From positions 1 through 64,000 of the forward strand of contig NZ_JOEZ01000027.1 in NCBI RefSeq assembly GCF_000721175.1: DNA of 64,000 nt, in the 5' to 3' direction. Source of the stretch: Streptomyces anulatus (GTDB lineage: Bacteria; Actinomycetota; Actinomycetes; Streptomycetales; Streptomycetaceae). Under the pieces are notes generated by a model, which was not told the DNA's origin, did no database searches, and saw only the letters and a program-made list of their open reading frames with translations. The position numbers and the translations under genes were made by a program. This document shows, one piece after another, positions 1-64,000 of the stretch. Every line of letters begins with the position of its first letter. Positions within the stretch are counted from its first letter, which is position 1.

Positions 1-52
1 GTTCCTCGTCCGACAGTCTCAACTCGGCCTTCGGCCGCCCCGTCCGTGCCAT
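1..52 (-). CDS. IS630-family transposase, N-terminal end only (cut by window edge)
   Basis: The minus strand reads MARTGRPKAELRLSDEE from an ATG at position 52 and runs off the window. This opening (Arg-rich, GRPK then LSDEE) is the usual N-terminus of Streptomyces IS630-type DDE transposases, which begin with a helix-turn-helix. The next ~50 bases on the upstream side are AT-rich compared with the surroundings and probably form the end of the insertion sequence. Family assignment rests on 17 residues, so it is a recognition call; completeness and activity cannot be judged. Confidence 0.6.
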   Translation of the reverse strand, partial: MARTGRPKAELRLSDEE

Positions 53-99
53 GAAGCAAGCTTATACATCTGAACAGAATTCCTGACTCAGAAGACTAG

Positions 100-180
100 G
101 GCCGGCCGTCGAACTGCCGCCTGCCGGGCGACGCCTGGCACGTACGCGCGCGGCGTCGCCGAAATGCCCTGGCGGCCCGG
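100..180. repeat. Degenerate copy A of a dispersed intergenic element
   Basis: A stretch containing cctggcacgtacgcgcgcgg and then cgccgaaatgccctggc closely matches the core of the better preserved element at 24541-24704. No terminal inverted repeats are recognisable here. It lies between the IS630 end and the next gene. The rest of 53-295 holds no gene; a ribosome-binding site (gaggag near 281-286) precedes the next start. Confidence 0.45.
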
Positions 181-295
181 CGGGTGGCATGCGGTCAAGC
201 GGCGGGCGGCATAGGGCGCATTGCGTCTAGGCTTGGGCGGCTGAACCGCGTACGCACTCCGTATGCCCCCGAGCACGCACCGAGGAGAACCCCCG

Positions 296-1801
296 ATGTC
301 CGCAGAGCGCCCCTTCCTGCCGCCGGTGCGGCTGAACTCCGAGGCCGAACTGGCACGGGACGCGCTCGCCGCTCCGCTGTTCGTCCGCGCCGTCAGGCTC
401 GCCCGCTGGGCCGGACCGGACACCCGGGTCGGCGCGGGCGGCGAACTCGTCGAGGCGCAGCTGCCCGCGGCCGCCGAGCACCTCGGCCTCCCTGCCGACG
501 AGGACGGTGCCGCGTACGCCGGCGAGGCCTGGCGGCTCGCCGTGGACACCGGCCTCCTCGACGTCACCGACCCCGAGGAGGACGGCCGGGACCCGGAGGG
601 CCAGGGCGAGGTGGGCCCCGAGAGCGAGTCCGAGGGCACCGTCACCGTGGGTGAGAACCTGGCCCTGCTCACCGGCGGTTCCCCGCAGGACGTCCTGTCC
701 ATCTGGCTCGACGGCCTGGACGCCGTGCACGCCGACGCCACCGCGCCCGTCCTGGACGACTTCGCGGACCTCGTCGGCGAGGACGGCTCGATCGACTTCG
801 ACGCCCTGGACTGGGACCCGGAGGCCGAGGCCGAATTCCTCGACGGGGTCCTCGGCAACCTCTACCTGCTCACCCTCGCCGACAACGGCGCGGGCGAAGG
901 GCCGGTCCCGCTGCCCGCTCTCGCCGCGTCGATGATCGTCCCCGACGACATGGGCGAGCCCACCGACGACATCCTGGAGCAGGTGTCGGAGGCGATGATG
1001 CGCCTCGACGACCAGTTCCGGCTCCTCGAACCCATCGGGATCGTCGAGTACCGGCCGGTCGACGAGGCGTTGCTGGTCGAGGAGGGCGAGACCGCGGACG
1101 CCTCCGCCGCCGGGGCCGACGACGAGGACGTCACCCGCTACGGCATGGTCAAGCTCACCCCCCTCGGCCTGTACGGCGTCCGGGCCCGGATGCTGGAGGC
1201 CGGGCTGGAGGCCCCCGCCGTCGGCGACCTCGCGGGCAAGGGCGCCGACGCCCTCCTCGACGGCATCGCCCACTACCCCGAATCCGCCGCCCGCGCCGAG
1301 GTCAAGCTCTGGCTCGCTGCATACGGCACCGAGGGCGCGGTAGCAGCGGCCGCCGAGCTGCTGGCCGCCGCGCGCGGCACGGACGAGGGCGCCCCGCTGC
1401 GCCGCCTCCACTGCCAGCAGGCCCTCGCCCTGGCGGGCCCCGAGGCGGAGCCCGCCGTACGCGCGGTGCTCGGCGACCCGGAACTGGGCGGCCTGGCCCG
1501 CGTCTGGCTCGCGGAGCGCGGCGCCGCCGACGTGCCCGCCCCGCCGGAGGACATGATCTTCTGGCTGGCCATCGACACCATCGCCGCCCAACTGGACGCG
1601 GACGGCGAACTGGACGAGCTCCAGGGCCTCGTCGAGGGGCTCTCCGCGCAGCACGGCGGCTTCTTCGACGAGGTCTGGCGCGTCGACCACCCGGCCACCG
1701 CCGATGTGCTGGAGGCGATGGGCCGGCTGCACAGCGACAAGAAGGCCGCCAAGGACGCCCGCAAGGCGGCGTTCAAGGCCCGCTCGCGCGCGGGGAGTTG
1801 A
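296..1801 (+). CDS. HEAT-like repeat hypothetical protein
   Basis: 501 aa, function unknown. The N-terminal ~130 residues are helical and contain an acidic stretch (EEDGRDPEGQGE). The middle mentions no known motif. Residues ~300-430 form regularly spaced Ala/Leu/Glu-rich helices of the type seen in HEAT/Armadillo folds (ELLAAARG, AEPAVRAVLGDPEL, ARVWLAE), suggesting a protein-interaction scaffold. The C-terminus is basic (DKKAAKDARKAAFKARSRAGS is near this end). The gene at 39534-40949 has the same layout and is a distant paralogue. Start chosen at ATG 296 because gaggag lies 9 bases upstream; an in-frame ATG at 263 has no such site. No signal peptide, so probably cytoplasmic. Confidence 0.7.
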   Translation: MSAERPFLPPVRLNSEAELARDALAAPLFVRAVRLARWAGPDTRVGAGGELVEAQLPAAAEHLGLPADEDGAAYAGEAWRLAVDTGLLDVTDPEEDGRDPEGQGEVGPESESEGTVTVGENLALLTGGSPQDVLSIWLDGLDAVHADATAPVLDDFADLVGEDGSIDFDALDWDPEAEAEFLDGVLGNLYLLTLADNGAGEGPVPLPALAASMIVPDDMGEPTDDILEQVSEAMMRLDDQFRLLEPIGIVEYRPVDEALLVEEGETADASAAGADDEDVTRYGMVKLTPLGLYGVRARMLEAGLEAPAVGDLAGKGADALLDGIAHYPESAARAEVKLWLAAYGTEGAVAAAAELLAAARGTDEGAPLRRLHCQQALALAGPEAEPAVRAVLGDPELGGLARVWLAERGAADVPAPPEDMIFWLAIDTIAAQLDADGELDELQGLVEGLSAQHGGFFDEVWRVDHPATADVLEAMGRLHSDKKAAKDARKAAFKARSRAGS

Positions 1802-1836
1802 GGGAGTCGACTCGGGAGCGGCGCTGAGAGTCGAGC

Positions 1837-1855
1837 GCTGCTCCTACCGAGCAGC
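1837..1855 (+). terminator. Possible terminator hairpin after the HEAT-like gene
   Basis: gctgctc pairs perfectly with gagcagc around a 5-base loop, 36 bases after the stop codon. It is short and lacks a T run, so it may only be a processing or weak termination site separating the gene from the Y RNA. Confidence 0.35.
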
Positions 1856-2035
1856 TGCCGGCGGCTCGCGGCCTCAGGAGGCCCATGCCGCCTGCCGGGC
1901 CCGTGGAATATTGTCTCGCGCCCGGTCAACGCGTTCTCTAAGGTCATGGGCATGCACCTCCCGGTGCGAAGGCGGCGGCTCCTTCCTTTCCTGAAATGTG
2001 CCGCAGCCACTGGTGAACTCGGGAGGCGCGAGCGC

Positions 2036-2176
2036 CGGGGTGCCCGGTGCGCAGGCGACGGATACTTCTGGATCTGAGGGTTGCGGGTTCGAGTCCCGTC
2101 CGGCTCCGGCCGGTAGCTCAATCGGACAGAGCTTCAGACTGTTCTCCGTCGCCGACTCCTGATCTCGGGCACCCCG
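2036..2176 (+). ncRNA. yrlA: YrlA-type Y RNA with circularly permuted tRNA-like domain
   Basis: The ends form a perfect 11-bp stem (2036-2046 with 2166-2176) and a second 9-bp stem (2054-2062 with 2145-2153). Inside sits a tRNA mimic in permuted order: anticodon-stem-like pairing 2073-2077 with 2134-2138; T arm 2083-2099 with loop TTCGAGT; acceptor-like stem 2100-2104 with 2109-2113 closed by a UCCG tetraloop (cUNCGg type); D arm 2116-2119 with 2129-2132 and a GG-containing loop. Bacterial YrlA RNAs are known to carry a tRNA-like module and to bind the Ro60 orthologue Rsr; the rsr gene starts 45 bases downstream. The terminal helix would be the Rsr-binding part. Exact transcript ends are inferred from base pairing. 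Confidence 0.9.
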
Positions 2177-2193
2177 TTCCGCCGCCGCGCTCT

Positions 2194-2212
2194 CCCCCAG
2201 GAATTCGGGGGA
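2194..2212 (+). promoter_or_regulatory. Hairpin just upstream of rsr start
   Basis: ccccc and ggggg arms flank a short AT-containing loop directly before aattcttctcatg. It could end the Y RNA transcript or mask the G-rich ribosome-binding site of rsr, linking RNA and protein levels. Role is inferred. Confidence 0.4.
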
Positions 2213-2221
2213 ATTCTTCTC

Positions 2222-3814
2222 ATGTCTCGCTTCAATTTCCGTACGCACAGGTCCCGTTCCGCCGGCTTTGAGCAGCCGGTCTCGCCCGTCACGACGACCG
2301 GCGCGGTCGCGCCCAACCACCAGGGCGGCAGCGGACACGTGCGCGACGCCCGCTCCGAGCTCTTCCTGCTCGCCGTCGCCAACTTCGTGGCCCAGGACAC
2401 CTACTACGAGGGCGGAGACCGGCGCGACGACCGGTTCGCCACGCTCGTGCGCCGCCTCGCCGTGGAGGACCCCACCTGGACCGCGGGGCTGCTCCACTGG
2501 CTGCGCCGCGACGGGCAGATGCGGACCGCCTCGCTGGTCGGCGGCGCGGAGTACGTGCGGGCGCGGCTGGCCGCGGGCTGCACCGAGGGGCCCACGAACC
2601 GGCAGGTCATCGACTCCGTTCTGCTGCGGGCCGACGAGCCAGGCGAGCTGCTGGGCTACTGGACCTCCCGCTACGGGCGCGCCCTGCCCCAGCCCGTGAA
2701 GCGGGGCATCGCCGACGCCGTACGCCGCCTCTACACCGGCCGTGCCCTGCTGAAGTACGACACCGCGTCCAAGGGCTACCGCTTCGGCGACGTGCTCAAC
2801 CTGGTGCACGCCGCGCCCGACCCCGCCAAGCCCTGGCAGGGCGAGCTCTTCCGGTACGCGCTGGACCGCAGGCACCGGCCGGAGAGCGCCGTGCCGCCCG
2901 CCGCCGACCGCACGCTGGGCGCCCACCGGGAGCTGATGGAGCTGCCGGTGGCCGAGCGTCGCCCCGTCGTCACCGGCCCCGGCGGCGCGGAGCGGCTGGC
3001 CGAGGCCGGGATGACCTGGGAGTCGCTGGCGGGATGGCTGCAGGGCCCGATGGACGCGGCGGCGTGGGAGGCGGTGATTCCGTCGATGGGGACGATGGCG
3101 CTCGTCCGGAACCTCCGGAACTTCGACGAGGCCGGGGTACGGGACGAGGTCGCGGCGAGCGCCGCCGCCCGGATCAGCGACCCGGAAGCCGTCGCCGCTT
3201 CGCGGCAGTTCCCCTTCCGCTATCTCGCCGCGTACCGGCACGCGCCGTCGCTGCGCTGGGCCCACCCGCTGGAGCAGGCCCTTGGGCACTCGCTGGGCCA
3301 GGTTCCCGCGCTGCCCGGCCGCACCCTGGTCCTGGTCGACCGCTCCGGTTCGATGGCCGCGCCACTCTCCGAGCGCTCCCGGCTGAACCGGGCCGACGCC
3401 GCGGCCGTCTTCGGCGCGGCGCTGGCTCTGCGCGCCGCCGACGCGGACCTGGTGCAGTTCGGCACGACCAGCGCGCCGGTGACCTTCCGCGCGGGCGAGT
3501 CCGTGCTCCGGGTCCTGGACCGCTTCGGCAACCTGGGAGGCACGAACACGGCGGAGGCGGTGCGGCGGCACTACCGGGGCCACGACCGGGTCCTCATCGT
3601 CACCGACGAGCAGGCCGCGTACACGCGCCGTGGCGACGCGACCCGGAGCGTTCCGGACACGGTGCCCGTCTACACCTGGAATCTGGCCGGATACCGGCTC
3701 GGCCACGCCCCGTCCGGCGAGGGAAACCGCCACACGTTCGGGGGTCTTTCCGACGCGGCGTTCCGCATGGTTCCGCTGCTGGAGGCGGGAGGAAGCGCTG
3801 ACTGGCCGTGGTGA
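2222..3814 (+). CDS. rsr: Ro60 orthologue Rsr (TROVE and vWA domains)
   Basis: 530 aa. Residues ~20-360 form the TROVE module of alpha-helical repeats that builds the RNA-binding ring of Ro60 proteins; the remaining C-terminal part is a von Willebrand factor A domain with the MIDAS motif DRSGS at about residue 373 and later T and D ligands (GGTN, VTDEQ). Bacterial Rsr binds Y RNAs, tethers them to nucleases such as PNPase and assists rRNA or RNA turnover under stress. The adjacent upstream YrlA RNA makes the partnership near certain. ATG 2222 is the first start in frame and is preceded by a G-rich stretch. The protein is cytoplasmic, with no signal peptide or membrane segment. Confidence 0.93.
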   Translation: MSRFNFRTHRSRSAGFEQPVSPVTTTGAVAPNHQGGSGHVRDARSELFLLAVANFVAQDTYYEGGDRRDDRFATLVRRLAVEDPTWTAGLLHWLRRDGQMRTASLVGGAEYVRARLAAGCTEGPTNRQVIDSVLLRADEPGELLGYWTSRYGRALPQPVKRGIADAVRRLYTGRALLKYDTASKGYRFGDVLNLVHAAPDPAKPWQGELFRYALDRRHRPESAVPPAADRTLGAHRELMELPVAERRPVVTGPGGAERLAEAGMTWESLAGWLQGPMDAAAWEAVIPSMGTMALVRNLRNFDEAGVRDEVAASAAARISDPEAVAASRQFPFRYLAAYRHAPSLRWAHPLEQALGHSLGQVPALPGRTLVLVDRSGSMAAPLSERSRLNRADAAAVFGAALALRAADADLVQFGTTSAPVTFRAGESVLRVLDRFGNLGGTNTAEAVRRHYRGHDRVLIVTDEQAAYTRRGDATRSVPDTVPVYTWNLAGYRLGHAPSGEGNRHTFGGLSDAAFRMVPLLEAGGSADWPW

Positions 3815-3899
3815 GCGCTGATTACGAATCCGGCACTTCTGGGCCCCTGGGCGCCGACGGGCATGGCGTCGGGCCTTCACAGGGCGCATACTCGACTTA

Positions 3900-4124
3900 A
3901 TGAAACAGTCAGCCCGGCGTCACCTGCCTTCCAGTCCCTTCAACCGTCCGGCTCAGGAGGCCCCACCGGTCGAATGCTTCGATGTGGGCGACCGGGTGTC
4001 GCACGACCAGTTCGGGCTCGGCAGGATTCTTGCTGTCGAGGGCGACAACGATGCAGTCCTCATCGACTTCTCGGGGCGTCAGGGAAGGATCCTGAGCCCG
4101 TACTCCAAGTTGACCAAGCTCTGA
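3900..4124 (+). CDS. Small Tudor/CarD-like domain protein
   Basis: 74 aa. After a ~25-residue basic leader, residues 27-74 (GDRVSHDQFGLGRILAVEGD and onward to SKLTKL) match the small beta-barrel found at the C-terminus of UvrD/PcrA helicases, where it contacts RNA polymerase or nucleic acid. Here it is free-standing rather than attached to a helicase. Such orphan domains are conserved in streptomycetes but I know of no experimental role. The gene lies 85 bases after rsr on the same strand and ends 42 bases before a bidirectional terminator. Confidence 0.7.
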   Translation: MKQSARRHLPSSPFNRPAQEAPPVECFDVGDRVSHDQFGLGRILAVEGDNDAVLIDFSGRQGRILSPYSKLTKL

Positions 4125-4165
4125 GACGCGAGACGAGTACGAGCAGCGTCCGTCTTCTCCGGATC

Positions 4166-4195
4166 CGGGGTGCCTGAATCACTTCAGGCGCCCCG
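4166..4195. terminator. Bidirectional terminator
   Basis: cggggtgcctgaa and ttcaggcgccccg form a 13-bp stem with one G-U pair and a tcac loop, placed between two convergent genes. Confidence 0.8.
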
Positions 4196-4245
4196 GACTC
4201 CGTCGCGGCCCTCTCCGGCCCTCCGGGCGAGGGCCCACCTGGCGG

Positions 4246-5481
4246 CTACAGGGACTTGGCGGCGGGCTTCACCATGCCCCGCACGGTGCGCGACTTCACG
4301 AACTCGCCCATCGCGGTCATCTCCCACTCGCCGGTGAACTGCTTGATGAGCTTGGCCATCATCACGCCGGTCTGCGGCTCGGCGCCGGTGAGGTCGAAGC
4401 GGACCAGTTCCTCGCCGGACGCGTCGTCGATCAGCCGGCAGTAGGCCTTGGCGACCTCGTTGAACTTCTGGCCGGTGAACGAGTTCACCGTGAAGACCAG
4501 GCCCGTCGCCTCGGTGGGGATCCGGCCCAGGTCCACGACGATCACCTCGTCGTCGCCCGCGCCGTCACCGGTGAGATTGTCACCGGAGTGCTTGATGGCC
4601 CCGTTCAGGATGGTCAGCTTGCCGAAGTAGCAGCTGTCCAGGTGGTTGCGGCTGGGGCCGTAGGCGATCACCGACGCGTCCAGGTCGATGTCCTTGCCGC
4701 GGAACGCGGGCTCCCAGCCCAGGCCCATCCTGACCCGCGAGAGCAGCGGGGCGCCGCCCTTGACGAGGGACACGGTCTGGTTCTTCTGGAGGCTGACCCG
4801 GCCCTTGTCCAGATTGATCTTCCCAGAGCCGGCAGGCGGGGCGGGGGCCGCCGGGGGAGCGGGCGGGGCGGCCGGAGCGGGCGGGGCGATCCGCGGGTCG
4901 ACGGGGACGGCGGCCGGTGCCGCGACCGGCGGTGCCACCGGGGCGGGGGCGACCGGCGCCGGGGCGACCGGGGCCGCGGGCTCCTCGACCGAGACGCCGA
5001 AGTCCGTGGCGATCCCGGCCAGCCCGTCGGCATAGCCCTGGCCGACCGCGCGGGCCTTCCAGGCGCCGTTGCGCCGGTAGACCTCGATGACCACGAGCGC
5101 CGTCTCGGCGCCCAGCTGCGGCGGGGTGAAGGTGGCGAGCGCACCGCCGTCGTCCGCGTTGCGCACGGTGGCGGTGGGCTCGATGCCCTGGAAGGTCTGG
5201 CCGGCGGCGTCCGGGCTCGCGGTGACGACGATCTTCTCGATGCCAGGCGGGACGGCCGCGGTGTCCACCACGATCGCGTCGGGTGCGGAGCCCCCGCCGG
5301 AGCGGTAGGTCACACCGGGGCCCGAGGGCTGGTTGTAGAAGATGAAGTCGTCGTCGGAGCGCACCTTGCCGTCGGCGGTGAGCAGCAGGCCCGAGACGTC
5401 GAGCCGCACCGGGGCGGCGACGTCCACCGCCACGCGGGCGGCGGAGAGCGGGATGTTCGAGCCGGGGGTCATAGCGGTCAT
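4246..5481 (-). CDS. TerD-family protein with two TerD domains
   Basis: 411 aa. Residues ~5-180 form a TerD domain (PGSNIPLSAARVAVDV, DFIFYNQP, VVIEVYRR and a DFGVSVEE end). A Pro/Ala-rich linker (~185-235) leads to a second TerD domain (~240-405, GLGWEPAF, DLDASVIAYG, GDNLTGDGAGDDE). TerD domains bind Ca2+ through acidic loops and belong to tellurite/stress-response systems linked to metal sensing, phage resistance and, in Streptomyces, differentiation. The protein is cytoplasmic. Two ATGs nine bases apart (5481, 5472) are possible starts; neither has a strong ribosome-binding site. No terB/C genes lie nearby. Confidence 0.9.
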   Translation of the reverse strand: MTAMTPGSNIPLSAARVAVDVAAPVRLDVSGLLLTADGKVRSDDDFIFYNQPSGPGVTYRSGGGSAPDAIVVDTAAVPPGIEKIVVTASPDAAGQTFQGIEPTATVRNADDGGALATFTPPQLGAETALVVIEVYRRNGAWKARAVGQGYADGLAGIATDFGVSVEEPAAPVAPAPVAPAPVAPPVAAPAAVPVDPRIAPPAPAAPPAPPAAPAPPAGSGKINLDKGRVSLQKNQTVSLVKGGAPLLSRVRMGLGWEPAFRGKDIDLDASVIAYGPSRNHLDSCYFGKLTILNGAIKHSGDNLTGDGAGDDEVIVVDLGRIPTEATGLVFTVNSFTGQKFNEVAKAYCRLIDDASGEELVRFDLTGAEPQTGVMMAKLIKQFTGEWEMTAMGEFVKSRTVRGMVKPAAKSL

Positions 5482-5556
5482 GATCGGGGTAACGAACGAC
5501 CCGGCTTTGCCGTTCCCTTACCTTCGGCCGTCCGGATCATGGCCGTCGAAGTGCCC

Positions 5557-5778
5557 TCAGCGGCGGTTGCGCGGGTGGTTGCGGGCGGTGCGTTCGTTGC
5601 CGTGCTTGTACGCGCCGGTCCAGCGCGCCATCACCAGTTGGGCGTCGCCCGATGTCACCTCGGCCAGGAACTTCTCCGCCCGGCCGCCGCGCAGGGTGCC
5701 CGCGGGGTGGCCGTGGTGGGTGATGGTGACGCTTCGGTCGCCGTGCTGTTCGTACTGGAATCCGGAAGGTCTCGGCAT
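5557..5778 (-). CDS. Conserved small basic protein of unknown function
   Basis: 73 aa, starting MPRPSGFQYEQHGDRSVTI and ending in an Arg/Asn/His-rich tail (NERTARNHPRNRR). The body has the pattern of a short beta-strand protein followed by a basic tail, suggestive of nucleic-acid contact. I recognise it as a conserved Streptomyces hypothetical but know of no function. An ATG at 5778 is preferred to the 5805 start because it matches the conserved N-terminus. Confidence 0.65.
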   Translation of the reverse strand: MPRPSGFQYEQHGDRSVTITHHGHPAGTLRGGRAEKFLAEVTSGDAQLVMARWTGAYKHGNERTARNHPRNRR

Positions 5779-5895
5779 GTTCGTATCCTGCCCGCCGGGC
5801 CGCACCCCGTCGCCCGAATTCTCGCGCCCGCGTCTTCCGCATCCGCTTCCGTGCGGGTCAGTGCGGCCAGATCGGCGGGTCGGTGACGACGTGGC

Positions 5896-6017
5896 CGCCT
5901 AAGGCGTGTTTCGAAAGTCCCGCCTGCTCGGCGGCGTCTGGCACGCACGCTCGCCGCGTTGTCGGGATCACCCCGGTACATCCAGTATCGGGGCGACCCT
6001 CCGCCTTGCGATCGCTC
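5896..6017. repeat. Truncated copy B of a dispersed element, fused to the kdgD 5' end
   Basis: The block begins ctaaggcgtgtttcgaaagt and contains ctggcacgcacgctcgccgc and accccggtacatccagtatc, a pattern I recognise as a widespread Streptomyces intergenic repeat whose full form is a long imperfect palindrome. Here the right arm is missing: similarity stops at the point where dehydratase coding sequence begins (about 6015-6018). The remaining bases 5779-5895 hold only the upstream region of the small minus-strand gene. Confidence 0.6.
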
Positions 6018-6020
6018 CCC

Positions 6021-6926
6021 GTGACCGCGTTCGGGCCGGACGGCACCGTCGGCCTCGACGTCTTCCGGGCTCATGTGCGGGCCGGGATCGACGCCGGAGC
6101 CGCCGCGGTCTTCGCCTGCTGCGGCACGGGCGAGTTCCACGCTCTGACCCCCGAGGAGTTCCGCCTCGCGGTCGCCGCCGCGGTCGAGGAGACCGCAGGA
6201 CGGATCCCGGTCGTCGCCGGGGCCGGCTACGGCACGGCGCTCGCCGTCCAGTACGCGCGGGCCGCCGAGGAGGCCGGTGCGGACGGGCTCCTCGCCATGC
6301 CGCCCTACCTCGTCGCCGCCGACCAGGAAGGGCTGCTGAACCACTACGCGGCGCTCGCCGCGGCCACCGGTCTGGAGACGATCGTCTACCAGCGCGACAA
6401 CGCGATCTTCACCCCCGAGACGGTCGTCGCCCTGGCCCGCACCCCCGGCATCATCGGGCTCAAGGACGGCCACGGCGACCTCGGCCTCATGCGGCGCATC
6501 GTCAGCGCGGTCCGCACTCACCGGCCCGGCGACGACTTCCTGTACTTCAACGGGCTGCCCACCGCCGAGCTCACCGGCCTCGCCTACCGGGGCATCGGCG
6601 TCACCCTCTACTCCTCCGCCGTGTTCGCCTTCGCCCCGGACATCGCCCTCGCCTTCCACCGGGCCCTGGAATCCGGCGACGACGCCCTGGTCGACGCACT
6701 GCTCGACCACTTCTACCGGCCGCTCGTCGAACTGCGCGCCAAGGGGCGGGGATACGCCGTCTCCCTGGTCAAGGCCGGTGTCCGCCTCCAGGGCCTGGAC
6801 GTCGGCGAGGTACGCACCCCGCTCACCGAACCACCCGCCGCGCATGTCAAGGACCTCATCGAGATCATCGCGAGCGGCCGCGCCCTGCTGGAGGAGCACG
6901 CCACCACTCCGGGGGGGCCGGCGTGA
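6021..6926 (+). CDS. kdgD: 5-dehydro-4-deoxyglucarate dehydratase, N-terminus replaced by repeat
   Basis: A DapA-family TIM-barrel enzyme that converts 5-dehydro-4-deoxyglucarate to 2,5-dioxopentanoate with loss of water and CO2 in glucarate/galactarate breakdown. Visible residues: GTGEFH loop, IVYQRDNA catalytic Tyr, GLKDGHGD Schiff-base Lys. Family members carry ~15-20 residues before VTAFGPDG (usually ending FFPVTAF); here the codons upstream of PVTAF come from repeat B. A GTG at 6021 could start a 301-aa protein; a longer fused ORF opens at GTG 5883. Loss of the first strand and native promoter means it may be poorly expressed or inactive. It overlaps the next gene by 4 bases. Confidence 0.75.
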   Translation: MTAFGPDGTVGLDVFRAHVRAGIDAGAAAVFACCGTGEFHALTPEEFRLAVAAAVEETAGRIPVVAGAGYGTALAVQYARAAEEAGADGLLAMPPYLVAADQEGLLNHYAALAAATGLETIVYQRDNAIFTPETVVALARTPGIIGLKDGHGDLGLMRRIVSAVRTHRPGDDFLYFNGLPTAELTGLAYRGIGVTLYSSAVFAFAPDIALAFHRALESGDDALVDALLDHFYRPLVELRAKGRGYAVSLVKAGVRLQGLDVGEVRTPLTEPPAAHVKDLIEIIASGRALLEEHATTPGGPA

Positions 6927-8098
6927 AGGCGGGCGTCTTCCTCTACCCGTGGGACGTCGTCGGGGACCCGGACGCCGCCGCCCGGATCGCGGACCTCGGC
7001 GTCCGACAGGTCACCCTGGCCTCCGCCTACCACTCCACCCGGGCCCTGACCCCCCGCCACCCCGCCCACCGCATTGTGACCGCCGAGCACGCCGCCGTCC
7101 TCTACCCGCCGGACCCGGGCCGCTGGGCGGGGCGGCCCCTCGCCCCGTACCGCCAGAGCTGGACGGCCGGCGACGATCCGTACGGGGAGGCCGCGGGGGC
7201 CCTGGCCGCCGCAGGCCTGGAGGTGCACAGCTGGGTGGTCCTCGCGCACAGCTCGCGGCTCGGCGCGGAGCACCCGGACACCTCGGTGGTCAACGCCTAC
7301 GGGGACCGCTACCCCTGGGCGCCGTGCATCGCCCGCCCCGCCGTGCGCGACCACCTCGTGGACCTCGCGGCGGAGGCCGCCGCCCGGCCCGGAGCGCGCG
7401 GCACGGAACTGGAGTCCTGCGGCTGGTACGGCTTCGCCCATCTGCACGCCCATGACAAGGTCGCCGGCGTGGGCCTCGGCGACGCGGCGCAGTACCTGAT
7501 GTCGCTGTGCTTCTGCCCCGAATGCCGCGAGGGGTACGGGGAGACGGGCGCCGACCCCGGTGAACTGTCCGCCGCCGTCCGCCGCGCCCTGGAACCGGCC
7601 TGGTCCGGCGCGGGTTCCCCGGAGTCGGGCCGGGAAGGCATCGAGAAGCTGCTCGGGCCCGAACACGCGAACGCCACCCTGCGATGGCGCGGCCGGGTCG
7701 CCCGCGCGTTCCAGGAAGCGGCCGTCGCCGCCGTACGGGCCGAGGCCCCGCCCGGCTTCCAGGTGCTGTTGCACGCCGACCCCGCCCCGTACCGCACCGG
7801 TGCCAACGTCGGCGTCGAGGCGGACCACATCCTCGCCGTGGCCGACGGCGTGGTGCTGCCCTGCACCGGGTCCGACGCCGCCCGGGAGGCGGTCCTCGGG
7901 CCGTTCGCCGGCCGGGGCGGAGTGCGTGCCGCCAACTTCGGGATCGTCACCGGGATGGGCGGCAGCCCCCGTACCCTGGAGCGCGACGCGGCCCACGCCG
8001 CCTCGCTCGGCGCGGACCAACTGCGCCTGTACCACGCGGGGCTCGCCTCGGGGCCGGACCTGGAGGCGGTCGCCGCCGCGCTGTCACGGCTGGGGTGA
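6923..8098 (+). CDS. Uncharacterised TIM-barrel-like protein coupled to kdgD
   Basis: 391 aa from a GTG overlapping the kdgD stop (GTGA). No signal peptide. The opening VKAGVFLYPWDVVGDPD and repeated strand-helix pattern (RQVTLASAYHS, LEVHSWVVLAHSS, HILAVADGVVLP, ADQLRLYHAGLA) suggest a TIM barrel similar to hypothetical glycoside-hydrolase-like proteins. A Cys pair (CFCPECREGYG near residue 195) could bind a metal. Translational coupling to kdgD suggests a role in sugar-acid metabolism, for instance on an upstream oligomer or lactone, but no activity can be assigned. The same pair recurs in other streptomycetes as far as I recall. Confidence 0.7.
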   Translation: MKAGVFLYPWDVVGDPDAAARIADLGVRQVTLASAYHSTRALTPRHPAHRIVTAEHAAVLYPPDPGRWAGRPLAPYRQSWTAGDDPYGEAAGALAAAGLEVHSWVVLAHSSRLGAEHPDTSVVNAYGDRYPWAPCIARPAVRDHLVDLAAEAAARPGARGTELESCGWYGFAHLHAHDKVAGVGLGDAAQYLMSLCFCPECREGYGETGADPGELSAAVRRALEPAWSGAGSPESGREGIEKLLGPEHANATLRWRGRVARAFQEAAVAAVRAEAPPGFQVLLHADPAPYRTGANVGVEADHILAVADGVVLPCTGSDAAREAVLGPFAGRGGVRAANFGIVTGMGGSPRTLERDAAHAASLGADQLRLYHAGLASGPDLEAVAAALSRLG

Positions 8099-8207
8099 GG
8101 CGGGGGCGTGGTGGTGTCGCACGCCTAGGGACGAGCAGGGGCGTTCCGGCCGTTCCCTTCCGTGCCCCTTCTCACCGATCTCTCACGCGGCCCACGCGCT
8201 GTGACCC

Positions 8208-8870
8208 TCAGCCCGGGGTGATGAAACCGGACTCGTACGCCGCGATGACCGCCTGGGTGCGGTCCCGGGCGCCGGTCTTCGCGAGGACCGCCGCCACGTG
8301 TGTCTTCGCCGTCGCCGGGCCCACCGCGAGCCGCTTCGCGATCTCCGCGTTGGTCAGCCCCGCCGCCATCAGCCGCAGCACGTCCGCCTCCCGCCCGGTC
8401 AGCCGCGCCACCCACGCCGGGGCCCCGGCCCGCCGCCGCGCGGCGTGCTCGGCGGCCAGCGTGCGCACGGCCGCCGGATAGAGGAGCGAGTCGCCGCACG
8501 CCACCAGCCGCACCGCCTGCACCAGCTCCTCGGCCGCCGCCCGCTTCAGCAGGAACCCGGCCGCCCCGGCGTGCAGTGCCTCGTACACGTACGCGTCGTT
8601 CTCGAAGGTCGTCACCACGACGATCCTCGGCGGGTCCTCCAGTGTGGCGAGGATCTGCTCCGTGGCCCGGATGCCGTCGATCTCCGGCATCCGCACGTCC
8701 ATCAGCACCACGTCGGGCCGCAGCTCCCGCACCACGGATACGGCCTCCGCGCCGGTGGCGGCCTCTCCGACGACCTCGATGCCCTCCTCGGCGTCCAGGA
8801 TCACGCGCAGCGCCGTACGCACCATCCGCTCGTCGTCCGCCAGCACCACCCGCACCGGAGCCCCGCTCAT
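8208..8870 (-). CDS. NarL/LuxR-type response regulator
   Basis: 220 aa. N-terminal receiver domain (~5-120) with acidic pocket DDE near residue 12, phospho-acceptor Asp in VVLMDVRMPEIDG and Lys in GFLLKRAAAEE. C-terminal LuxR helix-turn-helix (~150-215) with LTGREADVLRLMAAGLTNAE. It is the last gene of a three-gene minus-strand operon and overlaps the kinase stop by 4 bases, so it is the cognate output regulator of that kinase. Target genes are unknown; the membrane protein in the same operon is a candidate. Confidence 0.95.
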   Translation of the reverse strand: MSGAPVRVVLADDERMVRTALRVILDAEEGIEVVGEAATGAEAVSVVRELRPDVVLMDVRMPEIDGIRATEQILATLEDPPRIVVVTTFENDAYVYEALHAGAAGFLLKRAAAEELVQAVRLVACGDSLLYPAAVRTLAAEHAARRRAGAPAWVARLTGREADVLRLMAAGLTNAEIAKRLAVGPATAKTHVAAVLAKTGARDRTQAVIAAYESGFITPG

Positions 8871-10204
8871 GACCGCTCCTCCGTCCGCCCGGCCGTCCCC
8901 GAGGCCGTCCTTCCGGCCGTCCCCGGGGCCGCGCCCGTTCCCGTTCGCGGGACCGTCAGCGGCAGCAGGGCGGTCAGCCGCCAGACGCCGTCGTGCGATC
9001 CCGCCTCGGTGCGGCCGCCCAGCAGCACGGCCCGCTCCTCGATGCCCCGCAGCCCGCGACCGCCCCCGGGACGTGCCACGGCGGGCCGCCCGCCCAGCGG
9101 ATTCTCCATCACGATCTCCAGCTCCCCCTCCCGTACCGCGATCAGCAGCCGCACCGGGGACGGGCCGCGCCCGCCGTGCCGCAGCGCGTTGCTCAGCCCC
9201 TCCTGGACGATCCGGTACGCCTCCCGCGAGACCGCCGGGGCCACGCTGTCCGGGTCACCCGGATCGCCCTCCCGCTCGTACGCCACCGGCACCCCGCAGT
9301 GCGCCAGCAGCCCGCCGAGCGCGTCCAGCCCCGGCCCGTGCATCGTGCCCTCGTCGTCCGGCTCCCCGTCCTGCCGCAGCAGCCCCAGTACCGAGTCCAG
9401 CTCCCCGACCGTCCGCCGCGTCGTCTCCTCGATGGCGGTCAGCGCCTCCCGGACGAACTCCGGATCGCGGTCCAGGACCCGGCGCGCCGCCCCCGCCTGA
9501 AGGGTCACGGCACTCAGCGCATGGCCCACCGAGTCGTGCAGCTCCCGGGCGAGCCGGTTGCGCACCGCCAGATCCGCCGCGCGGCGCTCGGCGGCGGCCA
9601 GCCGGTCCTCGGGCGTCGGCCCCAGCAGCACCGGCGCCCGCCGGGCCAGCACCTTCCCGGCCACGGCGGCGACCAGCGCCAGCGCCAGCAGCATCGCGAC
9701 CCCGGCGAACGGCGCGAGGGCCAGGGCCCACGGCTCCCGCAGCACCCGGGGCCCGTCGAGCAGCCGGGTGCCGCGCAGCCCCGCGAAGAACGGCAGGCCG
9801 GCCACCGCCACCGCGAACGGCGGCAGTGCCAGCGTGGCTCCGCTGACGACCCCGCCGAGCGCCAGATGCAGGGTGTACCAGCCGGCGGTACGCACCCGGG
9901 CCTGCCGGGTGCGGGCGGGCCCGTCGGCCAGCAGCGCGGGCGGAACCCCGCACAGGGCGCGGGCGGCGGCCACGGACAGCGGCCGGACGAGGGCGAAGAA
10001 GCCGGTGACCGCCGCCATCGGCAGGGCGAGGGCGAACGCGACGAGCTGGGCGGGCAGGGAGGAGAAGACCGGTTCCCCGTCGCCGGCCACGCCGACCAGG
10101 ACCGTGCCGACGAGGAAGTAAGGCATCAGCAGCGCGCCGCCGATGATCAGGTGCAGCCAGCGCAGCCGCGCCCGCCGTCCGAACAGAGCGGCGAGCGGCT
10201 TCAT
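8867..10204 (-). CDS. Two-component sensor histidine kinase (HisKA_3 type)
   Basis: 445 aa. The N-terminal half holds about six hydrophobic segments (for example GGALLMPYFLVGTVLVGVAG and FAGVAMLLALALVAAVAG). The dimerisation/phosphoacceptor region has the HisKA_3 box RELHDSVGHALSAV with the His near residue 225. The GHKL ATPase domain shows the N box (REAYRIVQEGLSNALRHG) and G box (GGRGLRGIEERAVLLGG). It sits in the membrane and should phosphorylate the regulator encoded next. It overlaps the upstream membrane-protein gene by 4 bases (ATGA). No extracellular sensor domain of note is visible, so a membrane or envelope signal is likely. Confidence 0.93.
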   Translation of the reverse strand: MKPLAALFGRRARLRWLHLIIGGALLMPYFLVGTVLVGVAGDGEPVFSSLPAQLVAFALALPMAAVTGFFALVRPLSVAAARALCGVPPALLADGPARTRQARVRTAGWYTLHLALGGVVSGATLALPPFAVAVAGLPFFAGLRGTRLLDGPRVLREPWALALAPFAGVAMLLALALVAAVAGKVLARRAPVLLGPTPEDRLAAAERRAADLAVRNRLARELHDSVGHALSAVTLQAGAARRVLDRDPEFVREALTAIEETTRRTVGELDSVLGLLRQDGEPDDEGTMHGPGLDALGGLLAHCGVPVAYEREGDPGDPDSVAPAVSREAYRIVQEGLSNALRHGGRGPSPVRLLIAVREGELEIVMENPLGGRPAVARPGGGRGLRGIEERAVLLGGRTEAGSHDGVWRLTALLPLTVPRTGTGAAPGTAGRTASGTAGRTEERS

Positions 10205-11319
10205 GACACCCGGCTGCCGGAGTCCGGGGCGCAGGCCCCGGTGGCCCCGTTCTCGGCCGGGGGCAGCGCGGAAGCCGCCGCGCGCTCCGCGAAGAAGTAC
10301 GCGCCCAGCGTCACGACGAGAGCCCCGGCCAGCATCTGGACAGCGTAGGTCACCGTCGTCACCGTCGTCGGCCGGTCCGCCGCCTCGCCCGCGCCCATCA
10401 GCCCGGCGACGCTCAGCCAGCCACCCCAGCAGGCCATCTCCGCCGAACCGACCCAGGCCAGGACGAGCGGCAGCCGCAGGGAGAGGCGGCCGGTGCGCCG
10501 GAAGGCGAGCAGGAGCACGCCGACGGCGGTGACCACCACGAAGAGCAGGCTGACGGCTTCCAGGACGTAGAAATCGCTGGAGCGGTCCGCCGCCCGGCCC
10601 GCGTCGAGCCCGGCGGTCGAACCGGCGACCCACAACAGGTGCGTGACGCCGGGGAGAAGGGCCGCCAGCGCGGCGGCGACGGCGGTCGCGCGCAGAGCGG
10701 GCGCGGTCGGACTCTCCGGGAGGTCCCGCAGCCGCCCCTGCCACAGATGGCCCCAGCGCTCCCTGGCGTACAGCGCGAAGAGGGTGCCGAGGGCGAGGCC
10801 CTGGACGATGAAACCGCCGTAGACGACGCCGAAGACCCACGGGTCGAGGAACGGTTCGGAGCTCCCCTCACCGACCGGCCGCCCTGCGCCACCGCCGAGG
10901 AGCCGTGCGGCCATCTGGACCGGGAAGGCCGTCATGATCGGCAGCAGCAGACCGCTCGCCACCCACATCGGCAGCACCAGCAGCCAGCCGGGCACCCGCT
11001 TGCCCCAGGGCCGGGTGAGCAGCAGCGCGAGGACGATGACGGCGCTGTCCATCAGCACCGTGGCCCCGTTGGCGACGCGGAGCGCGGTGCCGCCGTCGAG
11101 CAGTGCGCTGTCGTCCGGGATGCCGAGCCGACTGCCCGCCATCCAGGCCACCTTGAGCCCGATGTAGGGCAGACAGGACAGCATGGCGACCGCCCGGAGC
11201 ACGGCCTGCGCCCGGCTGATGCGGTACGGGGGCGGCTCGGGCGGTACGACGGTGGGTTCGGGTGTCCCGGGGCGCTGCGGGACGGGCGGGGACGTGGCGG
11301 GGGGCCGGTTCGCTGTCAT
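10201..11319 (-). CDS. Integral membrane protein in two-component operon
   Basis: 372 aa, about eight to ten hydrophobic segments after a Pro-rich cytoplasmic leader (PATSPPVPQRPGTPEPTVVPP). First gene of the operon with the histidine kinase and response regulator, joined by ATGA overlaps. No transporter signature or catalytic motif is visible; it could be an accessory sensor for the kinase. Start taken at ATG 11319 (MTANRPP) rather than 11352 because this matches the typical start of the Pro-rich leader. Confidence 0.75.
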   Translation of the reverse strand: MTANRPPATSPPVPQRPGTPEPTVVPPEPPPYRISRAQAVLRAVAMLSCLPYIGLKVAWMAGSRLGIPDDSALLDGGTALRVANGATVLMDSAVIVLALLLTRPWGKRVPGWLLVLPMWVASGLLLPIMTAFPVQMAARLLGGGAGRPVGEGSSEPFLDPWVFGVVYGGFIVQGLALGTLFALYARERWGHLWQGRLRDLPESPTAPALRATAVAAALAALLPGVTHLLWVAGSTAGLDAGRAADRSSDFYVLEAVSLLFVVVTAVGVLLLAFRRTGRLSLRLPLVLAWVGSAEMACWGGWLSVAGLMGAGEAADRPTTVTTVTYAVQMLAGALVVTLGAYFFAERAAASALPPAENGATGACAPDSGSRVS

Positions 11320-11395
11320 GGCACCAGGCTTCCGCACCGCCCGTGCCCGCACGTCCTGCCCGGTGACGATCCGCCTCCGCCGCGCGGGGGAGGCC

Positions 11396-11875
11396 CTACG
11401 AGCGGAGCGTCACCAGGACCTCGTCGATCTCCCCGCCCCGGGCCCGGGCGAACCCGCGGTCCTTGCCGGTCACCACGAAGCCGCACTTCTCCAGCACCCG
11501 GCGCGAGCCGAGGTTGTCGGCCGCCGCCCGTGCGTGCAGCGGGCGCGTGGGCGTCTCGTCGAGGAACGCCCGCAGCGCGGCCGTCGCCAGTCCGCGGCCC
11601 CAGTGCGCACGGCCGATCCAGTACGTGACCTGGCGGTCGCCGGGGTCCCCGTACGCCCCGACATGGCCCACCACCGCACCGTCGGCCACCACCGTGCGCA
11701 TCACCACCCCGCCGGACCCGGCGCGGAGCCGCGCCCAGTGGGCGTCGAACGCGGCGCGGTCGGTGGGGTCCTCGGAGGTGAAAGCGGCGACGCGGGTCGC
11801 CTCCGGGTCGCTCATCCAGGCGAAGAACAGCGGTAGATCACTGTCCTGGACCGCACGCAGGGCGATCTCGGTCAT
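11396..11875 (-). CDS. GNAT-family N-acetyltransferase
   Basis: 159 aa. RimJ/RimL-like GNAT fold: TEIALRAVQDSDLPLFFAW opening, the acetyl-CoA loop as IGRAHWGRGLATAALRAFLD, and NLGSRRVLEKCGF near the end. It transfers an acetyl group from acetyl-CoA to an unknown amine. Its ATG overlaps the IclR stop codon by one base (TGATG), so the two are co-translated. Confidence 0.88.
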   Translation of the reverse strand: MTEIALRAVQDSDLPLFFAWMSDPEATRVAAFTSEDPTDRAAFDAHWARLRAGSGGVVMRTVVADGAVVGHVGAYGDPGDRQVTYWIGRAHWGRGLATAALRAFLDETPTRPLHARAAADNLGSRRVLEKCGFVVTGKDRGFARARGGEIDEVLVTLRS

Positions 11876-12645
11876 CAGAGTCGCCGGGTCGCGAGGGTGA
11901 GCCGGTCCCGGGCGTCGAACAGGGCGTCCTTCACCGTCTGTTCGTGGCCGGGGGTGAGCCGGGCGACCGGCACCGAGCAGCTGATCGCGTCGCGCGCGGG
12001 CGTCCGGTACGGGATGGCGACGCCGAAGCAGCGCAGGCCGAGGGTGTTCTCCTCGCGGTCCACAGCGTAGCCCTGCTCGCGTACCAGCCGCAGTTCCTCG
12101 ATGAGCTTCTCGCGGTCCGTGATGGTGTGTTCGGTCAGCGCGGGAAGCGTCTCGGGGAGCATTTCGCGGACCTGCTCGTCGCTGTGGGTGGCCAGCAGCG
12201 CCTTGCCGAGCGAGGTGGAGTGCGCGGGCAGCCGGCGGCCGACCCGGGTGAAGGGGCGCAGATAGTGCTGGGACTGCCGGGTGGCGAGGTAGACCACGTT
12301 CGTCCCGTCGAGGCGGGCCAGGTGGATGGTCTCCGTGGTGTCGTCGGACAGCCGGTCCAGGGTGGGCCGGGCGGCGGCCACGACCTCGTCGCCGTCGATG
12401 TACGAGGTGCCGACCAGCAGGGCCCGCACGCCGATCCCGTACCGGGTGCCCGTCGCGTCCGTCTCCACCCAGCCCAGCTCCACCAGGGTGCGCAGCAGCA
12501 TGTAGAGGCTGGACTTGGGGTAGCCGACCGCCTCCTGGACGGCGGCCAGCGAGTGCATGCCGGGCCGCCCCGCGAAGTACTCGAGGAGCTCCACGGTCCG
12601 TACCGCGGACTTGACCTGTGCCCCACCGGACTCGGCGACCGACAT
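11875..12645 (-). CDS. IclR-family transcriptional regulator
   Basis: 256 aa from ATG 12645, which follows a GAAGGGGG ribosome-binding site; upstream in-frame ATGs at 12687 and GTG/ATG at 12753 lack one. Winged helix at ~10-70 (SAVRTVELLEYFAGRPGMHS, YPKSSLYMLLRTLVELGWV), effector domain after it (GKALLATHSDEQVREML, GVAIPYR). Divergently placed against the dioxovalerate dehydrogenase operon, so it likely represses sugar-acid catabolic genes and senses a pathway intermediate. Confidence 0.92.
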   Translation of the reverse strand: MSVAESGGAQVKSAVRTVELLEYFAGRPGMHSLAAVQEAVGYPKSSLYMLLRTLVELGWVETDATGTRYGIGVRALLVGTSYIDGDEVVAAARPTLDRLSDDTTETIHLARLDGTNVVYLATRQSQHYLRPFTRVGRRLPAHSTSLGKALLATHSDEQVREMLPETLPALTEHTITDREKLIEELRLVREQGYAVDREENTLGLRCFGVAIPYRTPARDAISCSVPVARLTPGHEQTVKDALFDARDRLTLATRRL

Positions 12646-12769
12646 CGCCCACGCCCCCTTCTCCAGCTCTTCGGCTTTCGTCCGCATCGTCGTCCGAAAG
12701 CCCGCCACCACGATTGCCAACATGGAACACCCGGAAATAGAGTCCCAGGACATTCACGATCAGGAACTC

Positions 12770-12787
12770 TGTTCAGAATACCGAACA
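12770..12787. promoter_or_regulatory. Candidate IclR operator
   Basis: tgttcagaataccgaaca is an 18-bp inverted repeat with 5-bp arms in the divergent promoter region between the IclR gene and the dehydrogenase operon, an ordinary position for an IclR operator. No footprint is available. Confidence 0.4.
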
Positions 12788-12856
12788 CTTGCTGATGCAC
12801 GGCCGCAGACGGCAGGCAGACCGTCACAAGACGGTCGACAGACGGAGGGAATCACG

Positions 12857-14377
12857 GTGAGCGCAGCACCAGTCTGGAGTGTCGACCCCCGAACCGGGAA
12901 CCCGCGCGAGCAGGTTGCCGTGGAGGCTACCGCCGAGGAAGTGGACCGCGCGGTCCGGGCGGCCCACGCCGTCCGCGACGCCCTCGCCGACCGCACGGCG
13001 CGCGCCGCGTTCCTGCGTACGGCGGCGGAGCTGCTGGCGGATTCGGGCGAGCACATCATCGAGGCGGCCGACGCGGAGACCGCCCTCGGCCCGGCCCGGC
13101 TCACCGGTGAACTCGCCCGCACGGCAGCCCAGTTGCGGGCGTTCGCGGAGGTCGTCGACGAAGGCGCCTACCTCGACGTCCACATCGACCACGAAGACGG
13201 CTCGCGCACTCCGCCCTGGCCCGATCTGCGGCGCTACAAGATCCCGCTCGGGGTCGTCGCCGTCTACGCGGCCAGCAACTTCCCGCTCGCCTTCTCCGTC
13301 CCCGGCGGTGACACGGCCAGCGCGCTCGCGGCCGGCTGCCCGGTCGTCGTCAAGGCGCACCCCGACCACCCGGCCACCTCCGAACTCTGCGCCTCGGTCC
13401 TCCGCCGCGCCGCCGCCCGGACCGGCCTGCCCGAGGACGTGGTCACCCTGGTCCACGGCTTCGACGCGGGCGTCGAGCTGATCCGCCACCCGCTGGTGAG
13501 CGCCGCGGGCTTCACCGGATCGGTGCGCGGCGGACGCGCCCTGTTCGACGCGGCGGCGGCCCGGCCCGCCCCCATCCCCTTCCACGGCGAGCTCGGCTCC
13601 CTCAACCCGGTCGTCGTCACCGGGGCGGCCGCCGCCGAGCGCGCCGGGGAGATCGGCGCGGGGCTCGGCGGCTCGATGACCCTGGGCGTCGGCCAGTTCT
13701 GCACCAAGCCCGGCTTCGTCCTGGTCCCCGAGGGAGCCGCCGGCGACCAGCTGGTGAAGACCCTCACCGAGACGGTCAGCTCCACCGGCTCCGGCGTCCT
13801 GCTGGACCACCGCATGCGGGACGCCTTCGTCGCGGGCGTACGGGAACGGGCCGCGCTGCCCGACGTCGATGCCCCCGTCACCCCCGGCGCGGGCGGCGAG
13901 CACACCGTCTCCGCCGGATTCCTCACCGTGCCGGCCGCCCGGCTGACCGGGCAGGGCCCGCACGACGCGTTGCTGGAGGAGTGCTTCGGCCCGGTCGCCG
14001 TGATCGCCCGGTACTCCTCCGTCGCGGAGATCGCCGCCGTCCTCGCCCGGCTGCCCGGGAACCTCACCGCGACCCTCCAGACCGCTACCGAGGAGGCCGA
14101 CCCCGACGCGGCCCGCCTGCTGGCCGCCCTCACCCCGCTCGCCGGCCGCATCCTGGTCAACGGCTGGCCGACCGGCGTCGCCGTCGCTCCCGCCCAGCAC
14201 CACGGCGGTCCCTACCCCGCCACCACGTCCACCTCCACCTCGGTCGGCGCTACGGCGATCGAACGCTGGCTGCGCCCGGTCACGTACCAGTCCACCCCCG
14301 AGGCGCTCCTCCCGCCGGAGCTCCGCGAGGACAACCCGCAGGGCCTGCCCCGCCGGGTGGACGGACGCCGCGCATGA
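12857..14377 (+). CDS. 2,5-dioxovalerate (alpha-ketoglutarate semialdehyde) dehydrogenase
   Basis: 506 aa aldehyde dehydrogenase. Oxidises 2,5-dioxopentanoate to 2-oxoglutarate with NAD(P)+, the step after KdgD. Catalytic Glu in FHGELGSLNPV and Cys in GVGQFCTKPG; cofactor region VYAASNFPLAFSVPGGDTAS and VVKAHPDHP. These motifs match the dioxovalerate dehydrogenase branch rather than generic betaine aldehyde dehydrogenases. GTG start at 12857 follows ggaggg. Divergent from the IclR gene and co-translated with the next gene through an ATGA overlap. Confidence 0.87.
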   Translation: MSAAPVWSVDPRTGNPREQVAVEATAEEVDRAVRAAHAVRDALADRTARAAFLRTAAELLADSGEHIIEAADAETALGPARLTGELARTAAQLRAFAEVVDEGAYLDVHIDHEDGSRTPPWPDLRRYKIPLGVVAVYAASNFPLAFSVPGGDTASALAAGCPVVVKAHPDHPATSELCASVLRRAAARTGLPEDVVTLVHGFDAGVELIRHPLVSAAGFTGSVRGGRALFDAAAARPAPIPFHGELGSLNPVVVTGAAAAERAGEIGAGLGGSMTLGVGQFCTKPGFVLVPEGAAGDQLVKTLTETVSSTGSGVLLDHRMRDAFVAGVRERAALPDVDAPVTPGAGGEHTVSAGFLTVPAARLTGQGPHDALLEECFGPVAVIARYSSVAEIAAVLARLPGNLTATLQTATEEADPDAARLLAALTPLAGRILVNGWPTGVAVAPAQHHGGPYPATTSTSTSVGATAIERWLRPVTYQSTPEALLPPELREDNPQGLPRRVDGRRA

Positions 14378-14985
14378 CCCTGGACCTGGACGCCCTCCCC
14401 TTCGCCCTGGACGCGGCGGGCCCCGACGGACGCTGGACCCACGCGGACGGCGTCCTGACCGGCCGGGCCGGACCCGGCCAGGACCTGTTCGTCCCCCCGT
14501 CCGGCGACTCCCTCGAACCGGCCTCCGACGCCCCGCGCCTGCTCGGCGCGGTGGGGGAGGGCGACTTCCGGCTGCTGGCCCGGGTACGTCCGGGCCTGGT
14601 CTCGGCGGGCGACGCCGGAGCGCTGTATCTCCACGTCGGGGACCGGGAGTGGGCCAAGCTCTGCCTGGAGCACTCGGCGGACCTCCCGACCGTGTGCACC
14701 GTCGTCACCCGGGGCCACTCCGACGATGCCAACGCCTTCGTGGTGGAGGAGGGTGTCTGCTGGCTCCGCCTCAGCCGCACCGGCAGCGCCTACGCCTTCC
14801 ACGCCTCCGCCGACGGTGAGACCTGGACCTTCGTCCGCGTCTTCACCCTGGGCACCGAGAAGGAGCGGGCGGCCGCCCGCGCCGGCTTCCTCGTCCAGTC
14901 ACCCACCGGCGAGGGCTGCGGCGCGGTCTTCGACCGGATCGCGTTCCTGCCCGGGGGAGTGGAGGACCTGCGCGACGGACGGTGA
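14374..14985 (+). CDS. DUF1349 concanavalin-like protein
   Basis: 203 aa, a beta-sandwich of the DUF1349 family (residues like GDFRLLARVRPGLVSAGDAG, WAKLCLEHS, and the FLVQSPTGEGCGAVFDRIAF end). Members resemble lectin-like carbohydrate-binding domains; no enzyme activity is established. No signal peptide. Its ATGA overlap with the dehydrogenase suggests a helper role in sugar-acid use. Confidence 0.88.
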   Translation: MTLDLDALPFALDAAGPDGRWTHADGVLTGRAGPGQDLFVPPSGDSLEPASDAPRLLGAVGEGDFRLLARVRPGLVSAGDAGALYLHVGDREWAKLCLEHSADLPTVCTVVTRGHSDDANAFVVEEGVCWLRLSRTGSAYAFHASADGETWTFVRVFTLGTEKERAAARAGFLVQSPTGEGCGAVFDRIAFLPGGVEDLRDGR

Positions 14986-15295
14986 AACGGGGGCCGGCGA
15001 GGCAGGGAGGCGCCCGGGTTCCGAGAAGGCTTCGCGAGGACGGAACGGGTGGAGGGCCCATCACCCCTACGGGCCGTAGCCCGAGCGTGCGAAGATCGTT
15101 TCCAGCGAACGAGCCGGCCGGACGTGCGCGCCTCCGCGTCAGCCGCTGAGGAGCACCTCTGCCCGGAACCGGCCGGGCGCCCCCGTCGCCCCGGCTCCGG
15201 GAATCACCTGATCAGGTTCGGTGTTCGACCGAGAGGTCCGTCCTGCGGGGCGGCCTCCGTACCCCCGTCCGCGACCCCTGGAGAGAAGAAGAGTC
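14986..15295. other. Gene-free stretch upstream of DsbA-like gene
   Basis: About 310 bases with no convincing ORF on either strand. The end holds ggagagaag, the ribosome-binding site of the next gene. Short inverted repeats (for example gggcccatcacccctacgggcc near 15055) are present but too weak to name. Confidence 0.5.
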
Positions 15296-16012
15296 ATGCG
15301 CGTCGAGATCTGGAGCGACATCGCCTGTCCGTGGTGCTACATCGGCAAGGCCCGCTTCGAGAAGGGCCTCGCGGAGTTCGCCCACCGGGACGAGGTCGAG
15401 GTGGTGCACCGCTCCTTCGAGCTCGACCCCTCACGGGCCAAGGGCGACACCGCGCTCGTGATCGACATGCTGGCCGAGAAGTACGGCCGCAGCCGTGAGG
15501 AAGCGGCCTCGATGGAGGCCAACGTCGCGGCCAACGCGCAGGCCGAGGGGCTCGGCTACCGCACCGAGGGCCGTGACCACGGCAGCACCTTCGACATCCA
15601 CCGGCTGCTGCACCTGGCCAAGGCCCGCGGCCGCCAGGACGAGCTGCTGACCCTCGCCTACCGGGCGAACTTCGCCGAGGAGCGCTCCGTCTTCGACGAC
15701 GAGGTGCTGCTCGCCCTCGCCGTGGAGGCCGGACTCGACGCCGACGAGGCCCGTACGGTTCTCGCCGACCCCGAGGCGTACGCGGACGACGTCCGCACCG
15801 ACGAGCGCGAGGCGGCCGAACTGGGCGCCAACGCCGTGCCGTTCTTCGTCCTCGACCGGCGGTACGGGATCTCCGGCGGCCAGCCGTCCGAGGTCTTCGT
15901 CCAAGCGCTGGAGCAGGCCTGGAAGGACCGTCCCGCCACCGCCCTCACCCCCGTCGGCGGGGACGCGGCGGCCTGCGACGCGGACGGGGCCTGCGAGGTT
16001 CCGCGGAGCTGA
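15296..16012 (+). CDS. DsbA-family oxidoreductase (FrnE-like)
   Basis: 238 aa, cytoplasmic (no signal peptide). Thioredoxin fold interrupted by a helical insertion; active site CPWCYIGK near residues 12-15 and cis-Pro region NAVPFFVLDRRYGISG near 185. FrnE-type DsbA proteins act as disulfide isomerases or oxidoreductases in polyketide strains. A Cys pair near the C-terminus (ACDADGACEV) is unusual and may be redox active. Start ATG 15296 sits seven bases after the ggagag site. Confidence 0.92.
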   Translation: MRVEIWSDIACPWCYIGKARFEKGLAEFAHRDEVEVVHRSFELDPSRAKGDTALVIDMLAEKYGRSREEAASMEANVAANAQAEGLGYRTEGRDHGSTFDIHRLLHLAKARGRQDELLTLAYRANFAEERSVFDDEVLLALAVEAGLDADEARTVLADPEAYADDVRTDEREAAELGANAVPFFVLDRRYGISGGQPSEVFVQALEQAWKDRPATALTPVGGDAAACDADGACEVPRS

Positions 16013-16061
16013 GCTCCCGCGGAGGCCGTCAGCCGCCATCCATAAGCGTTCCTTTGATGCA

Positions 16062-16099
16062 CCCCCTTACTCTTCGTAATTGACTTTGAGTTAAGGGGG
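16062..16099. promoter_or_regulatory. Inverted repeat upstream of aminotransferase gene
   Basis: cccccttactc faces gagttaaggggg across a 15-base AT-rich spacer, 16 bases before the ATG at 16115. The arms are nearly perfect. The position fits an operator or a promoter-overlapping site; a terminator for the DsbA-like gene is the alternative. Confidence 0.45.
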
Positions 16100-16114
16100 C
16101 TCCAGGGTGGGTGT

Positions 16115-17173
16115 ATGACGATCCTCACGCCCATCCCAGCGGCAGCCGCCGAATTCGCGCCCGAGGTCACCTACCTCAACACCTCCAGCTGGGGCCTGCT
16201 GCCCCGCCGGACGATCGCCGCCGTCAAGGCCCTGGCCGACGAGAACGCCGCCGGCCGGCGGGAGGGGGCGGGCAGCTTCGGGGCGGTGGAGGCCGCCCGG
16301 GCCGGTTTCGCCCGGCTCGCCGGGGTCCACCCGGACCGGGTCGCCACCGGCAGTTCCGTCACCGTCCACGTCGGCCTCATCGCCGCCTCGCTGCCGCCCG
16401 GCGCCGAAGTCCTCTGCCCCGAGGGCGAGTTCTCCTCCGTGGTCAGCCCGTTCGCGCTCCGCGGTGATCTGCGCATGCGGTACGCCCCGCTCGCGGACCT
16501 CGCCGCGGCCGTGCGCCCCTCGACCGCCCTCGTCGCCTTCTCCGCCGTGCAGTCGGCCGACGGCCGGGTCGCCGACCTCGCCGCCGTCCGCGCTGCCGCC
16601 GCGGCGCACGGGGCCCGGACCCTGCTGGACGGCACCCAGGCGGCGGGCTGGTTCCCGCTGGACGCCGGGGCGTACGACTACACCGTCACCGGCGGCTTCA
16701 AGTTCCTGCTCTGCCCGCGCGGCACGTCGTTCCTGACCGTCACCGAGGAGGCGGAGGGCACCCTGCCGCCCCTCTTCGCCGGCTGGGTCTCCGCAGGCGC
16801 CCCCTGGAACAGCAACTACGGTCCGCTGGAACGCCTCGCCCCCACCGCCCGCGGCTTCGACGAGCCGCCCGCCTTCCTCTCGTACCACGGGGCCGAGCAC
16901 TCCCTCGACCTGCTCGCGGAGGTCGGCGCGGAGTCCCTGTACGCGCATGCCACCGGTCTCGCGGCCCGGCTGCGCGCGGGGCTGGCGGAGCTGGGGCACG
17001 AGGCGGTCCCGGGGGAGTCGGCGATCGTCGCCGTGCCGGGGCTCGACGGCCGTGCGCCCGACCTCGTGAAGGCAGGGATCGCCGTCTCGGCCCCGGCCGG
17101 GAATCTGCGGATCTCCTGCCACCTCTACAACACCGAGGCCGATGTGGACCGGGTGCTGGAGTTCCTGGCCTGA
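16115..17173 (+). CDS. Class V aminotransferase / cysteine desulfurase-like protein
   Basis: 352 aa, PLP fold type I. Starts with TYLNTSSWGLLPRRT; PLP-binding His/Asp/Lys pattern includes LLDGTQAAGW and the Schiff-base Lys in TGGFKFLLCPRGTSF. The essential Cys of true IscS enzymes is not obvious, so kynureninase-like or isopenicillin-epimerase-like activity is as likely. Substrate unknown. Monocistronic by position, preceded by the inverted repeat at 16062-16099. Confidence 0.85.
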   Translation: MTILTPIPAAAAEFAPEVTYLNTSSWGLLPRRTIAAVKALADENAAGRREGAGSFGAVEAARAGFARLAGVHPDRVATGSSVTVHVGLIAASLPPGAEVLCPEGEFSSVVSPFALRGDLRMRYAPLADLAAAVRPSTALVAFSAVQSADGRVADLAAVRAAAAAHGARTLLDGTQAAGWFPLDAGAYDYTVTGGFKFLLCPRGTSFLTVTEEAEGTLPPLFAGWVSAGAPWNSNYGPLERLAPTARGFDEPPAFLSYHGAEHSLDLLAEVGAESLYAHATGLAARLRAGLAELGHEAVPGESAIVAVPGLDGRAPDLVKAGIAVSAPAGNLRISCHLYNTEADVDRVLEFLA

Positions 17174-17229
17174 CGCCTCCCGTGTACGCCTCGCGCGTAC
17201 GCCGGAGCCGGCGCCCGGATCAGCGCCGG

Positions 17230-17551
17230 TCGGGCAGTCCGCGGCCTCCAGGGACCGACGCGTGGGGCGGCTCCGACGAGGCCCGCATCCGCTTCGCCGT
17301 GGAGGTCGTCAAGGCCGTCGCCGCCGAGATCGGCCCGGAGCGCACCGCACTGCGCATCTCGCCCGGCAACCCGTACAACGACGTCGACGAGCCCGCGCCG
17401 GAGGCCCGTACACCGCGCTCGTCCGGGCGATCGAGCCGTTCGGCCTCGACTGCCCGCACGTTCTGGCCCGTTCAACACCCCCGACCCGTCGGCCCTCTTC
17501 GGCGGCAACGCCAAGGGCTACACCGACTCCCCGGCGCTCGACGCCGTCTGA
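17230..17551 (+). pseudogene. Old Yellow Enzyme (NADH:flavin oxidoreductase) remnant
   Basis: Three reading frames in succession carry pieces of the family's C-terminal half: AWGGSDEARIRFAVEVV then LRISPGNPYNDVDEPAPE in one frame, YTALVRAIEPFGLDCPHV in a second, and FNTPDPSALFGGNAKGYT plus SPALDAV and a stop in the third. The region between the last two blocks, normally 60-80 residues, is deleted and the N-terminal half is absent. The final 34 bases overlap the stop end of the next minus-strand gene. Confidence 0.85.
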
Positions 17552-18561
17552 TCGCTCAACGGCCGCCCGTCCCACCGCCACGAGGTGCGGCGCGGGTGGT
17601 CCGGCAGCTCGGCGCGGCCGGTGGCCCACAGCAGGACGGTCCACCGGTCGCCGCCCGCCGGGGCGTCGGGGAAGAGCCGGGCCAGCACCCGGTCGCAGAG
17701 CGCGGCCGGTGGCGCCCACTCCAGGCCCAGGCCCTCGGCGAGGTCATGGGTGTGCACCAGGGTCTCCACCACCCCCATCGCGGCGAAGCCCTCCGGGTCG
17801 GAGATCCCGTACCCGTGGTACGAGCGCACCTCGGGCGGCGTCGTCCGCGCCATCGAGGCCAGCAGCGCCCCGCTCGCCTCCAGCGTGGCCAGCAGCCCGG
17901 CGGGCCCGGCGTCACGGTCGGCGAAGATCGCGTTGTGCGGCCCGCCCTGCCGTTCGGGCGCCCACCGGTAGGGCACGTCACCGTCCAGCGGGGGCGTACG
18001 CGGGCCCAACTGCACGGCGTACGCGAACAGGTCGTCGCTCAGATGCTCCACCGTCTCCCAGCAGGTCCACGTGAGGGTCCCCGCGGGCGCGTCCCAGCGG
18101 TCCGCCGGGGCCCCGGCCAGCACGTCCACCGCGAGCCGCACCGCCGAGGTCACGTCGTCGGCGGTCACCGGCAGCCGGGTCCCGGTCAACGCCGCCCGTT
18201 CGGCCGCGCTGCACTCCACACAGAACTCGTTGCCCTCGGGGTCGGCGAGCGTCGCCCAACCGCGTCCGTTCGGTTTGCGGTGGTCGCCCACCAGGGTCGC
18301 GCCGAGCGCGAGCAGCCGCTCGACCTCCTCGTCCCGGGAGCGGTCCTGCGGCTGGATGTCCAGATGGACGCGGTTCTTGGTCTGCTTCTCCTCGTCCACC
18401 TGGACGAAGAGGACCGCCGCGCCCGGGGCCTCGACCAGCGCCTCCGGATCACCGGGGAGGTCGTCGTCGGCGAGCGGCGATCGGAGCACCTGGGCCCAGA
18501 AGCTGCCGAGCGCGTAGGCGTCGGCGCAGTCGATCGTGATGTGGCGTACATGGGAAGTCAT
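17518..18561 (-). CDS. VOC domain fused to mycothiol maleylpyruvate isomerase-like domain
   Basis: 347 aa. Residues ~1-120 form a glyoxalase-type VOC domain (SHVRHITIDCADAY, RVHLDIQPQDRS, DPEGNEFCVE). Residues ~140-340 form a DinB/MDMPI metal-binding helical bundle (TWTCWETVEHLSDDLFAYA with His ligands, ETLVHTHDLAEGLGL). This bundle uses mycothiol, the actinobacterial thiol. A detoxification or thiol-transfer role is likely but substrate unknown. ATG 18561 is preferred over GTG 18570 because GGAGAGG lies 9 bases before it. Confidence 0.85.
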   Translation of the reverse strand: MTSHVRHITIDCADAYALGSFWAQVLRSPLADDDLPGDPEALVEAPGAAVLFVQVDEEKQTKNRVHLDIQPQDRSRDEEVERLLALGATLVGDHRKPNGRGWATLADPEGNEFCVECSAAERAALTGTRLPVTADDVTSAVRLAVDVLAGAPADRWDAPAGTLTWTCWETVEHLSDDLFAYAVQLGPRTPPLDGDVPYRWAPERQGGPHNAIFADRDAGPAGLLATLEASGALLASMARTTPPEVRSYHGYGISDPEGFAAMGVVETLVHTHDLAEGLGLEWAPPAALCDRVLARLFPDAPAGGDRWTVLLWATGRAELPDHPRRTSWRWDGRPLSDQTASSAGESV

Positions 18562-18664
18562 GGCGGACACCCTCTCCGCTGACCCGGCCCCGGTCCAGCG
18601 AGTTACGCGCGCGGCCGGCCCGGCAGGTCACACGCGCGGCCGTGCCCGGCGCGTCACGGGCGAA

Positions 18665-18692
18665 GGGCCGGGGCGGCGTACCGTCCCGGCCC
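18665..18692 (-). terminator. Terminator of the ect operon
   Basis: gggccggggcgg pairs with ccgtcccggccc over 12 bp (one G-U) around a cgta loop, 20 bases after the ectD stop in the direction of transcription. Confidence 0.75.
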
Positions 18693-18711
18693 GACTCGCC
18701 TGTGCGTGCCG

Positions 18712-19605
18712 CTACTTCACCGGGGTGAAGTCCCGCGCCCCGATGAACTCGGGGCGGCGGATCGGAGCCGCGAAGGGCTCCTGCGCCTCGTTCTCCACGC
18801 TGTTGAAGACGATGAATACGTTGCTGCGCGCGTACGGGGTGATGTTGTCGCCCGAACCGTGCATGGCGTTGCAGTCGAACCAGGTCGCCGAACCGGCCTT
18901 GCCCGTGAAGAGCTTGATGCCGTGGCGGTCGGCCATCTTCGTCAGCGCCTCGTCGGACGGAGTGCCGGCGTCCTGCATCTGGAGCGACTTCTTGTAGTTG
19001 TCCTTCGGCGTCTCGCCCGCACAGCCGAGGAACGACTTGTGCGAACCGGGCATGATCATCAGCCCGCCGTTGGTGTCGAGGTTCTCGGTGAGCGCGATCG
19101 ACACGGAGACGGTCCGCATGTTCGGCAGCCCGTCCTCCGCGTGCCAGGTCTCGAAGTCCGAGTGCCAGTAGAAGCCCGAGGCCCCGAAGCCCGGCTTCAC
19201 ATTGATCCGGGACTGGTGGACGTACACGTCCGAGCCGAGGATCTGGCGGGCCCGGCCCACCACCCGCTCGTCGCGGACCAGACCGGCGAAGACCTCGCTG
19301 ATCTTGTGGACCTCGAAGACGGACCGTACGTTCTGCGACTGCTTCTCGACGATCGAGCGCTCGTCGGCGCGGACCGCCGGGTCGGTGATCAGCCGGTTCA
19401 GCTCCGCCTCGTAGACGGCGACCTCGTCCGGGGTGATGAGCTGGTCGACGGTGAGGAAGCCGTCGTGCTCGTATCCCTGGAGGTCCTTGGCGGCGATCGG
19501 ACCCGGTGCGCCCGGCGCGGACCAGATGACCGGGTCCTGGCGGGGAGTGGTCATCTCGGCGGCGCCGCGCGAGGGGTACAGATCGGCGCGTACTCCGGTG
19601 GTCAT
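18712..19605 (-). CDS. ectD: Ectoine hydroxylase
   Basis: 297 aa, Fe(II)/2-oxoglutarate dioxygenase that hydroxylates ectoine to 5-hydroxyectoine. Iron ligands HSD in FYWHSDFETWHAEDG and His in NAMHGSGDN; the signature WHSDFETWHAEDGLP is typical of EctD. Last gene of the minus-strand ectABCD operon, 3 bases after ectC. Cytoplasmic. Length agrees with the family. Confidence 0.98.
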   Translation of the reverse strand: MTTGVRADLYPSRGAAEMTTPRQDPVIWSAPGAPGPIAAKDLQGYEHDGFLTVDQLITPDEVAVYEAELNRLITDPAVRADERSIVEKQSQNVRSVFEVHKISEVFAGLVRDERVVGRARQILGSDVYVHQSRINVKPGFGASGFYWHSDFETWHAEDGLPNMRTVSVSIALTENLDTNGGLMIMPGSHKSFLGCAGETPKDNYKKSLQMQDAGTPSDEALTKMADRHGIKLFTGKAGSATWFDCNAMHGSGDNITPYARSNVFIVFNSVENEAQEPFAAPIRRPEFIGARDFTPVK

Positions 19606-19608
19606 GGT

Positions 19609-20007
19609 TCAGCCCTCCTCGGTCAGCAGTGGGTAGACACCGTTCTCGTCATGGTCCTCCCGTCCGGTGACGGGGGGATTGAAGACGCACACGCAGCGGA
19701 AGTCGGTCTTGGGCCGCATGGTGTGCCGCTCATGTCCGTCCAGCAGGTACATCGTGCCGGGCGTGATCCAGTGCTTCTCGCCGGTCTCGTCGTTGGTGAG
19801 CTCGGCCTCGCCCTCGGTGCACAGCACCGCCTCGATGTGGTTCGCGTACCACATGGAGGTCTCCGTGCCCGCGTACAGCACGGTCTCGTGGAGCGAGAAG
19901 CCCACCTTCTCCTTGGCGAGCACGATGCGCTTGCTCTCCCAGGTGCCGGACGCGGACTTCACATGCCGGTCGGTGTTCTCGATGTCACTGAACGATCGGA
20001 CGATCAC
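19609..20007 (-). CDS. ectC: L-ectoine synthase
   Basis: 132 aa, cupin fold. Closes N-gamma-acetyl-2,4-diaminobutyrate to ectoine. Conserved opening [17 protein letters not shown], metal/substrate residues in [18 protein letters not shown], and [16 protein letters not shown] at 20007 matches the family N-terminus; an upstream GTG (20037) would add ten unconserved residues. Between ectB and ectC are 90 bases. Confidence 0.97.
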
Positions 20008-20097
20008 GGTGAGCGGTTGCCCTTCTCTTCTCTCCACAGTGTCCCGGGCCTCGCGGCCCGGGACCTCTTCTTCTCCACCTGCCCCGGCAGTGCCGGG

Positions 20098-21360
20098 TCA
20101 GGCCGTCTCGCGGACGCAGCGGGCCAGCGTGCGCAGGCCCTCGTCCAGTTCTTCGGGGGTGACGGTCAGCGGCGGCAGCAGCTTGACGACCTCGCTCTGC
20201 GGGCCGGAGGTCTCCAGCAGGAGCCCCAGCTCGAAGGCGCGGGCGCAGACCGCCGAGGCGCGCGCCGGGTCCTCGAACTCCATGCCCCACACCAGGCCCC
20301 GGCCGCGGAACTGCGCGGTCGGCTCCTCGGCGCAGATGGCCAGCAGCGTCTGCTCGACCTGCTCGCCGCGCGCCAGGGTCTGCTTCTCCATCTGGCCGTC
20401 CGCCCAGTAGGCGTCCAGCGCGGCGGCGGCCGTGACGAAGGCCGGGTTGTTGCCGCGGAAGGTGCCGTTGTGCTCGCCCGGCTCCCAGATGTCCAGCTCC
20501 GGCTTGAACAGGCAGAGCGACATCGGCATGCCGTAGCCGCTGATGGACTTCGACAGCGTGACGATGTCCGGCACGATGCCGGCCTCCTCGAAGGAGAAGA
20601 AGCCGCCGGTACGGCCGCAGCCCATCTGGATGTCGTCGACGATCAGCAGCATGTCCTGGCGGTGGCACAGCTCCTGCAGCGCGCGCAGCCACTCGGTGCG
20701 GGCGACGTTGATGCCGCCCTCGCCCTGGACCGTCTCCACGATCACGGCGGCGGGCTTGTTCAGCCCGGAGCCCTGGTCCTCCAGCAGTCGCTCGAACCAG
20801 AGGAAGTCGGGGACCGTGCCGTCGAAGTAGTTGTCGAACGGCATCGGGGTGCCGTGCACCAGCGGGATCCCGGCGCCGGCCCGCTTGAACGCGTTGCCGG
20901 TGACGGCGAGCGAGCCCAGCGACATGCCGTGGAAGGCGTTGGTGAACGAGACGACGGACTCGCGGCCCTTGACCTTACGGGCCAGCTTCAGCGCCGACTC
21001 GACGGCGTTGGTGCCGGTCGGGCCGGGGAACATCACCTTGTACGGCAGGTCGCGCGGCCGCAGGATCACGTTCTGGAACGTCTCCAGGAACGCGCGCTTG
21101 GCGGTGGTCGCCATGTCCAGGCCGTGGGTGATGCCGTCGCGCTCGATGTAGTCGATCAGCGCTCGTTTCAGCACCGGGTTGTTGTGACCGTAGTTCAGCG
21201 AGCCGGCCCCGGCGAAGAAGTCCAGGTAGGAGTGGCCGTCCTCGTCGGTCAGCCGGGCGCCCTGCGCGCGGTCGAAGACGGCGGGCCAGCCGCGGCAGTA
21301 GCTCCGGACCTCGGACTCAAGGGTCTCGAAGACGCTCAGTGCGGGCGGGGTGATGGTCAC
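20098..21360 (-). CDS. ectB: Diaminobutyrate-2-oxoglutarate transaminase
   Basis: 420 aa, class III PLP aminotransferase that makes 2,4-diaminobutyrate from aspartate semialdehyde and glutamate. FPGPTGTNAVESALKLAR, AFHGMSLGSLAVTGN, IVDDIQMGCGRTG and Lys in VTLSKSISGYG are all visible. GTG start at 21360 follows aggag. Second gene of the ect operon, 156 bases after ectA. Confidence 0.98.
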   Translation of the reverse strand: MTITPPALSVFETLESEVRSYCRGWPAVFDRAQGARLTDEDGHSYLDFFAGAGSLNYGHNNPVLKRALIDYIERDGITHGLDMATTAKRAFLETFQNVILRPRDLPYKVMFPGPTGTNAVESALKLARKVKGRESVVSFTNAFHGMSLGSLAVTGNAFKRAGAGIPLVHGTPMPFDNYFDGTVPDFLWFERLLEDQGSGLNKPAAVIVETVQGEGGINVARTEWLRALQELCHRQDMLLIVDDIQMGCGRTGGFFSFEEAGIVPDIVTLSKSISGYGMPMSLCLFKPELDIWEPGEHNGTFRGNNPAFVTAAAALDAYWADGQMEKQTLARGEQVEQTLLAICAEEPTAQFRGRGLVWGMEFEDPARASAVCARAFELGLLLETSGPQSEVVKLLPPLTVTPEELDEGLRTLARCVRETA

Positions 21361-21516
21361 AGCGGATCTCCTGCGTGAGGGGGTGTGACGGGCGGTGGTC
21401 GAGTGCTCCCCGCCGCACGGAGGCGGCCGGGACCGCGCCGGGTGGTCGGCCGGCGCGAAAAGTCGGGGGATTCCGGGCGTACGGGTCGGGTACGCCGGGG
21501 TGCTGGCCGGGACGGC

Positions 21517-22047
21517 TCAGGTGGCGAACGGGCCTATCCGGTAGAGCACCTCGGGCAGGTGCGTCCCTTCGGGGAACAGCTCGCCCTCGAAGAGCACCTC
21601 CTGCTCCAGCGCGACGTCGTGCCGCTGGGCGTAGGACGTGAACAGCCGTTCGGAGGCGGTGTTGTCCGGCGTGATCGTCGTCTCCACGGACGACAGGCCC
21701 TGGGCGGCGGCGACCCGGGCGGTCAGCGCGTCCAGCAGAGCGGCGGCCAGTCCCCTGCCCCGGTGGGCCTGGTCGACGGCCACCTGCCAGACGACGAGGG
21801 TCTGAGGGCGGTCGGGCCTGATGTAGCCCGTCACGAAGGCGATGGGCTCGCCGTTCTCGCCTCGGGCGACGGCGGAGGTCGCGGCGAAGTCACGGCACCA
21901 CAGCAGGTAGCTGTACGAGGAGTTCAGGTCCAGGACCTGGGAGTCGCGGGCGATGCGCCAGATCGCGGCTCCGTCCTCCACTCGTGGGGCATCGATACTG
22001 AGGAATTCGCTTCGGGCACGGGCAAAATCTGCTGGTGCGGCGGTCAT
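21517..22047 (-). CDS. ectA: L-2,4-diaminobutyrate acetyltransferase
   Basis: 176 aa GNAT enzyme that acetylates diaminobutyrate in ectoine synthesis. IRDAPRV-like opening appears as SIDAPRVEDGAAIWRIA, followed by DLNSSYSYLLWCRDFAAT and the acetyl-CoA loop VDQAHRGRGLAAALLDAL. First gene of the operon; ATG 22047. The 300 bases upstream are comparatively AT-rich and hold the regulatory sites noted separately. Osmotic and nitrogen control are known for this operon in S. coelicolor. Confidence 0.97.
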   Translation of the reverse strand: MTAAPADFARARSEFLSIDAPRVEDGAAIWRIARDSQVLDLNSSYSYLLWCRDFAATSAVARGENGEPIAFVTGYIRPDRPQTLVVWQVAVDQAHRGRGLAAALLDALTARVAAAQGLSSVETTITPDNTASERLFTSYAQRHDVALEQEVLFEGELFPEGTHLPEVLYRIGPFAT

Positions 22048-22212
22048 GCGAATTGAATTTACCCAGCAAATTTCGAAATTGCATCGACGTGAAGGGTTGG
22101 GTGAAGCGCCTTCATGTGTTATCAGGCGTGCGCGAGATCTGCCGCGATCTGGGCGTAATTTCACCCTCTTTGTCATGAATTTTTCGGGCATAACGCCGTC
22201 GATGTGGAGTCG

Positions 22213-22239
22213 GTCACAGGGTTGTAACTCTCCTGAGAC
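22213..22239. promoter_or_regulatory. Candidate GlnR box upstream of ectA
   Basis: gtcac, gtaac and gagac are spaced by exactly six bases each, matching the GlnR pattern gTnAC-n6-GaAAC with one change in the last half-site. GlnR is reported to repress ectABCD in S. coelicolor; the box lies about 170 bases before the ectA start. Also in 22048-22309 is the palindrome aatttcgaaatt near 22064, otherwise nothing recognisable. Confidence 0.5.
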
Positions 22240-22309
22240 GTGTCCGAATCGCGAAGTTCGGGGCCCGCGAAAACTTCCGCGTTTAGGTGCGGAGAAAGCG
22301 GGCAGAAGA

Positions 22310-22347
22310 ATGCGGGAAGCTGCTTTCTGTAAAGCGGCTCCCCGCAT
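22310..22347 (-). terminator. Terminator of the class V aminotransferase gene
   Basis: On the minus strand atgcggggagccgctttac begins a 17-bp stem with two G-U pairs that closes at gcttcccgcat, just after the gene's stop; T residues follow. Confidence 0.75.
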
Positions 22348-22354
22348 TTGAATA

Positions 22355-23461
22355 TCAGAGGATCGGCCAGGTTTCCGAAACGGCGCCGTGGGCAGCATCG
22401 ATATCGACCTGTCGGCCCGCGTCGCTCAGCGCCGCCCCCAGGGCCGCGAGCGAGGACAGCACCGCGTCCCGCGTCGCATCCGCCCCGTAGTGATTGACCC
22501 GGATCATCTCCTTGGACAGCGCCCCGCCGCCCGCGATGAGCGGGAGCGAGGGGTCCGCCGCCAGCGCCCGCGCGACCAGCGCGGCGGCGTCGGTCCCCGC
22601 CGGAGCGCGCAGCGTCGTGGCCACCGGAGCGGCGTCCCGCGCCTCGTGGACGTACGGCTCCAGACCGCCGCCCAGCGCCACCGCACCCGCCCGGGCCGCC
22701 GCGGCGGCCGAGGCGTGGCGGGCCGTCACCGTCTCGAGGCCGTCGGCCTCGATCCGCTCCAGGCACGCCTCCAGGCCCAGCATCTCCAGCTGCGCCGGGG
22801 CGTGCGGCAGGGCCGTGCGGCCGCCGTCGATCCAGCGCTCCTTCCAGTCCAGGAGGGAGAGGTAGGAGCGGCGCGGGGCGGCCGGATTGGCAGCGATCCG
22901 CTCCCAGGCCCGCGCGCTCACCGACACCGCCGACACCCCGGCCGGCCCGCCCATGGCCTTCTGCGCGCCGATCACGCACAGGTCGACGCCCCACGCGTCC
23001 GGCAGCAGCGGCTCGGCGCCCACCGAGGCGACCGCGTCCAGCATGAACAGCGCGCCGTGCGCCCGGACCACCTCGCCGATCTCCGCGGCCGGGTTGGTGT
23101 TGCCGGTCGCCGCCTCCGCGTGCACCAGCGAGACGAAGCCGATCTCCGGGTGCTCGGCGAGCGCCTCGGAGACCTGGGCGGCGGTCACCGCCGTGTGGAA
23201 GGGCACCGCGAGGTCGACGACGTGCGCGCCGCAGTCCCGCAGCCAGTCGCCGAAGGTCTGCCCGTAGGGGCCGGTGACCACGTTCAGCGCGGTCGAGCCG
23301 GGCCGCGCGCCGCTGCGGATGCAGCCCTCCAACGGCAGCAGCGCCTCGCCCTGGGTGATGACGACGTCCTGCTCCGTGGCGAGGAGCCGGGCCACGCGCC
23401 GCTCGATCGCCGCGAAGCGGTCGGCGGTGAGCGGGGGGAGGTCGAGGAAGGGGTGCGTCAC
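22355..23461 (-). CDS. Alanine-glyoxylate / pyridoxamine-pyruvate-type aminotransferase
   Basis: 368 aa, class V PLP enzyme. The pattern QDVVITQGEALLPLEGCI, VHAEAATGNTNPAAEIG, MLDAVASVGAEPL and Schiff-base Lys in VIGAQKAMGGPAGVSA fits the serine-pyruvate/alanine-glyoxylate group; pyridoxamine-pyruvate transaminase is a close relative. GTG start at 23461. Placed between ectA and a divergent amidohydrolase; the link to ectoine metabolism (for example breakdown or amino-group supply) is a guess. Confidence 0.85.
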   Translation of the reverse strand: MTHPFLDLPPLTADRFAAIERRVARLLATEQDVVITQGEALLPLEGCIRSGARPGSTALNVVTGPYGQTFGDWLRDCGAHVVDLAVPFHTAVTAAQVSEALAEHPEIGFVSLVHAEAATGNTNPAAEIGEVVRAHGALFMLDAVASVGAEPLLPDAWGVDLCVIGAQKAMGGPAGVSAVSVSARAWERIAANPAAPRRSYLSLLDWKERWIDGGRTALPHAPAQLEMLGLEACLERIEADGLETVTARHASAAAAARAGAVALGGGLEPYVHEARDAAPVATTLRAPAGTDAAALVARALAADPSLPLIAGGGALSKEMIRVNHYGADATRDAVLSSLAALGAALSDAGRQVDIDAAHGAVSETWPIL

Positions 23462-23545
23462 GGTTCGGTGCTCTCTTCGGGTCGGGTGGTCGGGCGGGTA
23501 CTTCGGCGGCCGGGCGGCGGTCGTGCCCGCGGCGGACGCCCCCTA

Positions 23546-24541
23546 GTGCCGCGGCCGCCCGGCGCCGACCGCGCGGTGACGGTCACCGGCTGGGCGCTGC
23601 CCGGTCTGGTCGACGCGCACTGCCATGTGGGCCTGGACCGGCACGGCCCGGTCGACGCGGCGACCGCCGAGAAGCAGGCCATCTCCGACCGGGAGGCCGG
23701 AACGCTGCTGATCCGGGACGCCGGATCGCCCTCCGACACCCGGTGGACCGACGACCGGGAGGACCTGCCGAAGATCATCAGGGCCGGCCGGCACATCGCC
23801 AGGACCCGCCGCTACATCCGCAACTTCGCCCACGAGATCGAGCCCGGCGACCTCGTCGCGTACGTGGCCCGGGAGGCCCGGCGCGGGGACGGCTGGGTCA
23901 AGCTGGTGGGGGACTGGATCGACCGCGACGCCGGGGACCTCACCGCCTGCTGGCCGCGCGGCGAGGTCGAGGCGGCCATCGCCGAGGCGCACCGGCTCGG
24001 CGCCCGCGTCACCGCGCACTGCTTCGCCGAGGAGTCGCTCACCGACCTGGTGGAAGCGGGCATCGACTGCATCGAGCACGCCACCGGCCTCACCGAGGAC
24101 ACCATCCCGCTCTTCGCCGAGCGCGGGGTCGCGATCGTCCCGACACTGGTCAACATCGCCACCTTCCCCGGCCTCGCGGCGGGTGGTGAGGCCAAGTTCC
24201 CGCGCTGGTCGGCCCACATGCGGCAGCTGTACGAGCGCCGCTACGACACCGTGCGTGCCGCGTACGACGCCGGGATCCCGGTCTACGTCGGCACCGACGC
24301 GGGCGGTTCGCTGGCACACGGCCTGGTCGCGGGTGAGGTCGCCGAGCTGGTCAAGGCGGGCATCCCGCCGCTGGAGGCACTCTCCGCCACCGCGTGGGGA
24401 GCCAGGCGCTGGCTGGGGCGGCCGGCGCTGGAGGAGGGCGCCCCGGCGGATCTGGTCGTGTACGAGGAGGACCCGCGCGCGGACGTCCGGGTGCTGGCGG
24501 CTCCTCGCCACATCGTGCTGAACGGGCGGGTGATCGGCTGA
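23546..24541 (+). CDS. Amidohydrolase-family metal-dependent hydrolase, short N-terminus
   Basis: 331 aa from GTG 23546 (GTG 23576 also possible). TIM-barrel amidohydrolase: HxH in LVDAHCHVGLD, Lys in DGWVKLVGD, His in ARVTAHCF and IEHATGL, Asp in VYVGTDAGG; C-terminal strand return EGAPADLVVYEEDP. All catalytic residues are present. Family members usually have ~40-50 more residues at the N-terminus forming part of the beta-sandwich; here only ~10-20 precede VTGWALPGLVDAH, so the 5' end may have been lost by rearrangement. Imidazolonepropionase-like; substrate unknown. Confidence 0.8.
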   Translation: MPRPPGADRAVTVTGWALPGLVDAHCHVGLDRHGPVDAATAEKQAISDREAGTLLIRDAGSPSDTRWTDDREDLPKIIRAGRHIARTRRYIRNFAHEIEPGDLVAYVAREARRGDGWVKLVGDWIDRDAGDLTACWPRGEVEAAIAEAHRLGARVTAHCFAEESLTDLVEAGIDCIEHATGLTEDTIPLFAERGVAIVPTLVNIATFPGLAAGGEAKFPRWSAHMRQLYERRYDTVRAAYDAGIPVYVGTDAGGSLAHGLVAGEVAELVKAGIPPLEALSATAWGARRWLGRPALEEGAPADLVVYEEDPRADVRVLAAPRHIVLNGRVIG

Positions 24542-24704
24542 GAGCCTGTCGGGTGACCTCTGACCGGGCGGCCAGCCCTGGCGCGCACGCTTCCGGCGTT
24601 GCCGAAATGCCCTGGCAGCTCCGCTACGAGGACCTCTCGGCGCCTTGGAACCGCACGCACCGGAGCGCGTCCGCTTTACGGTCGAAGGCCACCCGACAGC
24701 CTCT
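24541..24704. mobile_element. MITE-like element C with terminal inverted repeats
   Basis: About 164 bp bounded by agagcctgtcgggtg and its near-perfect inverse cacccgacagcctct (14 of 15 match). It carries no ORF and shares the core ctggcgcgcacgc, gttgccgaaatgccctggc with copies A and B. It begins at the stop codon of the amidohydrolase, so it inserted at or supplies that gene's end. Sizes and repeats fit a non-autonomous transposable element. Confidence 0.6.
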
Positions 24705-24882
24705 GAGAGCGGCGCGGTGCCGGGTTGACGAGCAGTGACGGGGGCGGCCCCGGCTCGTTGGAACACCTCTGTGCACGTTCCGGTGTCTTCGGGCGCCGCA
24801 CGGCCGGAGCCGGGTGAAACGAGTGACGCCGGGCAGCGCACGTGCCGAAAGATTCGAATATGCGCGCGGAAACCCCCCTTTG

Positions 24883-24917
24883 GGGTGAACTCACGTCAGG
24901 TGTCCGCCAGTTCACCC
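24883..24917. promoter_or_regulatory. Inverted repeat upstream of LAETG protein
   Basis: gggtgaact and agttcaccc are perfect 9-base arms 17 bases apart, about 100 bases before the gene's start. The remaining part of 24705-25018 has no ORF; a ttgacg hexamer at 24724 is a possible promoter element. Confidence 0.45.
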
Positions 24918-25018
24918 TCAGTGCGTAAAGATTCACGGAGTCGAGGCCGCCGGCACGGGCGATGTCCCCCATTGGACCGTGCCGTTGGCTCCATGTCTCT
25001 TGTGGGGGTTCCACCATC

Positions 25019-26020
25019 TTGAACAGCAACACCTTCCGTCTCGCTGCCCTGGCGGTCGCCGCCGCCCCCGTCGCTCTGCTTGCCGCCGTCCCCGCGCACG
25101 CAGCCCCGGCGACGCCCACCACCGGCGAGGGCAAGGCGAGCGCGGTCGTGCTCCGTACCGGGCTCGACGTCTCGCTCCTCGACAAGTCCGTCCAGGTGCC
25201 CCTCAAGGTCACGCTCAACGAGGTGCAGGCCCCGGCCAGTGCCGAGAGGACCGCGCTGACGGTGAACCTGGACGGGGTGGAGGGCCGCCCGGTCAGTGTC
25301 CTGCGCGCCGATGTGGCCACCGCGAACGCCACCGTGGGCGAGCACAAGGCCGAGGGGTACACCAACCTGGCGAAGGCCCGGATCCATGTCCCCGGCCTCA
25401 CGGCGCTCTCGCTCATCGAGGTCGAGAAGGTCACCTCCAAGGCCGTCTGCGAGACCGGCAGGAAGCCCGTCGCCGAGTCGAACGTGCTCGGCCATGTCGC
25501 GGTGCTCGGCAAGAAGGTGACGCTCACCGCGGGCGGACCGGCCCGGGTGTCGGTGCCGGGCGTCGGCGAGGTCACCCTCGACCTGTCCAAGACGGTCACC
25601 ACCGAGCGCACGGCGGCCGCGACGGCGCTCCAGCTCAAGGTGTCGGTCAACCCCTTGAAGCTCAACGTCGCCGAGGTGGAGGGCGAGGTCACCCTCGCCG
25701 AGGCGACCTGCGAGACCCCGAAGAAGCCGAAGACCCCCGAGAAGCCGGGCTCCACGGACGGCGGCTCGACGGGCGGTTCCACCGACGGCGGCTCCACGGG
25801 TGGCGACAGCGGCGGCGACCAGGGCGACGGCGGCAAGAGCGGCGGCGACGTGAAGACGCAGACCGGCTCCGACACCGGCACCGCCCCCACCGAGGCCAAC
25901 CTCGCCGAGACCGGCGGCAGTTCCACCACCCCGTACCTCGCGGGCGGAGCGACCCTGCTGCTGGCCGTCGGCGCCGGCGCGACGGTGCTGGCACGCAGGC
26001 GCGGCAGCAGCCGGAGCTGA
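25019..26020 (+). CDS. Secreted cell-wall protein with LAETG sortase motif
   Basis: 333 aa. Signal peptide at 1-30 (LAALAVAAAPVALLAAVPAHA, cleavage after AHA). Body ~35-230 of repeated beta-strand pattern with Cys pairs, then a Gly/Ser/Thr-rich spacer with STDGGSTGG repeats (~240-285), then LAETGG, a hydrophobic segment and RRRGSSRS. LAxTG is the signal of the class E sortases of Streptomyces, so the protein is anchored to peptidoglycan. Ligand unknown. The likely start is TTG 25019 behind gtggggg; in-frame ATG 24962 would disrupt the signal peptide. Confidence 0.88.
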   Translation: MNSNTFRLAALAVAAAPVALLAAVPAHAAPATPTTGEGKASAVVLRTGLDVSLLDKSVQVPLKVTLNEVQAPASAERTALTVNLDGVEGRPVSVLRADVATANATVGEHKAEGYTNLAKARIHVPGLTALSLIEVEKVTSKAVCETGRKPVAESNVLGHVAVLGKKVTLTAGGPARVSVPGVGEVTLDLSKTVTTERTAAATALQLKVSVNPLKLNVAEVEGEVTLAEATCETPKKPKTPEKPGSTDGGSTGGSTDGGSTGGDSGGDQGDGGKSGGDVKTQTGSDTGTAPTEANLAETGGSSTTPYLAGGATLLLAVGAGATVLARRRGSSRS

Positions 26021-26029
26021 CACGCGCCG

Positions 26030-26059
26030 GGGGCGGCGTCGTCACCGTGACGCCGCCCC
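26030..26059. terminator. Terminator between convergent genes
   Basis: ggggcggcgtc and gacgccgcccc form a perfect 11-bp stem with an 8-base loop just after the LAETG gene and before the end of the facing cobC gene. Confidence 0.8.
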
Positions 26060-26083
26060 TGGTACGCCGGACGGAGAAGCCCT

Positions 26084-27685
26084 TCAGCGCCCCGATCTCG
26101 CGGGCAGCGCTTGCACGGCCTGGTCCAGGGCCTGGAGGAAACGGTTGGTCGTGGCCCGGTCGCGGACCGCGAGCCGCAGCCACTGCGGCCCCAGCCCCGG
26201 GAACGTGTCCCCCCGCCGGGCCGCGAAGCCCAGCAGCCGCAGCCGCTCCCGGACCTCCGCCGCCCGCTCCAGACGCACCAGGACGAACGGCCCCCGGGCC
26301 GCCTCCACCGCCTCCACCTCACTGAACTCGGCCAGCCCGGCGAGGAGATGGGCCCGGTCCACCGTGATCCGGTCCGCCGCCTCGGCCGCCTCCACCAGCG
26401 CCCGAGGCTCCATGCACGCTTCGGCCGCCGCCAGCGCCGGGGACGACACCGGCCACAGCGGCTGCGCCTCGGAGAGCAGTGCCACGGTCTCCGGATCGGC
26501 CAGGACATATCCGATCCGCAGCCCGGCGAGCCCCCACGTCTTGGTGAGGCTGCGCAGCACCACGAGCCCCGGGATGTCCGTCCGCCCGCACAACGCCTCG
26601 CGCTCGCCCGGCACGACGTCCATGAACGCCTCGTCGACCACCAGCGTCCGCCCCGGTCTGGCCAGCCGCTCCAGCAGTGCCGCCGGATGCAGCACGGACG
26701 TCGGGTTCGTCGGGTTGCCGATCACCACGAGGTCCGCCTCCTCGGGCACCGCCGCCGGATCGAGCCGGAAGCCGTCCTCCTCGCGCAGCAACACCCGCCC
26801 CACGCCGTGCCCGGCCGCCCGGAGCGCCGCCTCCGGTTCGGTGAACTGCGGATGGACGACGACCGGATACCGGGCCGGAAGAGCCCGGGCGATCAGGACG
26901 AACGCCTCCGCGGCGCCCGCCGTCAGCAGCACCCGCTCCACCGGCAGTCCGTGCCGGTCGGCGACCGCGGCGCGGGCGGAGGATCCGTCCGGGTAGGCGG
27001 CCAGCGAGGTGAGCGACGCGGCTATCCGCTCGCGCAGCCACTCCGGGGGAGTGTGGGTACGGACGTTCACGGCGAGATCGGTCAGATTCTCGCCGCGCAC
27101 CTCCGCGTCGCCGTGGTGGCGCAGGTCGGGCCCGGCGCTCTCGATGTTCCGCGTGGGGGGATTCATGGCAGCCATGGTGAACGGGCGGGAGCCTGCCGTC
27201 ACCGGTGAGGTGGAAGTTTTCCTCCCGGAAACGTCGAAAGTCCCGGCGGCGGCCGGAAGCCGGCGTGCCACCGCACAGGTCGCCACCCCCCTGGACGTGG
27301 CGTTCCGGCCCGGGGTGCGGGTCTTCGGCACCACCAGCTCGTCCGCCTCGATCAGCGCCGCCGCCTCCGCGACCGACGGTGTCCCCACCGCCGCACCCAC
27401 CGCGCCCGAAGGATGCGGCACGCGGACCCCGGCCAGCGCCCCGGCCGGATGGGTCCGCACCGGCACCCCGAGCCGGGCCGCCGCCCCCACGATCCCCGGC
27501 TCGTCCCCCTTGGCGTCGACCGTCGCCACCTCCACCACGTCCGCCGCGTCCAGCCCCGCTCCGCTCAGCACCGCCTCGATCAGGGCGAACACCACATCAC
27601 CGGAGGCGCCACGGCGCGCGCCGACCCCCACCACCAGACTGCGGGCGCCGGACCGCGGTCCGGGGTCGACGGATGCTCCGGTCAT
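26084..27685 (-). CDS. cobC: CobE/CbiG-C domain fused to CobC-type PLP enzyme
   Basis: 533 aa. Residues ~10-150 are a CbiG C-terminal/CobE domain (SLVVGVGARRGASGDVV, VATVDAKGDEPGIV, PSVAEAAALI). Residues ~185-530 are a class I/II aminotransferase fold of the Rv2231c/CobC type (GDAEVRGENLTDLAVNV, VIGNPTNPTSVLHP, Lys in LRSLTKTWGLAGLRIGY). CobC-type enzymes decarboxylate threonine phosphate for the aminopropanol arm of cobalamin. The two-domain form is usual in streptomycetes. ATG 27685 follows aggact. Not linked to the main cob operon, from which it is separated by the ZIP gene. Confidence 0.85.
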   Translation of the reverse strand: MTGASVDPGPRSGARSLVVGVGARRGASGDVVFALIEAVLSGAGLDAADVVEVATVDAKGDEPGIVGAAARLGVPVRTHPAGALAGVRVPHPSGAVGAAVGTPSVAEAAALIEADELVVPKTRTPGRNATSRGVATCAVARRLPAAAGTFDVSGRKTSTSPVTAGSRPFTMAAMNPPTRNIESAGPDLRHHGDAEVRGENLTDLAVNVRTHTPPEWLRERIAASLTSLAAYPDGSSARAAVADRHGLPVERVLLTAGAAEAFVLIARALPARYPVVVHPQFTEPEAALRAAGHGVGRVLLREEDGFRLDPAAVPEEADLVVIGNPTNPTSVLHPAALLERLARPGRTLVVDEAFMDVVPGEREALCGRTDIPGLVVLRSLTKTWGLAGLRIGYVLADPETVALLSEAQPLWPVSSPALAAAEACMEPRALVEAAEAADRITVDRAHLLAGLAEFSEVEAVEAARGPFVLVRLERAAEVRERLRLLGFAARRGDTFPGLGPQWLRLAVRDRATTNRFLQALDQAVQALPARSGR

Positions 27686-27866
27686 CGGCGGAGTCCTGCC
27701 TTTCAGGTCAACGTCTCGGTGGTGGCACGGGGGAGGAGCGGGCACGGCCGCTCCGTATACGGACACGGGCGCGAGTACGGGCGGTGGCGCGGGAACAGGC
27801 ACGGGGGCCCGCCGGTAAGGACACCCTGAGATGCGAGGAGAGGGCTCGATCGGCTAGCAAGGCCCC

Positions 27867-28598
27867 ATGGCGGTGTTCGTCGCGCTCGGCGCGTTCCTGA
27901 TGACCCTGGCCGGCGGCTGGGTCGCCCAACGCGTCACCGACCGCCGTCACCTGGTGCTCGGCTTCGCGGGCGGGCTGATGCTCGGCGTGGTCGGACTCGA
28001 CCTCCTGCCGGAGGCGGTCGAGGCGGCGGGCACTCCGGTGTTCGGGGTGCCCGCCGCCCTGCTGCTGTTCGTCGCGGGCTTCCTGGTGGCCCATCTGGTC
28101 GAGGGGCTGCTCGCCGTACGCCAGGTGGCACACGGGGCGGGCGGCCCGCACGGCGAACGCGTACCGCAGGTGGGCCTCGCGGCGGCCGCCGCGATGGTCG
28201 GCCACAGCCTGATGGACGGCATCGCGCTCGGCGCCGCCTTCCAGGTCGGCGGAGCCATGGGCGTGGCCGTCGCGCTGGCGGTGATCAGTCATGACTTCGC
28301 CGACGGATTCAACACGTACACCCTCACCAGTCTTTACGGGAACGCCCGCCGCAAGGCGCTCCTGATGCTGTTCGCGGCTGCCGTGGCGCCGGTCGTGGGC
28401 GCGGCGACGACGATGCTGTTCACCCTTCCGGAGGAACTGCTCGGCGGCTATCTCGGCTTCTTCGGCGGAGCGCTGCTCTACCTGGCCGCTGCGGAGATCC
28501 TTCCCGAGGCGCACCACACCCATCCCGCCCGCTCCACCCTTCTCTGCACCATCGGGGGCGTGGGCTTCATCTGGCTGGTCGTCGGCATCGCCGAGTGA
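27867..28598 (+). CDS. ZIP-family metal permease
   Basis: 243 aa, eight hydrophobic segments. The ZIP metal-binding helices show GHSLMDGIALGAAF and SHDFADGFNTYTL; the His-rich loop is short. It should import Zn2+ or another divalent ion. Lying between cobC and the cobB end on the opposite strand, a role in cobalt supply is possible but not shown. No Zur-box consensus was seen in 27686-27866, which otherwise holds only a divergent promoter region. Confidence 0.9.
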   Translation: MAVFVALGAFLMTLAGGWVAQRVTDRRHLVLGFAGGLMLGVVGLDLLPEAVEAAGTPVFGVPAALLLFVAGFLVAHLVEGLLAVRQVAHGAGGPHGERVPQVGLAAAAAMVGHSLMDGIALGAAFQVGGAMGVAVALAVISHDFADGFNTYTLTSLYGNARRKALLMLFAAAVAPVVGAATTMLFTLPEELLGGYLGFFGGALLYLAAAEILPEAHHTHPARSTLLCTIGGVGFIWLVVGIAE

Positions 28599-28645
28599 GC
28601 CGCGCGTACGCCCGCACACGCCGCTGAGACGGACGCGCGGGTCGC

Positions 28646-29998
28646 TCACCGCGCCCGGCAGTGTTCGACGAACCGCCGGGCCACCGAGGGCGACGCTGCC
28701 CAGTGGGTGTGCAGATAGCTCGCGTGCACGCCCCGCTGGACGTACCCCTCGACCCGCCGCTCCGGCTGGTGCATGCCCCAGGCCGGTGTGGTCCCCGCCC
28801 CCGGCTCCAGCACCGTGCGGTGGAACTCATGACCGCGCGTCCGGGTCCCCGCCACCGCCAGCGCACTGTCCGAGACCGCGACCGCCTGCCGGTACCCGAG
28901 CGTGAGGCGCTCGGACATCCGGGCCTCGGCGTCCAGCACCCCGCACATCGGCCGCCCGTCCAGCTCCCGCGCCAGATACAGCAGCCCCGCGCACTCGGCC
29001 GCCACCGGAGCCCCGCTCAGGGCCAACTCCGTGACCGCCCGCCGCAACGGCTCGTTCGCCGACAGCTCGGGGGCGTACATCTCCGGGAACCCGCCGCCGA
29101 TCACGAGCCCCGCCGTACCGGCCGGCAGCTTCTCGTCCCGCAACGGATCGAAGGTCACGACCTCCGCACCGGCCGCCGTCAGCAGCTCGGCGTGCTCCGC
29201 GTAAGCGAACGTGAACGCCGCCCCGCCGGCCACGGCGACGACGGGCCTGACCGGCCCCACCGCCGGGGCGGTCGCCGGCTCCCACGCCTCGTCCGGCAGC
29301 GCGGGCGCGGTGCGGGCCAGCGCCATCAGAGCGTCCAGGTCGCACCCGGCCCGCACCCGCTCGCCCATCGCCGCCACGGAGTCCACCGCATCGCCCTGCC
29401 GCTCGGCCACCGGCACCAGACCCAGGTGGCGCGAGGGCGTCGCCACCTGAGGCGCCCGGCGCAGCACGCCCAGCACCGGCAGGCCCGACTCGTCCAACGC
29501 GTCCCGCAGCAGCGCCTCGTGGCGGTCGGAGGCCACCTTGTTCAGGATCACCCCGCCGATCCGCACCTCCGGATCCCAGGAGGCGAACCCGTGCACCAGG
29601 GCCGCCACCGAACGCGACTGCGACGATGCGTCCACCACCAGCACCACAGGGGCCCGGAGCAGCTTCGCCACCTGGGCGGTGGACGCCAGCTCCCCCTGCC
29701 CCGAGGCACCGTCGTACAGCCCCATCACGCCCTCGACCACGGCGAGGTCGCACCCCGCCGACCCGTGCGCGAACAGCGGGGCGATGAGGTCCGTCCCGCA
29801 CATGTACGCGTCGAGATTGCGGCCGGGGCGGCCCGTCGCCAGCGAGTGGTAGCCCGGATCGATGTAGTCCGGGCCCACCTTGTGCGGCGAGACGGCCTGC
29901 CCGCGCGCGGCGAAGGCGGCCATCAGGCCGGTGGCGACGGTGGTCTTGCCGCTGCCGGAGGCCGGAGCGGCGATGACCAGACGGGGCACAGTCACCAC
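28646..29998 (-). CDS. cobB: Cobyrinate a,c-diamide synthase
   Basis: 450 aa. Amidates the a and c carboxylates of (hydrogeno)cobyrinate using glutamine and ATP. N-terminal DTBS-like ATPase with P-loop APASGSGKTTVATGL and GPDYIDPGYH; C-terminal glutaminase with Cys in AECAGLLYLARELDG and His-containing SYLHTHWAA. GTG start overlaps the cobO end by seven bases. Last gene of the cob operon. Confidence 0.97.
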   Translation of the reverse strand: MVTVPRLVIAAPASGSGKTTVATGLMAAFAARGQAVSPHKVGPDYIDPGYHSLATGRPGRNLDAYMCGTDLIAPLFAHGSAGCDLAVVEGVMGLYDGASGQGELASTAQVAKLLRAPVVLVVDASSQSRSVAALVHGFASWDPEVRIGGVILNKVASDRHEALLRDALDESGLPVLGVLRRAPQVATPSRHLGLVPVAERQGDAVDSVAAMGERVRAGCDLDALMALARTAPALPDEAWEPATAPAVGPVRPVVAVAGGAAFTFAYAEHAELLTAAGAEVVTFDPLRDEKLPAGTAGLVIGGGFPEMYAPELSANEPLRRAVTELALSGAPVAAECAGLLYLARELDGRPMCGVLDAEARMSERLTLGYRQAVAVSDSALAVAGTRTRGHEFHRTVLEPGAGTTPAWGMHQPERRVEGYVQRGVHASYLHTHWAASPSVARRFVEHCRAR

Positions 29999-30591
29999 TC
30001 GATGCCCCTCTGGCCCTTCTGCCCCGCGTCCATCGGGTGCTTGACCTTCGACATGTCGGTCACCAGGTCGGCGGCCTCGATGAGCCGGTCGGGCGCGTTA
30101 CGGCCGGTGATCACCACATGCTGGGTACCGGGCCGGTTCCGCATGACCTCGACGACCTCGTCGGTGTCGATCCAGCCCCAGTGCATCGGGTAGGCGAACT
30201 CGTCGAGCACGTACAGCTTGTACGTCTCGGCCGCCAGGTCGCGCTTGACCTGCTCCCAGCCCTCGCGGGCCTTCTCCTCGTTGTCGAGCTGACCGTCGCG
30301 CTGGACCCAGGACCAGCCCTCGCCCATCTTGTGCCAGTCGACGGTGCCGCCCTCGCCGCTCGCGCCCAGCACCTTCAGCGCGTTCTCCTCGCCGACCTTC
30401 CACTTCGCCGACTTCACGAACTGGAAGACCCCGATCGGCCAGCCCTGGTTCCAGGCCCGCAGCGCGAGCCCGAAAGCTGCTGTCGACTTGCCCTTCCCGA
30501 TGCCCGTGTGGACGAACAGGAGCGGGCGGTTGCGCCGCTGACGGGTGGTGAGCCCGTCGTCCGGCACCGATGTCGGCTGTCCCTGCGGCAT
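29992..30591 (-). CDS. cobO: Cob(I)yrinic acid a,c-diamide adenosyltransferase
   Basis: 199 aa. Attaches the 5'-deoxyadenosyl group from ATP to the reduced corrinoid. P-loop HTGIGKGKSTAAFGLALRA, plus VLDEFAYPMHWGWI and HVVITGRNAPDRLIEAADLVT, all typical of CobA/CobO. Start overlaps the chelatase stop by one base (TAATG); stop overlaps cobB start. Confidence 0.98.
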   Translation of the reverse strand: MPQGQPTSVPDDGLTTRQRRNRPLLFVHTGIGKGKSTAAFGLALRAWNQGWPIGVFQFVKSAKWKVGEENALKVLGASGEGGTVDWHKMGEGWSWVQRDGQLDNEEKAREGWEQVKRDLAAETYKLYVLDEFAYPMHWGWIDTDEVVEVMRNRPGTQHVVITGRNAPDRLIEAADLVTDMSKVKHPMDAGQKGQRGIEW

Positions 30592-32639
30592 TAAGCGGCC
30601 CTCCCGGCTGCGGTGACGTCCTTGACGAGCCCGGCGATCGAGTCGGCCCGCAGCTCGTCGAGCGTGACGGCGGTGCCTCCCAGTTCCCGGGCGAGTTCTC
30701 CGGCGAGGCCGAGGCGTACGTACCCCGACTCGCAGTCCACGACGACCGAGGCCGTCCCCTCGGCCTGGTGCAGTCGCGCCGCCCGCCCCGCGAGCGCGAC
30801 CGGCTCCGGACCGCCGGTCGCCCGGCCGTCCGTGACGACGACGAGCAGCGGCCGCCGCGACGGATCACGCAACCGCTCCACCCGCAGCACGTCATGGGCC
30901 TTGAGCAGCCCGGCGGCCAGCGGAGTGCGCCCGCCGGTGGGCAGCGACTCCAGGCGCGAGGCGGCCGCGTCCACGGACGAGGTCGGCGGCAGCGCCACCT
31001 CCGCCTCCCTCCCCCGGAAGGTGACCAGACCGACCTTGTCCCGCCGCTGGTAGGCATCGAGCAGCAGCGACAGCACGGCCCCCTTGACCGCGCTCATCCG
31101 CTGCCGGGCCGCCATCGACCCGGAGGCGTCCACGACGAACAGCACGAGGTTGCCCTCACGCCCCTCCCGGGTCGCCTGACGCAGATCGTCCCGGCGCACC
31201 ACGAGCCCCCGCCCGGAACGCCCGCGCGCCCGCTGGTGCGGGGCGGCGGCCTGCACGGTCGCGGCCAGATGCAGCTTGGTCAGCGACCCCCGCGGGCGGC
31301 GCGCGCCGGTCGTACGCCCGTGCTCGGTACGGGCCCGGGACCGCCGCCCCGCAGCGCCCTCGCCGAGCCCCGGCACGCTGAGCGTCTTCGTCCGGAACGG
31401 CTCGGCGGACGCCACCGGCCGCTGCTCGGCCCCGGCGGACCGGCCGGGCGCGTCGGGGGCGCCTTCGGGAGCCTGCGACGGCGTGTCGCCGTCGCTGCCG
31501 TCCTCGCCCTGCGGCGGCGTACGGTCTCCGTCGGCCTGCGGCGGCACACCCCCGCCACCACCGCCGCCACCGTCATCGTTCCCGCCCCCGTCGGGATCGG
31601 GATCGTCGTCGTTGTCCCGCCCCTGGTCCCCGGCGGCCTCGTCCAGGGTCCGGTCGAGCTTGTCCTCGTCCAGTCCGGGCGCGTCGAAGGGGTTGCGGCG
31701 ACGCCGGTGGGGGAGCGCGAGGAGCGCGGCCTGCCGCACGTCGTCGGCGGTGACCGCCTCGCGCCCCGCCCAGGCGGCCAGCGCGGTCGCGGTACGGGCC
31801 ATCACGATGTCGGCCCGCATCCCGTCGACCTCGAACGCGGCGCAGGTCGCGGCGATCTGCCGCAACACGCCGTCGCCCAGCACGACACGGGGCAGCAGGG
31901 CGCGCGCGGCGGCGATCCGCTCGCGCAGGGCCGACTCCTCCTCGGCCCAGCGCGCGGCGAAGCCCCCGGGGTCGTCGTCGTACGCGAGCCTGCGCCGCAC
32001 GACCTCGACCCGCTCGTCGGTGTCCCGGGACGCGGCCACCTCGACGGTCAGCCCGAACCGGTCCAGCAACTGCGGCCGCAGCTCGCCCTCTTCCGGGTTC
32101 ATCGTCCCGACCAGCAGGAACCGCGCCGCATGCCGTACGGAGACGCCCTCGCGCTCGACGTACGAGGCGCCCATGGCCGCCGCGTCCAGCAGCAGGTCCA
32201 CCAGGTGGTCGTGGAGCAGGTTGACCTCGTCGACGTACAGGATCCCGCGGTGCGCGTCGGCCAGCAGCCCCGGCTCGAACGCCTTCACGCCCTCCGACAG
32301 CGCCCGCTCGATGTCCAGCGCCCCCACGAGCCGGTCCTCGGACGCGCCGACGGGCAGCTCCACGGTCCGCGCGGGCCGCGACACACCGGCCGCCTCCGCG
32401 TGCGCCCCATCGGGACACGCCGGATCCGGGGAGGCCGGGTCACAGGAGAACCGGCACCCGGGCACCACGAAGACCTCGGGCACGAGGGCGGCCAGCGCGC
32501 GGACGGCGGTGGACTTGGCGGTCCCCTTCTCGCCCCGCACGAGCACCCCGCCGACAGCCGGACTGACCGCGTTCAGCAACAGCCCGAGCCGCAGGTCGTC
32601 CTGCCCGACGATCGCGGTGAAGGGATACGGCGTACTCAC
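30591..32639 (-). CDS. ChlI/ChlD-type chelatase subunit (putative cobaltochelatase AAA subunit)
   Basis: 682 aa. Residues ~1-330 are the AAA+ ChlI-like domain: Walker [11 protein letters not shown], Walker [31 protein letters not shown]. Residues ~340-420 form a Gly/Asp/Pro-rich linker. The C-terminal ~490-680 is a vWA domain with [16 protein letters not shown] and TDGRA. Such fused subunits power metal insertion by a CobN/ChlH partner; no cobN is in the window. GTG start overlaps the cobQ stop by 4 bases. Confidence 0.92.
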
Positions 32640-34336
32640 TTGGCCTCCTGGTCGACATGAACATCAGCTGCTTCCCTGAGCCCCTCGGCCCTTGACCCGG
32701 CGGACCGGGCGACGTCAGGCGCCTCGGCCACTTCAAGCCCCTCCGGCGACCGAGGAGCGGGGTCCGGGGCAGCGCCCCGGCTCTCCGGAGTCCCCGCACC
32801 CGCACTCCCGCCGGCCCCCGCACCGGGCACCGAAGGCGCCCCCGGCGGCACGAACGGCAACCCCGCCGGCGCACCCCCCTCGATCAACCGCCACAACGCA
32901 TCGGTGTCCGCATGCTCCTCCACAAGATCCCCCAGCCGATCCAGCTGCTCCTCCCGCAGCACCCCGAAACTCGTGTCCGGCGCAGGAACGAACCGCCGCC
33001 CCGCGGCCCGGGCCACCTCCACCAGGAACCGCCGCCGGAACGCGTCGCTCTCCAGCGACCCGTGCCAGTGCGTCCCCCACACCGCCCCCACCCGGCATCC
33101 GTCGAGGAACGGCTCGCCGCCCCGTACATCGGCCACCCCGTGGTGGATCTCGTACCCCTCCACCGGCTCGCCCAGCGCCGAACCGACCGGCCGCGCCAGC
33201 GTCTTGGCCCGGTCGAAGCGAATCCGCACCGGCAGCAGCCCCAGCCCGTCCACCACCCCGGCCCGCGACTCGACCTCGTCCTCGATCCGCTCACCGAGCA
33301 CCTGGAACCCGCCGCAGATCCCCAGCACCGGCCGGCCCTCCGCCGCCCGCCGCACCAGTGCGTCCGCGAGGCCCCGCTCGCGCAGCCAGGCCAGCGCCTT
33401 CACCGTGCCGCGCGTCCCGGGCACGATGACCAGGTCCGCGTCGGCCAGCTCATCGGCCCGGTCCACGAACCGCACGACGACGCCCGGTTCGGCGGCCAGC
33501 GCGTCCACGTCCGTGAAGTTCGACATGAGCGGCACGGCGCAGACCGCCACCCGCAGCACGTCCTCGCCGTGCGGGGGAGCCACGACCGACTCCCGTACCG
33601 CACCCCGCAGGGACACCCGCAGGCCGTCCTCCTCGTCGATGCCGAGCCCGTGGGCGTACGGCAGCACCCCGTACGTCCGCCGCCCGGTCAGCCCGTACAG
33701 CATGTCCAGCCCCGGCTCCAGCAGCGAGACGTCGCCCCGGAACTTGTTCACCAGGTAGCCCGCGACCAGCGCCTGGTCCTCCGCGCTCAGCAGCGCCGTC
33801 GTCCCGAAGAACGACGCGAAGACCCCGCCGCGGTCGATGTCCCCGACCACCAGTACGGGGAAGCCCGCGGCCCGCGCGATCCCCATGTTCACGATGTCGG
33901 TGCGCCGCAGGTTGATCTCGGCTGGGCTTCCGGCTCCCTCGCAGATCACCGCGTCATAGGTCGACCGCAGCTGCTCCAGACAGTCGGTGACCGTGCCGAG
34001 CAGCGTCTCCTGACGGCCCCCGTGGTACCCCCGGGCGCTCATCTCGCCGACCGGCTTCCCCATCAGGACCACCTGGCTGGACCGGTCGCTGCCGGGCTTC
34101 AGCAGCACCGGGTTCATCAGGGCCGTCGGCTCCACCCGGGCGGCCTGCGCCTGCATCGCCTGGGCCCGCCCGATCTCCGCACCCTCCCGGGTCACGAAGG
34201 AGTTCAGGGACATGTTCTGCGCCTTGAACGGCGCGACCTTCACGCCCCGGCGCACCAGCCACCGGCAGATGCCGGCCGTGACGACGCTCTTGCCCGCGTC
34301 CGATGTGGTCCCCGCGACCAGCAGTCCACCGCTCAT
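32636..34336 (-). CDS. cobQ: Cobyric acid synthase
   Basis: 566 aa. Amidates carboxylates b, d, e and g of adenosyl-cobyrinate diamide. P-loop-like [41 protein letters not shown]; glutaminase Cys in [13 protein letters not shown] and His in [10 protein letters not shown]. The tail after ~495 is a Pro/Ala/Gly-rich low-complexity extension absent from most CobQ proteins. ATGA overlap with cobD upstream. Confidence 0.97.
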
Positions 34337-35328
34337 GCCCGTCCTCGCTTCCGTCCCGCGACCGTCCGGCCCGCGACCGTCCGGCCCGCGGCCATCCGTC
34401 CCGCGACAGTCCGGCCCGCCACGCACACACCCAGGGCCAGCGCACTCACCCGGCGCGACAACCGCACCGCGCGTTCGATGTCCGCACCCCGCACGTCCCG
34501 CCCGGACGCCCCGTTCAGCACCGGCCGGTGCTCGACGCGCCCCGCGTACGCCAGCGTCCCGCCCAGCCGTACGCCGAGCGCCCCAGCGAACGCGGCCTCC
34601 ACCGGACCGGCGTTCGGGCTCGGGTGGCGTCCCGCGTCGGCCTTCCAGGCGCGTACGGCTTGCGACGGCCGCCCGCCCGCCGCCACGGCCAGCGCGGCCG
34701 TCAGGCGGGCGCCGGGCCACCCCGCGAGGTCGTCCAGGCGGGCCGAGGCCCACCCGTAACGGCGGTAGCGGGGCGACTTGTGGCCGACCATCGCGTCGAG
34801 CGTGTTCACGGCCCGGAAGCCGACGAGCCCCGGCACCCCGCCGATCGCCCCCCACACCAGCGCGCCGACGACGGCGTCCGAGGTGTTCTCCGCGACCGAC
34901 TCGACGACCGCGCGGGCGATCCCCGGATGGTCCAGGGAGTGCGGATCGCGCCCGCACAGACGCGGCAGCCGCTCCCGGGCCACCTCCAGGTCCCCGGCGG
35001 CCAGGGCGCCGCCGATGGCGCGGGCCTCCCGGCCCAGCGACGTACCGCCGACGACGGACCAGGCGGTGGCGGCGGTCAGCGCGACGGCGAGCGCGGGGCG
35101 CCCCCGTACCGCGCGGGCGGTCAGCGCGGCGGCCCCCACGGCGCCTCCGGCGCAGACGAGGGTGTGCAGCGCGCCCCGGCCCCGGTCGTCACGCCACAGC
35201 AGGGACTCCACCCGCGCGGCGGCGCGGCCGAAACCGGCGACGGGATGGCCTCGACGGGGGTCACCGAGCAGGGCGTCGGCGATCAGCCCGGCCGTGGCGC
35301 CGTACGCGAAGACGCGATCGGCACGCAC
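34333..35328 (-). CDS. cobD: Adenosylcobinamide-phosphate synthase
   Basis: 331 aa, CbiB/CobD membrane protein that joins aminopropanol (phosphate) to cobyric acid. Conserved stretches [69 protein letters not shown]; four or five membrane segments. The C-terminus has an unusual run of [10 protein letters not shown] pentapeptides encoded by a 15-bp tandem repeat (34352-34422). First full gene after the riboswitch; GTG at 35328 or 35324. Confidence 0.94.
34352..34425. repeat. 15-bp tandem repeat within cobD 3' end
   Basis: Four to five imperfect units of cgaccgtccggcccg give the AGRTV-type pentapeptide repeats of the CobD tail. Degenerate units differ by one to three bases. Confidence 0.75.
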
Positions 35329-35331
35329 GGC

Positions 35332-35412
35332 TCAGCCCCCCGCGGGCAGGGGCGTTCCGGCACCGGGGCCTGTTCTGGGGGGCACGGGATGCGGCGCACG
35401 GCGGCCGGGCAT
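35332..35412 (-). CDS. Possible 26-codon leader ORF between riboswitch and cobD
   Basis: ATG 35412 is preceded by gagga eight bases upstream and the ORF (MPGRRAPHPVPPRTG...) ends three bases before the cobD GTG. Codon bias is weak, so it may be a leader whose translation couples riboswitch state to cobD rather than a functional protein. Could be chance. Confidence 0.3.
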   Translation of the reverse strand: MPGRRAPHPVPPRTGPGAGTPLPAGG

Positions 35413-35454
35413 GGCGTAGGTCCTCACTCAGGGTCCGCGCCCTGGTTCGACGTG

Positions 35455-35640
35455 ACCGGCGACGAGAGTCTCCTGGCTTCCGGATCCGCAGTTCCCCCGG
35501 CCTTCCAGCCCGCGTGTCGCGGGCCGTGACATCCGGTGTGGGGGAGTGCTCCCCGGTGACAGTGGCGGGACCGCGCCGGATTCGCACCGGCTTCCTCTGC
35601 TGTCGCCGTAAATGGCTCCGGCAGTCCACCACGCCCTGCG
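35455..35640 (-). promoter_or_regulatory. Cobalamin (adenosylcobalamin) riboswitch
   Basis: On the minus strand the aptamer landmarks are present: gccggtgcgaatccggcgcg followed by gtcccgccactgt (35600-35557), and the B12 box gaagccaggagac (35481-35469). Paired regions flank them, including ggggagcactcccc. It lies upstream of cobD and should lower cob operon expression when the cofactor is plentiful. The expression platform probably acts on ribosome access in the 35329-35449 segment. Confidence 0.93.
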
Positions 35641-35695
35641 AACACCCGTCAACTTGCTGTTGACCTGCGGGGCTCCACTGTGTGCGGACGCACAT

Positions 35696-35727
35696 CGGGC
35701 CGGACACACGAGGGTGTGTCCGGCCCG
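35696..35727 (-). terminator. Terminator of the pit operon
   Basis: cgggccggacacac and gtgtgtccggcccg make a perfect 14-bp stem with a gagg loop, about 30 bases after the stop of the small membrane protein. Confidence 0.85.
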
Positions 35728-35758
35728 GAGGAGTGCTGCGGAGTGCGGTGGAACGGGA

Positions 35759-35989
35759 TCAGGCGACGATCAGGTAGATCCCGTACGAGACCGCCGCCAG
35801 GCACAGCCCGAAGCAGGCGTACGCGCCGGTGCGCGCCAGCGCGACCGAACCGCCGGAGGCGCTGCTTCCGGCCGCGGCGGACTGCTTGGAGAGGGCGACG
35901 ATGCCCAGGGTGAAGAGCCCGACCAGTGCGACGGTGACCACGAGACTGACACCGAAGACGGAGGCGAGAGCTGCCCAGTCGATTTTCAT
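35759..35989 (-). CDS. Small two-helix membrane protein next to pit
   Basis: 76 aa with two hydrophobic segments (VFGVSLVVTVALVGLFTLGI and TGAYACFGLCLAAVSYGIYL) separated by a Ser/Ala/Gly loop. It follows the phosphate transporter by 12 bases, and the pair is conserved in Streptomyces. Likely a membrane partner of the transporter; function untested. Confidence 0.8.
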   Translation of the reverse strand: MKIDWAALASVFGVSLVVTVALVGLFTLGIVALSKQSAAAGSSASGGSVALARTGAYACFGLCLAAVSYGIYLIVA

Positions 35990-36001
35990 GCGGATCTGTC
36001 C

Positions 36002-37264
<1,263 letters not shown>

Positions 37265-37311
37265 TTACCCAGGCAATCGTTCGACGTCAGTGGCACGTGG
37301 ACCGTAGGCAA

Positions 37312-37333
37312 CCTGGGTGAACGGAAGATGAAC
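37312..37333 (-). promoter_or_regulatory. PHO box upstream of pit
   Basis: Minus-strand gttcatcttcc followed directly by gttcacccagg gives two adjacent 11-base direct repeats matching the PhoP half-site gttcaccnnnn. The rest of 37265-37541 shows no gene. Confidence 0.75.
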
Positions 37334-37541
37334 TGGGCAGGGCGTTGCGGTGACCCAAAACGGGGCAGGCCGCTTCCGCTTGTGTGCGGGCGTGGTTGCG
37401 GGATGCCTGTGGGGTGCGGCGTGGACTGCCCTTTGCCGCCCGTTGGCGAACATTTTGACCGGCTGTTCGGCACCCGGAAGAGATCCCCGTCACTCCCCAT
37501 GTGACGTTCCGGTTGCGCCCGTTCGCGCCTACGCTCGCCCC

Positions 37542-38201
37542 ATGAGCGAGCAGCACCCGGAATCTGTCCGGGAGACCTGGCGGGACGTCGTCGCGACGGC
37601 CCGCCGCAGCGCGTCGGACGGCCTGGTCGTCGGCACCTCGGGCAATGTGTCGGCCCGCGTCGGCGACCTGGTCCTGGTGACGCCCAGCGGGGTGCCCTAC
37701 GACCGGCTCGGACCCGACGACGCGGTCGGCGTCGACCTCGAGGGACGCCAGGTCCTCGGGGGCCTCGGGCCGACCAGCGAACTCCCCCTCCACCTGGCGG
37801 TCTACCGCTCCACCGACGCCGCCGCCGTGGTCCACACCCACGCCGTGCACGCCACCGCCGTCTCCACCCTCGTCACCGAGCTGCCGCTCGTCCACTACGC
37901 GGCCGCCATCCTCGGCGGCCCCGTCCGCACCGCCGCCTACGCCCGCTACGGCACCCCGGAGCTGGCCGAGGCCATGCTCGAAGCCCTGCGCGACCGCACC
38001 GGCGCTCTGCTCGCCAACCACGGCACCGTCACCTACGGCGACACCCTCGACCAGGCCTACGAGCGCACCGCCCAACTGGAGTGGCTGTGCCGTCTCTGGC
38101 TCACCGCGAGCTCCGTGCCCGGCCGCACCCCGTCCCTGCTCGACGCCGGCCAGCTGGCCGAGGTGACCGAAGCGCTCAAGGGATACGGCCAGCCCGGCTG
38201 A
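37542..38201 (+). CDS. Class II aldolase/adducin-family protein (fuculose-phosphate aldolase-like)
   Basis: 219 aa. Zn-dependent class II aldolase fold: GLVVGTSGNVSARVG phosphate loop, TPSGVPYDRL, catalytic Glu in GPTSELPLHLAVYR, Zn ligands HTHAVH and later His in LLANHGTVTYGD. Likely cleaves or forms L-fuculose/rhamnulose-type phosphates or acts in methionine salvage; substrate unknown. Single gene, ATG 37542. Confidence 0.9.
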   Translation: MSEQHPESVRETWRDVVATARRSASDGLVVGTSGNVSARVGDLVLVTPSGVPYDRLGPDDAVGVDLEGRQVLGGLGPTSELPLHLAVYRSTDAAAVVHTHAVHATAVSTLVTELPLVHYAAAILGGPVRTAAYARYGTPELAEAMLEALRDRTGALLANHGTVTYGDTLDQAYERTAQLEWLCRLWLTASSVPGRTPSLLDAGQLAEVTEALKGYGQPG

Positions 38202-38296
38202 CCCGCGCCCCGGTCTCTGCAGCCGCCGGAGGCCGCGCCCGCCCGGACGGCCCCCGCCGGCTGGCAGCCCGCCGCCCGTCCCACGACACTGAAGCG

Positions 38297-39424
38297 GTGC
38301 GCCCGGTAACCGCGACGGCAACGGCCGTCACCACGATCCTCGGCGTCGGTGCGGCAGTGGTCGCGGCCGGCCGGTACGCCGGCGACGCCGCCCTCAAGGC
38401 GGCGCCCGGACTTCCCCTCCCCGCCGACCGCAGACTCACTGTGCACGCCGCGGCGTCCGGGCAGGTCACCCTGACCCGCTCCTTCTCGGCGCTCCGGCCC
38501 GGCACCTACGGCCTGGCCGGACCCGGGGTCCACGCGGTCGTCGGGCCCGTCGTCGAAGGGGCCTCCCAGGCCGCCGACACCGTCGTCCGGAGGCTGGAGA
38601 GCGTCGGCCAGGGCATCCTCGAACCCGGCGTGAAGGTCCGGCTCACCCCCGCGCTGTACGGCGGCGACCCGGGCAGCGACCTCGGCCTGGACCACCAGGA
38701 GGTCGAGATCCCAGGCGAGCTGGGAACCCTGCCCGCCTGGTACGTCCCCGGCGCCCGCGACACCTGGGTCATCACCGTGCACGGCCTCGGCACCACCCTG
38801 GCCCACCCCATGAACCTGATGGGGTTCCTGCACCGACAGGGCTTCCCCGTGCTCGACCTCGCCTACCGGGGCGACCCCGGAGCCCCCCGCCCCGCCGACG
38901 GCCTCGGCCACTTCGGCGCCTCCGAATGGCGCGACCTCGACGCCGCCCTCCGCTACGCACTGCGCTACGGCGCCCGGAACGTGATCGTCCACGGCTGGTC
39001 CACCGGCGCCACCACGGCCCTGTACGCCGCGGTCGAATCCCCGCTCCGCGACCGGATCAGGGGTCTCGTCCTCGACTCCCCGGTGCTGGACTGGCCGGTC
39101 ACCCTGCGCGCCCTGGCCGCCGCCCGCGGCGTCCCGGCCGCCCTGCTGCCGCTCGCCGTCCGCGCCGCCCAGGGCCGGACCGGGATGAGCGCCGCCCCGG
39201 TGCTGGAGACCTCGCTGGCGGCCTCGCTGCGCACCCCGACCCTGATCCTGCACGGCCCGGACGACACGATCGCCCCTTGGGAGTCATCCCGCGAGCTCGC
39301 CGCCCGCCGCGCGGATCTGGTCAGCCTCCACGCCGTACCGCAGGCTCCGCATGCGTCGATGTGGAACGCCGACCCGGCCCGTTACGAGGAGACCCTGCGA
39401 CGCTTCCTCACGCCCCTGATGTGA
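38297..39424 (+). CDS. Alpha/beta hydrolase with N-terminal anchor
   Basis: 375 aa. The start TAVTTILGVGAAVVAAG is hydrophobic and may be a signal anchor. Oxyanion region ITVHGLGTTLAHPM, nucleophile Ser in VHGWSTGATTALYAA, acid Asp in ILHGPDDTIAPWES, His in PQAPHASMWN. Serine hydrolase of the BAAT/peptidase S9-like group; substrate unknown. GTG 38297 is taken as start because the upstream part of the ORF lacks coding character. Confidence 0.85.
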   Translation: MRPVTATATAVTTILGVGAAVVAAGRYAGDAALKAAPGLPLPADRRLTVHAAASGQVTLTRSFSALRPGTYGLAGPGVHAVVGPVVEGASQAADTVVRRLESVGQGILEPGVKVRLTPALYGGDPGSDLGLDHQEVEIPGELGTLPAWYVPGARDTWVITVHGLGTTLAHPMNLMGFLHRQGFPVLDLAYRGDPGAPRPADGLGHFGASEWRDLDAALRYALRYGARNVIVHGWSTGATTALYAAVESPLRDRIRGLVLDSPVLDWPVTLRALAAARGVPAALLPLAVRAAQGRTGMSAAPVLETSLAASLRTPTLILHGPDDTIAPWESSRELAARRADLVSLHAVPQAPHASMWNADPARYEETLRRFLTPLM

Positions 39425-39533
39425 GCCGATGGGGTGAACTCTCCCCCCAGCTGTCGCACCGGGGGAACCTTTCACGTACCGGTGAATCGCCTTCCGTTTG
39501 GGCTTTCGGGCCGTCAGGGGCAAGACTGCTCCC

Positions 39534-40949
39534 GTGACGTCCCGTACTCCGCGCGACTCCAGGCTGCGACTTGTCCGCCCGCGACCCCTTGCCACCGCCC
39601 GCAAGGCCGTGACCACCCGGCGCACCAGGCCGGCTCCCCGGCCCCCCGAGGGCACCCCGCCCCGTACGGAACTGGCACGCCAGGCCAGGGCGGTGCTCGC
39701 CGACGCCGTACGCATCGCCCACTGGGCGGCCGGCACACCGGGGCCGGGCACCGCCGCCCCGCTCGCGGCCCACGCGCTCGAACGGGCGGCCACCGCCCTG
39801 GAGCTCTCCCCGGCGCAGGTCCGCGCGGGCTGGGACCGGGCCCGGCTGGCCGGACTCATCGAACTCCACGGCGACACCGCCCGCCCCGGCTGGCGGCTGC
39901 GCGCCTGGGACCGGGACGACTCCGCCGTCCTCCGCGGCTGGGTGGCGCTCTTCGACGCCTGGTCGCTCGTCCACGCCGCCCCCGCGGACATCGAGGCGGG
40001 CGCGGTCGCCGAAGCCGTCGAGGCCGTACCCCAGGTGCTCTCGCTCCTCCAGCTCTCCGCGGGCCCCGTCACCGTCCCCGCCCTGCTGGACCTCCTAGGC
40101 CAGCGCGTCGCCGAACTCCAGGAGGAGCGCTGCGAAGTGCCCCTGGCGCCCGGCAGAACCGCGCCCGCCGACTCGGCGGAGACCGCCGGACCGGCCGGGA
40201 CCGCCGCCGGAGCCGCGCGGAGCGACGACCTCAACGCCCTGCTGCTCGACTGGGCCCTGGAGGGCCTGGCCGCCGTCGGGGCGCTGACCCTCGGCACAGG
40301 GCACGCCACCCTCACCCCGCTCGGCAACTGGGCGGTCTGGGTCAAGCTGGAACAGATCTGCGTCGCCGCCCAGAGCCCGGCCGGGAACATCGAGCAGTCC
40401 GCCGCCGACATGCTCCTCGGCTGCGCCCGCCTCACCCCCGGCCCGGCCCGCGACGAATACCGCGCCTGGCTCGCCGCCCGTACCGTCGGCAGCGCCGTCG
40501 CCGAACTGCTGGCCGTCGCCCGGGGCGAGGACGCGCTGCTGCGCGGCCTGGCCTTCGAGGCGCTGCGGGTCGTCGGCGCCCCCGCCGAACCCGAGGTCCG
40601 CGCTGTACTCGCCGAACCCTCGCTTCGGCCCTACGCGCTGCTCTGGCTCGCCGAGTACGAGGGCAACGACCCGGACGACGCCCAGGAGGCCCTCAGCCGT
40701 GAGGAGGCCACCTGGCTCTGGGTCGACACCGCGGCCGCCGTCGCCGACCACGGCGAGACCGGGCTGCTGGTCCGCCACCTCGACTCCGCCGTCCAGGGCA
40801 CCGTCCCGGCCCTCCTCGACGAGGTCAGGGCCGTCGGCCACCCGCGCACCGTCCAGGTCCTGGTCGCCCTGGCCGCGGCCCACCCTGACCCGGCCCTGGC
40901 CAAAGCGGTCCGCCGGGCCGCCTTCCAGGTGCACACCGGAGGAGCCTGA
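39534..40949 (+). CDS. HEAT-like repeat hypothetical protein (paralogue of 296-1801)
   Basis: 471 aa. Basic leader (TSRTPRDSRLRLVRPRP) then the same helical architecture as the first gene of the window: ARAVLADAVRIAHWA opening, TPLGNWAVWVKLE centre, HEAT-like repeats (EALRVVGAPAEPEVRAVL, YALLWLAEYEG). Function unknown; no enzyme motif or signal peptide. GTG 39534 follows aggggc. Confidence 0.7.
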   Translation: MTSRTPRDSRLRLVRPRPLATARKAVTTRRTRPAPRPPEGTPPRTELARQARAVLADAVRIAHWAAGTPGPGTAAPLAAHALERAATALELSPAQVRAGWDRARLAGLIELHGDTARPGWRLRAWDRDDSAVLRGWVALFDAWSLVHAAPADIEAGAVAEAVEAVPQVLSLLQLSAGPVTVPALLDLLGQRVAELQEERCEVPLAPGRTAPADSAETAGPAGTAAGAARSDDLNALLLDWALEGLAAVGALTLGTGHATLTPLGNWAVWVKLEQICVAAQSPAGNIEQSAADMLLGCARLTPGPARDEYRAWLAARTVGSAVAELLAVARGEDALLRGLAFEALRVVGAPAEPEVRAVLAEPSLRPYALLWLAEYEGNDPDDAQEALSREEATWLWVDTAAAVADHGETGLLVRHLDSAVQGTVPALLDEVRAVGHPRTVQVLVALAAAHPDPALAKAVRRAAFQVHTGGA

Positions 40950-40960
40950 ACCGTCCGCCG

Positions 40961-40986
40961 CCGGGGTCCGCTCAGCCGGACCCCGG
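40961..40986. terminator. Bidirectional terminator overlapping a stop codon
   Basis: ccggggtccg and cggaccccgg form a perfect 10-bp stem; the 6-base loop contains the stop codon of the facing VOC gene. Confidence 0.8.
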
Positions 40987-41382
40987 GGCGTACGTCCCGA
41001 AGCTCCACACGTTGCCCTCGGGGTCCCGCGCCATGTAGTCCCGCGAGCCGTAGTCCTGGTCGGTCGGCTCCATGAGGATCTCCACGCCGAACTCCTTGGC
41101 CCGGGCGCAGTGCTCGTCCACCTCGTCCACCACCACGTACACCCCCGCCGGGCCCGCGCCCGCCATCGCCTGCGCGAACAGCCCTCCGCGCCCCTTGGAG
41201 CCGAGCATCACCCTGCCGTTGCCGCAGGACAGCTCGGCATGCAGCACACTGCCGTTCTCCCCCTCGTAGACCGCCTCCTCGGAGAAGCCGAGGCCCTGCG
41301 TCAGCATCCTGATCGCGGCCCTCGCGTCGTCGTACAGGATGGTCGGAAAGATCGTGGGAACGCCGCTCGCCGTGCCTGCCAT
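40972..41382 (-). CDS. VOC-family (PhnB/glyoxalase-like) protein
   Basis: 136 aa, two beta-alpha-beta-beta-beta halves. FPTILYDDARAAIRML opening, VLHAELSCGNGRVMLGSKG, and DPEGNVWSFGTY with Glu ligand. Probably binds or isomerises a small hydrophobic or antibiotic-like ligand, or acts as a lyase. ATG 41382 is favoured since the AGAGGTGAG site lies six bases before it. Confidence 0.85.
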   Translation of the reverse strand: MAGTASGVPTIFPTILYDDARAAIRMLTQGLGFSEEAVYEGENGSVLHAELSCGNGRVMLGSKGRGGLFAQAMAGAGPAGVYVVVDEVDEHCARAKEFGVEILMEPTDQDYGSRDYMARDPEGNVWSFGTYAPGSG

Positions 41383-41480
41383 CGCACTCACCTCTCATGA
41401 CTTCCCTGCGCCTGCTGTGATCTGTGTCTCAGTCTTCCACCGGGTACTGACAACGCCCTGCCGAAGCAGGTCCCCGCAGG

Positions 41481-41785
41481 TCACGCGAACGTGTCGCACC
41501 GCGCCACGTCACCCGTGACGAACGCCGGTGGAGAACCACTGCCGCCGCTGCGCGGCCGAACCGTGCGTTCACGACTCCGGGGTGACCCGGCCCTGATGCC
41601 GCTCCTGGATCCGGTCGTCGCCGACCGCCACCGCGTCCAGGCCGCCCGGAAGTCCGCCCGGGTCAGCTCGGTGATCAGCGGCCGGGCGGCCGGCGTCGTC
41701 GTGTGGTGCGCCCGGACCCCGGCGTAGCAGTCGGCCCGCAGCTCCACCTTCACGGCGTTGCTGTTCACGCCCTGCCGCCCGTCCC
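41481..41785 (-). pseudogene. Remnant of YpfJ-type neutral zinc metallopeptidase
   Basis: Minus-strand blocks match the C-terminus of the family in shifted frames: NSNAVKVELRADCYAGV and RPLITELTRADFR in one frame, LDAVAVGDDRIQERHQGRVT in a second, THGSAAQRRQWFSTG after an in-frame TGA where Trp is expected, and TGDVARCDTFA to the stop in a third. The HExxH catalytic half is absent. Only a fragment remains, so it cannot make an enzyme. Confidence 0.85.
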
Positions 41786-41894
41786 GCGGCCGCTCGGGCG
41801 GGCGGCGGGGGTGCCGCCCTGCGCCGAGTACCGGATGATTCGTCCCACCGGGCACGCGGAAAAGGAGTTGCGCGCCGCCAGTAGAATGGGCCGT

Positions 41895-41918
41895 ATGGCC
41901 TTTCTCCTTGTGCATTAG
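41895..41918 (+). CDS. Seven-codon leader ORF upstream of ABC-F gene
   Basis: ATG GCC TTT CTC CTT GTG CAT TAG encodes MAFLLVH, 61 bases before the ABC-F GTG; a tagaat -10-like hexamer is 13 bases upstream of the ATG. Short upstream ORFs are the usual ribosome-stalling sensors of ABC-F resistance genes. The intervening 60 bases contain G/C-rich complementarity (gcgtcgagag with ctccgc) that could form alternative hairpins. Function inferred from position. Confidence 0.5.
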   Translation: MAFLLVH

Positions 41919-41978
41919 CGGCGTCGAGAGACCTCCGCCCTCGTCCCTCCGCCGTCCATACTGCCCTGGAGTTTTTCC

Positions 41979-43577
<1,599 letters not shown>

Positions 43578-43586
43578 TCCACCGGG

Positions 43587-43617
43587 GATGGATCATTCGG
43601 CCTACGTGTGATCCATC
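43587..43617. terminator. Inverted repeat with two GATC sites after ABC-F gene
   Basis: gatggatca and tgatccatc are perfect 9-base arms 13 bases apart, 10 bases after the ABC-F stop. It can end that transcript; the two GATC tetramers may also be sites for Gbn encoded downstream. In the remaining 43618-43897 I see no gene, only a further tgatca at 43856. Confidence 0.5.
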
Positions 43618-43897
43618 ATCTGCGTGAGAACGTCTCGTACCCCGGTGGTGCGCCCGGGGTTCACCCGCCGTGCGCCCGTTGTCCGGCCGCCTCTCCCCGT
43701 ACGGCCCTGACCTGGAGGTTCTCCGGTAGGTCCGGGTCCTGTGCCCTTGCACACCCGCCGGAATCAGGGATTCCGCTCGCATCGACGGGCTTCTCGTCCG
43801 GGAAACCTCTCGCACCGACCTTGCCGAATGGGTGGCCAGGACGCGCGGTAGGGGTGATCATGAGAGTCCAGAGCGCACTTCGCATGAGGAGGCACGG

Positions 43898-44119
43898 GTG
43901 GCCGAGACTCTGAAGAAGGGCAGCCGGGTGACCGGCGCCGCGCGTGACAAGCTCGCGGCAGACCTGAAGAAGAAGTACGACTCCGGTGCGAGCATCCGGG
44001 CGCTGGCCGAGGAAACCGGCCGCTCCTACGGGTTCGTCCACCGGATGCTCAGTGAGTCCGGAGTGACGCTGCGGGGACGTGGCGGCGCGACACGAGGCAA
44101 GAAGGCCGCTTCGGCCTGA
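43898..44119 (+). CDS. gbn: Gbn-type GATC-binding nucleoid-associated protein
   Basis: 73 aa from GTG 43898 behind gaggagg. AETLKKGSRVTGAARDKLAA then a helix-turn-helix (SGASIRALAEETGRSYGFVH) and a basic tail (RGRGGATRGKKAASA). It is nearly identical by memory to S. coelicolor SCO1839, described as Gbn, a nucleoid-associated protein that binds GATC motifs and influences sporulation timing and antibiotic production. Monocistronic, with its own terminator downstream. The longer ORF from 43832 lacks conserved residues. Confidence 0.93.
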   Translation: MAETLKKGSRVTGAARDKLAADLKKKYDSGASIRALAEETGRSYGFVHRMLSESGVTLRGRGGATRGKKAASA

Positions 44120-44175
44120 GGCCTCCGGGTTTCCGGCGTTTCCGGTGTCTTCGGGCCCAACGGAATTCGGGGTGG

Positions 44176-44207
44176 CCACCCGGCTGACCGCAAGGTCGTC
44201 CGGGTGG
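44176..44207 (+). terminator. Terminator of gbn
   Basis: ccacccgg and ccgggtgg arms with an inner gacc/ggtc pairing and a gcaa loop, 57 bases after the gbn stop. Confidence 0.6.
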
Positions 44208-44263
44208 TTACTGTTCAGTCACTTCTTTCCGAGTGCTGACTGCACCCCATCCGGAGGTACTCC

Positions 44264-45055
44264 ATGACCTCGCTCGACACTGTGCTCGACAAGGACGGCG
44301 TACGGCTCACCGTCGACGACGCCGTCGCCACGGTGACGCTCACCCGTCCGGCCAAGCGCAACGCTCAGTCTCCCGCTCTGTGGCGGGCGTTGACCGAGGC
44401 CGGACGGGTGCTGCCCGGCACCGTGCGGGTCGTGGTGCTCCGCGGCGAGGGCAAGTCCTTCTCCGCGGGCCTCGACCGGCAGGCCTTCACTCCCGAGGGC
44501 TTCGACGGCGAGCCGTCGTTCCTCGACATGGCGCGCGGCCCTGAGGCCGAGCTCGACGCCACGATCGCCGAGTACCAGGAGGCTTTCACCTGGTGGCGCC
44601 GCAACGACCTCGTGTCGATCGCGACGGTCCAGGGCCACGCCATCGGCGCCGGCTTCCAGCTCGCCCTCGCCTGCGATCTGCGGATCGTCGCCGAGGACGT
44701 GCAGTTCGCCATGCGTGAGACCAGCCTCGGCCTCGTTCCCGACCTCACGGGCACCCACCCCCTGGTGCACCTCGTGGGGTACGCCCGCGCGCTCGAGATC
44801 TGCGCCACCGGCCGCTTCGTGCACGCCGAGGAGGCCGAGCGCACCGGCCTCGCCAACCTCGTGGTTCCCGCCGACCAGCTCGACGCGGCGGCCCGCGACC
44901 TCGCCGCCGCCCTGGTGGCAGCACCCCGCGACGCCGTCATCGAGACGAAGGCCCTCCTCGGTGGCGCGCTCTCGCGTGACTACGAGGAGCAGCGCGTCGC
45001 CGAGCGGGCCGCCCAGGGCCGCCGGCTCCGCGACCTGGCGGGCATCACCGACTGA
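44264..45055 (+). CDS. Enoyl-CoA hydratase/isomerase-family protein
   Basis: 263 aa crotonase fold. Oxyanion loop GEGKSFSAGLDRQAF and IATVQGHAIGAGFQLALACD; Glu equivalent in FAMRETSLGLVPD. Hydrates trans-2-enoyl-CoA or acts in a related step; a single gene outside any beta-oxidation cluster, so pathway is open. Its stop overlaps the end of the facing Asp23-like gene by 11 bases. Confidence 0.9.
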   Translation: MTSLDTVLDKDGVRLTVDDAVATVTLTRPAKRNAQSPALWRALTEAGRVLPGTVRVVVLRGEGKSFSAGLDRQAFTPEGFDGEPSFLDMARGPEAELDATIAEYQEAFTWWRRNDLVSIATVQGHAIGAGFQLALACDLRIVAEDVQFAMRETSLGLVPDLTGTHPLVHLVGYARALEICATGRFVHAEEAERTGLANLVVPADQLDAAARDLAAALVAAPRDAVIETKALLGGALSRDYEEQRVAERAAQGRRLRDLAGITD

Positions 45056-45779
45056 CCACGTCCGTGACCAGCACCGACACCGGCAGCCGCTCCTCCGTGG
45101 CCGCCACCGCCGTGCGCACCGACCGGGCGACATCCAGCGCCCGGTGGTCCGCGGCCGTCGCCACCTCGACCCGTACGTGGTCGGGGGCGGTGTGCACGGG
45201 GCTGCCCAGGACCCGGGTCAGCGAGACGACGCCCGGCACCCCGGCGGCCGCCGTCGCCACCGGGCCCTCCGGCTCCGCGACCCGGACCGTGGCCGTCGTC
45301 GGCACCGGCGCCGTCACCTGACCGGGCGCACCGCCCTCCAGCAATGCCGTCACCGTCAGATCCACCTCGGCGATCTCCAGACCCAGCCGGGCGGCGGCGG
45401 CCGTGAGGAGCACCGCGCGCAGGGCCGCCGCGGCGTCGGGCAGCGGCCGGTCCGGGGCGGCGGAGAACTCCGCCTCGATCCGCAGCGGCCCCGGCGGCAT
45501 CGCGCTCGGCGGAACCGGAGGCGGCGCCGGGTCCGCCGGCACCTGCGGAGCCCCGGGACCGCCCCCGGCCCCCGCTTGCTCCGCCGGGCCGATCCGCAGC
45601 TTGCCCAGCACCGTCCCGGGGCGGGCGGCCGCCCCGCGCAGCACCGACGCGGCGGCCGTCTCCGCGATCCACGCGCCGTCCGCCGGGCCGCCGAGCGGCA
45701 GCAGCCTGCCCAGGCCCAGCCGCTGCCGTACCGAAGCGGTCCATTCGTCGGCCCTCTGCGGGCCCCGTGCCGTCGTCAT
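45045..45779 (-). CDS. Asp23-like duplicated-domain protein
   Basis: 244 aa from ATG 45779. Contains two half-matches to the Asp23/Gls24 fold: RIEAEFSAAPDRPLPDAAAA with LGLEIAEVDLTVTALL, and HVRVEVATAADHRALDVA with ERLPVSVLVTDVV. A Pro-rich spacer (~85-110) precedes them. Divergent from the asp23 gene at 45873, so likely part of the same envelope-stress unit. Confidence 0.7.
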   Translation of the reverse strand: MTTARGPQRADEWTASVRQRLGLGRLLPLGGPADGAWIAETAAASVLRGAAARPGTVLGKLRIGPAEQAGAGGGPGAPQVPADPAPPPVPPSAMPPGPLRIEAEFSAAPDRPLPDAAAALRAVLLTAAAARLGLEIAEVDLTVTALLEGGAPGQVTAPVPTTATVRVAEPEGPVATAAAGVPGVVSLTRVLGSPVHTAPDHVRVEVATAADHRALDVARSVRTAVAATEERLPVSVLVTDVVSR

Positions 45780-45872
45780 CACCCCAGACTGCCGCATCCA
45801 CGGCGCGGGATGGGGAAAGCGCACTTAACGTGGGCAAGGAAGTCCAAACCTGCCCCGAAGGGAAGAGCAGCG

Positions 45873-46346
45873 ATGACTGAGACCTCCCAGCGCAACAACC
45901 CCGACAGCGGGTCCGGTGACAAGACGCCACTGAGCAGGCGCGGCGGCGGCGACCCGGGCACCCGGGGCCGCACCACCATCGCCGACGGCGTCGTCGAGAA
46001 GATCGCCGGGATGGCGGCACGCGACGTGGGCGGCGTCCACGCGATGGGCAGCGGCCTGTCGCGGACGTTCGGCGCCGTCCGTGACCGGGTCCCCGGCGGC
46101 GGCAAGTCCGTCACCCGCGGGGTCAAGGCCGAGGTCGGCGAGTCCCAGGCGGCCCTGGACCTGGAGATCGTCGTCGAGTACGGCGTGTCCATCCCCGACG
46201 TGGCCCGCGACGTACGCGAGAACGTCGTCGCCGCGGTCGAGCGCATGGCCGGTCTCGAAGTCGTCGAAGTCAACATCGCGGTCAGCGACGTCAAGCTGCC
46301 CGACGAGGAGGACGACGAGGACGAGCCCGAGCAGCGGGTCCAGTAG
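45873..46346 (+). CDS. Asp23/Gls24 family envelope stress protein
   Basis: 157 aa. Disordered N-terminus, then the Asp23 domain (~35-140): GRTTIADGVVEKIAGMAARD, LDLEIVVEYGVSIPDVARDV, AVERMAGLEVVEVNIAVSDV; acidic tail DEEDDEDEPEQ. In Staphylococcus Asp23 polymers lie on the membrane through AmaP; an AmaP homologue ends this cluster. First gene of a five-gene operon. Confidence 0.92.
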   Translation: MTETSQRNNPDSGSGDKTPLSRRGGGDPGTRGRTTIADGVVEKIAGMAARDVGGVHAMGSGLSRTFGAVRDRVPGGGKSVTRGVKAEVGESQAALDLEIVVEYGVSIPDVARDVRENVVAAVERMAGLEVVEVNIAVSDVKLPDEEDDEDEPEQRVQ

Positions 46347-46390
46347 TCCTTCCGCGTCCCCGTCGCACGGCAGTTGAGGAGAGAAACACG

Positions 46391-46582
46391 ATGAGCATGG
46401 CTGCGGTCGGCCTGTTGGCCGGCATGGCGCTCGGGTTCGCCGGATATTTCGGCGGGTTCGGAGCCTTCGTACTGGTGGCGGCCCTGGGCGCGATCGGCTT
46501 CATCGCCGGCCGCTTCCTGGACGGCGACCTGGAGCCCGGCGACTTCTTCCGGAGTCGCGAGCGCGGCGACCGGCGACGGTGA
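46391..46582 (+). CDS. Small membrane protein of the Asp23 operon (DUF2273-like)
   Basis: 63 aa with one or two Gly-rich membrane helices (AVGLLAGMALGFAGYFGGFG and VLVAALGAIGFIAGRFL) and a charged tail (FRSRERGDRRR). Its location between asp23 copies matches DUF2273 genes of Firmicutes Asp23 operons. Overlaps the next gene by 4 bases. Confidence 0.8.
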   Translation: MSMAAVGLLAGMALGFAGYFGGFGAFVLVAALGAIGFIAGRFLDGDLEPGDFFRSRERGDRRR

Positions 46583-46932
46583 GGGCGGTGACCGGCCGGG
46601 TCGCCGCCGCCGAACGGGGCGAGACCCGGATCGCCGACCGTGTCGTCGCCAAGATCGCCGCCCAGGCGGCGAAGGAAGCGCTCGACGAACCGCCTGCGGA
46701 CGGGACGTCGCCGCGTGCCACGGTCACCGTGCACCGCGACGCCGCCAGGGTCCGGGTCAGCCTGGAACTCGGCTACCCCTGCGACATCGGCGGCCAGTGC
46801 GGCGCCGTACGCCGCCGGGTCGTCCAGCGGGTCAAGGCACTGGCCGGCATGGAAGTGCCCGAAGTGGCCGTGCAGGTCGAGCGGCTGCACCCGACCGGGG
46901 CGAGCGCCGCCGCACAGGGGAGGATCCGATGA
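46579..46932 (+). CDS. Second Asp23-like protein
   Basis: 117 aa, GTG start overlapping the previous stop (GTGA). ETRIADRVVAKIAAQAAKEA and YPCDIGGQCGAVRRRVVQRV and MEVPEVAVQVERL follow the Asp23 pattern. Probably co-polymerises with or assists the main Asp23 protein. Confidence 0.85.
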   Translation: MRAVTGRVAAAERGETRIADRVVAKIAAQAAKEALDEPPADGTSPRATVTVHRDAARVRVSLELGYPCDIGGQCGAVRRRVVQRVKALAGMEVPEVAVQVERLHPTGASAAAQGRIR

Positions 46933-47612
46933 CCGAACCCGGTGAACCGACCGGCTCCACCCGGCGGATGCCCACCGTCGAGCAGAGCGACGGCGAGGCG
47001 ACCGTGCCGGCCACGGACGCGTCGGCCGAGGCCCGCGCACCGGTCCCCACCCTGGACCAGGGCGACGGCCGGGCCGGCCGCTTCTGGTCCGCGCGCCGGG
47101 TCCCGGCCGCCCTGCTGGCCCTCGTGCTCCTGGGCGCGGCCGGACTGCTGCTCTACGACATCGCCGCCGTACGCGCCGACCGTCCGGCCATGCGGTGGCG
47201 TCGCTCCCTCGCCGACGGCCTGGCCGAACGGCACCTGGACGACGTCGCGGTGCTGATCGGGGCGGGCATCGCGGCACTGATCGGCCTCTGGCTGATCCTG
47301 CTGGCCCTCACGCCCGGACTGCGCGGCCTGCTGCCGATGCGCCGAGACCGCGCCGAGGTCCGGGCCGGACTCGACCGCACCGCCGCCGCCCTGGTCCTGC
47401 GCGACCGGGCCGTGGAGGTGTCCGGGGTGCAGTCCGTGCGGGTCGGGATGGGCCGGCGGAAGGCGAAGGTGCGCGCGCTCTCGCACTTCCGGGAACTCGA
47501 CGACGTGCGGACCGACCTGGACGCCGTGCTGGAGAAGGCCGTCCGGGAACTGGGCCTGGCGAAGCCGCCGGCCCTCTCGGTCCAGGTACACCGACCGGCG
47601 AAGAAGGGATGA
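46929..47612 (+). CDS. DUF6286-type membrane protein of the Asp23 operon
   Basis: 227 aa. Acidic disordered N-terminus (1-50), two membrane helices (PAALLALVLLGAAGLLLYDI and VAVLIGAGIAALIGLWLILL) and a cytoplasmic C-terminal domain that also looks Asp23-like (LRDRAVEVSGVQSVRVGMGR to ALSVQVHRP). ATGA overlaps on both sides. Confidence 0.8.
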   Translation: MTEPGEPTGSTRRMPTVEQSDGEATVPATDASAEARAPVPTLDQGDGRAGRFWSARRVPAALLALVLLGAAGLLLYDIAAVRADRPAMRWRRSLADGLAERHLDDVAVLIGAGIAALIGLWLILLALTPGLRGLLPMRRDRAEVRAGLDRTAAALVLRDRAVEVSGVQSVRVGMGRRKAKVRALSHFRELDDVRTDLDAVLEKAVRELGLAKPPALSVQVHRPAKKG

Positions 47613-48196
47613 GCCGCATGCGCTCCACCGTCAACCGGGTCCTGCTGGCCCTGGCCGGGCTGGTGCTGGTGGTCGTCGGCGGAGCCGTGCTCGCCGCCGG
47701 CCTCGGCGCGTCCGTGCCGACCTGGTGGCCCTGGGACGGCACCGACGACGTGCTGCTCAGCGCGGCCGACCGGCACCGCTGGCGCGACGAGGGCTGGTGG
47801 TGGCCGACCGTGATCGCCGTCCTCGCCGTCCTCGTGGTCCTCGCCCTGTGGTGGTTCCTCGCCCAGCTCCGCCGCGGACGGCTCGCCGATGTGCTGGTGG
47901 ACAGCGGCGACGGCGAGGGGGCACAGCTGCGGGGCCGCGCCCTGGAGGGCGTGCTCGCCGGGGAGGCGGGCGAACTCGACGGAGTGGCCCGCGCCCAGGC
48001 GATGCTGACCGGCCGCCGCACCGCGCCCCGGGCCCGGCTGCGGCTGCTGACGGAGCCGCACGCCGCGCCCCTGGGTACGCTGAACGCGGTCGCCGACGGC
48101 GCGCTGGCGCATGCCAGGGACTCCGCCGGTCTGGACGAACTTCCCGCCGAGGTGCGCCTCAAGGCCGTCAGGCACCGCGCGGAGCGGGTGTCCTGA
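47609..48196 (+). CDS. amaP: Alkaline shock response membrane anchor AmaP-like
   Basis: 195 aa with two membrane helices (RVLLALAGLVLVVVGGAVLAA and TVIAVLAVLVVLALWWFLAQ) and a C-terminal soluble part. AmaP anchors Asp23 at the membrane; order and topology match. Last gene of the operon. Confidence 0.8.
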   Translation: MSRMRSTVNRVLLALAGLVLVVVGGAVLAAGLGASVPTWWPWDGTDDVLLSAADRHRWRDEGWWWPTVIAVLAVLVVLALWWFLAQLRRGRLADVLVDSGDGEGAQLRGRALEGVLAGEAGELDGVARAQAMLTGRRTAPRARLRLLTEPHAAPLGTLNAVADGALAHARDSAGLDELPAEVRLKAVRHRAERVS

Positions 48197-48232
48197 CGGC
48201 CCGGGCGGCACCGGCCGAGCGGGCCGGGCCGG

Positions 48233-48988
48233 TCAGAAGCCGCGCCGTGACCCTCCGTCGACCGGGACCATGATCCCCGTCAGGTACGAGGCGGCGGGGG
48301 AGAGCAGGAAGGCCGCGGTCTTCCCGAACTCCTCCGGCGTCCCGTAGCGCCGCAGCGGGATCCGCGCCTCGTTGGCGGTGCGGGCGGCCTCCGCGTCGCC
48401 GGACAGGGCGTCCAGTTCACGGACCCGGTCGGTGTCGATCCGGGCGGGCAGCACGCCCACCACCCGGATGCCGCGCGGGCCCAGCTCGTCGGCCAGCGAC
48501 TTGGCGAAACCGGCGAGACCGGGGCGCAGCCCGTTGGAGATGGTCAGCCCCGCGATCGGTTCATGGACCGATCCGGAGAGCACGAAGCCGATCACACCGC
48601 CCTCGCCGAGCGCGTCCGCCGCCGTCCGGGCGAGCCGCACCGCTCCCAGGAACACCGTCTCGAACGCCGTCTGCCACTGGTCGTCCGTGTTGTCCGCGAG
48701 GAAGCCGGGGGCCGGTCCGCCGACGCTGATGAGGATGCCGTCGAGCCGCCCGAAGCGTTCCCGCGCGGTGTCCACCAGGCGTTGGGCGGCGCTCGGGTCG
48801 GCGTTGTCGGCGGCGAGCCCGACCGCGTCCGGGCCCAGTTCGGCCACGGCCTCCGCGACGGACTTCTCGTCCCGTCCGGTGATGATCACTTTCGCGCCGT
48901 CGGCGGCCAGCGAGCGGGCCGTGGCGTTGCCGAGTCCCCGGGTCGCCCCGGTGACGATGTAGACGCGGTCCTTCAGTCCAAGATCCAT
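48233..48988 (-). CDS. Short-chain dehydrogenase/reductase
   Basis: 251 aa, Rossmann fold: VTGATRGLGNATARSLAADG, ADNADP in the adenine pocket, LSGSV with catalytic Ser; the usual YxxxK is replaced by GLRPGLAGFAK, so the Tyr is missing. It may therefore be a weak or altered reductase. ATG 48988 behind aggggc; follows the GH15 gene by 4 bases on the same strand. Confidence 0.85.
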   Translation of the reverse strand: MDLGLKDRVYIVTGATRGLGNATARSLAADGAKVIITGRDEKSVAEAVAELGPDAVGLAADNADPSAAQRLVDTARERFGRLDGILISVGGPAPGFLADNTDDQWQTAFETVFLGAVRLARTAADALGEGGVIGFVLSGSVHEPIAGLTISNGLRPGLAGFAKSLADELGPRGIRVVGVLPARIDTDRVRELDALSGDAEAARTANEARIPLRRYGTPEEFGKTAAFLLSPAASYLTGIMVPVDGGSRRGF

Positions 48989-48992
48989 GCCC

Positions 48993-50786
48993 CTATCCTG
49001 CCGGGTCCTCACCGACGAGGTCGACAGCGGAGTTCACCAGTCCGATATGGCTGAACGCCTGGGGGAAGTTGCCCAGTTGCCGCCCCTTCGACACGTCGTA
49101 CTCCTCGGCCAGCAGTCCCATGTCGTTGCGGAGCTCCAGCAGATGCTCGAACAGCTCCCGTGCCTCGTCCGGCCTGCCGGTCCGCCGCAGCGCGTCGACC
49201 AGCCAGAACGAGCAGGCGATGAACGCCCCCTCGCTGCCCGGCAGTCCGTCCACCGAGAAGCCCTCGGTGCTGTAGCGGCGGACCAGGCCGTCGCTGCCCA
49301 GCTCCTCGCGGACCGCGTCGACCGTGCCGATCACCCGGGGGTCGTCCGGAGGCAGGAACCCGGTCCGCACGATGAGCAGCGTCGAGGCGTCCAGCTCCCG
49401 TGACCCGTAGGACTGGGTGAAGGTGTTCCGCTCGGGGTCGTACCCCTTCTCGCAGACCTCGGCGTGCACGGCGTCCCGCATCGCCCGCCAGCGCTCCGCG
49501 TCACCGGGCAGCTCCGGGTTCTCCTCCAGCGAGCGCACCGCCCGGTCGGCGGCGACCCAGGCCATCACCTTGGAGTGCACGAAGTGCCGCCGGGCACCGC
49601 GGATCTCCCACAGCCCCTCGTCCGGCTCGCGCCAGGTCGACTCCAGGAAGCCGAGCAGGCTGAGCTGGAGGTTCCAGGCGTGCGGCTTGTCGTCGAGACC
49701 GGCGACGCGGGCGAGGCGGAGCGCGTCGATGACCTCGCCGTACACATCGAGCTGGCGCTGACGGACGGCCGCGTTGCCGGTGCGCACCGGCCGGGAGTGT
49801 TCGTACCCGGCGAGCCAGGGCAGCTCCGTCTCGGGAAGCCGGCGCTCGCCCGCCAGCCCGTACATGATCTGGAGGTCGGCCGGGTCCCCGGCGACGGCCC
49901 GCAGCAGCCAGTCCCGCCAGGCCGCCGCCTCCTCCAGATAGCCGGCCGAGACCATCGCCCCGAGGGTCAGCGTGGCGTCCCGCAGCCAGCAGAAGCGGTA
50001 GTCCCAGTTCCGTACGCCGCCGATCTCCTCCGGCAGGGAGGTGGTCGGGGCCGCCACGATGCCGCCCGTCGGGGCGTACGTCAGCGCCTTCAGGGTGATC
50101 AGGGAGCGCAGCACGGCGTCGCGGTAGGGGCCTTGGTAGGTGCACCGCGCGGTCCACTTCGCCCAGTCGTGCAGGGCTTGCTTCAGCGCCTTGCGCGGGT
50201 CGATCAGCTTCGGACGCGGCGAGTGCGAGGGGTGCCAGGTCAGCACGAACGCCACGCTCTCGCCCTCGGCGACGGTGAACGAGGAACAGGTGCTGAACTG
50301 CTGGCCCCACGTCTTGACCGGCGGCTCGCTGCGCAGCCAGACGGAGTCGGGACCCGCGACCGCCACCCGGTGGCCGTGCGAACGCCGCACCCAGGGCACC
50401 ACGGATCCGAAGTCGAAGCGCAGCCGCAGCACCGAACTCATGTCGACGCTGCCGCTGACGCCCTCGACGATCCGCATCAGGTCCGGCGTCCTGTCGCGCT
50501 GCGGCATGAAGTCGATGACCTTCACCGTGCCGGTCCGTGTCTCCCAGTACGTCTCCAGGACCAGGGAGTCACCCGTGTAGCCGCGCCGGGTGCAGGTGTC
50601 CGAGGCCCCGGCTCCCTTGGGCGCGATGCGCCAGTGGCCGTTCTCCTCGTCGCCGAGCAGGGCGGCGAAGCAGGCGCCGGAATCGAAGCGTGGCAGGCAG
50701 AGCCAGTCGACGGAACCGTTCCTGCCGACGAGCGCGGCGGTCTGCAGATCGCCGATCAGGGCGTAGTCCTCGATGCGTGGGGTCAC
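48993..50786 (-). CDS. GH15 family glucoamylase/trehalase-type hydrolase
   Basis: 597 aa. N-terminal beta domain (PRIEDYALIGDLQTAALVGR, GSVDWLCLPRFDSG), (alpha/alpha)6 barrel with GVRNWDYRFCWLRDATLTL and second acid region EEYDVSKGRQLGNFPQAFSH. No signal peptide, so it acts inside the cell on trehalose or alpha-glucans. Actinobacterial members are often trehalases. GTG start at 50786. Confidence 0.92.
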   Translation of the reverse strand: MTPRIEDYALIGDLQTAALVGRNGSVDWLCLPRFDSGACFAALLGDEENGHWRIAPKGAGASDTCTRRGYTGDSLVLETYWETRTGTVKVIDFMPQRDRTPDLMRIVEGVSGSVDMSSVLRLRFDFGSVVPWVRRSHGHRVAVAGPDSVWLRSEPPVKTWGQQFSTCSSFTVAEGESVAFVLTWHPSHSPRPKLIDPRKALKQALHDWAKWTARCTYQGPYRDAVLRSLITLKALTYAPTGGIVAAPTTSLPEEIGGVRNWDYRFCWLRDATLTLGAMVSAGYLEEAAAWRDWLLRAVAGDPADLQIMYGLAGERRLPETELPWLAGYEHSRPVRTGNAAVRQRQLDVYGEVIDALRLARVAGLDDKPHAWNLQLSLLGFLESTWREPDEGLWEIRGARRHFVHSKVMAWVAADRAVRSLEENPELPGDAERWRAMRDAVHAEVCEKGYDPERNTFTQSYGSRELDASTLLIVRTGFLPPDDPRVIGTVDAVREELGSDGLVRRYSTEGFSVDGLPGSEGAFIACSFWLVDALRRTGRPDEARELFEHLLELRNDMGLLAEEYDVSKGRQLGNFPQAFSHIGLVNSAVDLVGEDPAG

Positions 50787-50853
50787 GCCTGGCGTTTTCC
50801 CGAACCGAGCCGTCGTCAACCGGCCGGCCCGGCCCCGCAATGTGCCGGAGGGC

Positions 50854-51657
50854 TCAGGCGCTCGCCGGTGCGCGCTGCTCCGGGGCGTCGGCCGTCGCGT
50901 TCCCGGCCGCGGCCTGCTCGCGGTCGCGCTTCTCACGGCGTACGAGAATGATCCAGCCGACCGGAACGGCGGCGACGAACAGCCACCACTGGACGGCGTA
51001 GGCCATGTGGGGGCCGATCGAGCTGTCGTCGGGGCGGGTGATCTGCTCGGGCAGATCACCCGACGGCGCGGGCGCGGTCTGCTCGATGTATCCGCCGAGA
51101 ACGGTCCGGGACAGCAGTTGGGACTGCTGGTCGCTGTTGATCAGCATCACCTGCCGGTCCGGCAGTCCCGCGAGGTCCTTGATGCCGCTGCTGCCGGTCG
51201 TCTCGTCCGCCTTGAGGCGGCCGACGACGGTCACTTCGCCCCGGGGAGCGGGCGGCACGTCGGGGAAGGAGGTCTGGTTCGGCGCGGCCGGGACCCAGCC
51301 CCGGTTGACCAGGACGGTGCCGCCGCCCTTGAGGTCCAGGGGGGTCAGGACATGGACGCCGATGCGGTCGTCGTCCGAGGTCCGGCGGCGGACGACCACC
51401 TCGTGCTCGGTGTCGAACGTCCCCGTCGCGGTGACCGTCCGCCAGTAGTCCGAGCGCGGGACGGTGTGCCCGGGGGAGGTGAGATCGGTGACCGGGACCG
51501 GCTGCGCGTCGAGGTTCCGCGAGATCAGCCCGTTCTGCTCGACCCGGTGCTCGTGCCGGTGGAACTGCCAGAAACCCAGCTCGATCATCGTCGGGATCAG
51601 CACGAGGCCGAGCAGGGTGAGGATCACCCACTGCCGGGTCAACAGGAAGCGGTACAC
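50854..51657 (-). CDS. SURF1-family cytochrome oxidase assembly protein
   Basis: 267 aa. N-terminal membrane helix (VILTLLGLVLIPTMIELGFWQ with FWQ motif), periplasmic-side domain (WRTVTATGTFDT, VLVNRGWVP), C-terminal helix (YAVQWWLFVAAVPVGWIILV). Assists assembly of the aa3 oxidase. GTG 51657 matches the family start MYRFLLTRQW; TTG 51672 is an alternative. Confidence 0.95.
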   Translation of the reverse strand: MYRFLLTRQWVILTLLGLVLIPTMIELGFWQFHRHEHRVEQNGLISRNLDAQPVPVTDLTSPGHTVPRSDYWRTVTATGTFDTEHEVVVRRRTSDDDRIGVHVLTPLDLKGGGTVLVNRGWVPAAPNQTSFPDVPPAPRGEVTVVGRLKADETTGSSGIKDLAGLPDRQVMLINSDQQSQLLSRTVLGGYIEQTAPAPSGDLPEQITRPDDSSIGPHMAYAVQWWLFVAAVPVGWIILVRREKRDREQAAAGNATADAPEQRAPASA

Positions 51658-51735
51658 CCCATGACCGTACAACCGGGGTCATGGGGTGCGGCACTCAGGG
51701 GTGCGGCCGGCGCGATCCGGCTATGGGGTATTCCG

Positions 51736-51969
51736 TCAGACTTTGTCCACGATGCCTGCCCTCCCCTCGGCGCGGGCGCAGTGGGCGCCGCAGTACCAGT
51801 GCCCGTCGGCCTCGACGCCCTGGCCGATCACCTGGACCCGGCAGTGCTCGCAGATCGGCGCCATGCGGTGGATGGCGCAGGAGAAGCAGTCGAAGACGTG
51901 CACCGCGCCCTGCGCGTGCACCTCGAAGGACATGCCGTAGTCGTTTCCGCAAACCTCACAACGTGCCAT
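51736..51969 (-). CDS. Small Cys-rich zinc-binding protein
   Basis: 77 aa with CEVC, FDCFSC, CEHC and CGAHC motifs, enough for two zinc sites of rubredoxin/treble-clef type. A conserved actinobacterial protein without known function. ATG 51969. Confidence 0.85.
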   Translation of the reverse strand: MARCEVCGNDYGMSFEVHAQGAVHVFDCFSCAIHRMAPICEHCRVQVIGQGVEADGHWYCGAHCARAEGRAGIVDKV

Positions 51970-52033
51970 GCGCCACAGGGTGGGACGCCCGGCGGCTACG
52001 GGGCGAGCGGTTGCCGGGCGAGTCGCGCCCGGT

Positions 52034-53083
52034 TCACTCCGATGACGGGATTCCCTCCGGCGACGGGATTCCCTCCGGCGATGGCGGGGGCGCCTGGTGC
52101 GGCAGCGCGGCGCCGTCGGCGGGGGCCACATCGCGCAGCAGATGGGTGAAGGCGGTCTCGTCCAGGATCGGCGTCCCGAACGACTTGGCCTTCTGCGTCT
52201 TGGACGTGGCCGCGTCCGGGTCGTTGGTCACCAGCAGACTGGTCAGCCGGGACACGCTGGTCGCGACGTGCAGGCCGGCCTCCACCGCCCGGTCCTCCAG
52301 CAGCTCACGGTCGATCGAGGTGTCCCCGGAGAACGCCACCCGCATCCCCTGCTGGAGCGGCTTCTCCTTCTCGTACCGCCCCGGGTTGGGATACGGGCAG
52401 GCCGGCCGCTTGCGCGAGAGCCGCCAGCTGTTCTGCTGCCGCGAGGGCTGATACCCGACGCGCGGGGTGACGGGGGAGCCGGACCACTCGGTCAGCGGCC
52501 GGCACTCCAGGAGCGGCAGCCGCACCCCGTCCCGGGCGGCCGCGTGCAGGCTCGGCCGGAAGGCCTCGGCCAGCACCCGGGCGTCGTCCAGGGCATGGTG
52601 GGCCTGCTGCTGTACGACCCCGAAGTGCGCGGCGAGGGTGGCCAGCTTGTGGTTGGGCAGCGGCAGGCGCAGCTCCTTGGCCAGCGCGATCGTGCACAGC
52701 CGGTGCTCGACCGGGGCGACCACCGACGCCCGTGCGTACTCCCGGGCGATCATCGACCAGTCGAACGCCGCGTTGTGCGCGACGAGCACCCGGTCCGCGA
52801 GCCGCTCCGACAGCTCGGCGGCCACTTCCGGGAAGAGCGGCGCGCCTTCGAGCACGTCGCTCGTCAGCCCGTGGATCCAGACGGGGCCGGGGTCCCGCTC
52901 CGGGTTGACCAGCGTGTACCAGTGGTCCTCGACATTGCCCAGGGCGTCCAGCCGGTAGACGGCCGCGGAAACTATCCGGTCGTCGCGGGCGAGGCCGGTG
53001 GTCTCCACGTCGACGACCGCGTACCCCTGGGGGTAGGCGGTCGGCCACGGTGCGGCTGTCTGGCGGTCGTCGAGCATGGTCAC
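52034..53083 (-). CDS. DnaQ-like 3'-5' exonuclease with C-terminal BRCT-like domain
   Basis: 349 aa. DEDDh exonuclease ~20-185: VVDVETTGLARDD, HNAAFDWSM, QAHHALDDARVL. A BRCT-like part follows (~240-320, MRVAFSGDTSIDRELLEDRA, LLVTNDPDAATSKTQKA). It resembles the epsilon-type subunit used for DNA proofreading or repair. The Pro/Ser tail (PSPEGIPSPEGIPSSE) comes from an 18-bp tandem repeat. Start GTG 53083 or ATG 53077; no good ribosome site seen. Confidence 0.92.
   Translation of the reverse strand: MTMLDDRQTAAPWPTAYPQGYAVVDVETTGLARDDRIVSAAVYRLDALGNVEDHWYTLVNPERDPGPVWIHGLTSDVLEGAPLFPEVAAELSERLADRVLVAHNAAFDWSMIAREYARASVVAPVEHRLCTIALAKELRLPLPNHKLATLAAHFGVVQQQAHHALDDARVLAEAFRPSLHAAARDGVRLPLLECRPLTEWSGSPVTPRVGYQPSRQQNSWRLSRKRPACPYPNPGRYEKEKPLQQGMRVAFSGDTSIDRELLEDRAVEAGLHVATSVSRLTSLLVTNDPDAATSKTQKAKSFGTPILDETAFTHLLRDVAPADGAALPHQAPPPSPEGIPSPEGIPSSE
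52038..52084. repeat. 18-bp tandem repeat at exonuclease 3' end
   Basis: gacgggattccctccggc occurs twice in perfect tandem with a partial third unit (cgatggc); it encodes SPEGIP repeats. Confidence 0.75.
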
Positions 53084-53146
53084 AGAGAATACGGGCCGCG
53101 ACTGACAGTCCCCTATTCGGCCGTCTCCGGTGACGTGATCCCGCGG

Positions 53147-56100
53147 TCAGGGGAGGCGGACGATGCGCTCGGGCGGGAAGAGTTCGGCGCCGGTGACGTG
53201 GGTGTTGTACGACACGTAGATCGTCATGTGTTCGGAGGGTGCGAGGGGGCTGAGGTCGAACGGCTCCTCGTCCCCGTAGAGGGTGAGGGCGGTGAGGGAC
53301 GTGAGTCCGCTGAGAGGGTTGAGGTCCAACTGCTGGTCGCCTGCTACCAGGACGAGTTTGCGCAGCGTAGTGAGTGGGGCCATCAACTCCAGGTCAATGT
53401 TCGGCATGTACATCAGATGCATGCGCTCCAGGTTGTGCAGCGACGGCATCCGGCTCAGCTGCCGGAGGTGTGTCGTGCCGTAAAGGCTCAACGCTCGCAG
53501 ATTCGTCCAGCGCTCCAGTCCCTCCAGGCTCAGGTAGCGGGTCTGCCGCAGCAGCTCGAGTTCGGTCACCTGTTCGCAGACCGGGAGTTCGCCGATGCTC
53601 TCCATGACGAAGGGGTGGCAGAGCGCCAAGAACCGGAGATCCGGCATGTTCGCGAGCGGGGACGGATCGAGTGACGGGTGGAGTTCGGCAAGGGACAGCC
53701 ACTCCAGCCCAGGTCGTGCCAGGGGTTCGATGCAACGGATCCGCGGGCAGCCGCTCAACCCGATCTCGCGCAGGCGTGGCATGGCCGCGAGTGCGCTCAC
53801 GTCCTCGACCAGGTTGTTGCGGTACACGAAGACCCGCTGCACGTCCGGCCGCGAGGTCACCTGGGACAGATCATGGCGATCACCCGTCACGTGTACGTTG
53901 CTCAGATCCGGGATGTGGCGCAGCGCGGAGAGCTGCGCCTCGGTCTCCGCCCGCGCATGGCTGCCTTCCCAGGTACGGAAAGCCATGATCTCCCGCGCGT
54001 ACGGCTCCGCGTCGAATCCTGCCCAGGCCTGGGACACTGCCTCCCCGATCAACTCGTCTTCGTCGTCACGGAACTGCTTCACCAGCTCGTACGCCGCTTC
54101 GCTGCCCACCGCCGCGGCCGTACGCACGACCGCAGCCGATTCCCGCTCGTTCAGCCCGTCCAGCATCGACGACAACAGCTCCAGTGCCAGATCGCCCACC
54201 TTGGCCAGCTCGTCGATGTCCTCCTGGCTGTCCGGCGGCAGCAGCCTCTCCGTCCGAGCCTCCACCTCCTCGCGCACCCCCGGGTCCAGTTCCGGCGCAT
54301 GGGCCAGACTCCCCGCCGCCAGCAGGACCAACCGGTGCCCATGCTTTGGCTCCGCGTCCGCCCGCTGCAGCAACGACTTGAGCAACGTCGCCCGCTCGTC
54401 CGGCCGCGCGTGCCCTACCGCCATCTGCACCACGTCGTCCCACTGGTCCTCGTGGGCGTGGCGGACCAGGACGCCGAAGTCGCGGGCCTCCACCGCCGCC
54501 CTCGCGCCCAGGTAGTCCTGGAACGTCCGGTGCACGAAGTCCACCGCGCCCGGGGCCGGTTCGCGCAGGAGGCCGCTTCGGTTGAGCAGGTGTGCGAAGA
54601 CCTGGTCGGGGGTGCCCCGGACCTGCGACATGGCCCGCATCCAGTCGGAGATCAGGGACACAGCCTCGTCCTGCCGGGCCTCGACCAGGCCGTTGCGGAT
54701 AAGCCAGTACGCGAGGCGTTGCAGGAGAGCCGTCTGCTCCTCCCGGGTCAGGTCGACGCCCTCCACCCCGATGATCTCGCGCTCCGTGTCGCGCCGGACC
54801 AGCAGCATGTCCAGTGCCGCGTCGTACAGCTCCTTGCGCGCCCGGGGCAGTTGCATCCGGCGGTCCCGGTTCAGCGCGCAGAGCAGGGCGCACATCAGCG
54901 GGTTCGTCGCGAGCAGTCCCAGGTCCCTGCGCGTCCCGACCGCGCGGCGCAGGGCGTTCTCGTACGGGTCCAGCTCGGCGCGTTCCTCCTCCGAGCGGCA
55001 CTCCGAGCGGGCCGCCCGATGCCAGTGTTCGATGAAGGCACGGACGTCCTCCTGGCTCATCGCCAGCAAGATGCGCGGTTCGAAGCCGGAGCTGGACAGC
55101 CAGGTCTCCGGGACCGCCGACGGGCGGGTCGTCACCACGTACCTGGCCCGCGGGTAGGCGGCGATCAGGTCCCTCAGCCAGCGTTCCGTGCGCTTGCGCA
55201 GCCGGTCCGGAACCTCGTCGACCCCGTCCACGAGGATCAGCGCCCGGCCCTGCAGGAGCAGTCGGTCCGCCCAGCCGGCCGGGGCCGAGCCGTGCAGCGG
55301 AACTCCGGCAGCGCGCAGGAAGTCCGCCGGGGCGGGCAGTGCGTCGAGGGCCGTGAAGGCGCGCAGGCGCAGGACGAAGGGGACGCACCGGTTCCAGTCC
55401 GCCAGCTCGCCGCCGAACGTCTGCCGCGCGGCGTTCAGCGCCAGCCACTGCACCAGCGTGCTCTTGCCGGAACCGGCCGGGCCGCGCAGCAACAGCCGGT
55501 CCCACTCGCCGAGGGCCTGCTCGATCCCGATCGAGGTCCGGACCGGCTGCCCCGGACCGTGCCCGCCGTCGACCTCGTAACCGCTGACAGAGAGGCTGAT
55601 GTAGGCCGTCTCCAACGGCCACCCGCCCGCCGACCTGCCGAGCGTCAGACCGAACAGCTCCACCCGGCCGTTGGCCGTCGCCACGAACTCCGCGTACCGC
55701 TGCTCGAAGTCGAGATCCGCCGCGTCCGGGCGAGGCCCGACCCGGTCCCGTACCTCCTCCACCAGCTCCCGCGTCCGGCCCACCGCACGGACCTGCTCCA
55801 CCGCCGCCCGCGCCGCGAACGAAGGGTGGGCGGTGAGCTGCTCGACCAGGTGTGCGCAACAGCGGCCGAGGAGGTCCTCGTACAGGTCGATGGCCCGCTC
55901 CGAGAGCCCGGTAGCGGGGGCCGACAGCTCGGCGCGCAGCCGCTCGGGGTCCAGGTCCAGGGCGAACAGCCGCCCGGCGTCCGGCTCGTCCGCCGCCGCG
56001 AACGTGTCCTGTACGGAGGTGAGCGCGGCCAGCCGCTCGTGCTCGGGGAGGTCGGCGAAGGCGTCGGCCATGCGGCCCGCGAGCGCCTTGGCCAGCCGGG

Positions 56101-56239
56101 CCGGCTTCGCGGGGCGGGGGAGGGGACGGACCGGGTCCGTGACCAGGCCCGCGCCCGGCCTGGGGGTCAGCAGTGCCTTGGCGGCCGCGCCGATCACCGT
56201 CGTGGCCAGCCGTAACAGGGCAACTTCCGTACCGGACAC
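53147..56239 (-). CDS. NACHT-LRR (NLR-like) STAND ATPase
   Basis: 1030 aa, no membrane segment. N-terminal helical region (~1-190) of unknown type, NACHT ATPase ~240-430 with Walker A RGPAGSGKSTLVQW near 251 and Walker B ALILVDGVDEVP near 333, winged-helix part ending VDFVHRTFQDYLGARAAVE (~585), a helical region, then leucine-rich repeats (~780-1020, LREIGLSGCP, LRALSLYGT, LRKLVLVAGD). Bacterial NACHT proteins are recognised as NLR relatives that stop phage infection. GTG 56239 follows ggagga. Codon 9 is TTA, so translation should need the bldA tRNA. It stands alone, flanked by unrelated housekeeping genes. Confidence 0.93.
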   Translation of the reverse strand: MSGTEVALLRLATTVIGAAAKALLTPRPGAGLVTDPVRPLPRPAKPARLAKALAGRMADAFADLPEHERLAALTSVQDTFAAADEPDAGRLFALDLDPERLRAELSAPATGLSERAIDLYEDLLGRCCAHLVEQLTAHPSFAARAAVEQVRAVGRTRELVEEVRDRVGPRPDAADLDFEQRYAEFVATANGRVELFGLTLGRSAGGWPLETAYISLSVSGYEVDGGHGPGQPVRTSIGIEQALGEWDRLLLRGPAGSGKSTLVQWLALNAARQTFGGELADWNRCVPFVLRLRAFTALDALPAPADFLRAAGVPLHGSAPAGWADRLLLQGRALILVDGVDEVPDRLRKRTERWLRDLIAAYPRARYVVTTRPSAVPETWLSSSGFEPRILLAMSQEDVRAFIEHWHRAARSECRSEEERAELDPYENALRRAVGTRRDLGLLATNPLMCALLCALNRDRRMQLPRARKELYDAALDMLLVRRDTEREIIGVEGVDLTREEQTALLQRLAYWLIRNGLVEARQDEAVSLISDWMRAMSQVRGTPDQVFAHLLNRSGLLREPAPGAVDFVHRTFQDYLGARAAVEARDFGVLVRHAHEDQWDDVVQMAVGHARPDERATLLKSLLQRADAEPKHGHRLVLLAAGSLAHAPELDPGVREEVEARTERLLPPDSQEDIDELAKVGDLALELLSSMLDGLNERESAAVVRTAAAVGSEAAYELVKQFRDDEDELIGEAVSQAWAGFDAEPYAREIMAFRTWEGSHARAETEAQLSALRHIPDLSNVHVTGDRHDLSQVTSRPDVQRVFVYRNNLVEDVSALAAMPRLREIGLSGCPRIRCIEPLARPGLEWLSLAELHPSLDPSPLANMPDLRFLALCHPFVMESIGELPVCEQVTELELLRQTRYLSLEGLERWTNLRALSLYGTTHLRQLSRMPSLHNLERMHLMYMPNIDLELMAPLTTLRKLVLVAGDQQLDLNPLSGLTSLTALTLYGDEEPFDLSPLAPSEHMTIYVSYNTHVTGAELFPPERIVRLP

Positions 56240-56387
56240 GATCGTTCCTCCCCCTCGGCGCGCGTATCCGTGAATCCTACGGTGCGGGCGATTGGCAGAA
56301 GGTGCCAAAGGGTGCTGACGCCAGGTCTCGCATACTTGTGGGTAACAACGTCTAGCCCTCGCCGTCCGGCGGCCCTACGGTGCTCGC

Positions 56388-57313
<926 letters not shown>

Positions 57314-57317
<4 letters not shown>

Positions 57318-58006
57318 CCGCCACCGCGTCCCGCCCCGGGGCCACCGGACACGACGGACGCGCCGAGCGCTTCGCCCGTCCCGTGCTCCTCGCCTTCCTC
57401 CTCGCCGCCGCCGTCGACCTGGCCGGGCTCCTCGCCGGGGCCGAGACCGTCCACCTGGTCGCCAAGCCGCTGCTGATGCCGCTGCTCGCCGGGTACGCGG
57501 CGCTCCGCGGCGGACCCCGGCTGCTCGTCGCGGCCCTGCTGTTCGGGTGGGGCGGCGATGTCTTCCTGCTCGCCGACCACGACCTGGCCTTCCTCGTCGG
57601 CATGGGCTCCTTCGCCGTCGGCCATGTCTGCTACCTGACGCTGTTCGGCCGCGACCGGGCGCGCGCCCCGCTGGCCACGGGGGCCGGATACGTCCTCGTC
57701 CTCGCCGTCTTCCTCGTGCTGATCTGGCCGGACCTCCCGGCGGACCTGCGTATCCCGCTGACCGGCTACAGCCTGCTGCTCACCGCCATGGCCTGGCGGG
57801 CGGGCGTACCGGGGCGGTGCGCGGCGGCCGGCGGGGCCCTCTTCCTGCTCTCCGACGCCCTCATCGCCACCGGCATCGCGGACTGGCCGCAAGCACCCGC
57901 CCCCGACTTCTGGGTGATGCTCACCTACATCGCCGCCCAGGCCCTCCTGTCCCTCGGAGTGCTCACTGCGGCGCCGGACCGGGGAACCGGGCGAACCCGG
58001 GCGTAG
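57314..58006 (+). CDS. Lysoplasmalogenase (YhhN/TMEM86 family)
   Basis: 230 aa, seven to eight hydrophobic segments. Motif KPLLMPLLAGYAAL and FGWGGDVFLL with Asp, and FLLSDALIA with Asp are the two conserved acidic sites. Hydrolyses the vinyl-ether bond of lysoplasmalogens. Co-translated with the sterol-desaturase gene. Confidence 0.9.
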
Positions 58007-58084
58007 GGCCTCACCACCTCCTGTCCCCGGGGCGGCTTCCGGGGGCCGGTCGGCCCGGACGGCGCGCAGTCGGACGGACGGCGG

Positions 58085-58205
58085 CCGGGGCGCGGCCTTC
58101 CGCGTCCCCCACGCCGACGGCACCCTGGCCGAGCTCCCGGCCGCCGCCGCGTCTGACGACCGCCTCCTCGAGGGCACCGCGCTGAAGGTGCTCATCACGC
58201 CGTAG
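58085..58205 (+). pseudogene. Possible C-terminal gene fragment
   Basis: An open frame reads AAFRVPHADGTLAELP then DDRLLEGTALKVLITP and TAG with coding-like codon bias but no start codon or upstream continuation (stop codons precede). It resembles the end of a protein whose body was deleted. Identity not recognised. Confidence 0.3.
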
Positions 58206-58219
58206 CCCCTCGACGCAGG

Positions 58220-58257
58220 GCGAGGGCCCGGGGAGAACATCCTCCCCGGGCCCTCGC
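58220..58257. terminator. Strong terminator
   Basis: gcgagggcccggggag and ctccccgggccctcgc form a perfect 16-bp stem with a 6-base loop, 20 bases after the stop of the minus-strand protease. Confidence 0.9.
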
Positions 58258-58276
58258 TCCTTGCTCGGTCACGTGC

Positions 58277-59815
58277 CTACCAGCGCACCGCGTCCAGCGC
58301 GTCCACCACTCCGGCCCCGTAGAAGCCGTTGTAGTTCTTGCCGCCCTCGCAGACCGCGTCGATGACGCCGTCACCGTTGATGTCGTACGGCTCACCGCAC
58401 GCCTTCGCGTCCGCCTGGAGCGTCAGCAGCGCCTTCACCGCGGCCGGCGAGGCGTAGGGGTGCTTCGACTTGATCAGCGCCACGACGCCCGCGACATGCG
58501 GGGACGCCATCGACGTACCGGCCTTGTAGCCGAACTTGCCGCCCGGCAGGGTCGACAGGATCAGCCCGTTGACGGCCGGCGGCTCGGGGGTCTGGTAGAC
58601 CGTCGAGTCACCGCCCGGGGCCGCCACGTCGATGATCCCCTTGCCGTAGTTCGAGTACGAGGACTTCAGGCCCTTCGCACCCGTCGCGGAAACCGTCACG
58701 ACACCCGGCAGCATGGTCGGGATGTCCGGGCACGCGCTCGGGTCGATCGTCCGGGTGACCGGCTCGGTGTCGTTGGGGCTGGTCTTGTCCTCGATCGCGT
58801 CGACCGCCAGATCGTGGCGGGAGTTACCGGCCGCAGCGACGTTGACCGTGCCCTTGCGCTCCGCGTACTTCACGGCGCGGGTGAGGGCGTCGACCAGGGC
58901 GCCCTGGTCCGGGTCGTTCTTGCAGTTGAACAGCCACGGGTCGGTGTAGTAGCTGTTGTTGGTCACATCGACGCCGCGCTCGGCGGCCCAGAGGAACCCG
59001 CAGACGACGGCCTCGGTGTAGAAGAACCCGTCCGGGTTCGACACCTTGATGCCCGACACCTTCACGCCCGGGGCGACGCCGGTGACCCCGGCGCCGTCCT
59101 TCGCGGCGGCGATGGTGCCCGCCACATGCGTGCCGTGGTCGCTCTCGCCCGCCGCCGGACGCCAGGAGCCGGCGGTGGTGTCCGGAGCGCCCGACACGCA
59201 GTTGGCCGAGGCACGGCTGTCGAAGTTCGGGGCCAGGTCCGGGTGGGTGTCGTCGACGCCCGTGTCGATGACGGCGACCGTCACCCGCTGTGAGCCCAGC
59301 GACTTCTGGTGCGCCTTGTCCGCCTTGATCGCGGGCAGCGACCACTGGAGCGGTTCCAGCGGGTCCTGGTCGGCCGTCGCGTCCGCGGCGGCGGCCGCCG
59401 CCTGCTCGGCGGTGAGCGGCTGCGCTATCGAGCCGACGTCCTTGGTGGCCTGCGGAACGATCGGGTTCGTGCGGGTGGCGCCCGCCGACTCCACGCCTCG
59501 TACCCGGCGGATCGTTTCGCCGAAGGCCGGGTTCTGCGAGTGGACGACGATGACGCCGATCTGCTCATAGGCGATGACGACGGTGCCGCCGGCCTTGGCG
59601 ATCGCCTTCTTGACGTTCTTGACGGTGCCGTGGCCGCCCCGGGTGTTGACCACGTAGGACAGCTTCGGACCGTCGGTCCGCACGCTCGCGGCGGCCTGCT
59701 GGCCGGTGGGCGCCGCCGTGGCTGTCGCCGTCGGCAGGAAGCCGAGCGAGGCGGTCAGCGCGAGCCCGACGGGCACCGCGAGTGCGCGGGTCCGTCTCGA
59801 TGCCAGATGAGCCAT
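58277..59815 (-). CDS. Secreted subtilisin-like serine protease (S8)
   Basis: 512 aa. Signal peptide (1-35, LAVPVGLALTASLGFLPTAT, cleavage near ATAAP); prodomain ~45-160; catalytic Asp in VIDTGVDDTHPD, His in DHGTHVAGTIAA, Ser in GTSMASPHVAGV, oxyanion Asn in VAAAGNSRHD. C-terminal part carries a DINGDGVID calcium/dockerin-like loop and two Cys pairs. Extracellular peptidase, single gene with its own terminator. Confidence 0.96.
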   Translation of the reverse strand: MAHLASRRTRALAVPVGLALTASLGFLPTATATAAPTGQQAAASVRTDGPKLSYVVNTRGGHGTVKNVKKAIAKAGGTVVIAYEQIGVIVVHSQNPAFGETIRRVRGVESAGATRTNPIVPQATKDVGSIAQPLTAEQAAAAAADATADQDPLEPLQWSLPAIKADKAHQKSLGSQRVTVAVIDTGVDDTHPDLAPNFDSRASANCVSGAPDTTAGSWRPAAGESDHGTHVAGTIAAAKDGAGVTGVAPGVKVSGIKVSNPDGFFYTEAVVCGFLWAAERGVDVTNNSYYTDPWLFNCKNDPDQGALVDALTRAVKYAERKGTVNVAAAGNSRHDLAVDAIEDKTSPNDTEPVTRTIDPSACPDIPTMLPGVVTVSATGAKGLKSSYSNYGKGIIDVAAPGGDSTVYQTPEPPAVNGLILSTLPGGKFGYKAGTSMASPHVAGVVALIKSKHPYASPAAVKALLTLQADAKACGEPYDINGDGVIDAVCEGGKNYNGFYGAGVVDALDAVRW

Positions 59816-59909
59816 GGGTTCTCCACATCATCCGTGCCGAACGACCGGACACCTGGCGTGGCCGGTCGCGTACATGACGAGTGAAGCTATCGCTGATCAT
59901 CCCGGCGCA

Positions 59910-60122
59910 TCAACGGTTACGGGCAAGTGAGTTCGAAGAGTGACCGAAGCGGCGGAATGCGAACGGGTGACGTCCGGGCATCCGGAGGAGCCGCGACACC
60001 TCCGAGAAGGCGAACGAGAAGGCGAACGCGTAGGCGAAGGACACGGTGAACCGCTTCGTCGCGCCCTCCGTGCCGTTGTCCAGGAGGTACATCACCGTCC
60101 CCCCGGCAACGAGGCCTCCCAT
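59910..60122 (-). CDS. Possible small membrane protein opposite the symporter promoter
   Basis: 70 aa (GTG 60146 would add eight). The frame has strong third-position G/C bias typical of real genes here. MGGLVAGGTVMYLLDNGTEG begins with a membrane helix, followed by FTVSFAYAFAFSFAFSEV, an F-A rich second segment produced by a short tandem DNA repeat (near 60008-60040), and a basic tail. Function unknown; not recognised. It diverges from the DUF485 gene. Confidence 0.45.
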   Translation of the reverse strand: MGGLVAGGTVMYLLDNGTEGATKRFTVSFAYAFAFSFAFSEVSRLLRMPGRHPFAFRRFGHSSNSLARNR

Positions 60123-60171
60123 GACACCCACCGTCCCCCAGATCACCGCACCCGCGTCGCGAGGAGATTCC

Positions 60172-60537
60172 GTGGCTACCGATGCACCGCCGCCCGAGGG
60201 CGGTTCGCCCGCCGGACCCGTCCAGCCCACCACCGAGGCGTTCGTCGCGATGCAGGCGAGCCCGGACTTCGCCGACCTGCGCCGCTCCCACCGCTCCTTC
60301 GCCTTCCCCCTGACCATCGCCTTCGTGACCTGGTACCTGCTCTACGTCCTGCTCTGCAACTACGCGGGCGCATTCATGGCCACCAAGGTCGTCGGCAACA
60401 TCAACATGGCGCTCGTCCTCGGACTCGCCCAGTTCGCCACCACCTTCCTCATCGCCTGGCTCTACTCCCGGCACGCCGCCACCAAGCTCGACCCCAAGGC
60501 CGACGCGATCAAGTCCCGTATGGAGGCCGACGTATGA
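60172..60537 (+). CDS. DUF485 membrane protein (YjcH-like)
   Basis: 121 aa from GTG 60172 behind gaggag. Disordered start then two membrane helices (FPLTIAFVTWYLLYVLLCNY and MALVLGLAQFATTFLIAWLY) around conserved SPDFADLRRSHRSFAFP. Partner of the acetate/cation symporter encoded next (ATGA overlap), as in yjcH-actP of E. coli. Confidence 0.95.
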   Translation: MATDAPPPEGGSPAGPVQPTTEAFVAMQASPDFADLRRSHRSFAFPLTIAFVTWYLLYVLLCNYAGAFMATKVVGNINMALVLGLAQFATTFLIAWLYSRHAATKLDPKADAIKSRMEADV

Positions 60538-62177
60538 GCGCCGCCCACGCCCTCTATCCCACCGTCCAGCTCGCCGCCACCGAGGGGGCGAGCGAGCACC
60601 GGCCACTGATCATCACGCTGTTCGCCGCCTTCGTCGTGGCCACGCTCTTCATCACCGTGTGGGCGGGCCGCCAGACCAAGAGCGCCGCCGACTTCTACGC
60701 GGGCGGCCGCCAGTTCACCGGATTCCAGAACGGACTCGCGGTCTCCGGCGACTACATGTCCGCCGCGTCCTTCCTCGGTATCGCCGGAGCCATCGCGCTC
60801 TTCGGGTACGACGGCTTCCTGTACTCCATCGGCTTCCTCGTCGCCTGGCTCGTCGCCCTGCTCCTGGTCGCCGAACCGCTGCGCAACTCCGGCCGCTACA
60901 CCATGGGCGACGTCCTCGCCTACCGGATGCGCCAGCGCCCCGTCCGCACCGCCGCCGGTACGTCCACGATCGTCGTCTCGATCTTCTACCTGCTGGCCCA
61001 GATGGCGGGCGCGGGCGTCCTCGTCTCACTGCTCCTCGGCATCACCAGCGACGCGGGGAAGATCCTCATCGTCGCCCTGGTCGGCGTGCTCATGATCCTT
61101 TACGTCACCATCGGCGGCATGAAGGGCACCACCTGGGTGCAGATGGTCAAGGCCGTCCTGCTCATCGCGGGCACCCTGCTCATCACCTTCCTGATCCTGC
61201 TGAAGTTCAACTTCAACATCTCCGACCTGCTCGGCACCGCGGCCAGCAACAGCGGCAAGGGCGCCGCCTTCCTGGAGCCCGGCCTGAAGTACGGCGCCGA
61301 CGGCGTCTCGAAGCTGGACTTCATCTCGCTCGGCGTCGCCCTGGTCCTCGGCACCGCGGGCCTGCCGCACATCCTGATCCGCTTTTACACCGTGCCCACC
61401 GCCAAGGCCGCCCGTAAGTCCGTGAACTGGGCGATCGGCATCATCGGCGCCTTCTACCTGATGACGATCGTGCTCGGCTTCGGCGCCGCCGCGATCCTCA
61501 AGCCCGGCGACATCATCGCCTCCAACAAGGCGGGCAACACCGCGGCGCCACTCGCCGCACTGGAGATCGGCGGCGGCTCCGGATCCACCGGCGGCGCCAT
61601 CCTTCTCGCGGTGATCTCCGCCGTCGCGTTCGCCACCATCCTGGCCGTCGTCGCCGGACTCACCCTCGCCTCCTCCTCGTCCTTCGCGCACGACATCTAC
61701 GCCAACGTCATCCGCAAGGGGCAGGCCACCGAGAAGGAGGAGGTCCGCGCCGCACGCTGGGCCACCGTCGCCATCGGCATCGTCTCCATCGCGCTCGGCG
61801 CACTCGCCCGCGACCTGAACGTCGCCGGGCTCGTCGCCCTGGCCTTCGCGGTCGCCGCCTCCGCCAACCTGCCGACGATCCTCTACAGCCTCTTCTGGAA
61901 GCGCTTCACCACGCAGGGGGCCCTCTGGTCCATCTACGGAGGCCTCGCCTCCTCCGTCCTGCTGGTGCTGTTCTCGCCGGTCGTCTCCTCCAAGCCGACC
62001 TCGATGTTCCCGGGCGTCGACTTCGCCTGGTTCCCGCTGGAGAATCCTGGCCTGATCTCGATCCCGCTCGGCTTCCTGCTCGGCTGGGTCGGCTCCCTGC
62101 TCTCCAAGGAGAAGCCCGACACGGACAAGTACGCCGAACTGGAGGTCAAGTCCCTCACCGGCGTCGGAGCACACTGA
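60534..62177 (+). CDS. Sodium:solute symporter, acetate/pyruvate type (ActP/MctC-like)
   Basis: 547 aa, 13 membrane helices. KSAADFYAGGRQFTGFQNGL, VSGDYMSAASFLGIAGAIAL, YLLAQMAGAGVLVSLLLG and GTAGLPHILIRFYTV are signature segments of monocarboxylate SSS transporters. Takes up acetate, propionate or pyruvate with Na+. Co-translated with the DUF485 gene. Confidence 0.96.
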   Translation: MSAAHALYPTVQLAATEGASEHRPLIITLFAAFVVATLFITVWAGRQTKSAADFYAGGRQFTGFQNGLAVSGDYMSAASFLGIAGAIALFGYDGFLYSIGFLVAWLVALLLVAEPLRNSGRYTMGDVLAYRMRQRPVRTAAGTSTIVVSIFYLLAQMAGAGVLVSLLLGITSDAGKILIVALVGVLMILYVTIGGMKGTTWVQMVKAVLLIAGTLLITFLILLKFNFNISDLLGTAASNSGKGAAFLEPGLKYGADGVSKLDFISLGVALVLGTAGLPHILIRFYTVPTAKAARKSVNWAIGIIGAFYLMTIVLGFGAAAILKPGDIIASNKAGNTAAPLAALEIGGGSGSTGGAILLAVISAVAFATILAVVAGLTLASSSSFAHDIYANVIRKGQATEKEEVRAARWATVAIGIVSIALGALARDLNVAGLVALAFAVAASANLPTILYSLFWKRFTTQGALWSIYGGLASSVLLVLFSPVVSSKPTSMFPGVDFAWFPLENPGLISIPLGFLLGWVGSLLSKEKPDTDKYAELEVKSLTGVGAH

Positions 62178-62241
62178 ACCCACCGGAACGGGCCCCTTCG
62201 GCACTTCACCGACGGGCCCCTTCGGCGCATCACCCACACCC

Positions 62242-62285
62242 GCGGCCGGTCCGCGTCGTAGAGTCCTACGACGCGGACCGGCCGC
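62242..62285. terminator. Terminator with 20-bp perfect stem
   Basis: gcggccggtccgcgtcgtag and its exact inverse complement flank an agtc loop, 64 bases after the symporter stop. Between them gggccccttcggc is directly repeated (62191 and 62214). Confidence 0.95.
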
Positions 62286-62382
62286 ACCTCGTGGCAAACG
62301 GGCCACTCCGATGTCACTGCTCTCACGTAGGCTCGTAAGAGCGACCGCATCACCGCGGACACCACCGGGGGAGGGCCCCACC

Positions 62383-63372
62383 GTGCTCATCGACACCTTC
62401 GACCGGGTCGCCACCGACCTGCGCGTGTCACTCACCGACAAGTGCAACCTGCGCTGCACCTACTGCATGCCGGAAGAGGGCCTCCAGTGGCTCGGCAAGA
62501 GCGAGCTGCTCTCCGACGAGGAGATCGTGCGCCTGATCCGTATCGCCGTCACCTCGCTCGGCATCACCGAGGTCCGCTTCACCGGCGGCGAGCCCCTGCT
62601 GCGCCCCGGCCTCGTCTCCATCGTCGAGCAGTGCGCCGCGCTCACCCCGCGCCCCCGCATGTCGCTCACGACCAACGGCATCGGACTCAAGCGGACCGCC
62701 GGCGCCCTCAAGGCCGCGGGCCTCGACCGGGTCAACGTCTCGCTGGACACCCTGCGCCCTGACGTCTTCAAGACCCTCACCCGCCGTGACCGCCACAGGG
62801 ACGTGCTGGACGGCCTGGAGGCCGCCCGCGAGGCCGGGCTCACCCCGGTGAAGGTCAACTCCGTCCTGATGCCGGGACTCAACGACGACGAGGCCCCCGA
62901 ACTGCTCGCCTGGGCCGTGGCCAACGACTACGAACTCCGCTTCATCGAGCAGATGCCCCTCGACGCCCAGCACGGCTGGAAGCGCGACGGCATGATCACC
63001 GCCGGGGACGTCCTCGCCTCGCTGCGCACCCGGTTCACCCTCACCGCCGAGAGCGACGAGTCCCGTGGCTCCGCCCCCGCCGAGCGCTGGACCGTCGACG
63101 GCGGCCCGCACCGCGTCGGCGTGATCGCGTCCGTCACCCGCCCGTTCTGCCGCGCCTGCGACCGCACCCGGCTCACCGCCGACGGCCAGGTCCGCACCTG
63201 CCTCTTCGCCCGCGAGGAGACGGACCTGCGCGGGGCACTGCGCGGGGACGCGCCCGACGCGGAGATCGCCCGGCTCTGGGAGACGGCCATGTGGGGCAAG
63301 AAGGCGGGCTCCGGACTGGACGACCCGTCCTTCCTGCAGCCCGACCGCCCGATGTCGGCGATCGGCGGCTGA
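62383..63372 (+). CDS. moaA: GTP 3',8-cyclase (molybdenum cofactor)
   Basis: 329 aa radical SAM enzyme, first step of molybdopterin synthesis. N-terminal cluster KCNLRCTYCM (CxxxCxxC), GGEPLLRPG SAM site, C-terminal cluster FCRACDRTRLTADGQVRTCLF and the GG tail required for activation. GTG 62383 follows ggaggg; the longer ORF start at 62311 lies too close to the terminator. No other moa gene is next to it. Confidence 0.97.
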   Translation: MLIDTFDRVATDLRVSLTDKCNLRCTYCMPEEGLQWLGKSELLSDEEIVRLIRIAVTSLGITEVRFTGGEPLLRPGLVSIVEQCAALTPRPRMSLTTNGIGLKRTAGALKAAGLDRVNVSLDTLRPDVFKTLTRRDRHRDVLDGLEAAREAGLTPVKVNSVLMPGLNDDEAPELLAWAVANDYELRFIEQMPLDAQHGWKRDGMITAGDVLASLRTRFTLTAESDESRGSAPAERWTVDGGPHRVGVIASVTRPFCRACDRTRLTADGQVRTCLFAREETDLRGALRGDAPDAEIARLWETAMWGKKAGSGLDDPSFLQPDRPMSAIGG

Positions 63373-63375
63373 CGC

Positions 63376-63633
63376 TCAGGCGTCCCGCGAGCTCTCGGGG
63401 CCGGGGTCCCAGTCCTTCAGCGCCACGACGTCCTTGAGGAAACCCCGTACCCCGAGGAACGAGGACAGGTGCTCCCGGTGCTCGTCGCAGGCCAGCCAGG
63501 TCTTGCGCCGCTCGGGCGTGTGCAGCTTGGGGTTGTTCCAGGCGAGCACCCACACGGCGGCGGCCCGGCAGCCCTTGGCGGAACAGAGCGGGGCACCGGA
63601 GGGACTCTCGGCGGACGTCTCGGGAAAGATCAC
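63376..63633 (-). CDS. Conserved small actinobacterial protein
   Basis: 85 aa with Cys/His residues that could bind one zinc (PLCSAKGCRAAA, WLACDEHREHL). KLHTPERRKTW and FLGVRGFLKDVV are conserved in streptomycete homologues. Function unknown. It converges on moaA with three bases between. Confidence 0.85.
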   Translation of the reverse strand: MIFPETSAESPSGAPLCSAKGCRAAAVWVLAWNNPKLHTPERRKTWLACDEHREHLSSFLGVRGFLKDVVALKDWDPGPESSRDA

Positions 63634-63704
63634 GCCGTCCAGCCTAAGTCAGGAAGGCAGGTGCGCCGCGAGCCTTCTGACGCATCCCCGGCCGGAGAAA
63701 GGGC

Positions 63705-63740
63705 GACGCCGGGCAGCCACGGGGGGAGCTGCCCGGCGTC
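63705..63740 (-). terminator. Terminator after the window-edge gene
   Basis: gacgccgggcag and ctgcccggcgtc pair perfectly (12 bp) around a 12-base loop, downstream of the partial minus-strand gene. Confidence 0.8.
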
Positions 63741-63862
63741 GGTCCGTCGCTCCGACGGGGGATGCGGAGCGCCCTCGAAGTATGTCACGGGGACCAGGGT
63801 GCGGTGCACTGGAACGTCATGATTGATCTGAGCTTTTCCTGAGCTTCGCGGGGCCTGCGGGA

Positions 63863-64000
63863 TCAGGTGTGCTCGTGCGGCGGGGGAACCCGGCCGGACG
63901 CACCCTCGGCGTCCCCGGACTCCGCCGGACCGGCCACCGGAGCGGCCTCCAGGGCGGGCCGCATCGGCATCTGCACGAACGTCGTCGGCAGCGAAGTCAC
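63863..64000 (-). CDS. C-terminal end of a conserved protein (possibly DUF3099)
   Basis: 45 residues ending PPPHEHT and stop; the gene enters from beyond the window. SLPTTFVQMPMRPALEA resembles the tail of DUF3099 membrane proteins, which often lie near moaA in Streptomyces, but this is a weak match. The rest is a Pro/Glu/Gly-rich tail. Confidence 0.5.
   Translation of the reverse strand: MTSLPTTFVQMPMRPALEAAPVAGPAESGDAEGASGRVPPPHEHT

Follow-up and report, generated by a model that had tools for sequence, protein, structure and literature searches.

The window, as we call the whole 64,000-nucleotide stretch of Streptomyces anulatus DNA that was analysed, probably contains near its start an Rsr ribonucleoprotein operon, in which the lower stems of two Y RNAs would bind Rsr and the tRNA-like domain of the longer one would recruit an effector that recognizes the core of tRNA, PNPase being the likeliest candidate. 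At the level of sequence, comparison with other streptomycetes demonstrates the structure of the long RNA (through covariation), its tRNA-like tertiary pairing, its linkage to and co-occurrence with rsr, and the lack of a fixed tRNA identity among its orthologues. The features concerned are the following.

1939-1944 (+): TAAGGT, a putative -10-like box before the first Y RNA
1953-2031 (+): second, short Y RNA (Y2), without a tRNA domain; model R2, 78.1 bits
2036-2176 (+): YrlA-type Y RNA (Y3) with a permuted tRNA-like domain; fold, Rfam match, covariation, model R1
2036-2046/2166-2176 (+): P1, the outer stem, 11 bp; double changes in 7 of 11 pairs
2054-2062/2145-2153 (+): P2, the second stem, 9 bp; double changes in 5 of 9 pairs, 86.7% of alignment cells paired
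2073-2077 (tRNA 39-43)/2134-2138 (tRNA 27-31) (+): anticodon-like stem, 5 bp; double changes in all 5 pairs
2083-2099 (+): T arm GCGGG-UUCGAGU-CCCGU, 5-bp stem and 7-nt loop; 99% of cells paired, nearly invariant, no double changes
2100-2113 (+): acceptor-like hairpin, stem 2100-2104/2109-2113 (5 bp), sealed by UCCG; double changes in 5 of 7 pairs
2116-2132 (+): D arm GCUC-AAUCGGACA-GAGC, 4-bp stem and 9-nt loop with GG; 100% of cells paired, double changes in 2 of 4 pairs
2201-2216 (+): GAATTCGGGGGAATTC, hairpin-forming, holding the likely rsr ribosome-binding site (G run in the loop)
2222-3814 (+): rsr, a TROVE/vWA protein of 530 aa, the Ro60 orthologue; PF05731, 43.8 bits against a cut-off of 23

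In the scenario that we favor, the short and the YrlA-type Y RNAs would be transcribed ahead of, and probably together with, rsr, and the conserved lower stem of each would be the part bound by Rsr. The upper domain of the long RNA would adopt the L-shaped fold of tRNA. The Y stem would enter it within the anticodon loop, which is thereby opened, and a tetraloop would cap the acceptor end and so preclude CCA-tailing; the sealed acceptor together with the open anticodon should exclude both charging and decoding. Such a domain could recruit an effector specific for the tRNA core, not for any one tRNA. In Deinococcus, Rsr and PNPase are held together by a Y RNA that acts as a tether (PMC8058203, PMC7790460), the complex being known as RYPER (PMC8394870); by analogy, PNPase is the putative partner here, and the product of the operon would be an Rsr-Y RNA-nuclease machine for structured RNA.

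The top Rfam match of the long RNA is RF02553 (YrlA), which aligns over positions 1-114 of its 114 with 60.3 bits (E 2.7e-13 when 511 bases are searched and 1.0e-12 when the whole genome is), and the permuted order of T arm, acceptor-like hairpin and D arm was found as well, as was a Ro60 orthologue alongside. The earlier note, made from the letters alone, had called the RNA YrlA and placed rsr directly after it. The identification stands, given the full-length match, the adjacent gene at 2222, which is indeed TROVE/Rsr (PF05731), and the fact that 76 of the 77 genomes bearing a Y RNA also have rsr. The covariance-model search that the note had proposed is significant over the full model, but the score stays below the curated gathering score of 69 bits, so that the RNA goes unreported in a default search, much as the note had anticipated; at the curated cut-off, there is likewise no YrlA match in 14 related loci, 7 of which yield 9 matches of 30.6-57.6 bits when E values up to 0.05 are admitted. 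Our own model R1, trained on 28 relatives with the window and its nearest relative, L031, left out, assigns 150.5 bits (E 2.1e-31) to 2036-2176 on the forward strand, the next-best place in the window, apart from the reverse strand of the RNA itself, scoring 13.2 bits. A gene on the opposite strand at the same place was rejected (16.1 bits), and partial weak matches to R1 or RF02553, covering model positions 24-122 or 35-116, were judged false, one of them after inspection and the others from the model range.

The window RNA shares with RF02553 the outer stem, the anticodon-like stem enclosing the T arm, the acceptor-like hairpin and the D arm, in this order, the proximity to rsr, and the permutation seen in the bacterial Y RNA structure 6CU1, described as a circularly permuted version of the tRNA arrangement (PMC11472068). 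The permuted fold of YrlA has already been published, and the core of the present finding is known. The window RNA differs from the family in its long extra P1, which lies outside the Rfam match, in its UCCG-sealed acceptor, in its location after a short Y RNA and ahead of rsr, and in that relatives may carry a Leu-like class II or an initiator-like domain instead. YrlA is reported to be a substrate of DusA and TruB (PMC8394870), and the window RNA presents positions resembling modification targets, namely, U54-U55-C56-G57-A58 and a U in the D loop AAUCGGACA; the suggestion that the RNA might serve as a substrate of tRNA-modifying enzymes thus agrees with that report as well as with the conserved U54-U55-C56 and D loop.

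Within the permuted domain, the tRNA halves come in reverse order, 3' before 5', and the loop of the anticodon-like stem opens into P2. All helices drawn in the earlier note (P1, P2, the T, D and anticodon-like stems, and the sealed acceptor-like stem, with the halves swapped) are present base for base; its description of the T and D arms as short has to be abandoned, given that both are of ordinary tRNA length (T, 5 bp and a 7-nt loop; D, 4 bp), and the acceptor stem alone is short, with 5 bp instead of 7, the length that it attains in some relatives. The RNA folds better than expected by chance (z -4.15, with 1 of 200 shuffled sequences as good or better). However, by nearest-neighbor energies, the optimum is a rod of -74.6 kcal/mol, whereas the cloverleaf, at -64.1, lies 10.5 kcal/mol above it; the T arm is part of the computed optimum in 37 of the 47 class-I orthologues. 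The cloverleaf is, accordingly, a predicted fold supported by covariation, not by computed energy.

The covariation was assessed on the best 80 of 537 Streptomyces rsr loci recovered by a protein search, 81 with the window. A motif parse located a YrlA-type RNA directly upstream of rsr in 63 of these loci, which yielded 54 non-redundant RNAs, and 40 of them were aligned, the omitted ones being 11 Leu-like RNAs and 3 with insertions (L032, L078, L080). In these 40 orthologues, 24 of the 41 pairs show double compensatory changes and 94.2% of the cells pair, so that the absence of compensatory changes across related streptomycetes, which the note had named as grounds for refutation, does not obtain. 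The covariation score is 0.260; shuffling gives a mean of 0.121, with none of 500 shuffles reaching the observed value, and sliding the structure gives 0.084 at most, in controls that only partly remove the relatedness among the sequences. Double changes occur in all helices except the nearly invariant T stem; the innermost pair and one central pair of P2 are often broken in this alignment. A consensus fold prediction agrees with the covarying structure.

The conservation extends to the residues that shape the tRNA core. Among the 49 class-I or initiator-like orthologues, 47 could be read at these positions (L047 and L097 were skipped), and in all 47, U54, U55, C56, A58, C61, A14 and the GG of the D loop are invariant, with U8 present in 46. 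The Levitt pair 15-48, A15 and U48 in the window, is G-C in 17 orthologues, A-U in 28, A-C in 1 and A-G in 1, the two positions thus switching together in 45 of the 47; in the real tRNAs of this genome, 40 of 42 sequences carry G-C or A-U at this pair. Mapped on the Rsr tree, the pair underwent 4 well-supported independent changes (6 over all branches), none of them contrary, which corresponds to a p of 0.125. The covariation of 15-48 and the conserved core residues are what an L-shaped tRNA core would demand.

The short Y RNA, which ends 4 bases ahead of the long one, is absent from the earlier note. Model R2, for which 30 relatives were used and the window, L031 and L032 were withheld, recognizes it with 78.1 bits and an E of 1.6e-14 (26.6 bits on the reverse strand), and the motif parse found a short Y RNA in 70 of the 81 loci. 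Its folding energy is not better than that of shuffled sequences (z -0.89), and its stem shows double changes in 4 of 18 pairs, most of the pairs being nearly invariant. The two RNAs have in common the stem motif CCCGGUGCG..GGC / CUCGGG and a [UC][AC]CUUC motif, and R2 also matches the lower stem of the long RNA (2036-2177) with 45.8 bits; the match of one model to both RNAs, with the shared lower stem and internal motif, is as expected of a common Rsr site, and we infer that this stem is the putative site. The pair is reminiscent of the Salmonella operon rsr-yrlBA-rtcBA, where YrlB is a second Y RNA alongside YrlA and rsr, but the order in the window is short Y RNA, YrlA, rsr, whereas in Salmonella the Y RNA genes come after rsr (PMC7790460).

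Rsr is a ring-shaped protein that binds RNA and is related to human Ro60. The assignment of the downstream gene to the Rsr/Ro60 proteins is carried by the TROVE match and by the similarity to TROVE proteins of the PDB (9kop and 9l5y, E 2.8e-28). In the vWA half, a DRSGS stretch aligns with DVSGS of 9kop, and the Pfam vWA match, 21.6 bits, falls below its cut-off of 27. With respect to the start of transcription, no TTGACA/TATAAT-type promoter site was found in 1780-2300; in 77 of 81 loci, the 28 nt that precede the first Y RNA contain the motif TANNNT, a count made without a shuffle control.

The Y RNAs and rsr travel together across the genus. At a cut of 58.8 bits, chosen at a gap above the partial matches after viewing the list, R1 detects a Y RNA in 77 of 150 genomes, 76 of which encode Rsr (E up to 1e-20), compared with 6 of the 73 genomes without such a match; the genome sets were read by hand from the listings, some of the species among the 150 belong to the training set of R1, and one full-length match of 56.0 bits, below the cut, lies in a genome (G147) that is included in the count in any case. 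The exception among the 77 (G149) encodes Rsr only as fragments; there, at L193 (G149:C2), a full YrlA lies alongside the fragmentary rsr. In another genome (G005), the rsr match near the Y RNA lacks the first 177 residues. Among the R1 matches of at least 100 bits, 53 of 55 sit 33-306 bases upstream of an rsr match on the same strand, the position of the RNAs on which R1 was trained. A YrlA also precedes rsr in the S. griseus strain BIG105.

The arrays in the 81 loci are YrlA-short-YrlA in 41 cases, short-YrlA in 17, including the window, YrlA-short in 11, YrlA-YrlA in 5, YrlA alone in 4 and short alone in 3, all these counts being approximate because the parse left a third copy unjoined in L070, L086 and L074 (in the latter, on account of the T loop) and mislabelled some others, for example, L047 and L060. 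The gaps between tandem Y RNAs span from a few to some tens of bases, and such small gaps point to one transcript. Several observations stand against the operon reading: the rod-shaped computed optimum, the lack of a textbook promoter, the RF02553 gathering score that is not reached, the p of 0.125 for 15-48, and the six rsr genomes without a Y RNA at the cut.

Which tRNA is imitated varies within the genus. No single tRNA emerged as the source of the window domain: of the 48 tRNA sequences from this genome to which its halves were compared, those for Lys, Asn and Arg scored almost alike, and scores of 16-18 were reached against several. By motif, the 65 third-position Y RNAs, that is, those in the place of the window RNA, include 47 of class I, 12 with a Leu-like D arm and a long variable region, 4 with a Leu-like D arm and a short one, and 2 that are initiator-like; in the other 16 of the 81 loci, none was classified, with one missed by the parse at least in L074. 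The Leu-like D arm reads GUGGCGGAAC..GACGCGC, and in the 11 of the 12 long-variable RNAs that were aligned, the long region reads, by eye, as a hairpin, such as GAGGG/CCCUC or GGGGG/CCCCC. The two features occur together in 12 of the 16 RNAs with the Leu-like arm, as they do in real tRNA classes, which fits recognition of tRNA shape rather than of an individual tRNA. A quick Rsr tree requires 8 changes for the long-variable Leu type, at least 3 of them forced by well-supported branches. The loci L049 and L050 are a case in point: their Rsr proteins are nearly the same, and the T arm and acceptor hairpin are identical, but the D arm and variable region are Leu-like in one and Arg-like in the other. 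The orthologue comparison thus establishes, as far as motifs can tell, a mimic without a constant tRNA identity, and the changing type speaks against a single synthetase as the partner.

The first-position Y RNA, which is absent from the window, exhibits a further departure. After UACUUC, 57 of 60 such RNAs carry a 5-bp stem with a 7-nt loop, all 57 with C32-U33 and A38; the loops read CUCAUAA, CUCUUAA, CUGAUAA and others, and the stem covaries (CA/UG in 25, GA/UC in 7 and CG/CG in 3 of 35 aligned). Among third-position RNAs, the same scan found such a closed anticodon arm in none of the 47 of class I and in 1 of 11 of the long-variable Leu type. Judging from these predicted arms, two modes of opening the tRNA ring exist side by side, one inside the anticodon loop and the other beside the anticodon arm.

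These variations bear on the main rival of the PNPase scenario, namely, that the Rsr-held domain is a decoy that titrates an enzyme attacking or modifying tRNAs, for instance, an anticodon nuclease, instead of recruiting PNPase. We regard this as unlikely but worth weighing: the tRNA that is imitated differs between species (Arg-, Leu-, initiator- and Glu-like), one type keeps a complete anticodon arm with its C32-U33 and A38, and a role as competitive inhibitor is named as a possibility for Salmonella YrlA in PMC7790460. The RNA in the window itself, however, has an open anticodon loop, like the class-I RNAs at large, so that it probably presents no anticodon; and the same source states that YrlA fragments were not found in Salmonella, which means that the RNA was uncut by the nuclease studied, an outcome that would also suit an inhibitor (PMC7790460).

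A broader form of the idea, which we put forward tentatively and on balance doubt, is that Rsr in Streptomyces holds a set of tRNA imitations that is maintained but keeps changing, each imitation matched to the tRNA targeted by the current attacker (a tRNA-cutting toxin or a phage-triggered anticodon nuclease) or handler. It would accommodate the generic or Arg-like class I, the swaps to Leu-like class II and initiator-like forms, the closed-anticodon type with its variable triplet, and the unlinked Glu-like copies in several genomes; if correct, it would imply that Rsr-nuclease complexes or decoys meet the attacker or handler.

The scenario in which Rsr and the tRNA-like domain together recruit a nuclease has also to be set against a far less probable one, in which the structures are mainly a 5' leader that controls the expression of rsr, for example, through binding of Rsr to its own leader. 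The Y RNAs do lie immediately upstream of rsr on the same strand, the long one 45 nt from the start of the gene, and just before the start codon, the hairpin-forming GAATTCGGGGGAATTC is found exactly or nearly so in 70 of the 81 loci (57 exact, 13 near-exact; among the 11 where it was not found, the fetched start falls inside the gene in two, L034 and L109). This hairpin may control rsr translation. A leader, however, has no need of a tRNA fold, the Salmonella Y RNA genes come after rsr, in the order rsr-yrlBA (PMC7790460), and in other genomes Y RNAs occur far from rsr. We inspected 20 further places matched by R1, hand-picked from the list, and 18 of these (L176-L192 and L194) are on another contig than rsr or several hundred kb away from it. 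A closed anticodon arm of 5 bp and 7 nt is present in 14 of the 18, and 12 have a Glu-like D arm (L179-L187, L190, L192 and L194). Hairpins of 12 to 15 bp, resembling terminators, follow 9 of the 18, and those after the other 9 do not exceed 7 bp; random stretches taken from these loci average about 6. The former 9 look like stand-alone RNA genes. In three of the unlinked RNAs (L188, L189, L191), the D arm is different (UAUGGCCGAG..) and, by eye, Ser/Leu-like. In the S. anulatus genome itself, neither R1 nor R2 found a further copy with the Rsr-site stem.

That the locus is a broken tRNA gene, or a permuted one processed into a working tRNA, is contradicted by the evidence and can be set aside: ARAGORN does call a tRNA-Thr at 2015-2108, and the halves do score 16-18 against several real tRNAs, but the acceptor stem of 5 bp is sealed, CCA end and anticodon loop are lacking, and compensatory changes are kept genus-wide. 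The ARAGORN call, tRNA-Thr(ggt), runs from the tail of the short Y RNA across the intervening gap into the long one, of which it takes in the first half, and is false, in line with the expectation of the earlier note that such an RNA would be missed or mis-called; what makes a linear cloverleaf is missing, with the acceptor end sealed by UCCG and the anticodon loop open into P2. Circularly permuted tRNA genes of algae also place the 3' half ahead of the 5' half and are processed into linear tRNAs; the window RNA has the same order of halves but has a sealed acceptor and an opening at the anticodon. Elsewhere in this genome, a weak match of 38.4 bits (G000:C16:191373-191485) was rejected, as it spans two neighboring tRNAs, covering the 3' half of the first and the 5' half of the second. 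Such tandem tRNAs that pass as weak YrlA matches call for caution in surveys and represent a possible origin of permuted mimics.

Taken alone, the window RNA is a further Streptomyces YrlA, ordinary for its class. The RNAs of its relatives, however, form a natural series: the putative Rsr site stays, and the tRNA type, the point at which the ring opens, the length of the acceptor and the very presence of the domain vary, which makes the questions of what the mimic binds and whether tRNA identity matters directly testable. Moreover, an RNA of about half of the sampled Streptomyces genomes (77 of 150) goes unseen at the Rfam cut-off in the loci tested and is partly read as tRNA by ARAGORN in the window. 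What makes the finding a variant worth following is the combination of a second Y RNA, genus-wide arrays, a tRNA type that changes and a form with a closed anticodon arm. No report of the tandem triplets (41 of 81 loci), the switches of tRNA type, the closed-anticodon type or the unlinked copies was found in the open-access literature searched, outside of which the main YrlA papers lie; Chen's survey of 2014, which reportedly covers many species, may hold some of these Streptomyces RNA types.

Other elements encountered along the way are of interest in their own right. Another contig of this genome (G000:C42:62329-62759, minus strand, the same as L204:5330-5760, minus strand) bears two tandem permuted tRNA-like units, each with a T arm, a sealed acceptor hairpin and a D arm, in a conserved stretch of about 430 nt with a terminator-like hairpin at its end and, by eye, no Rsr-site stem. 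This element matches no Rfam family at its cut-off; blastn recovers it in 35 of 61 genomes of the genus, in 31 of them with E <1e-20, and at least 10 of these 31 lack an Rsr match. It is possibly a new RNA.

Relatives of Rsr are also present in 79 phage and 29 plasmid records. In all five phage and plasmid loci that were fetched, a Y RNA-like match to R1 or R2 lies near the gene, the strongest, of 71.2 bits, on a Rhodococcus plasmid; these matches are unannotated in the three phage records, and the plasmid tables contain no RNA genes. In the Streptomyces phage Kela (L206), an annotated RNA ligase gene directly precedes the Ro-like gene, with unannotated Y RNA-like matches upstream. The window further contains, on the minus strand, a gene for a TerD-domain protein (4246-5481) and a cobalamin riboswitch (35467-35596, 74.8 bits).
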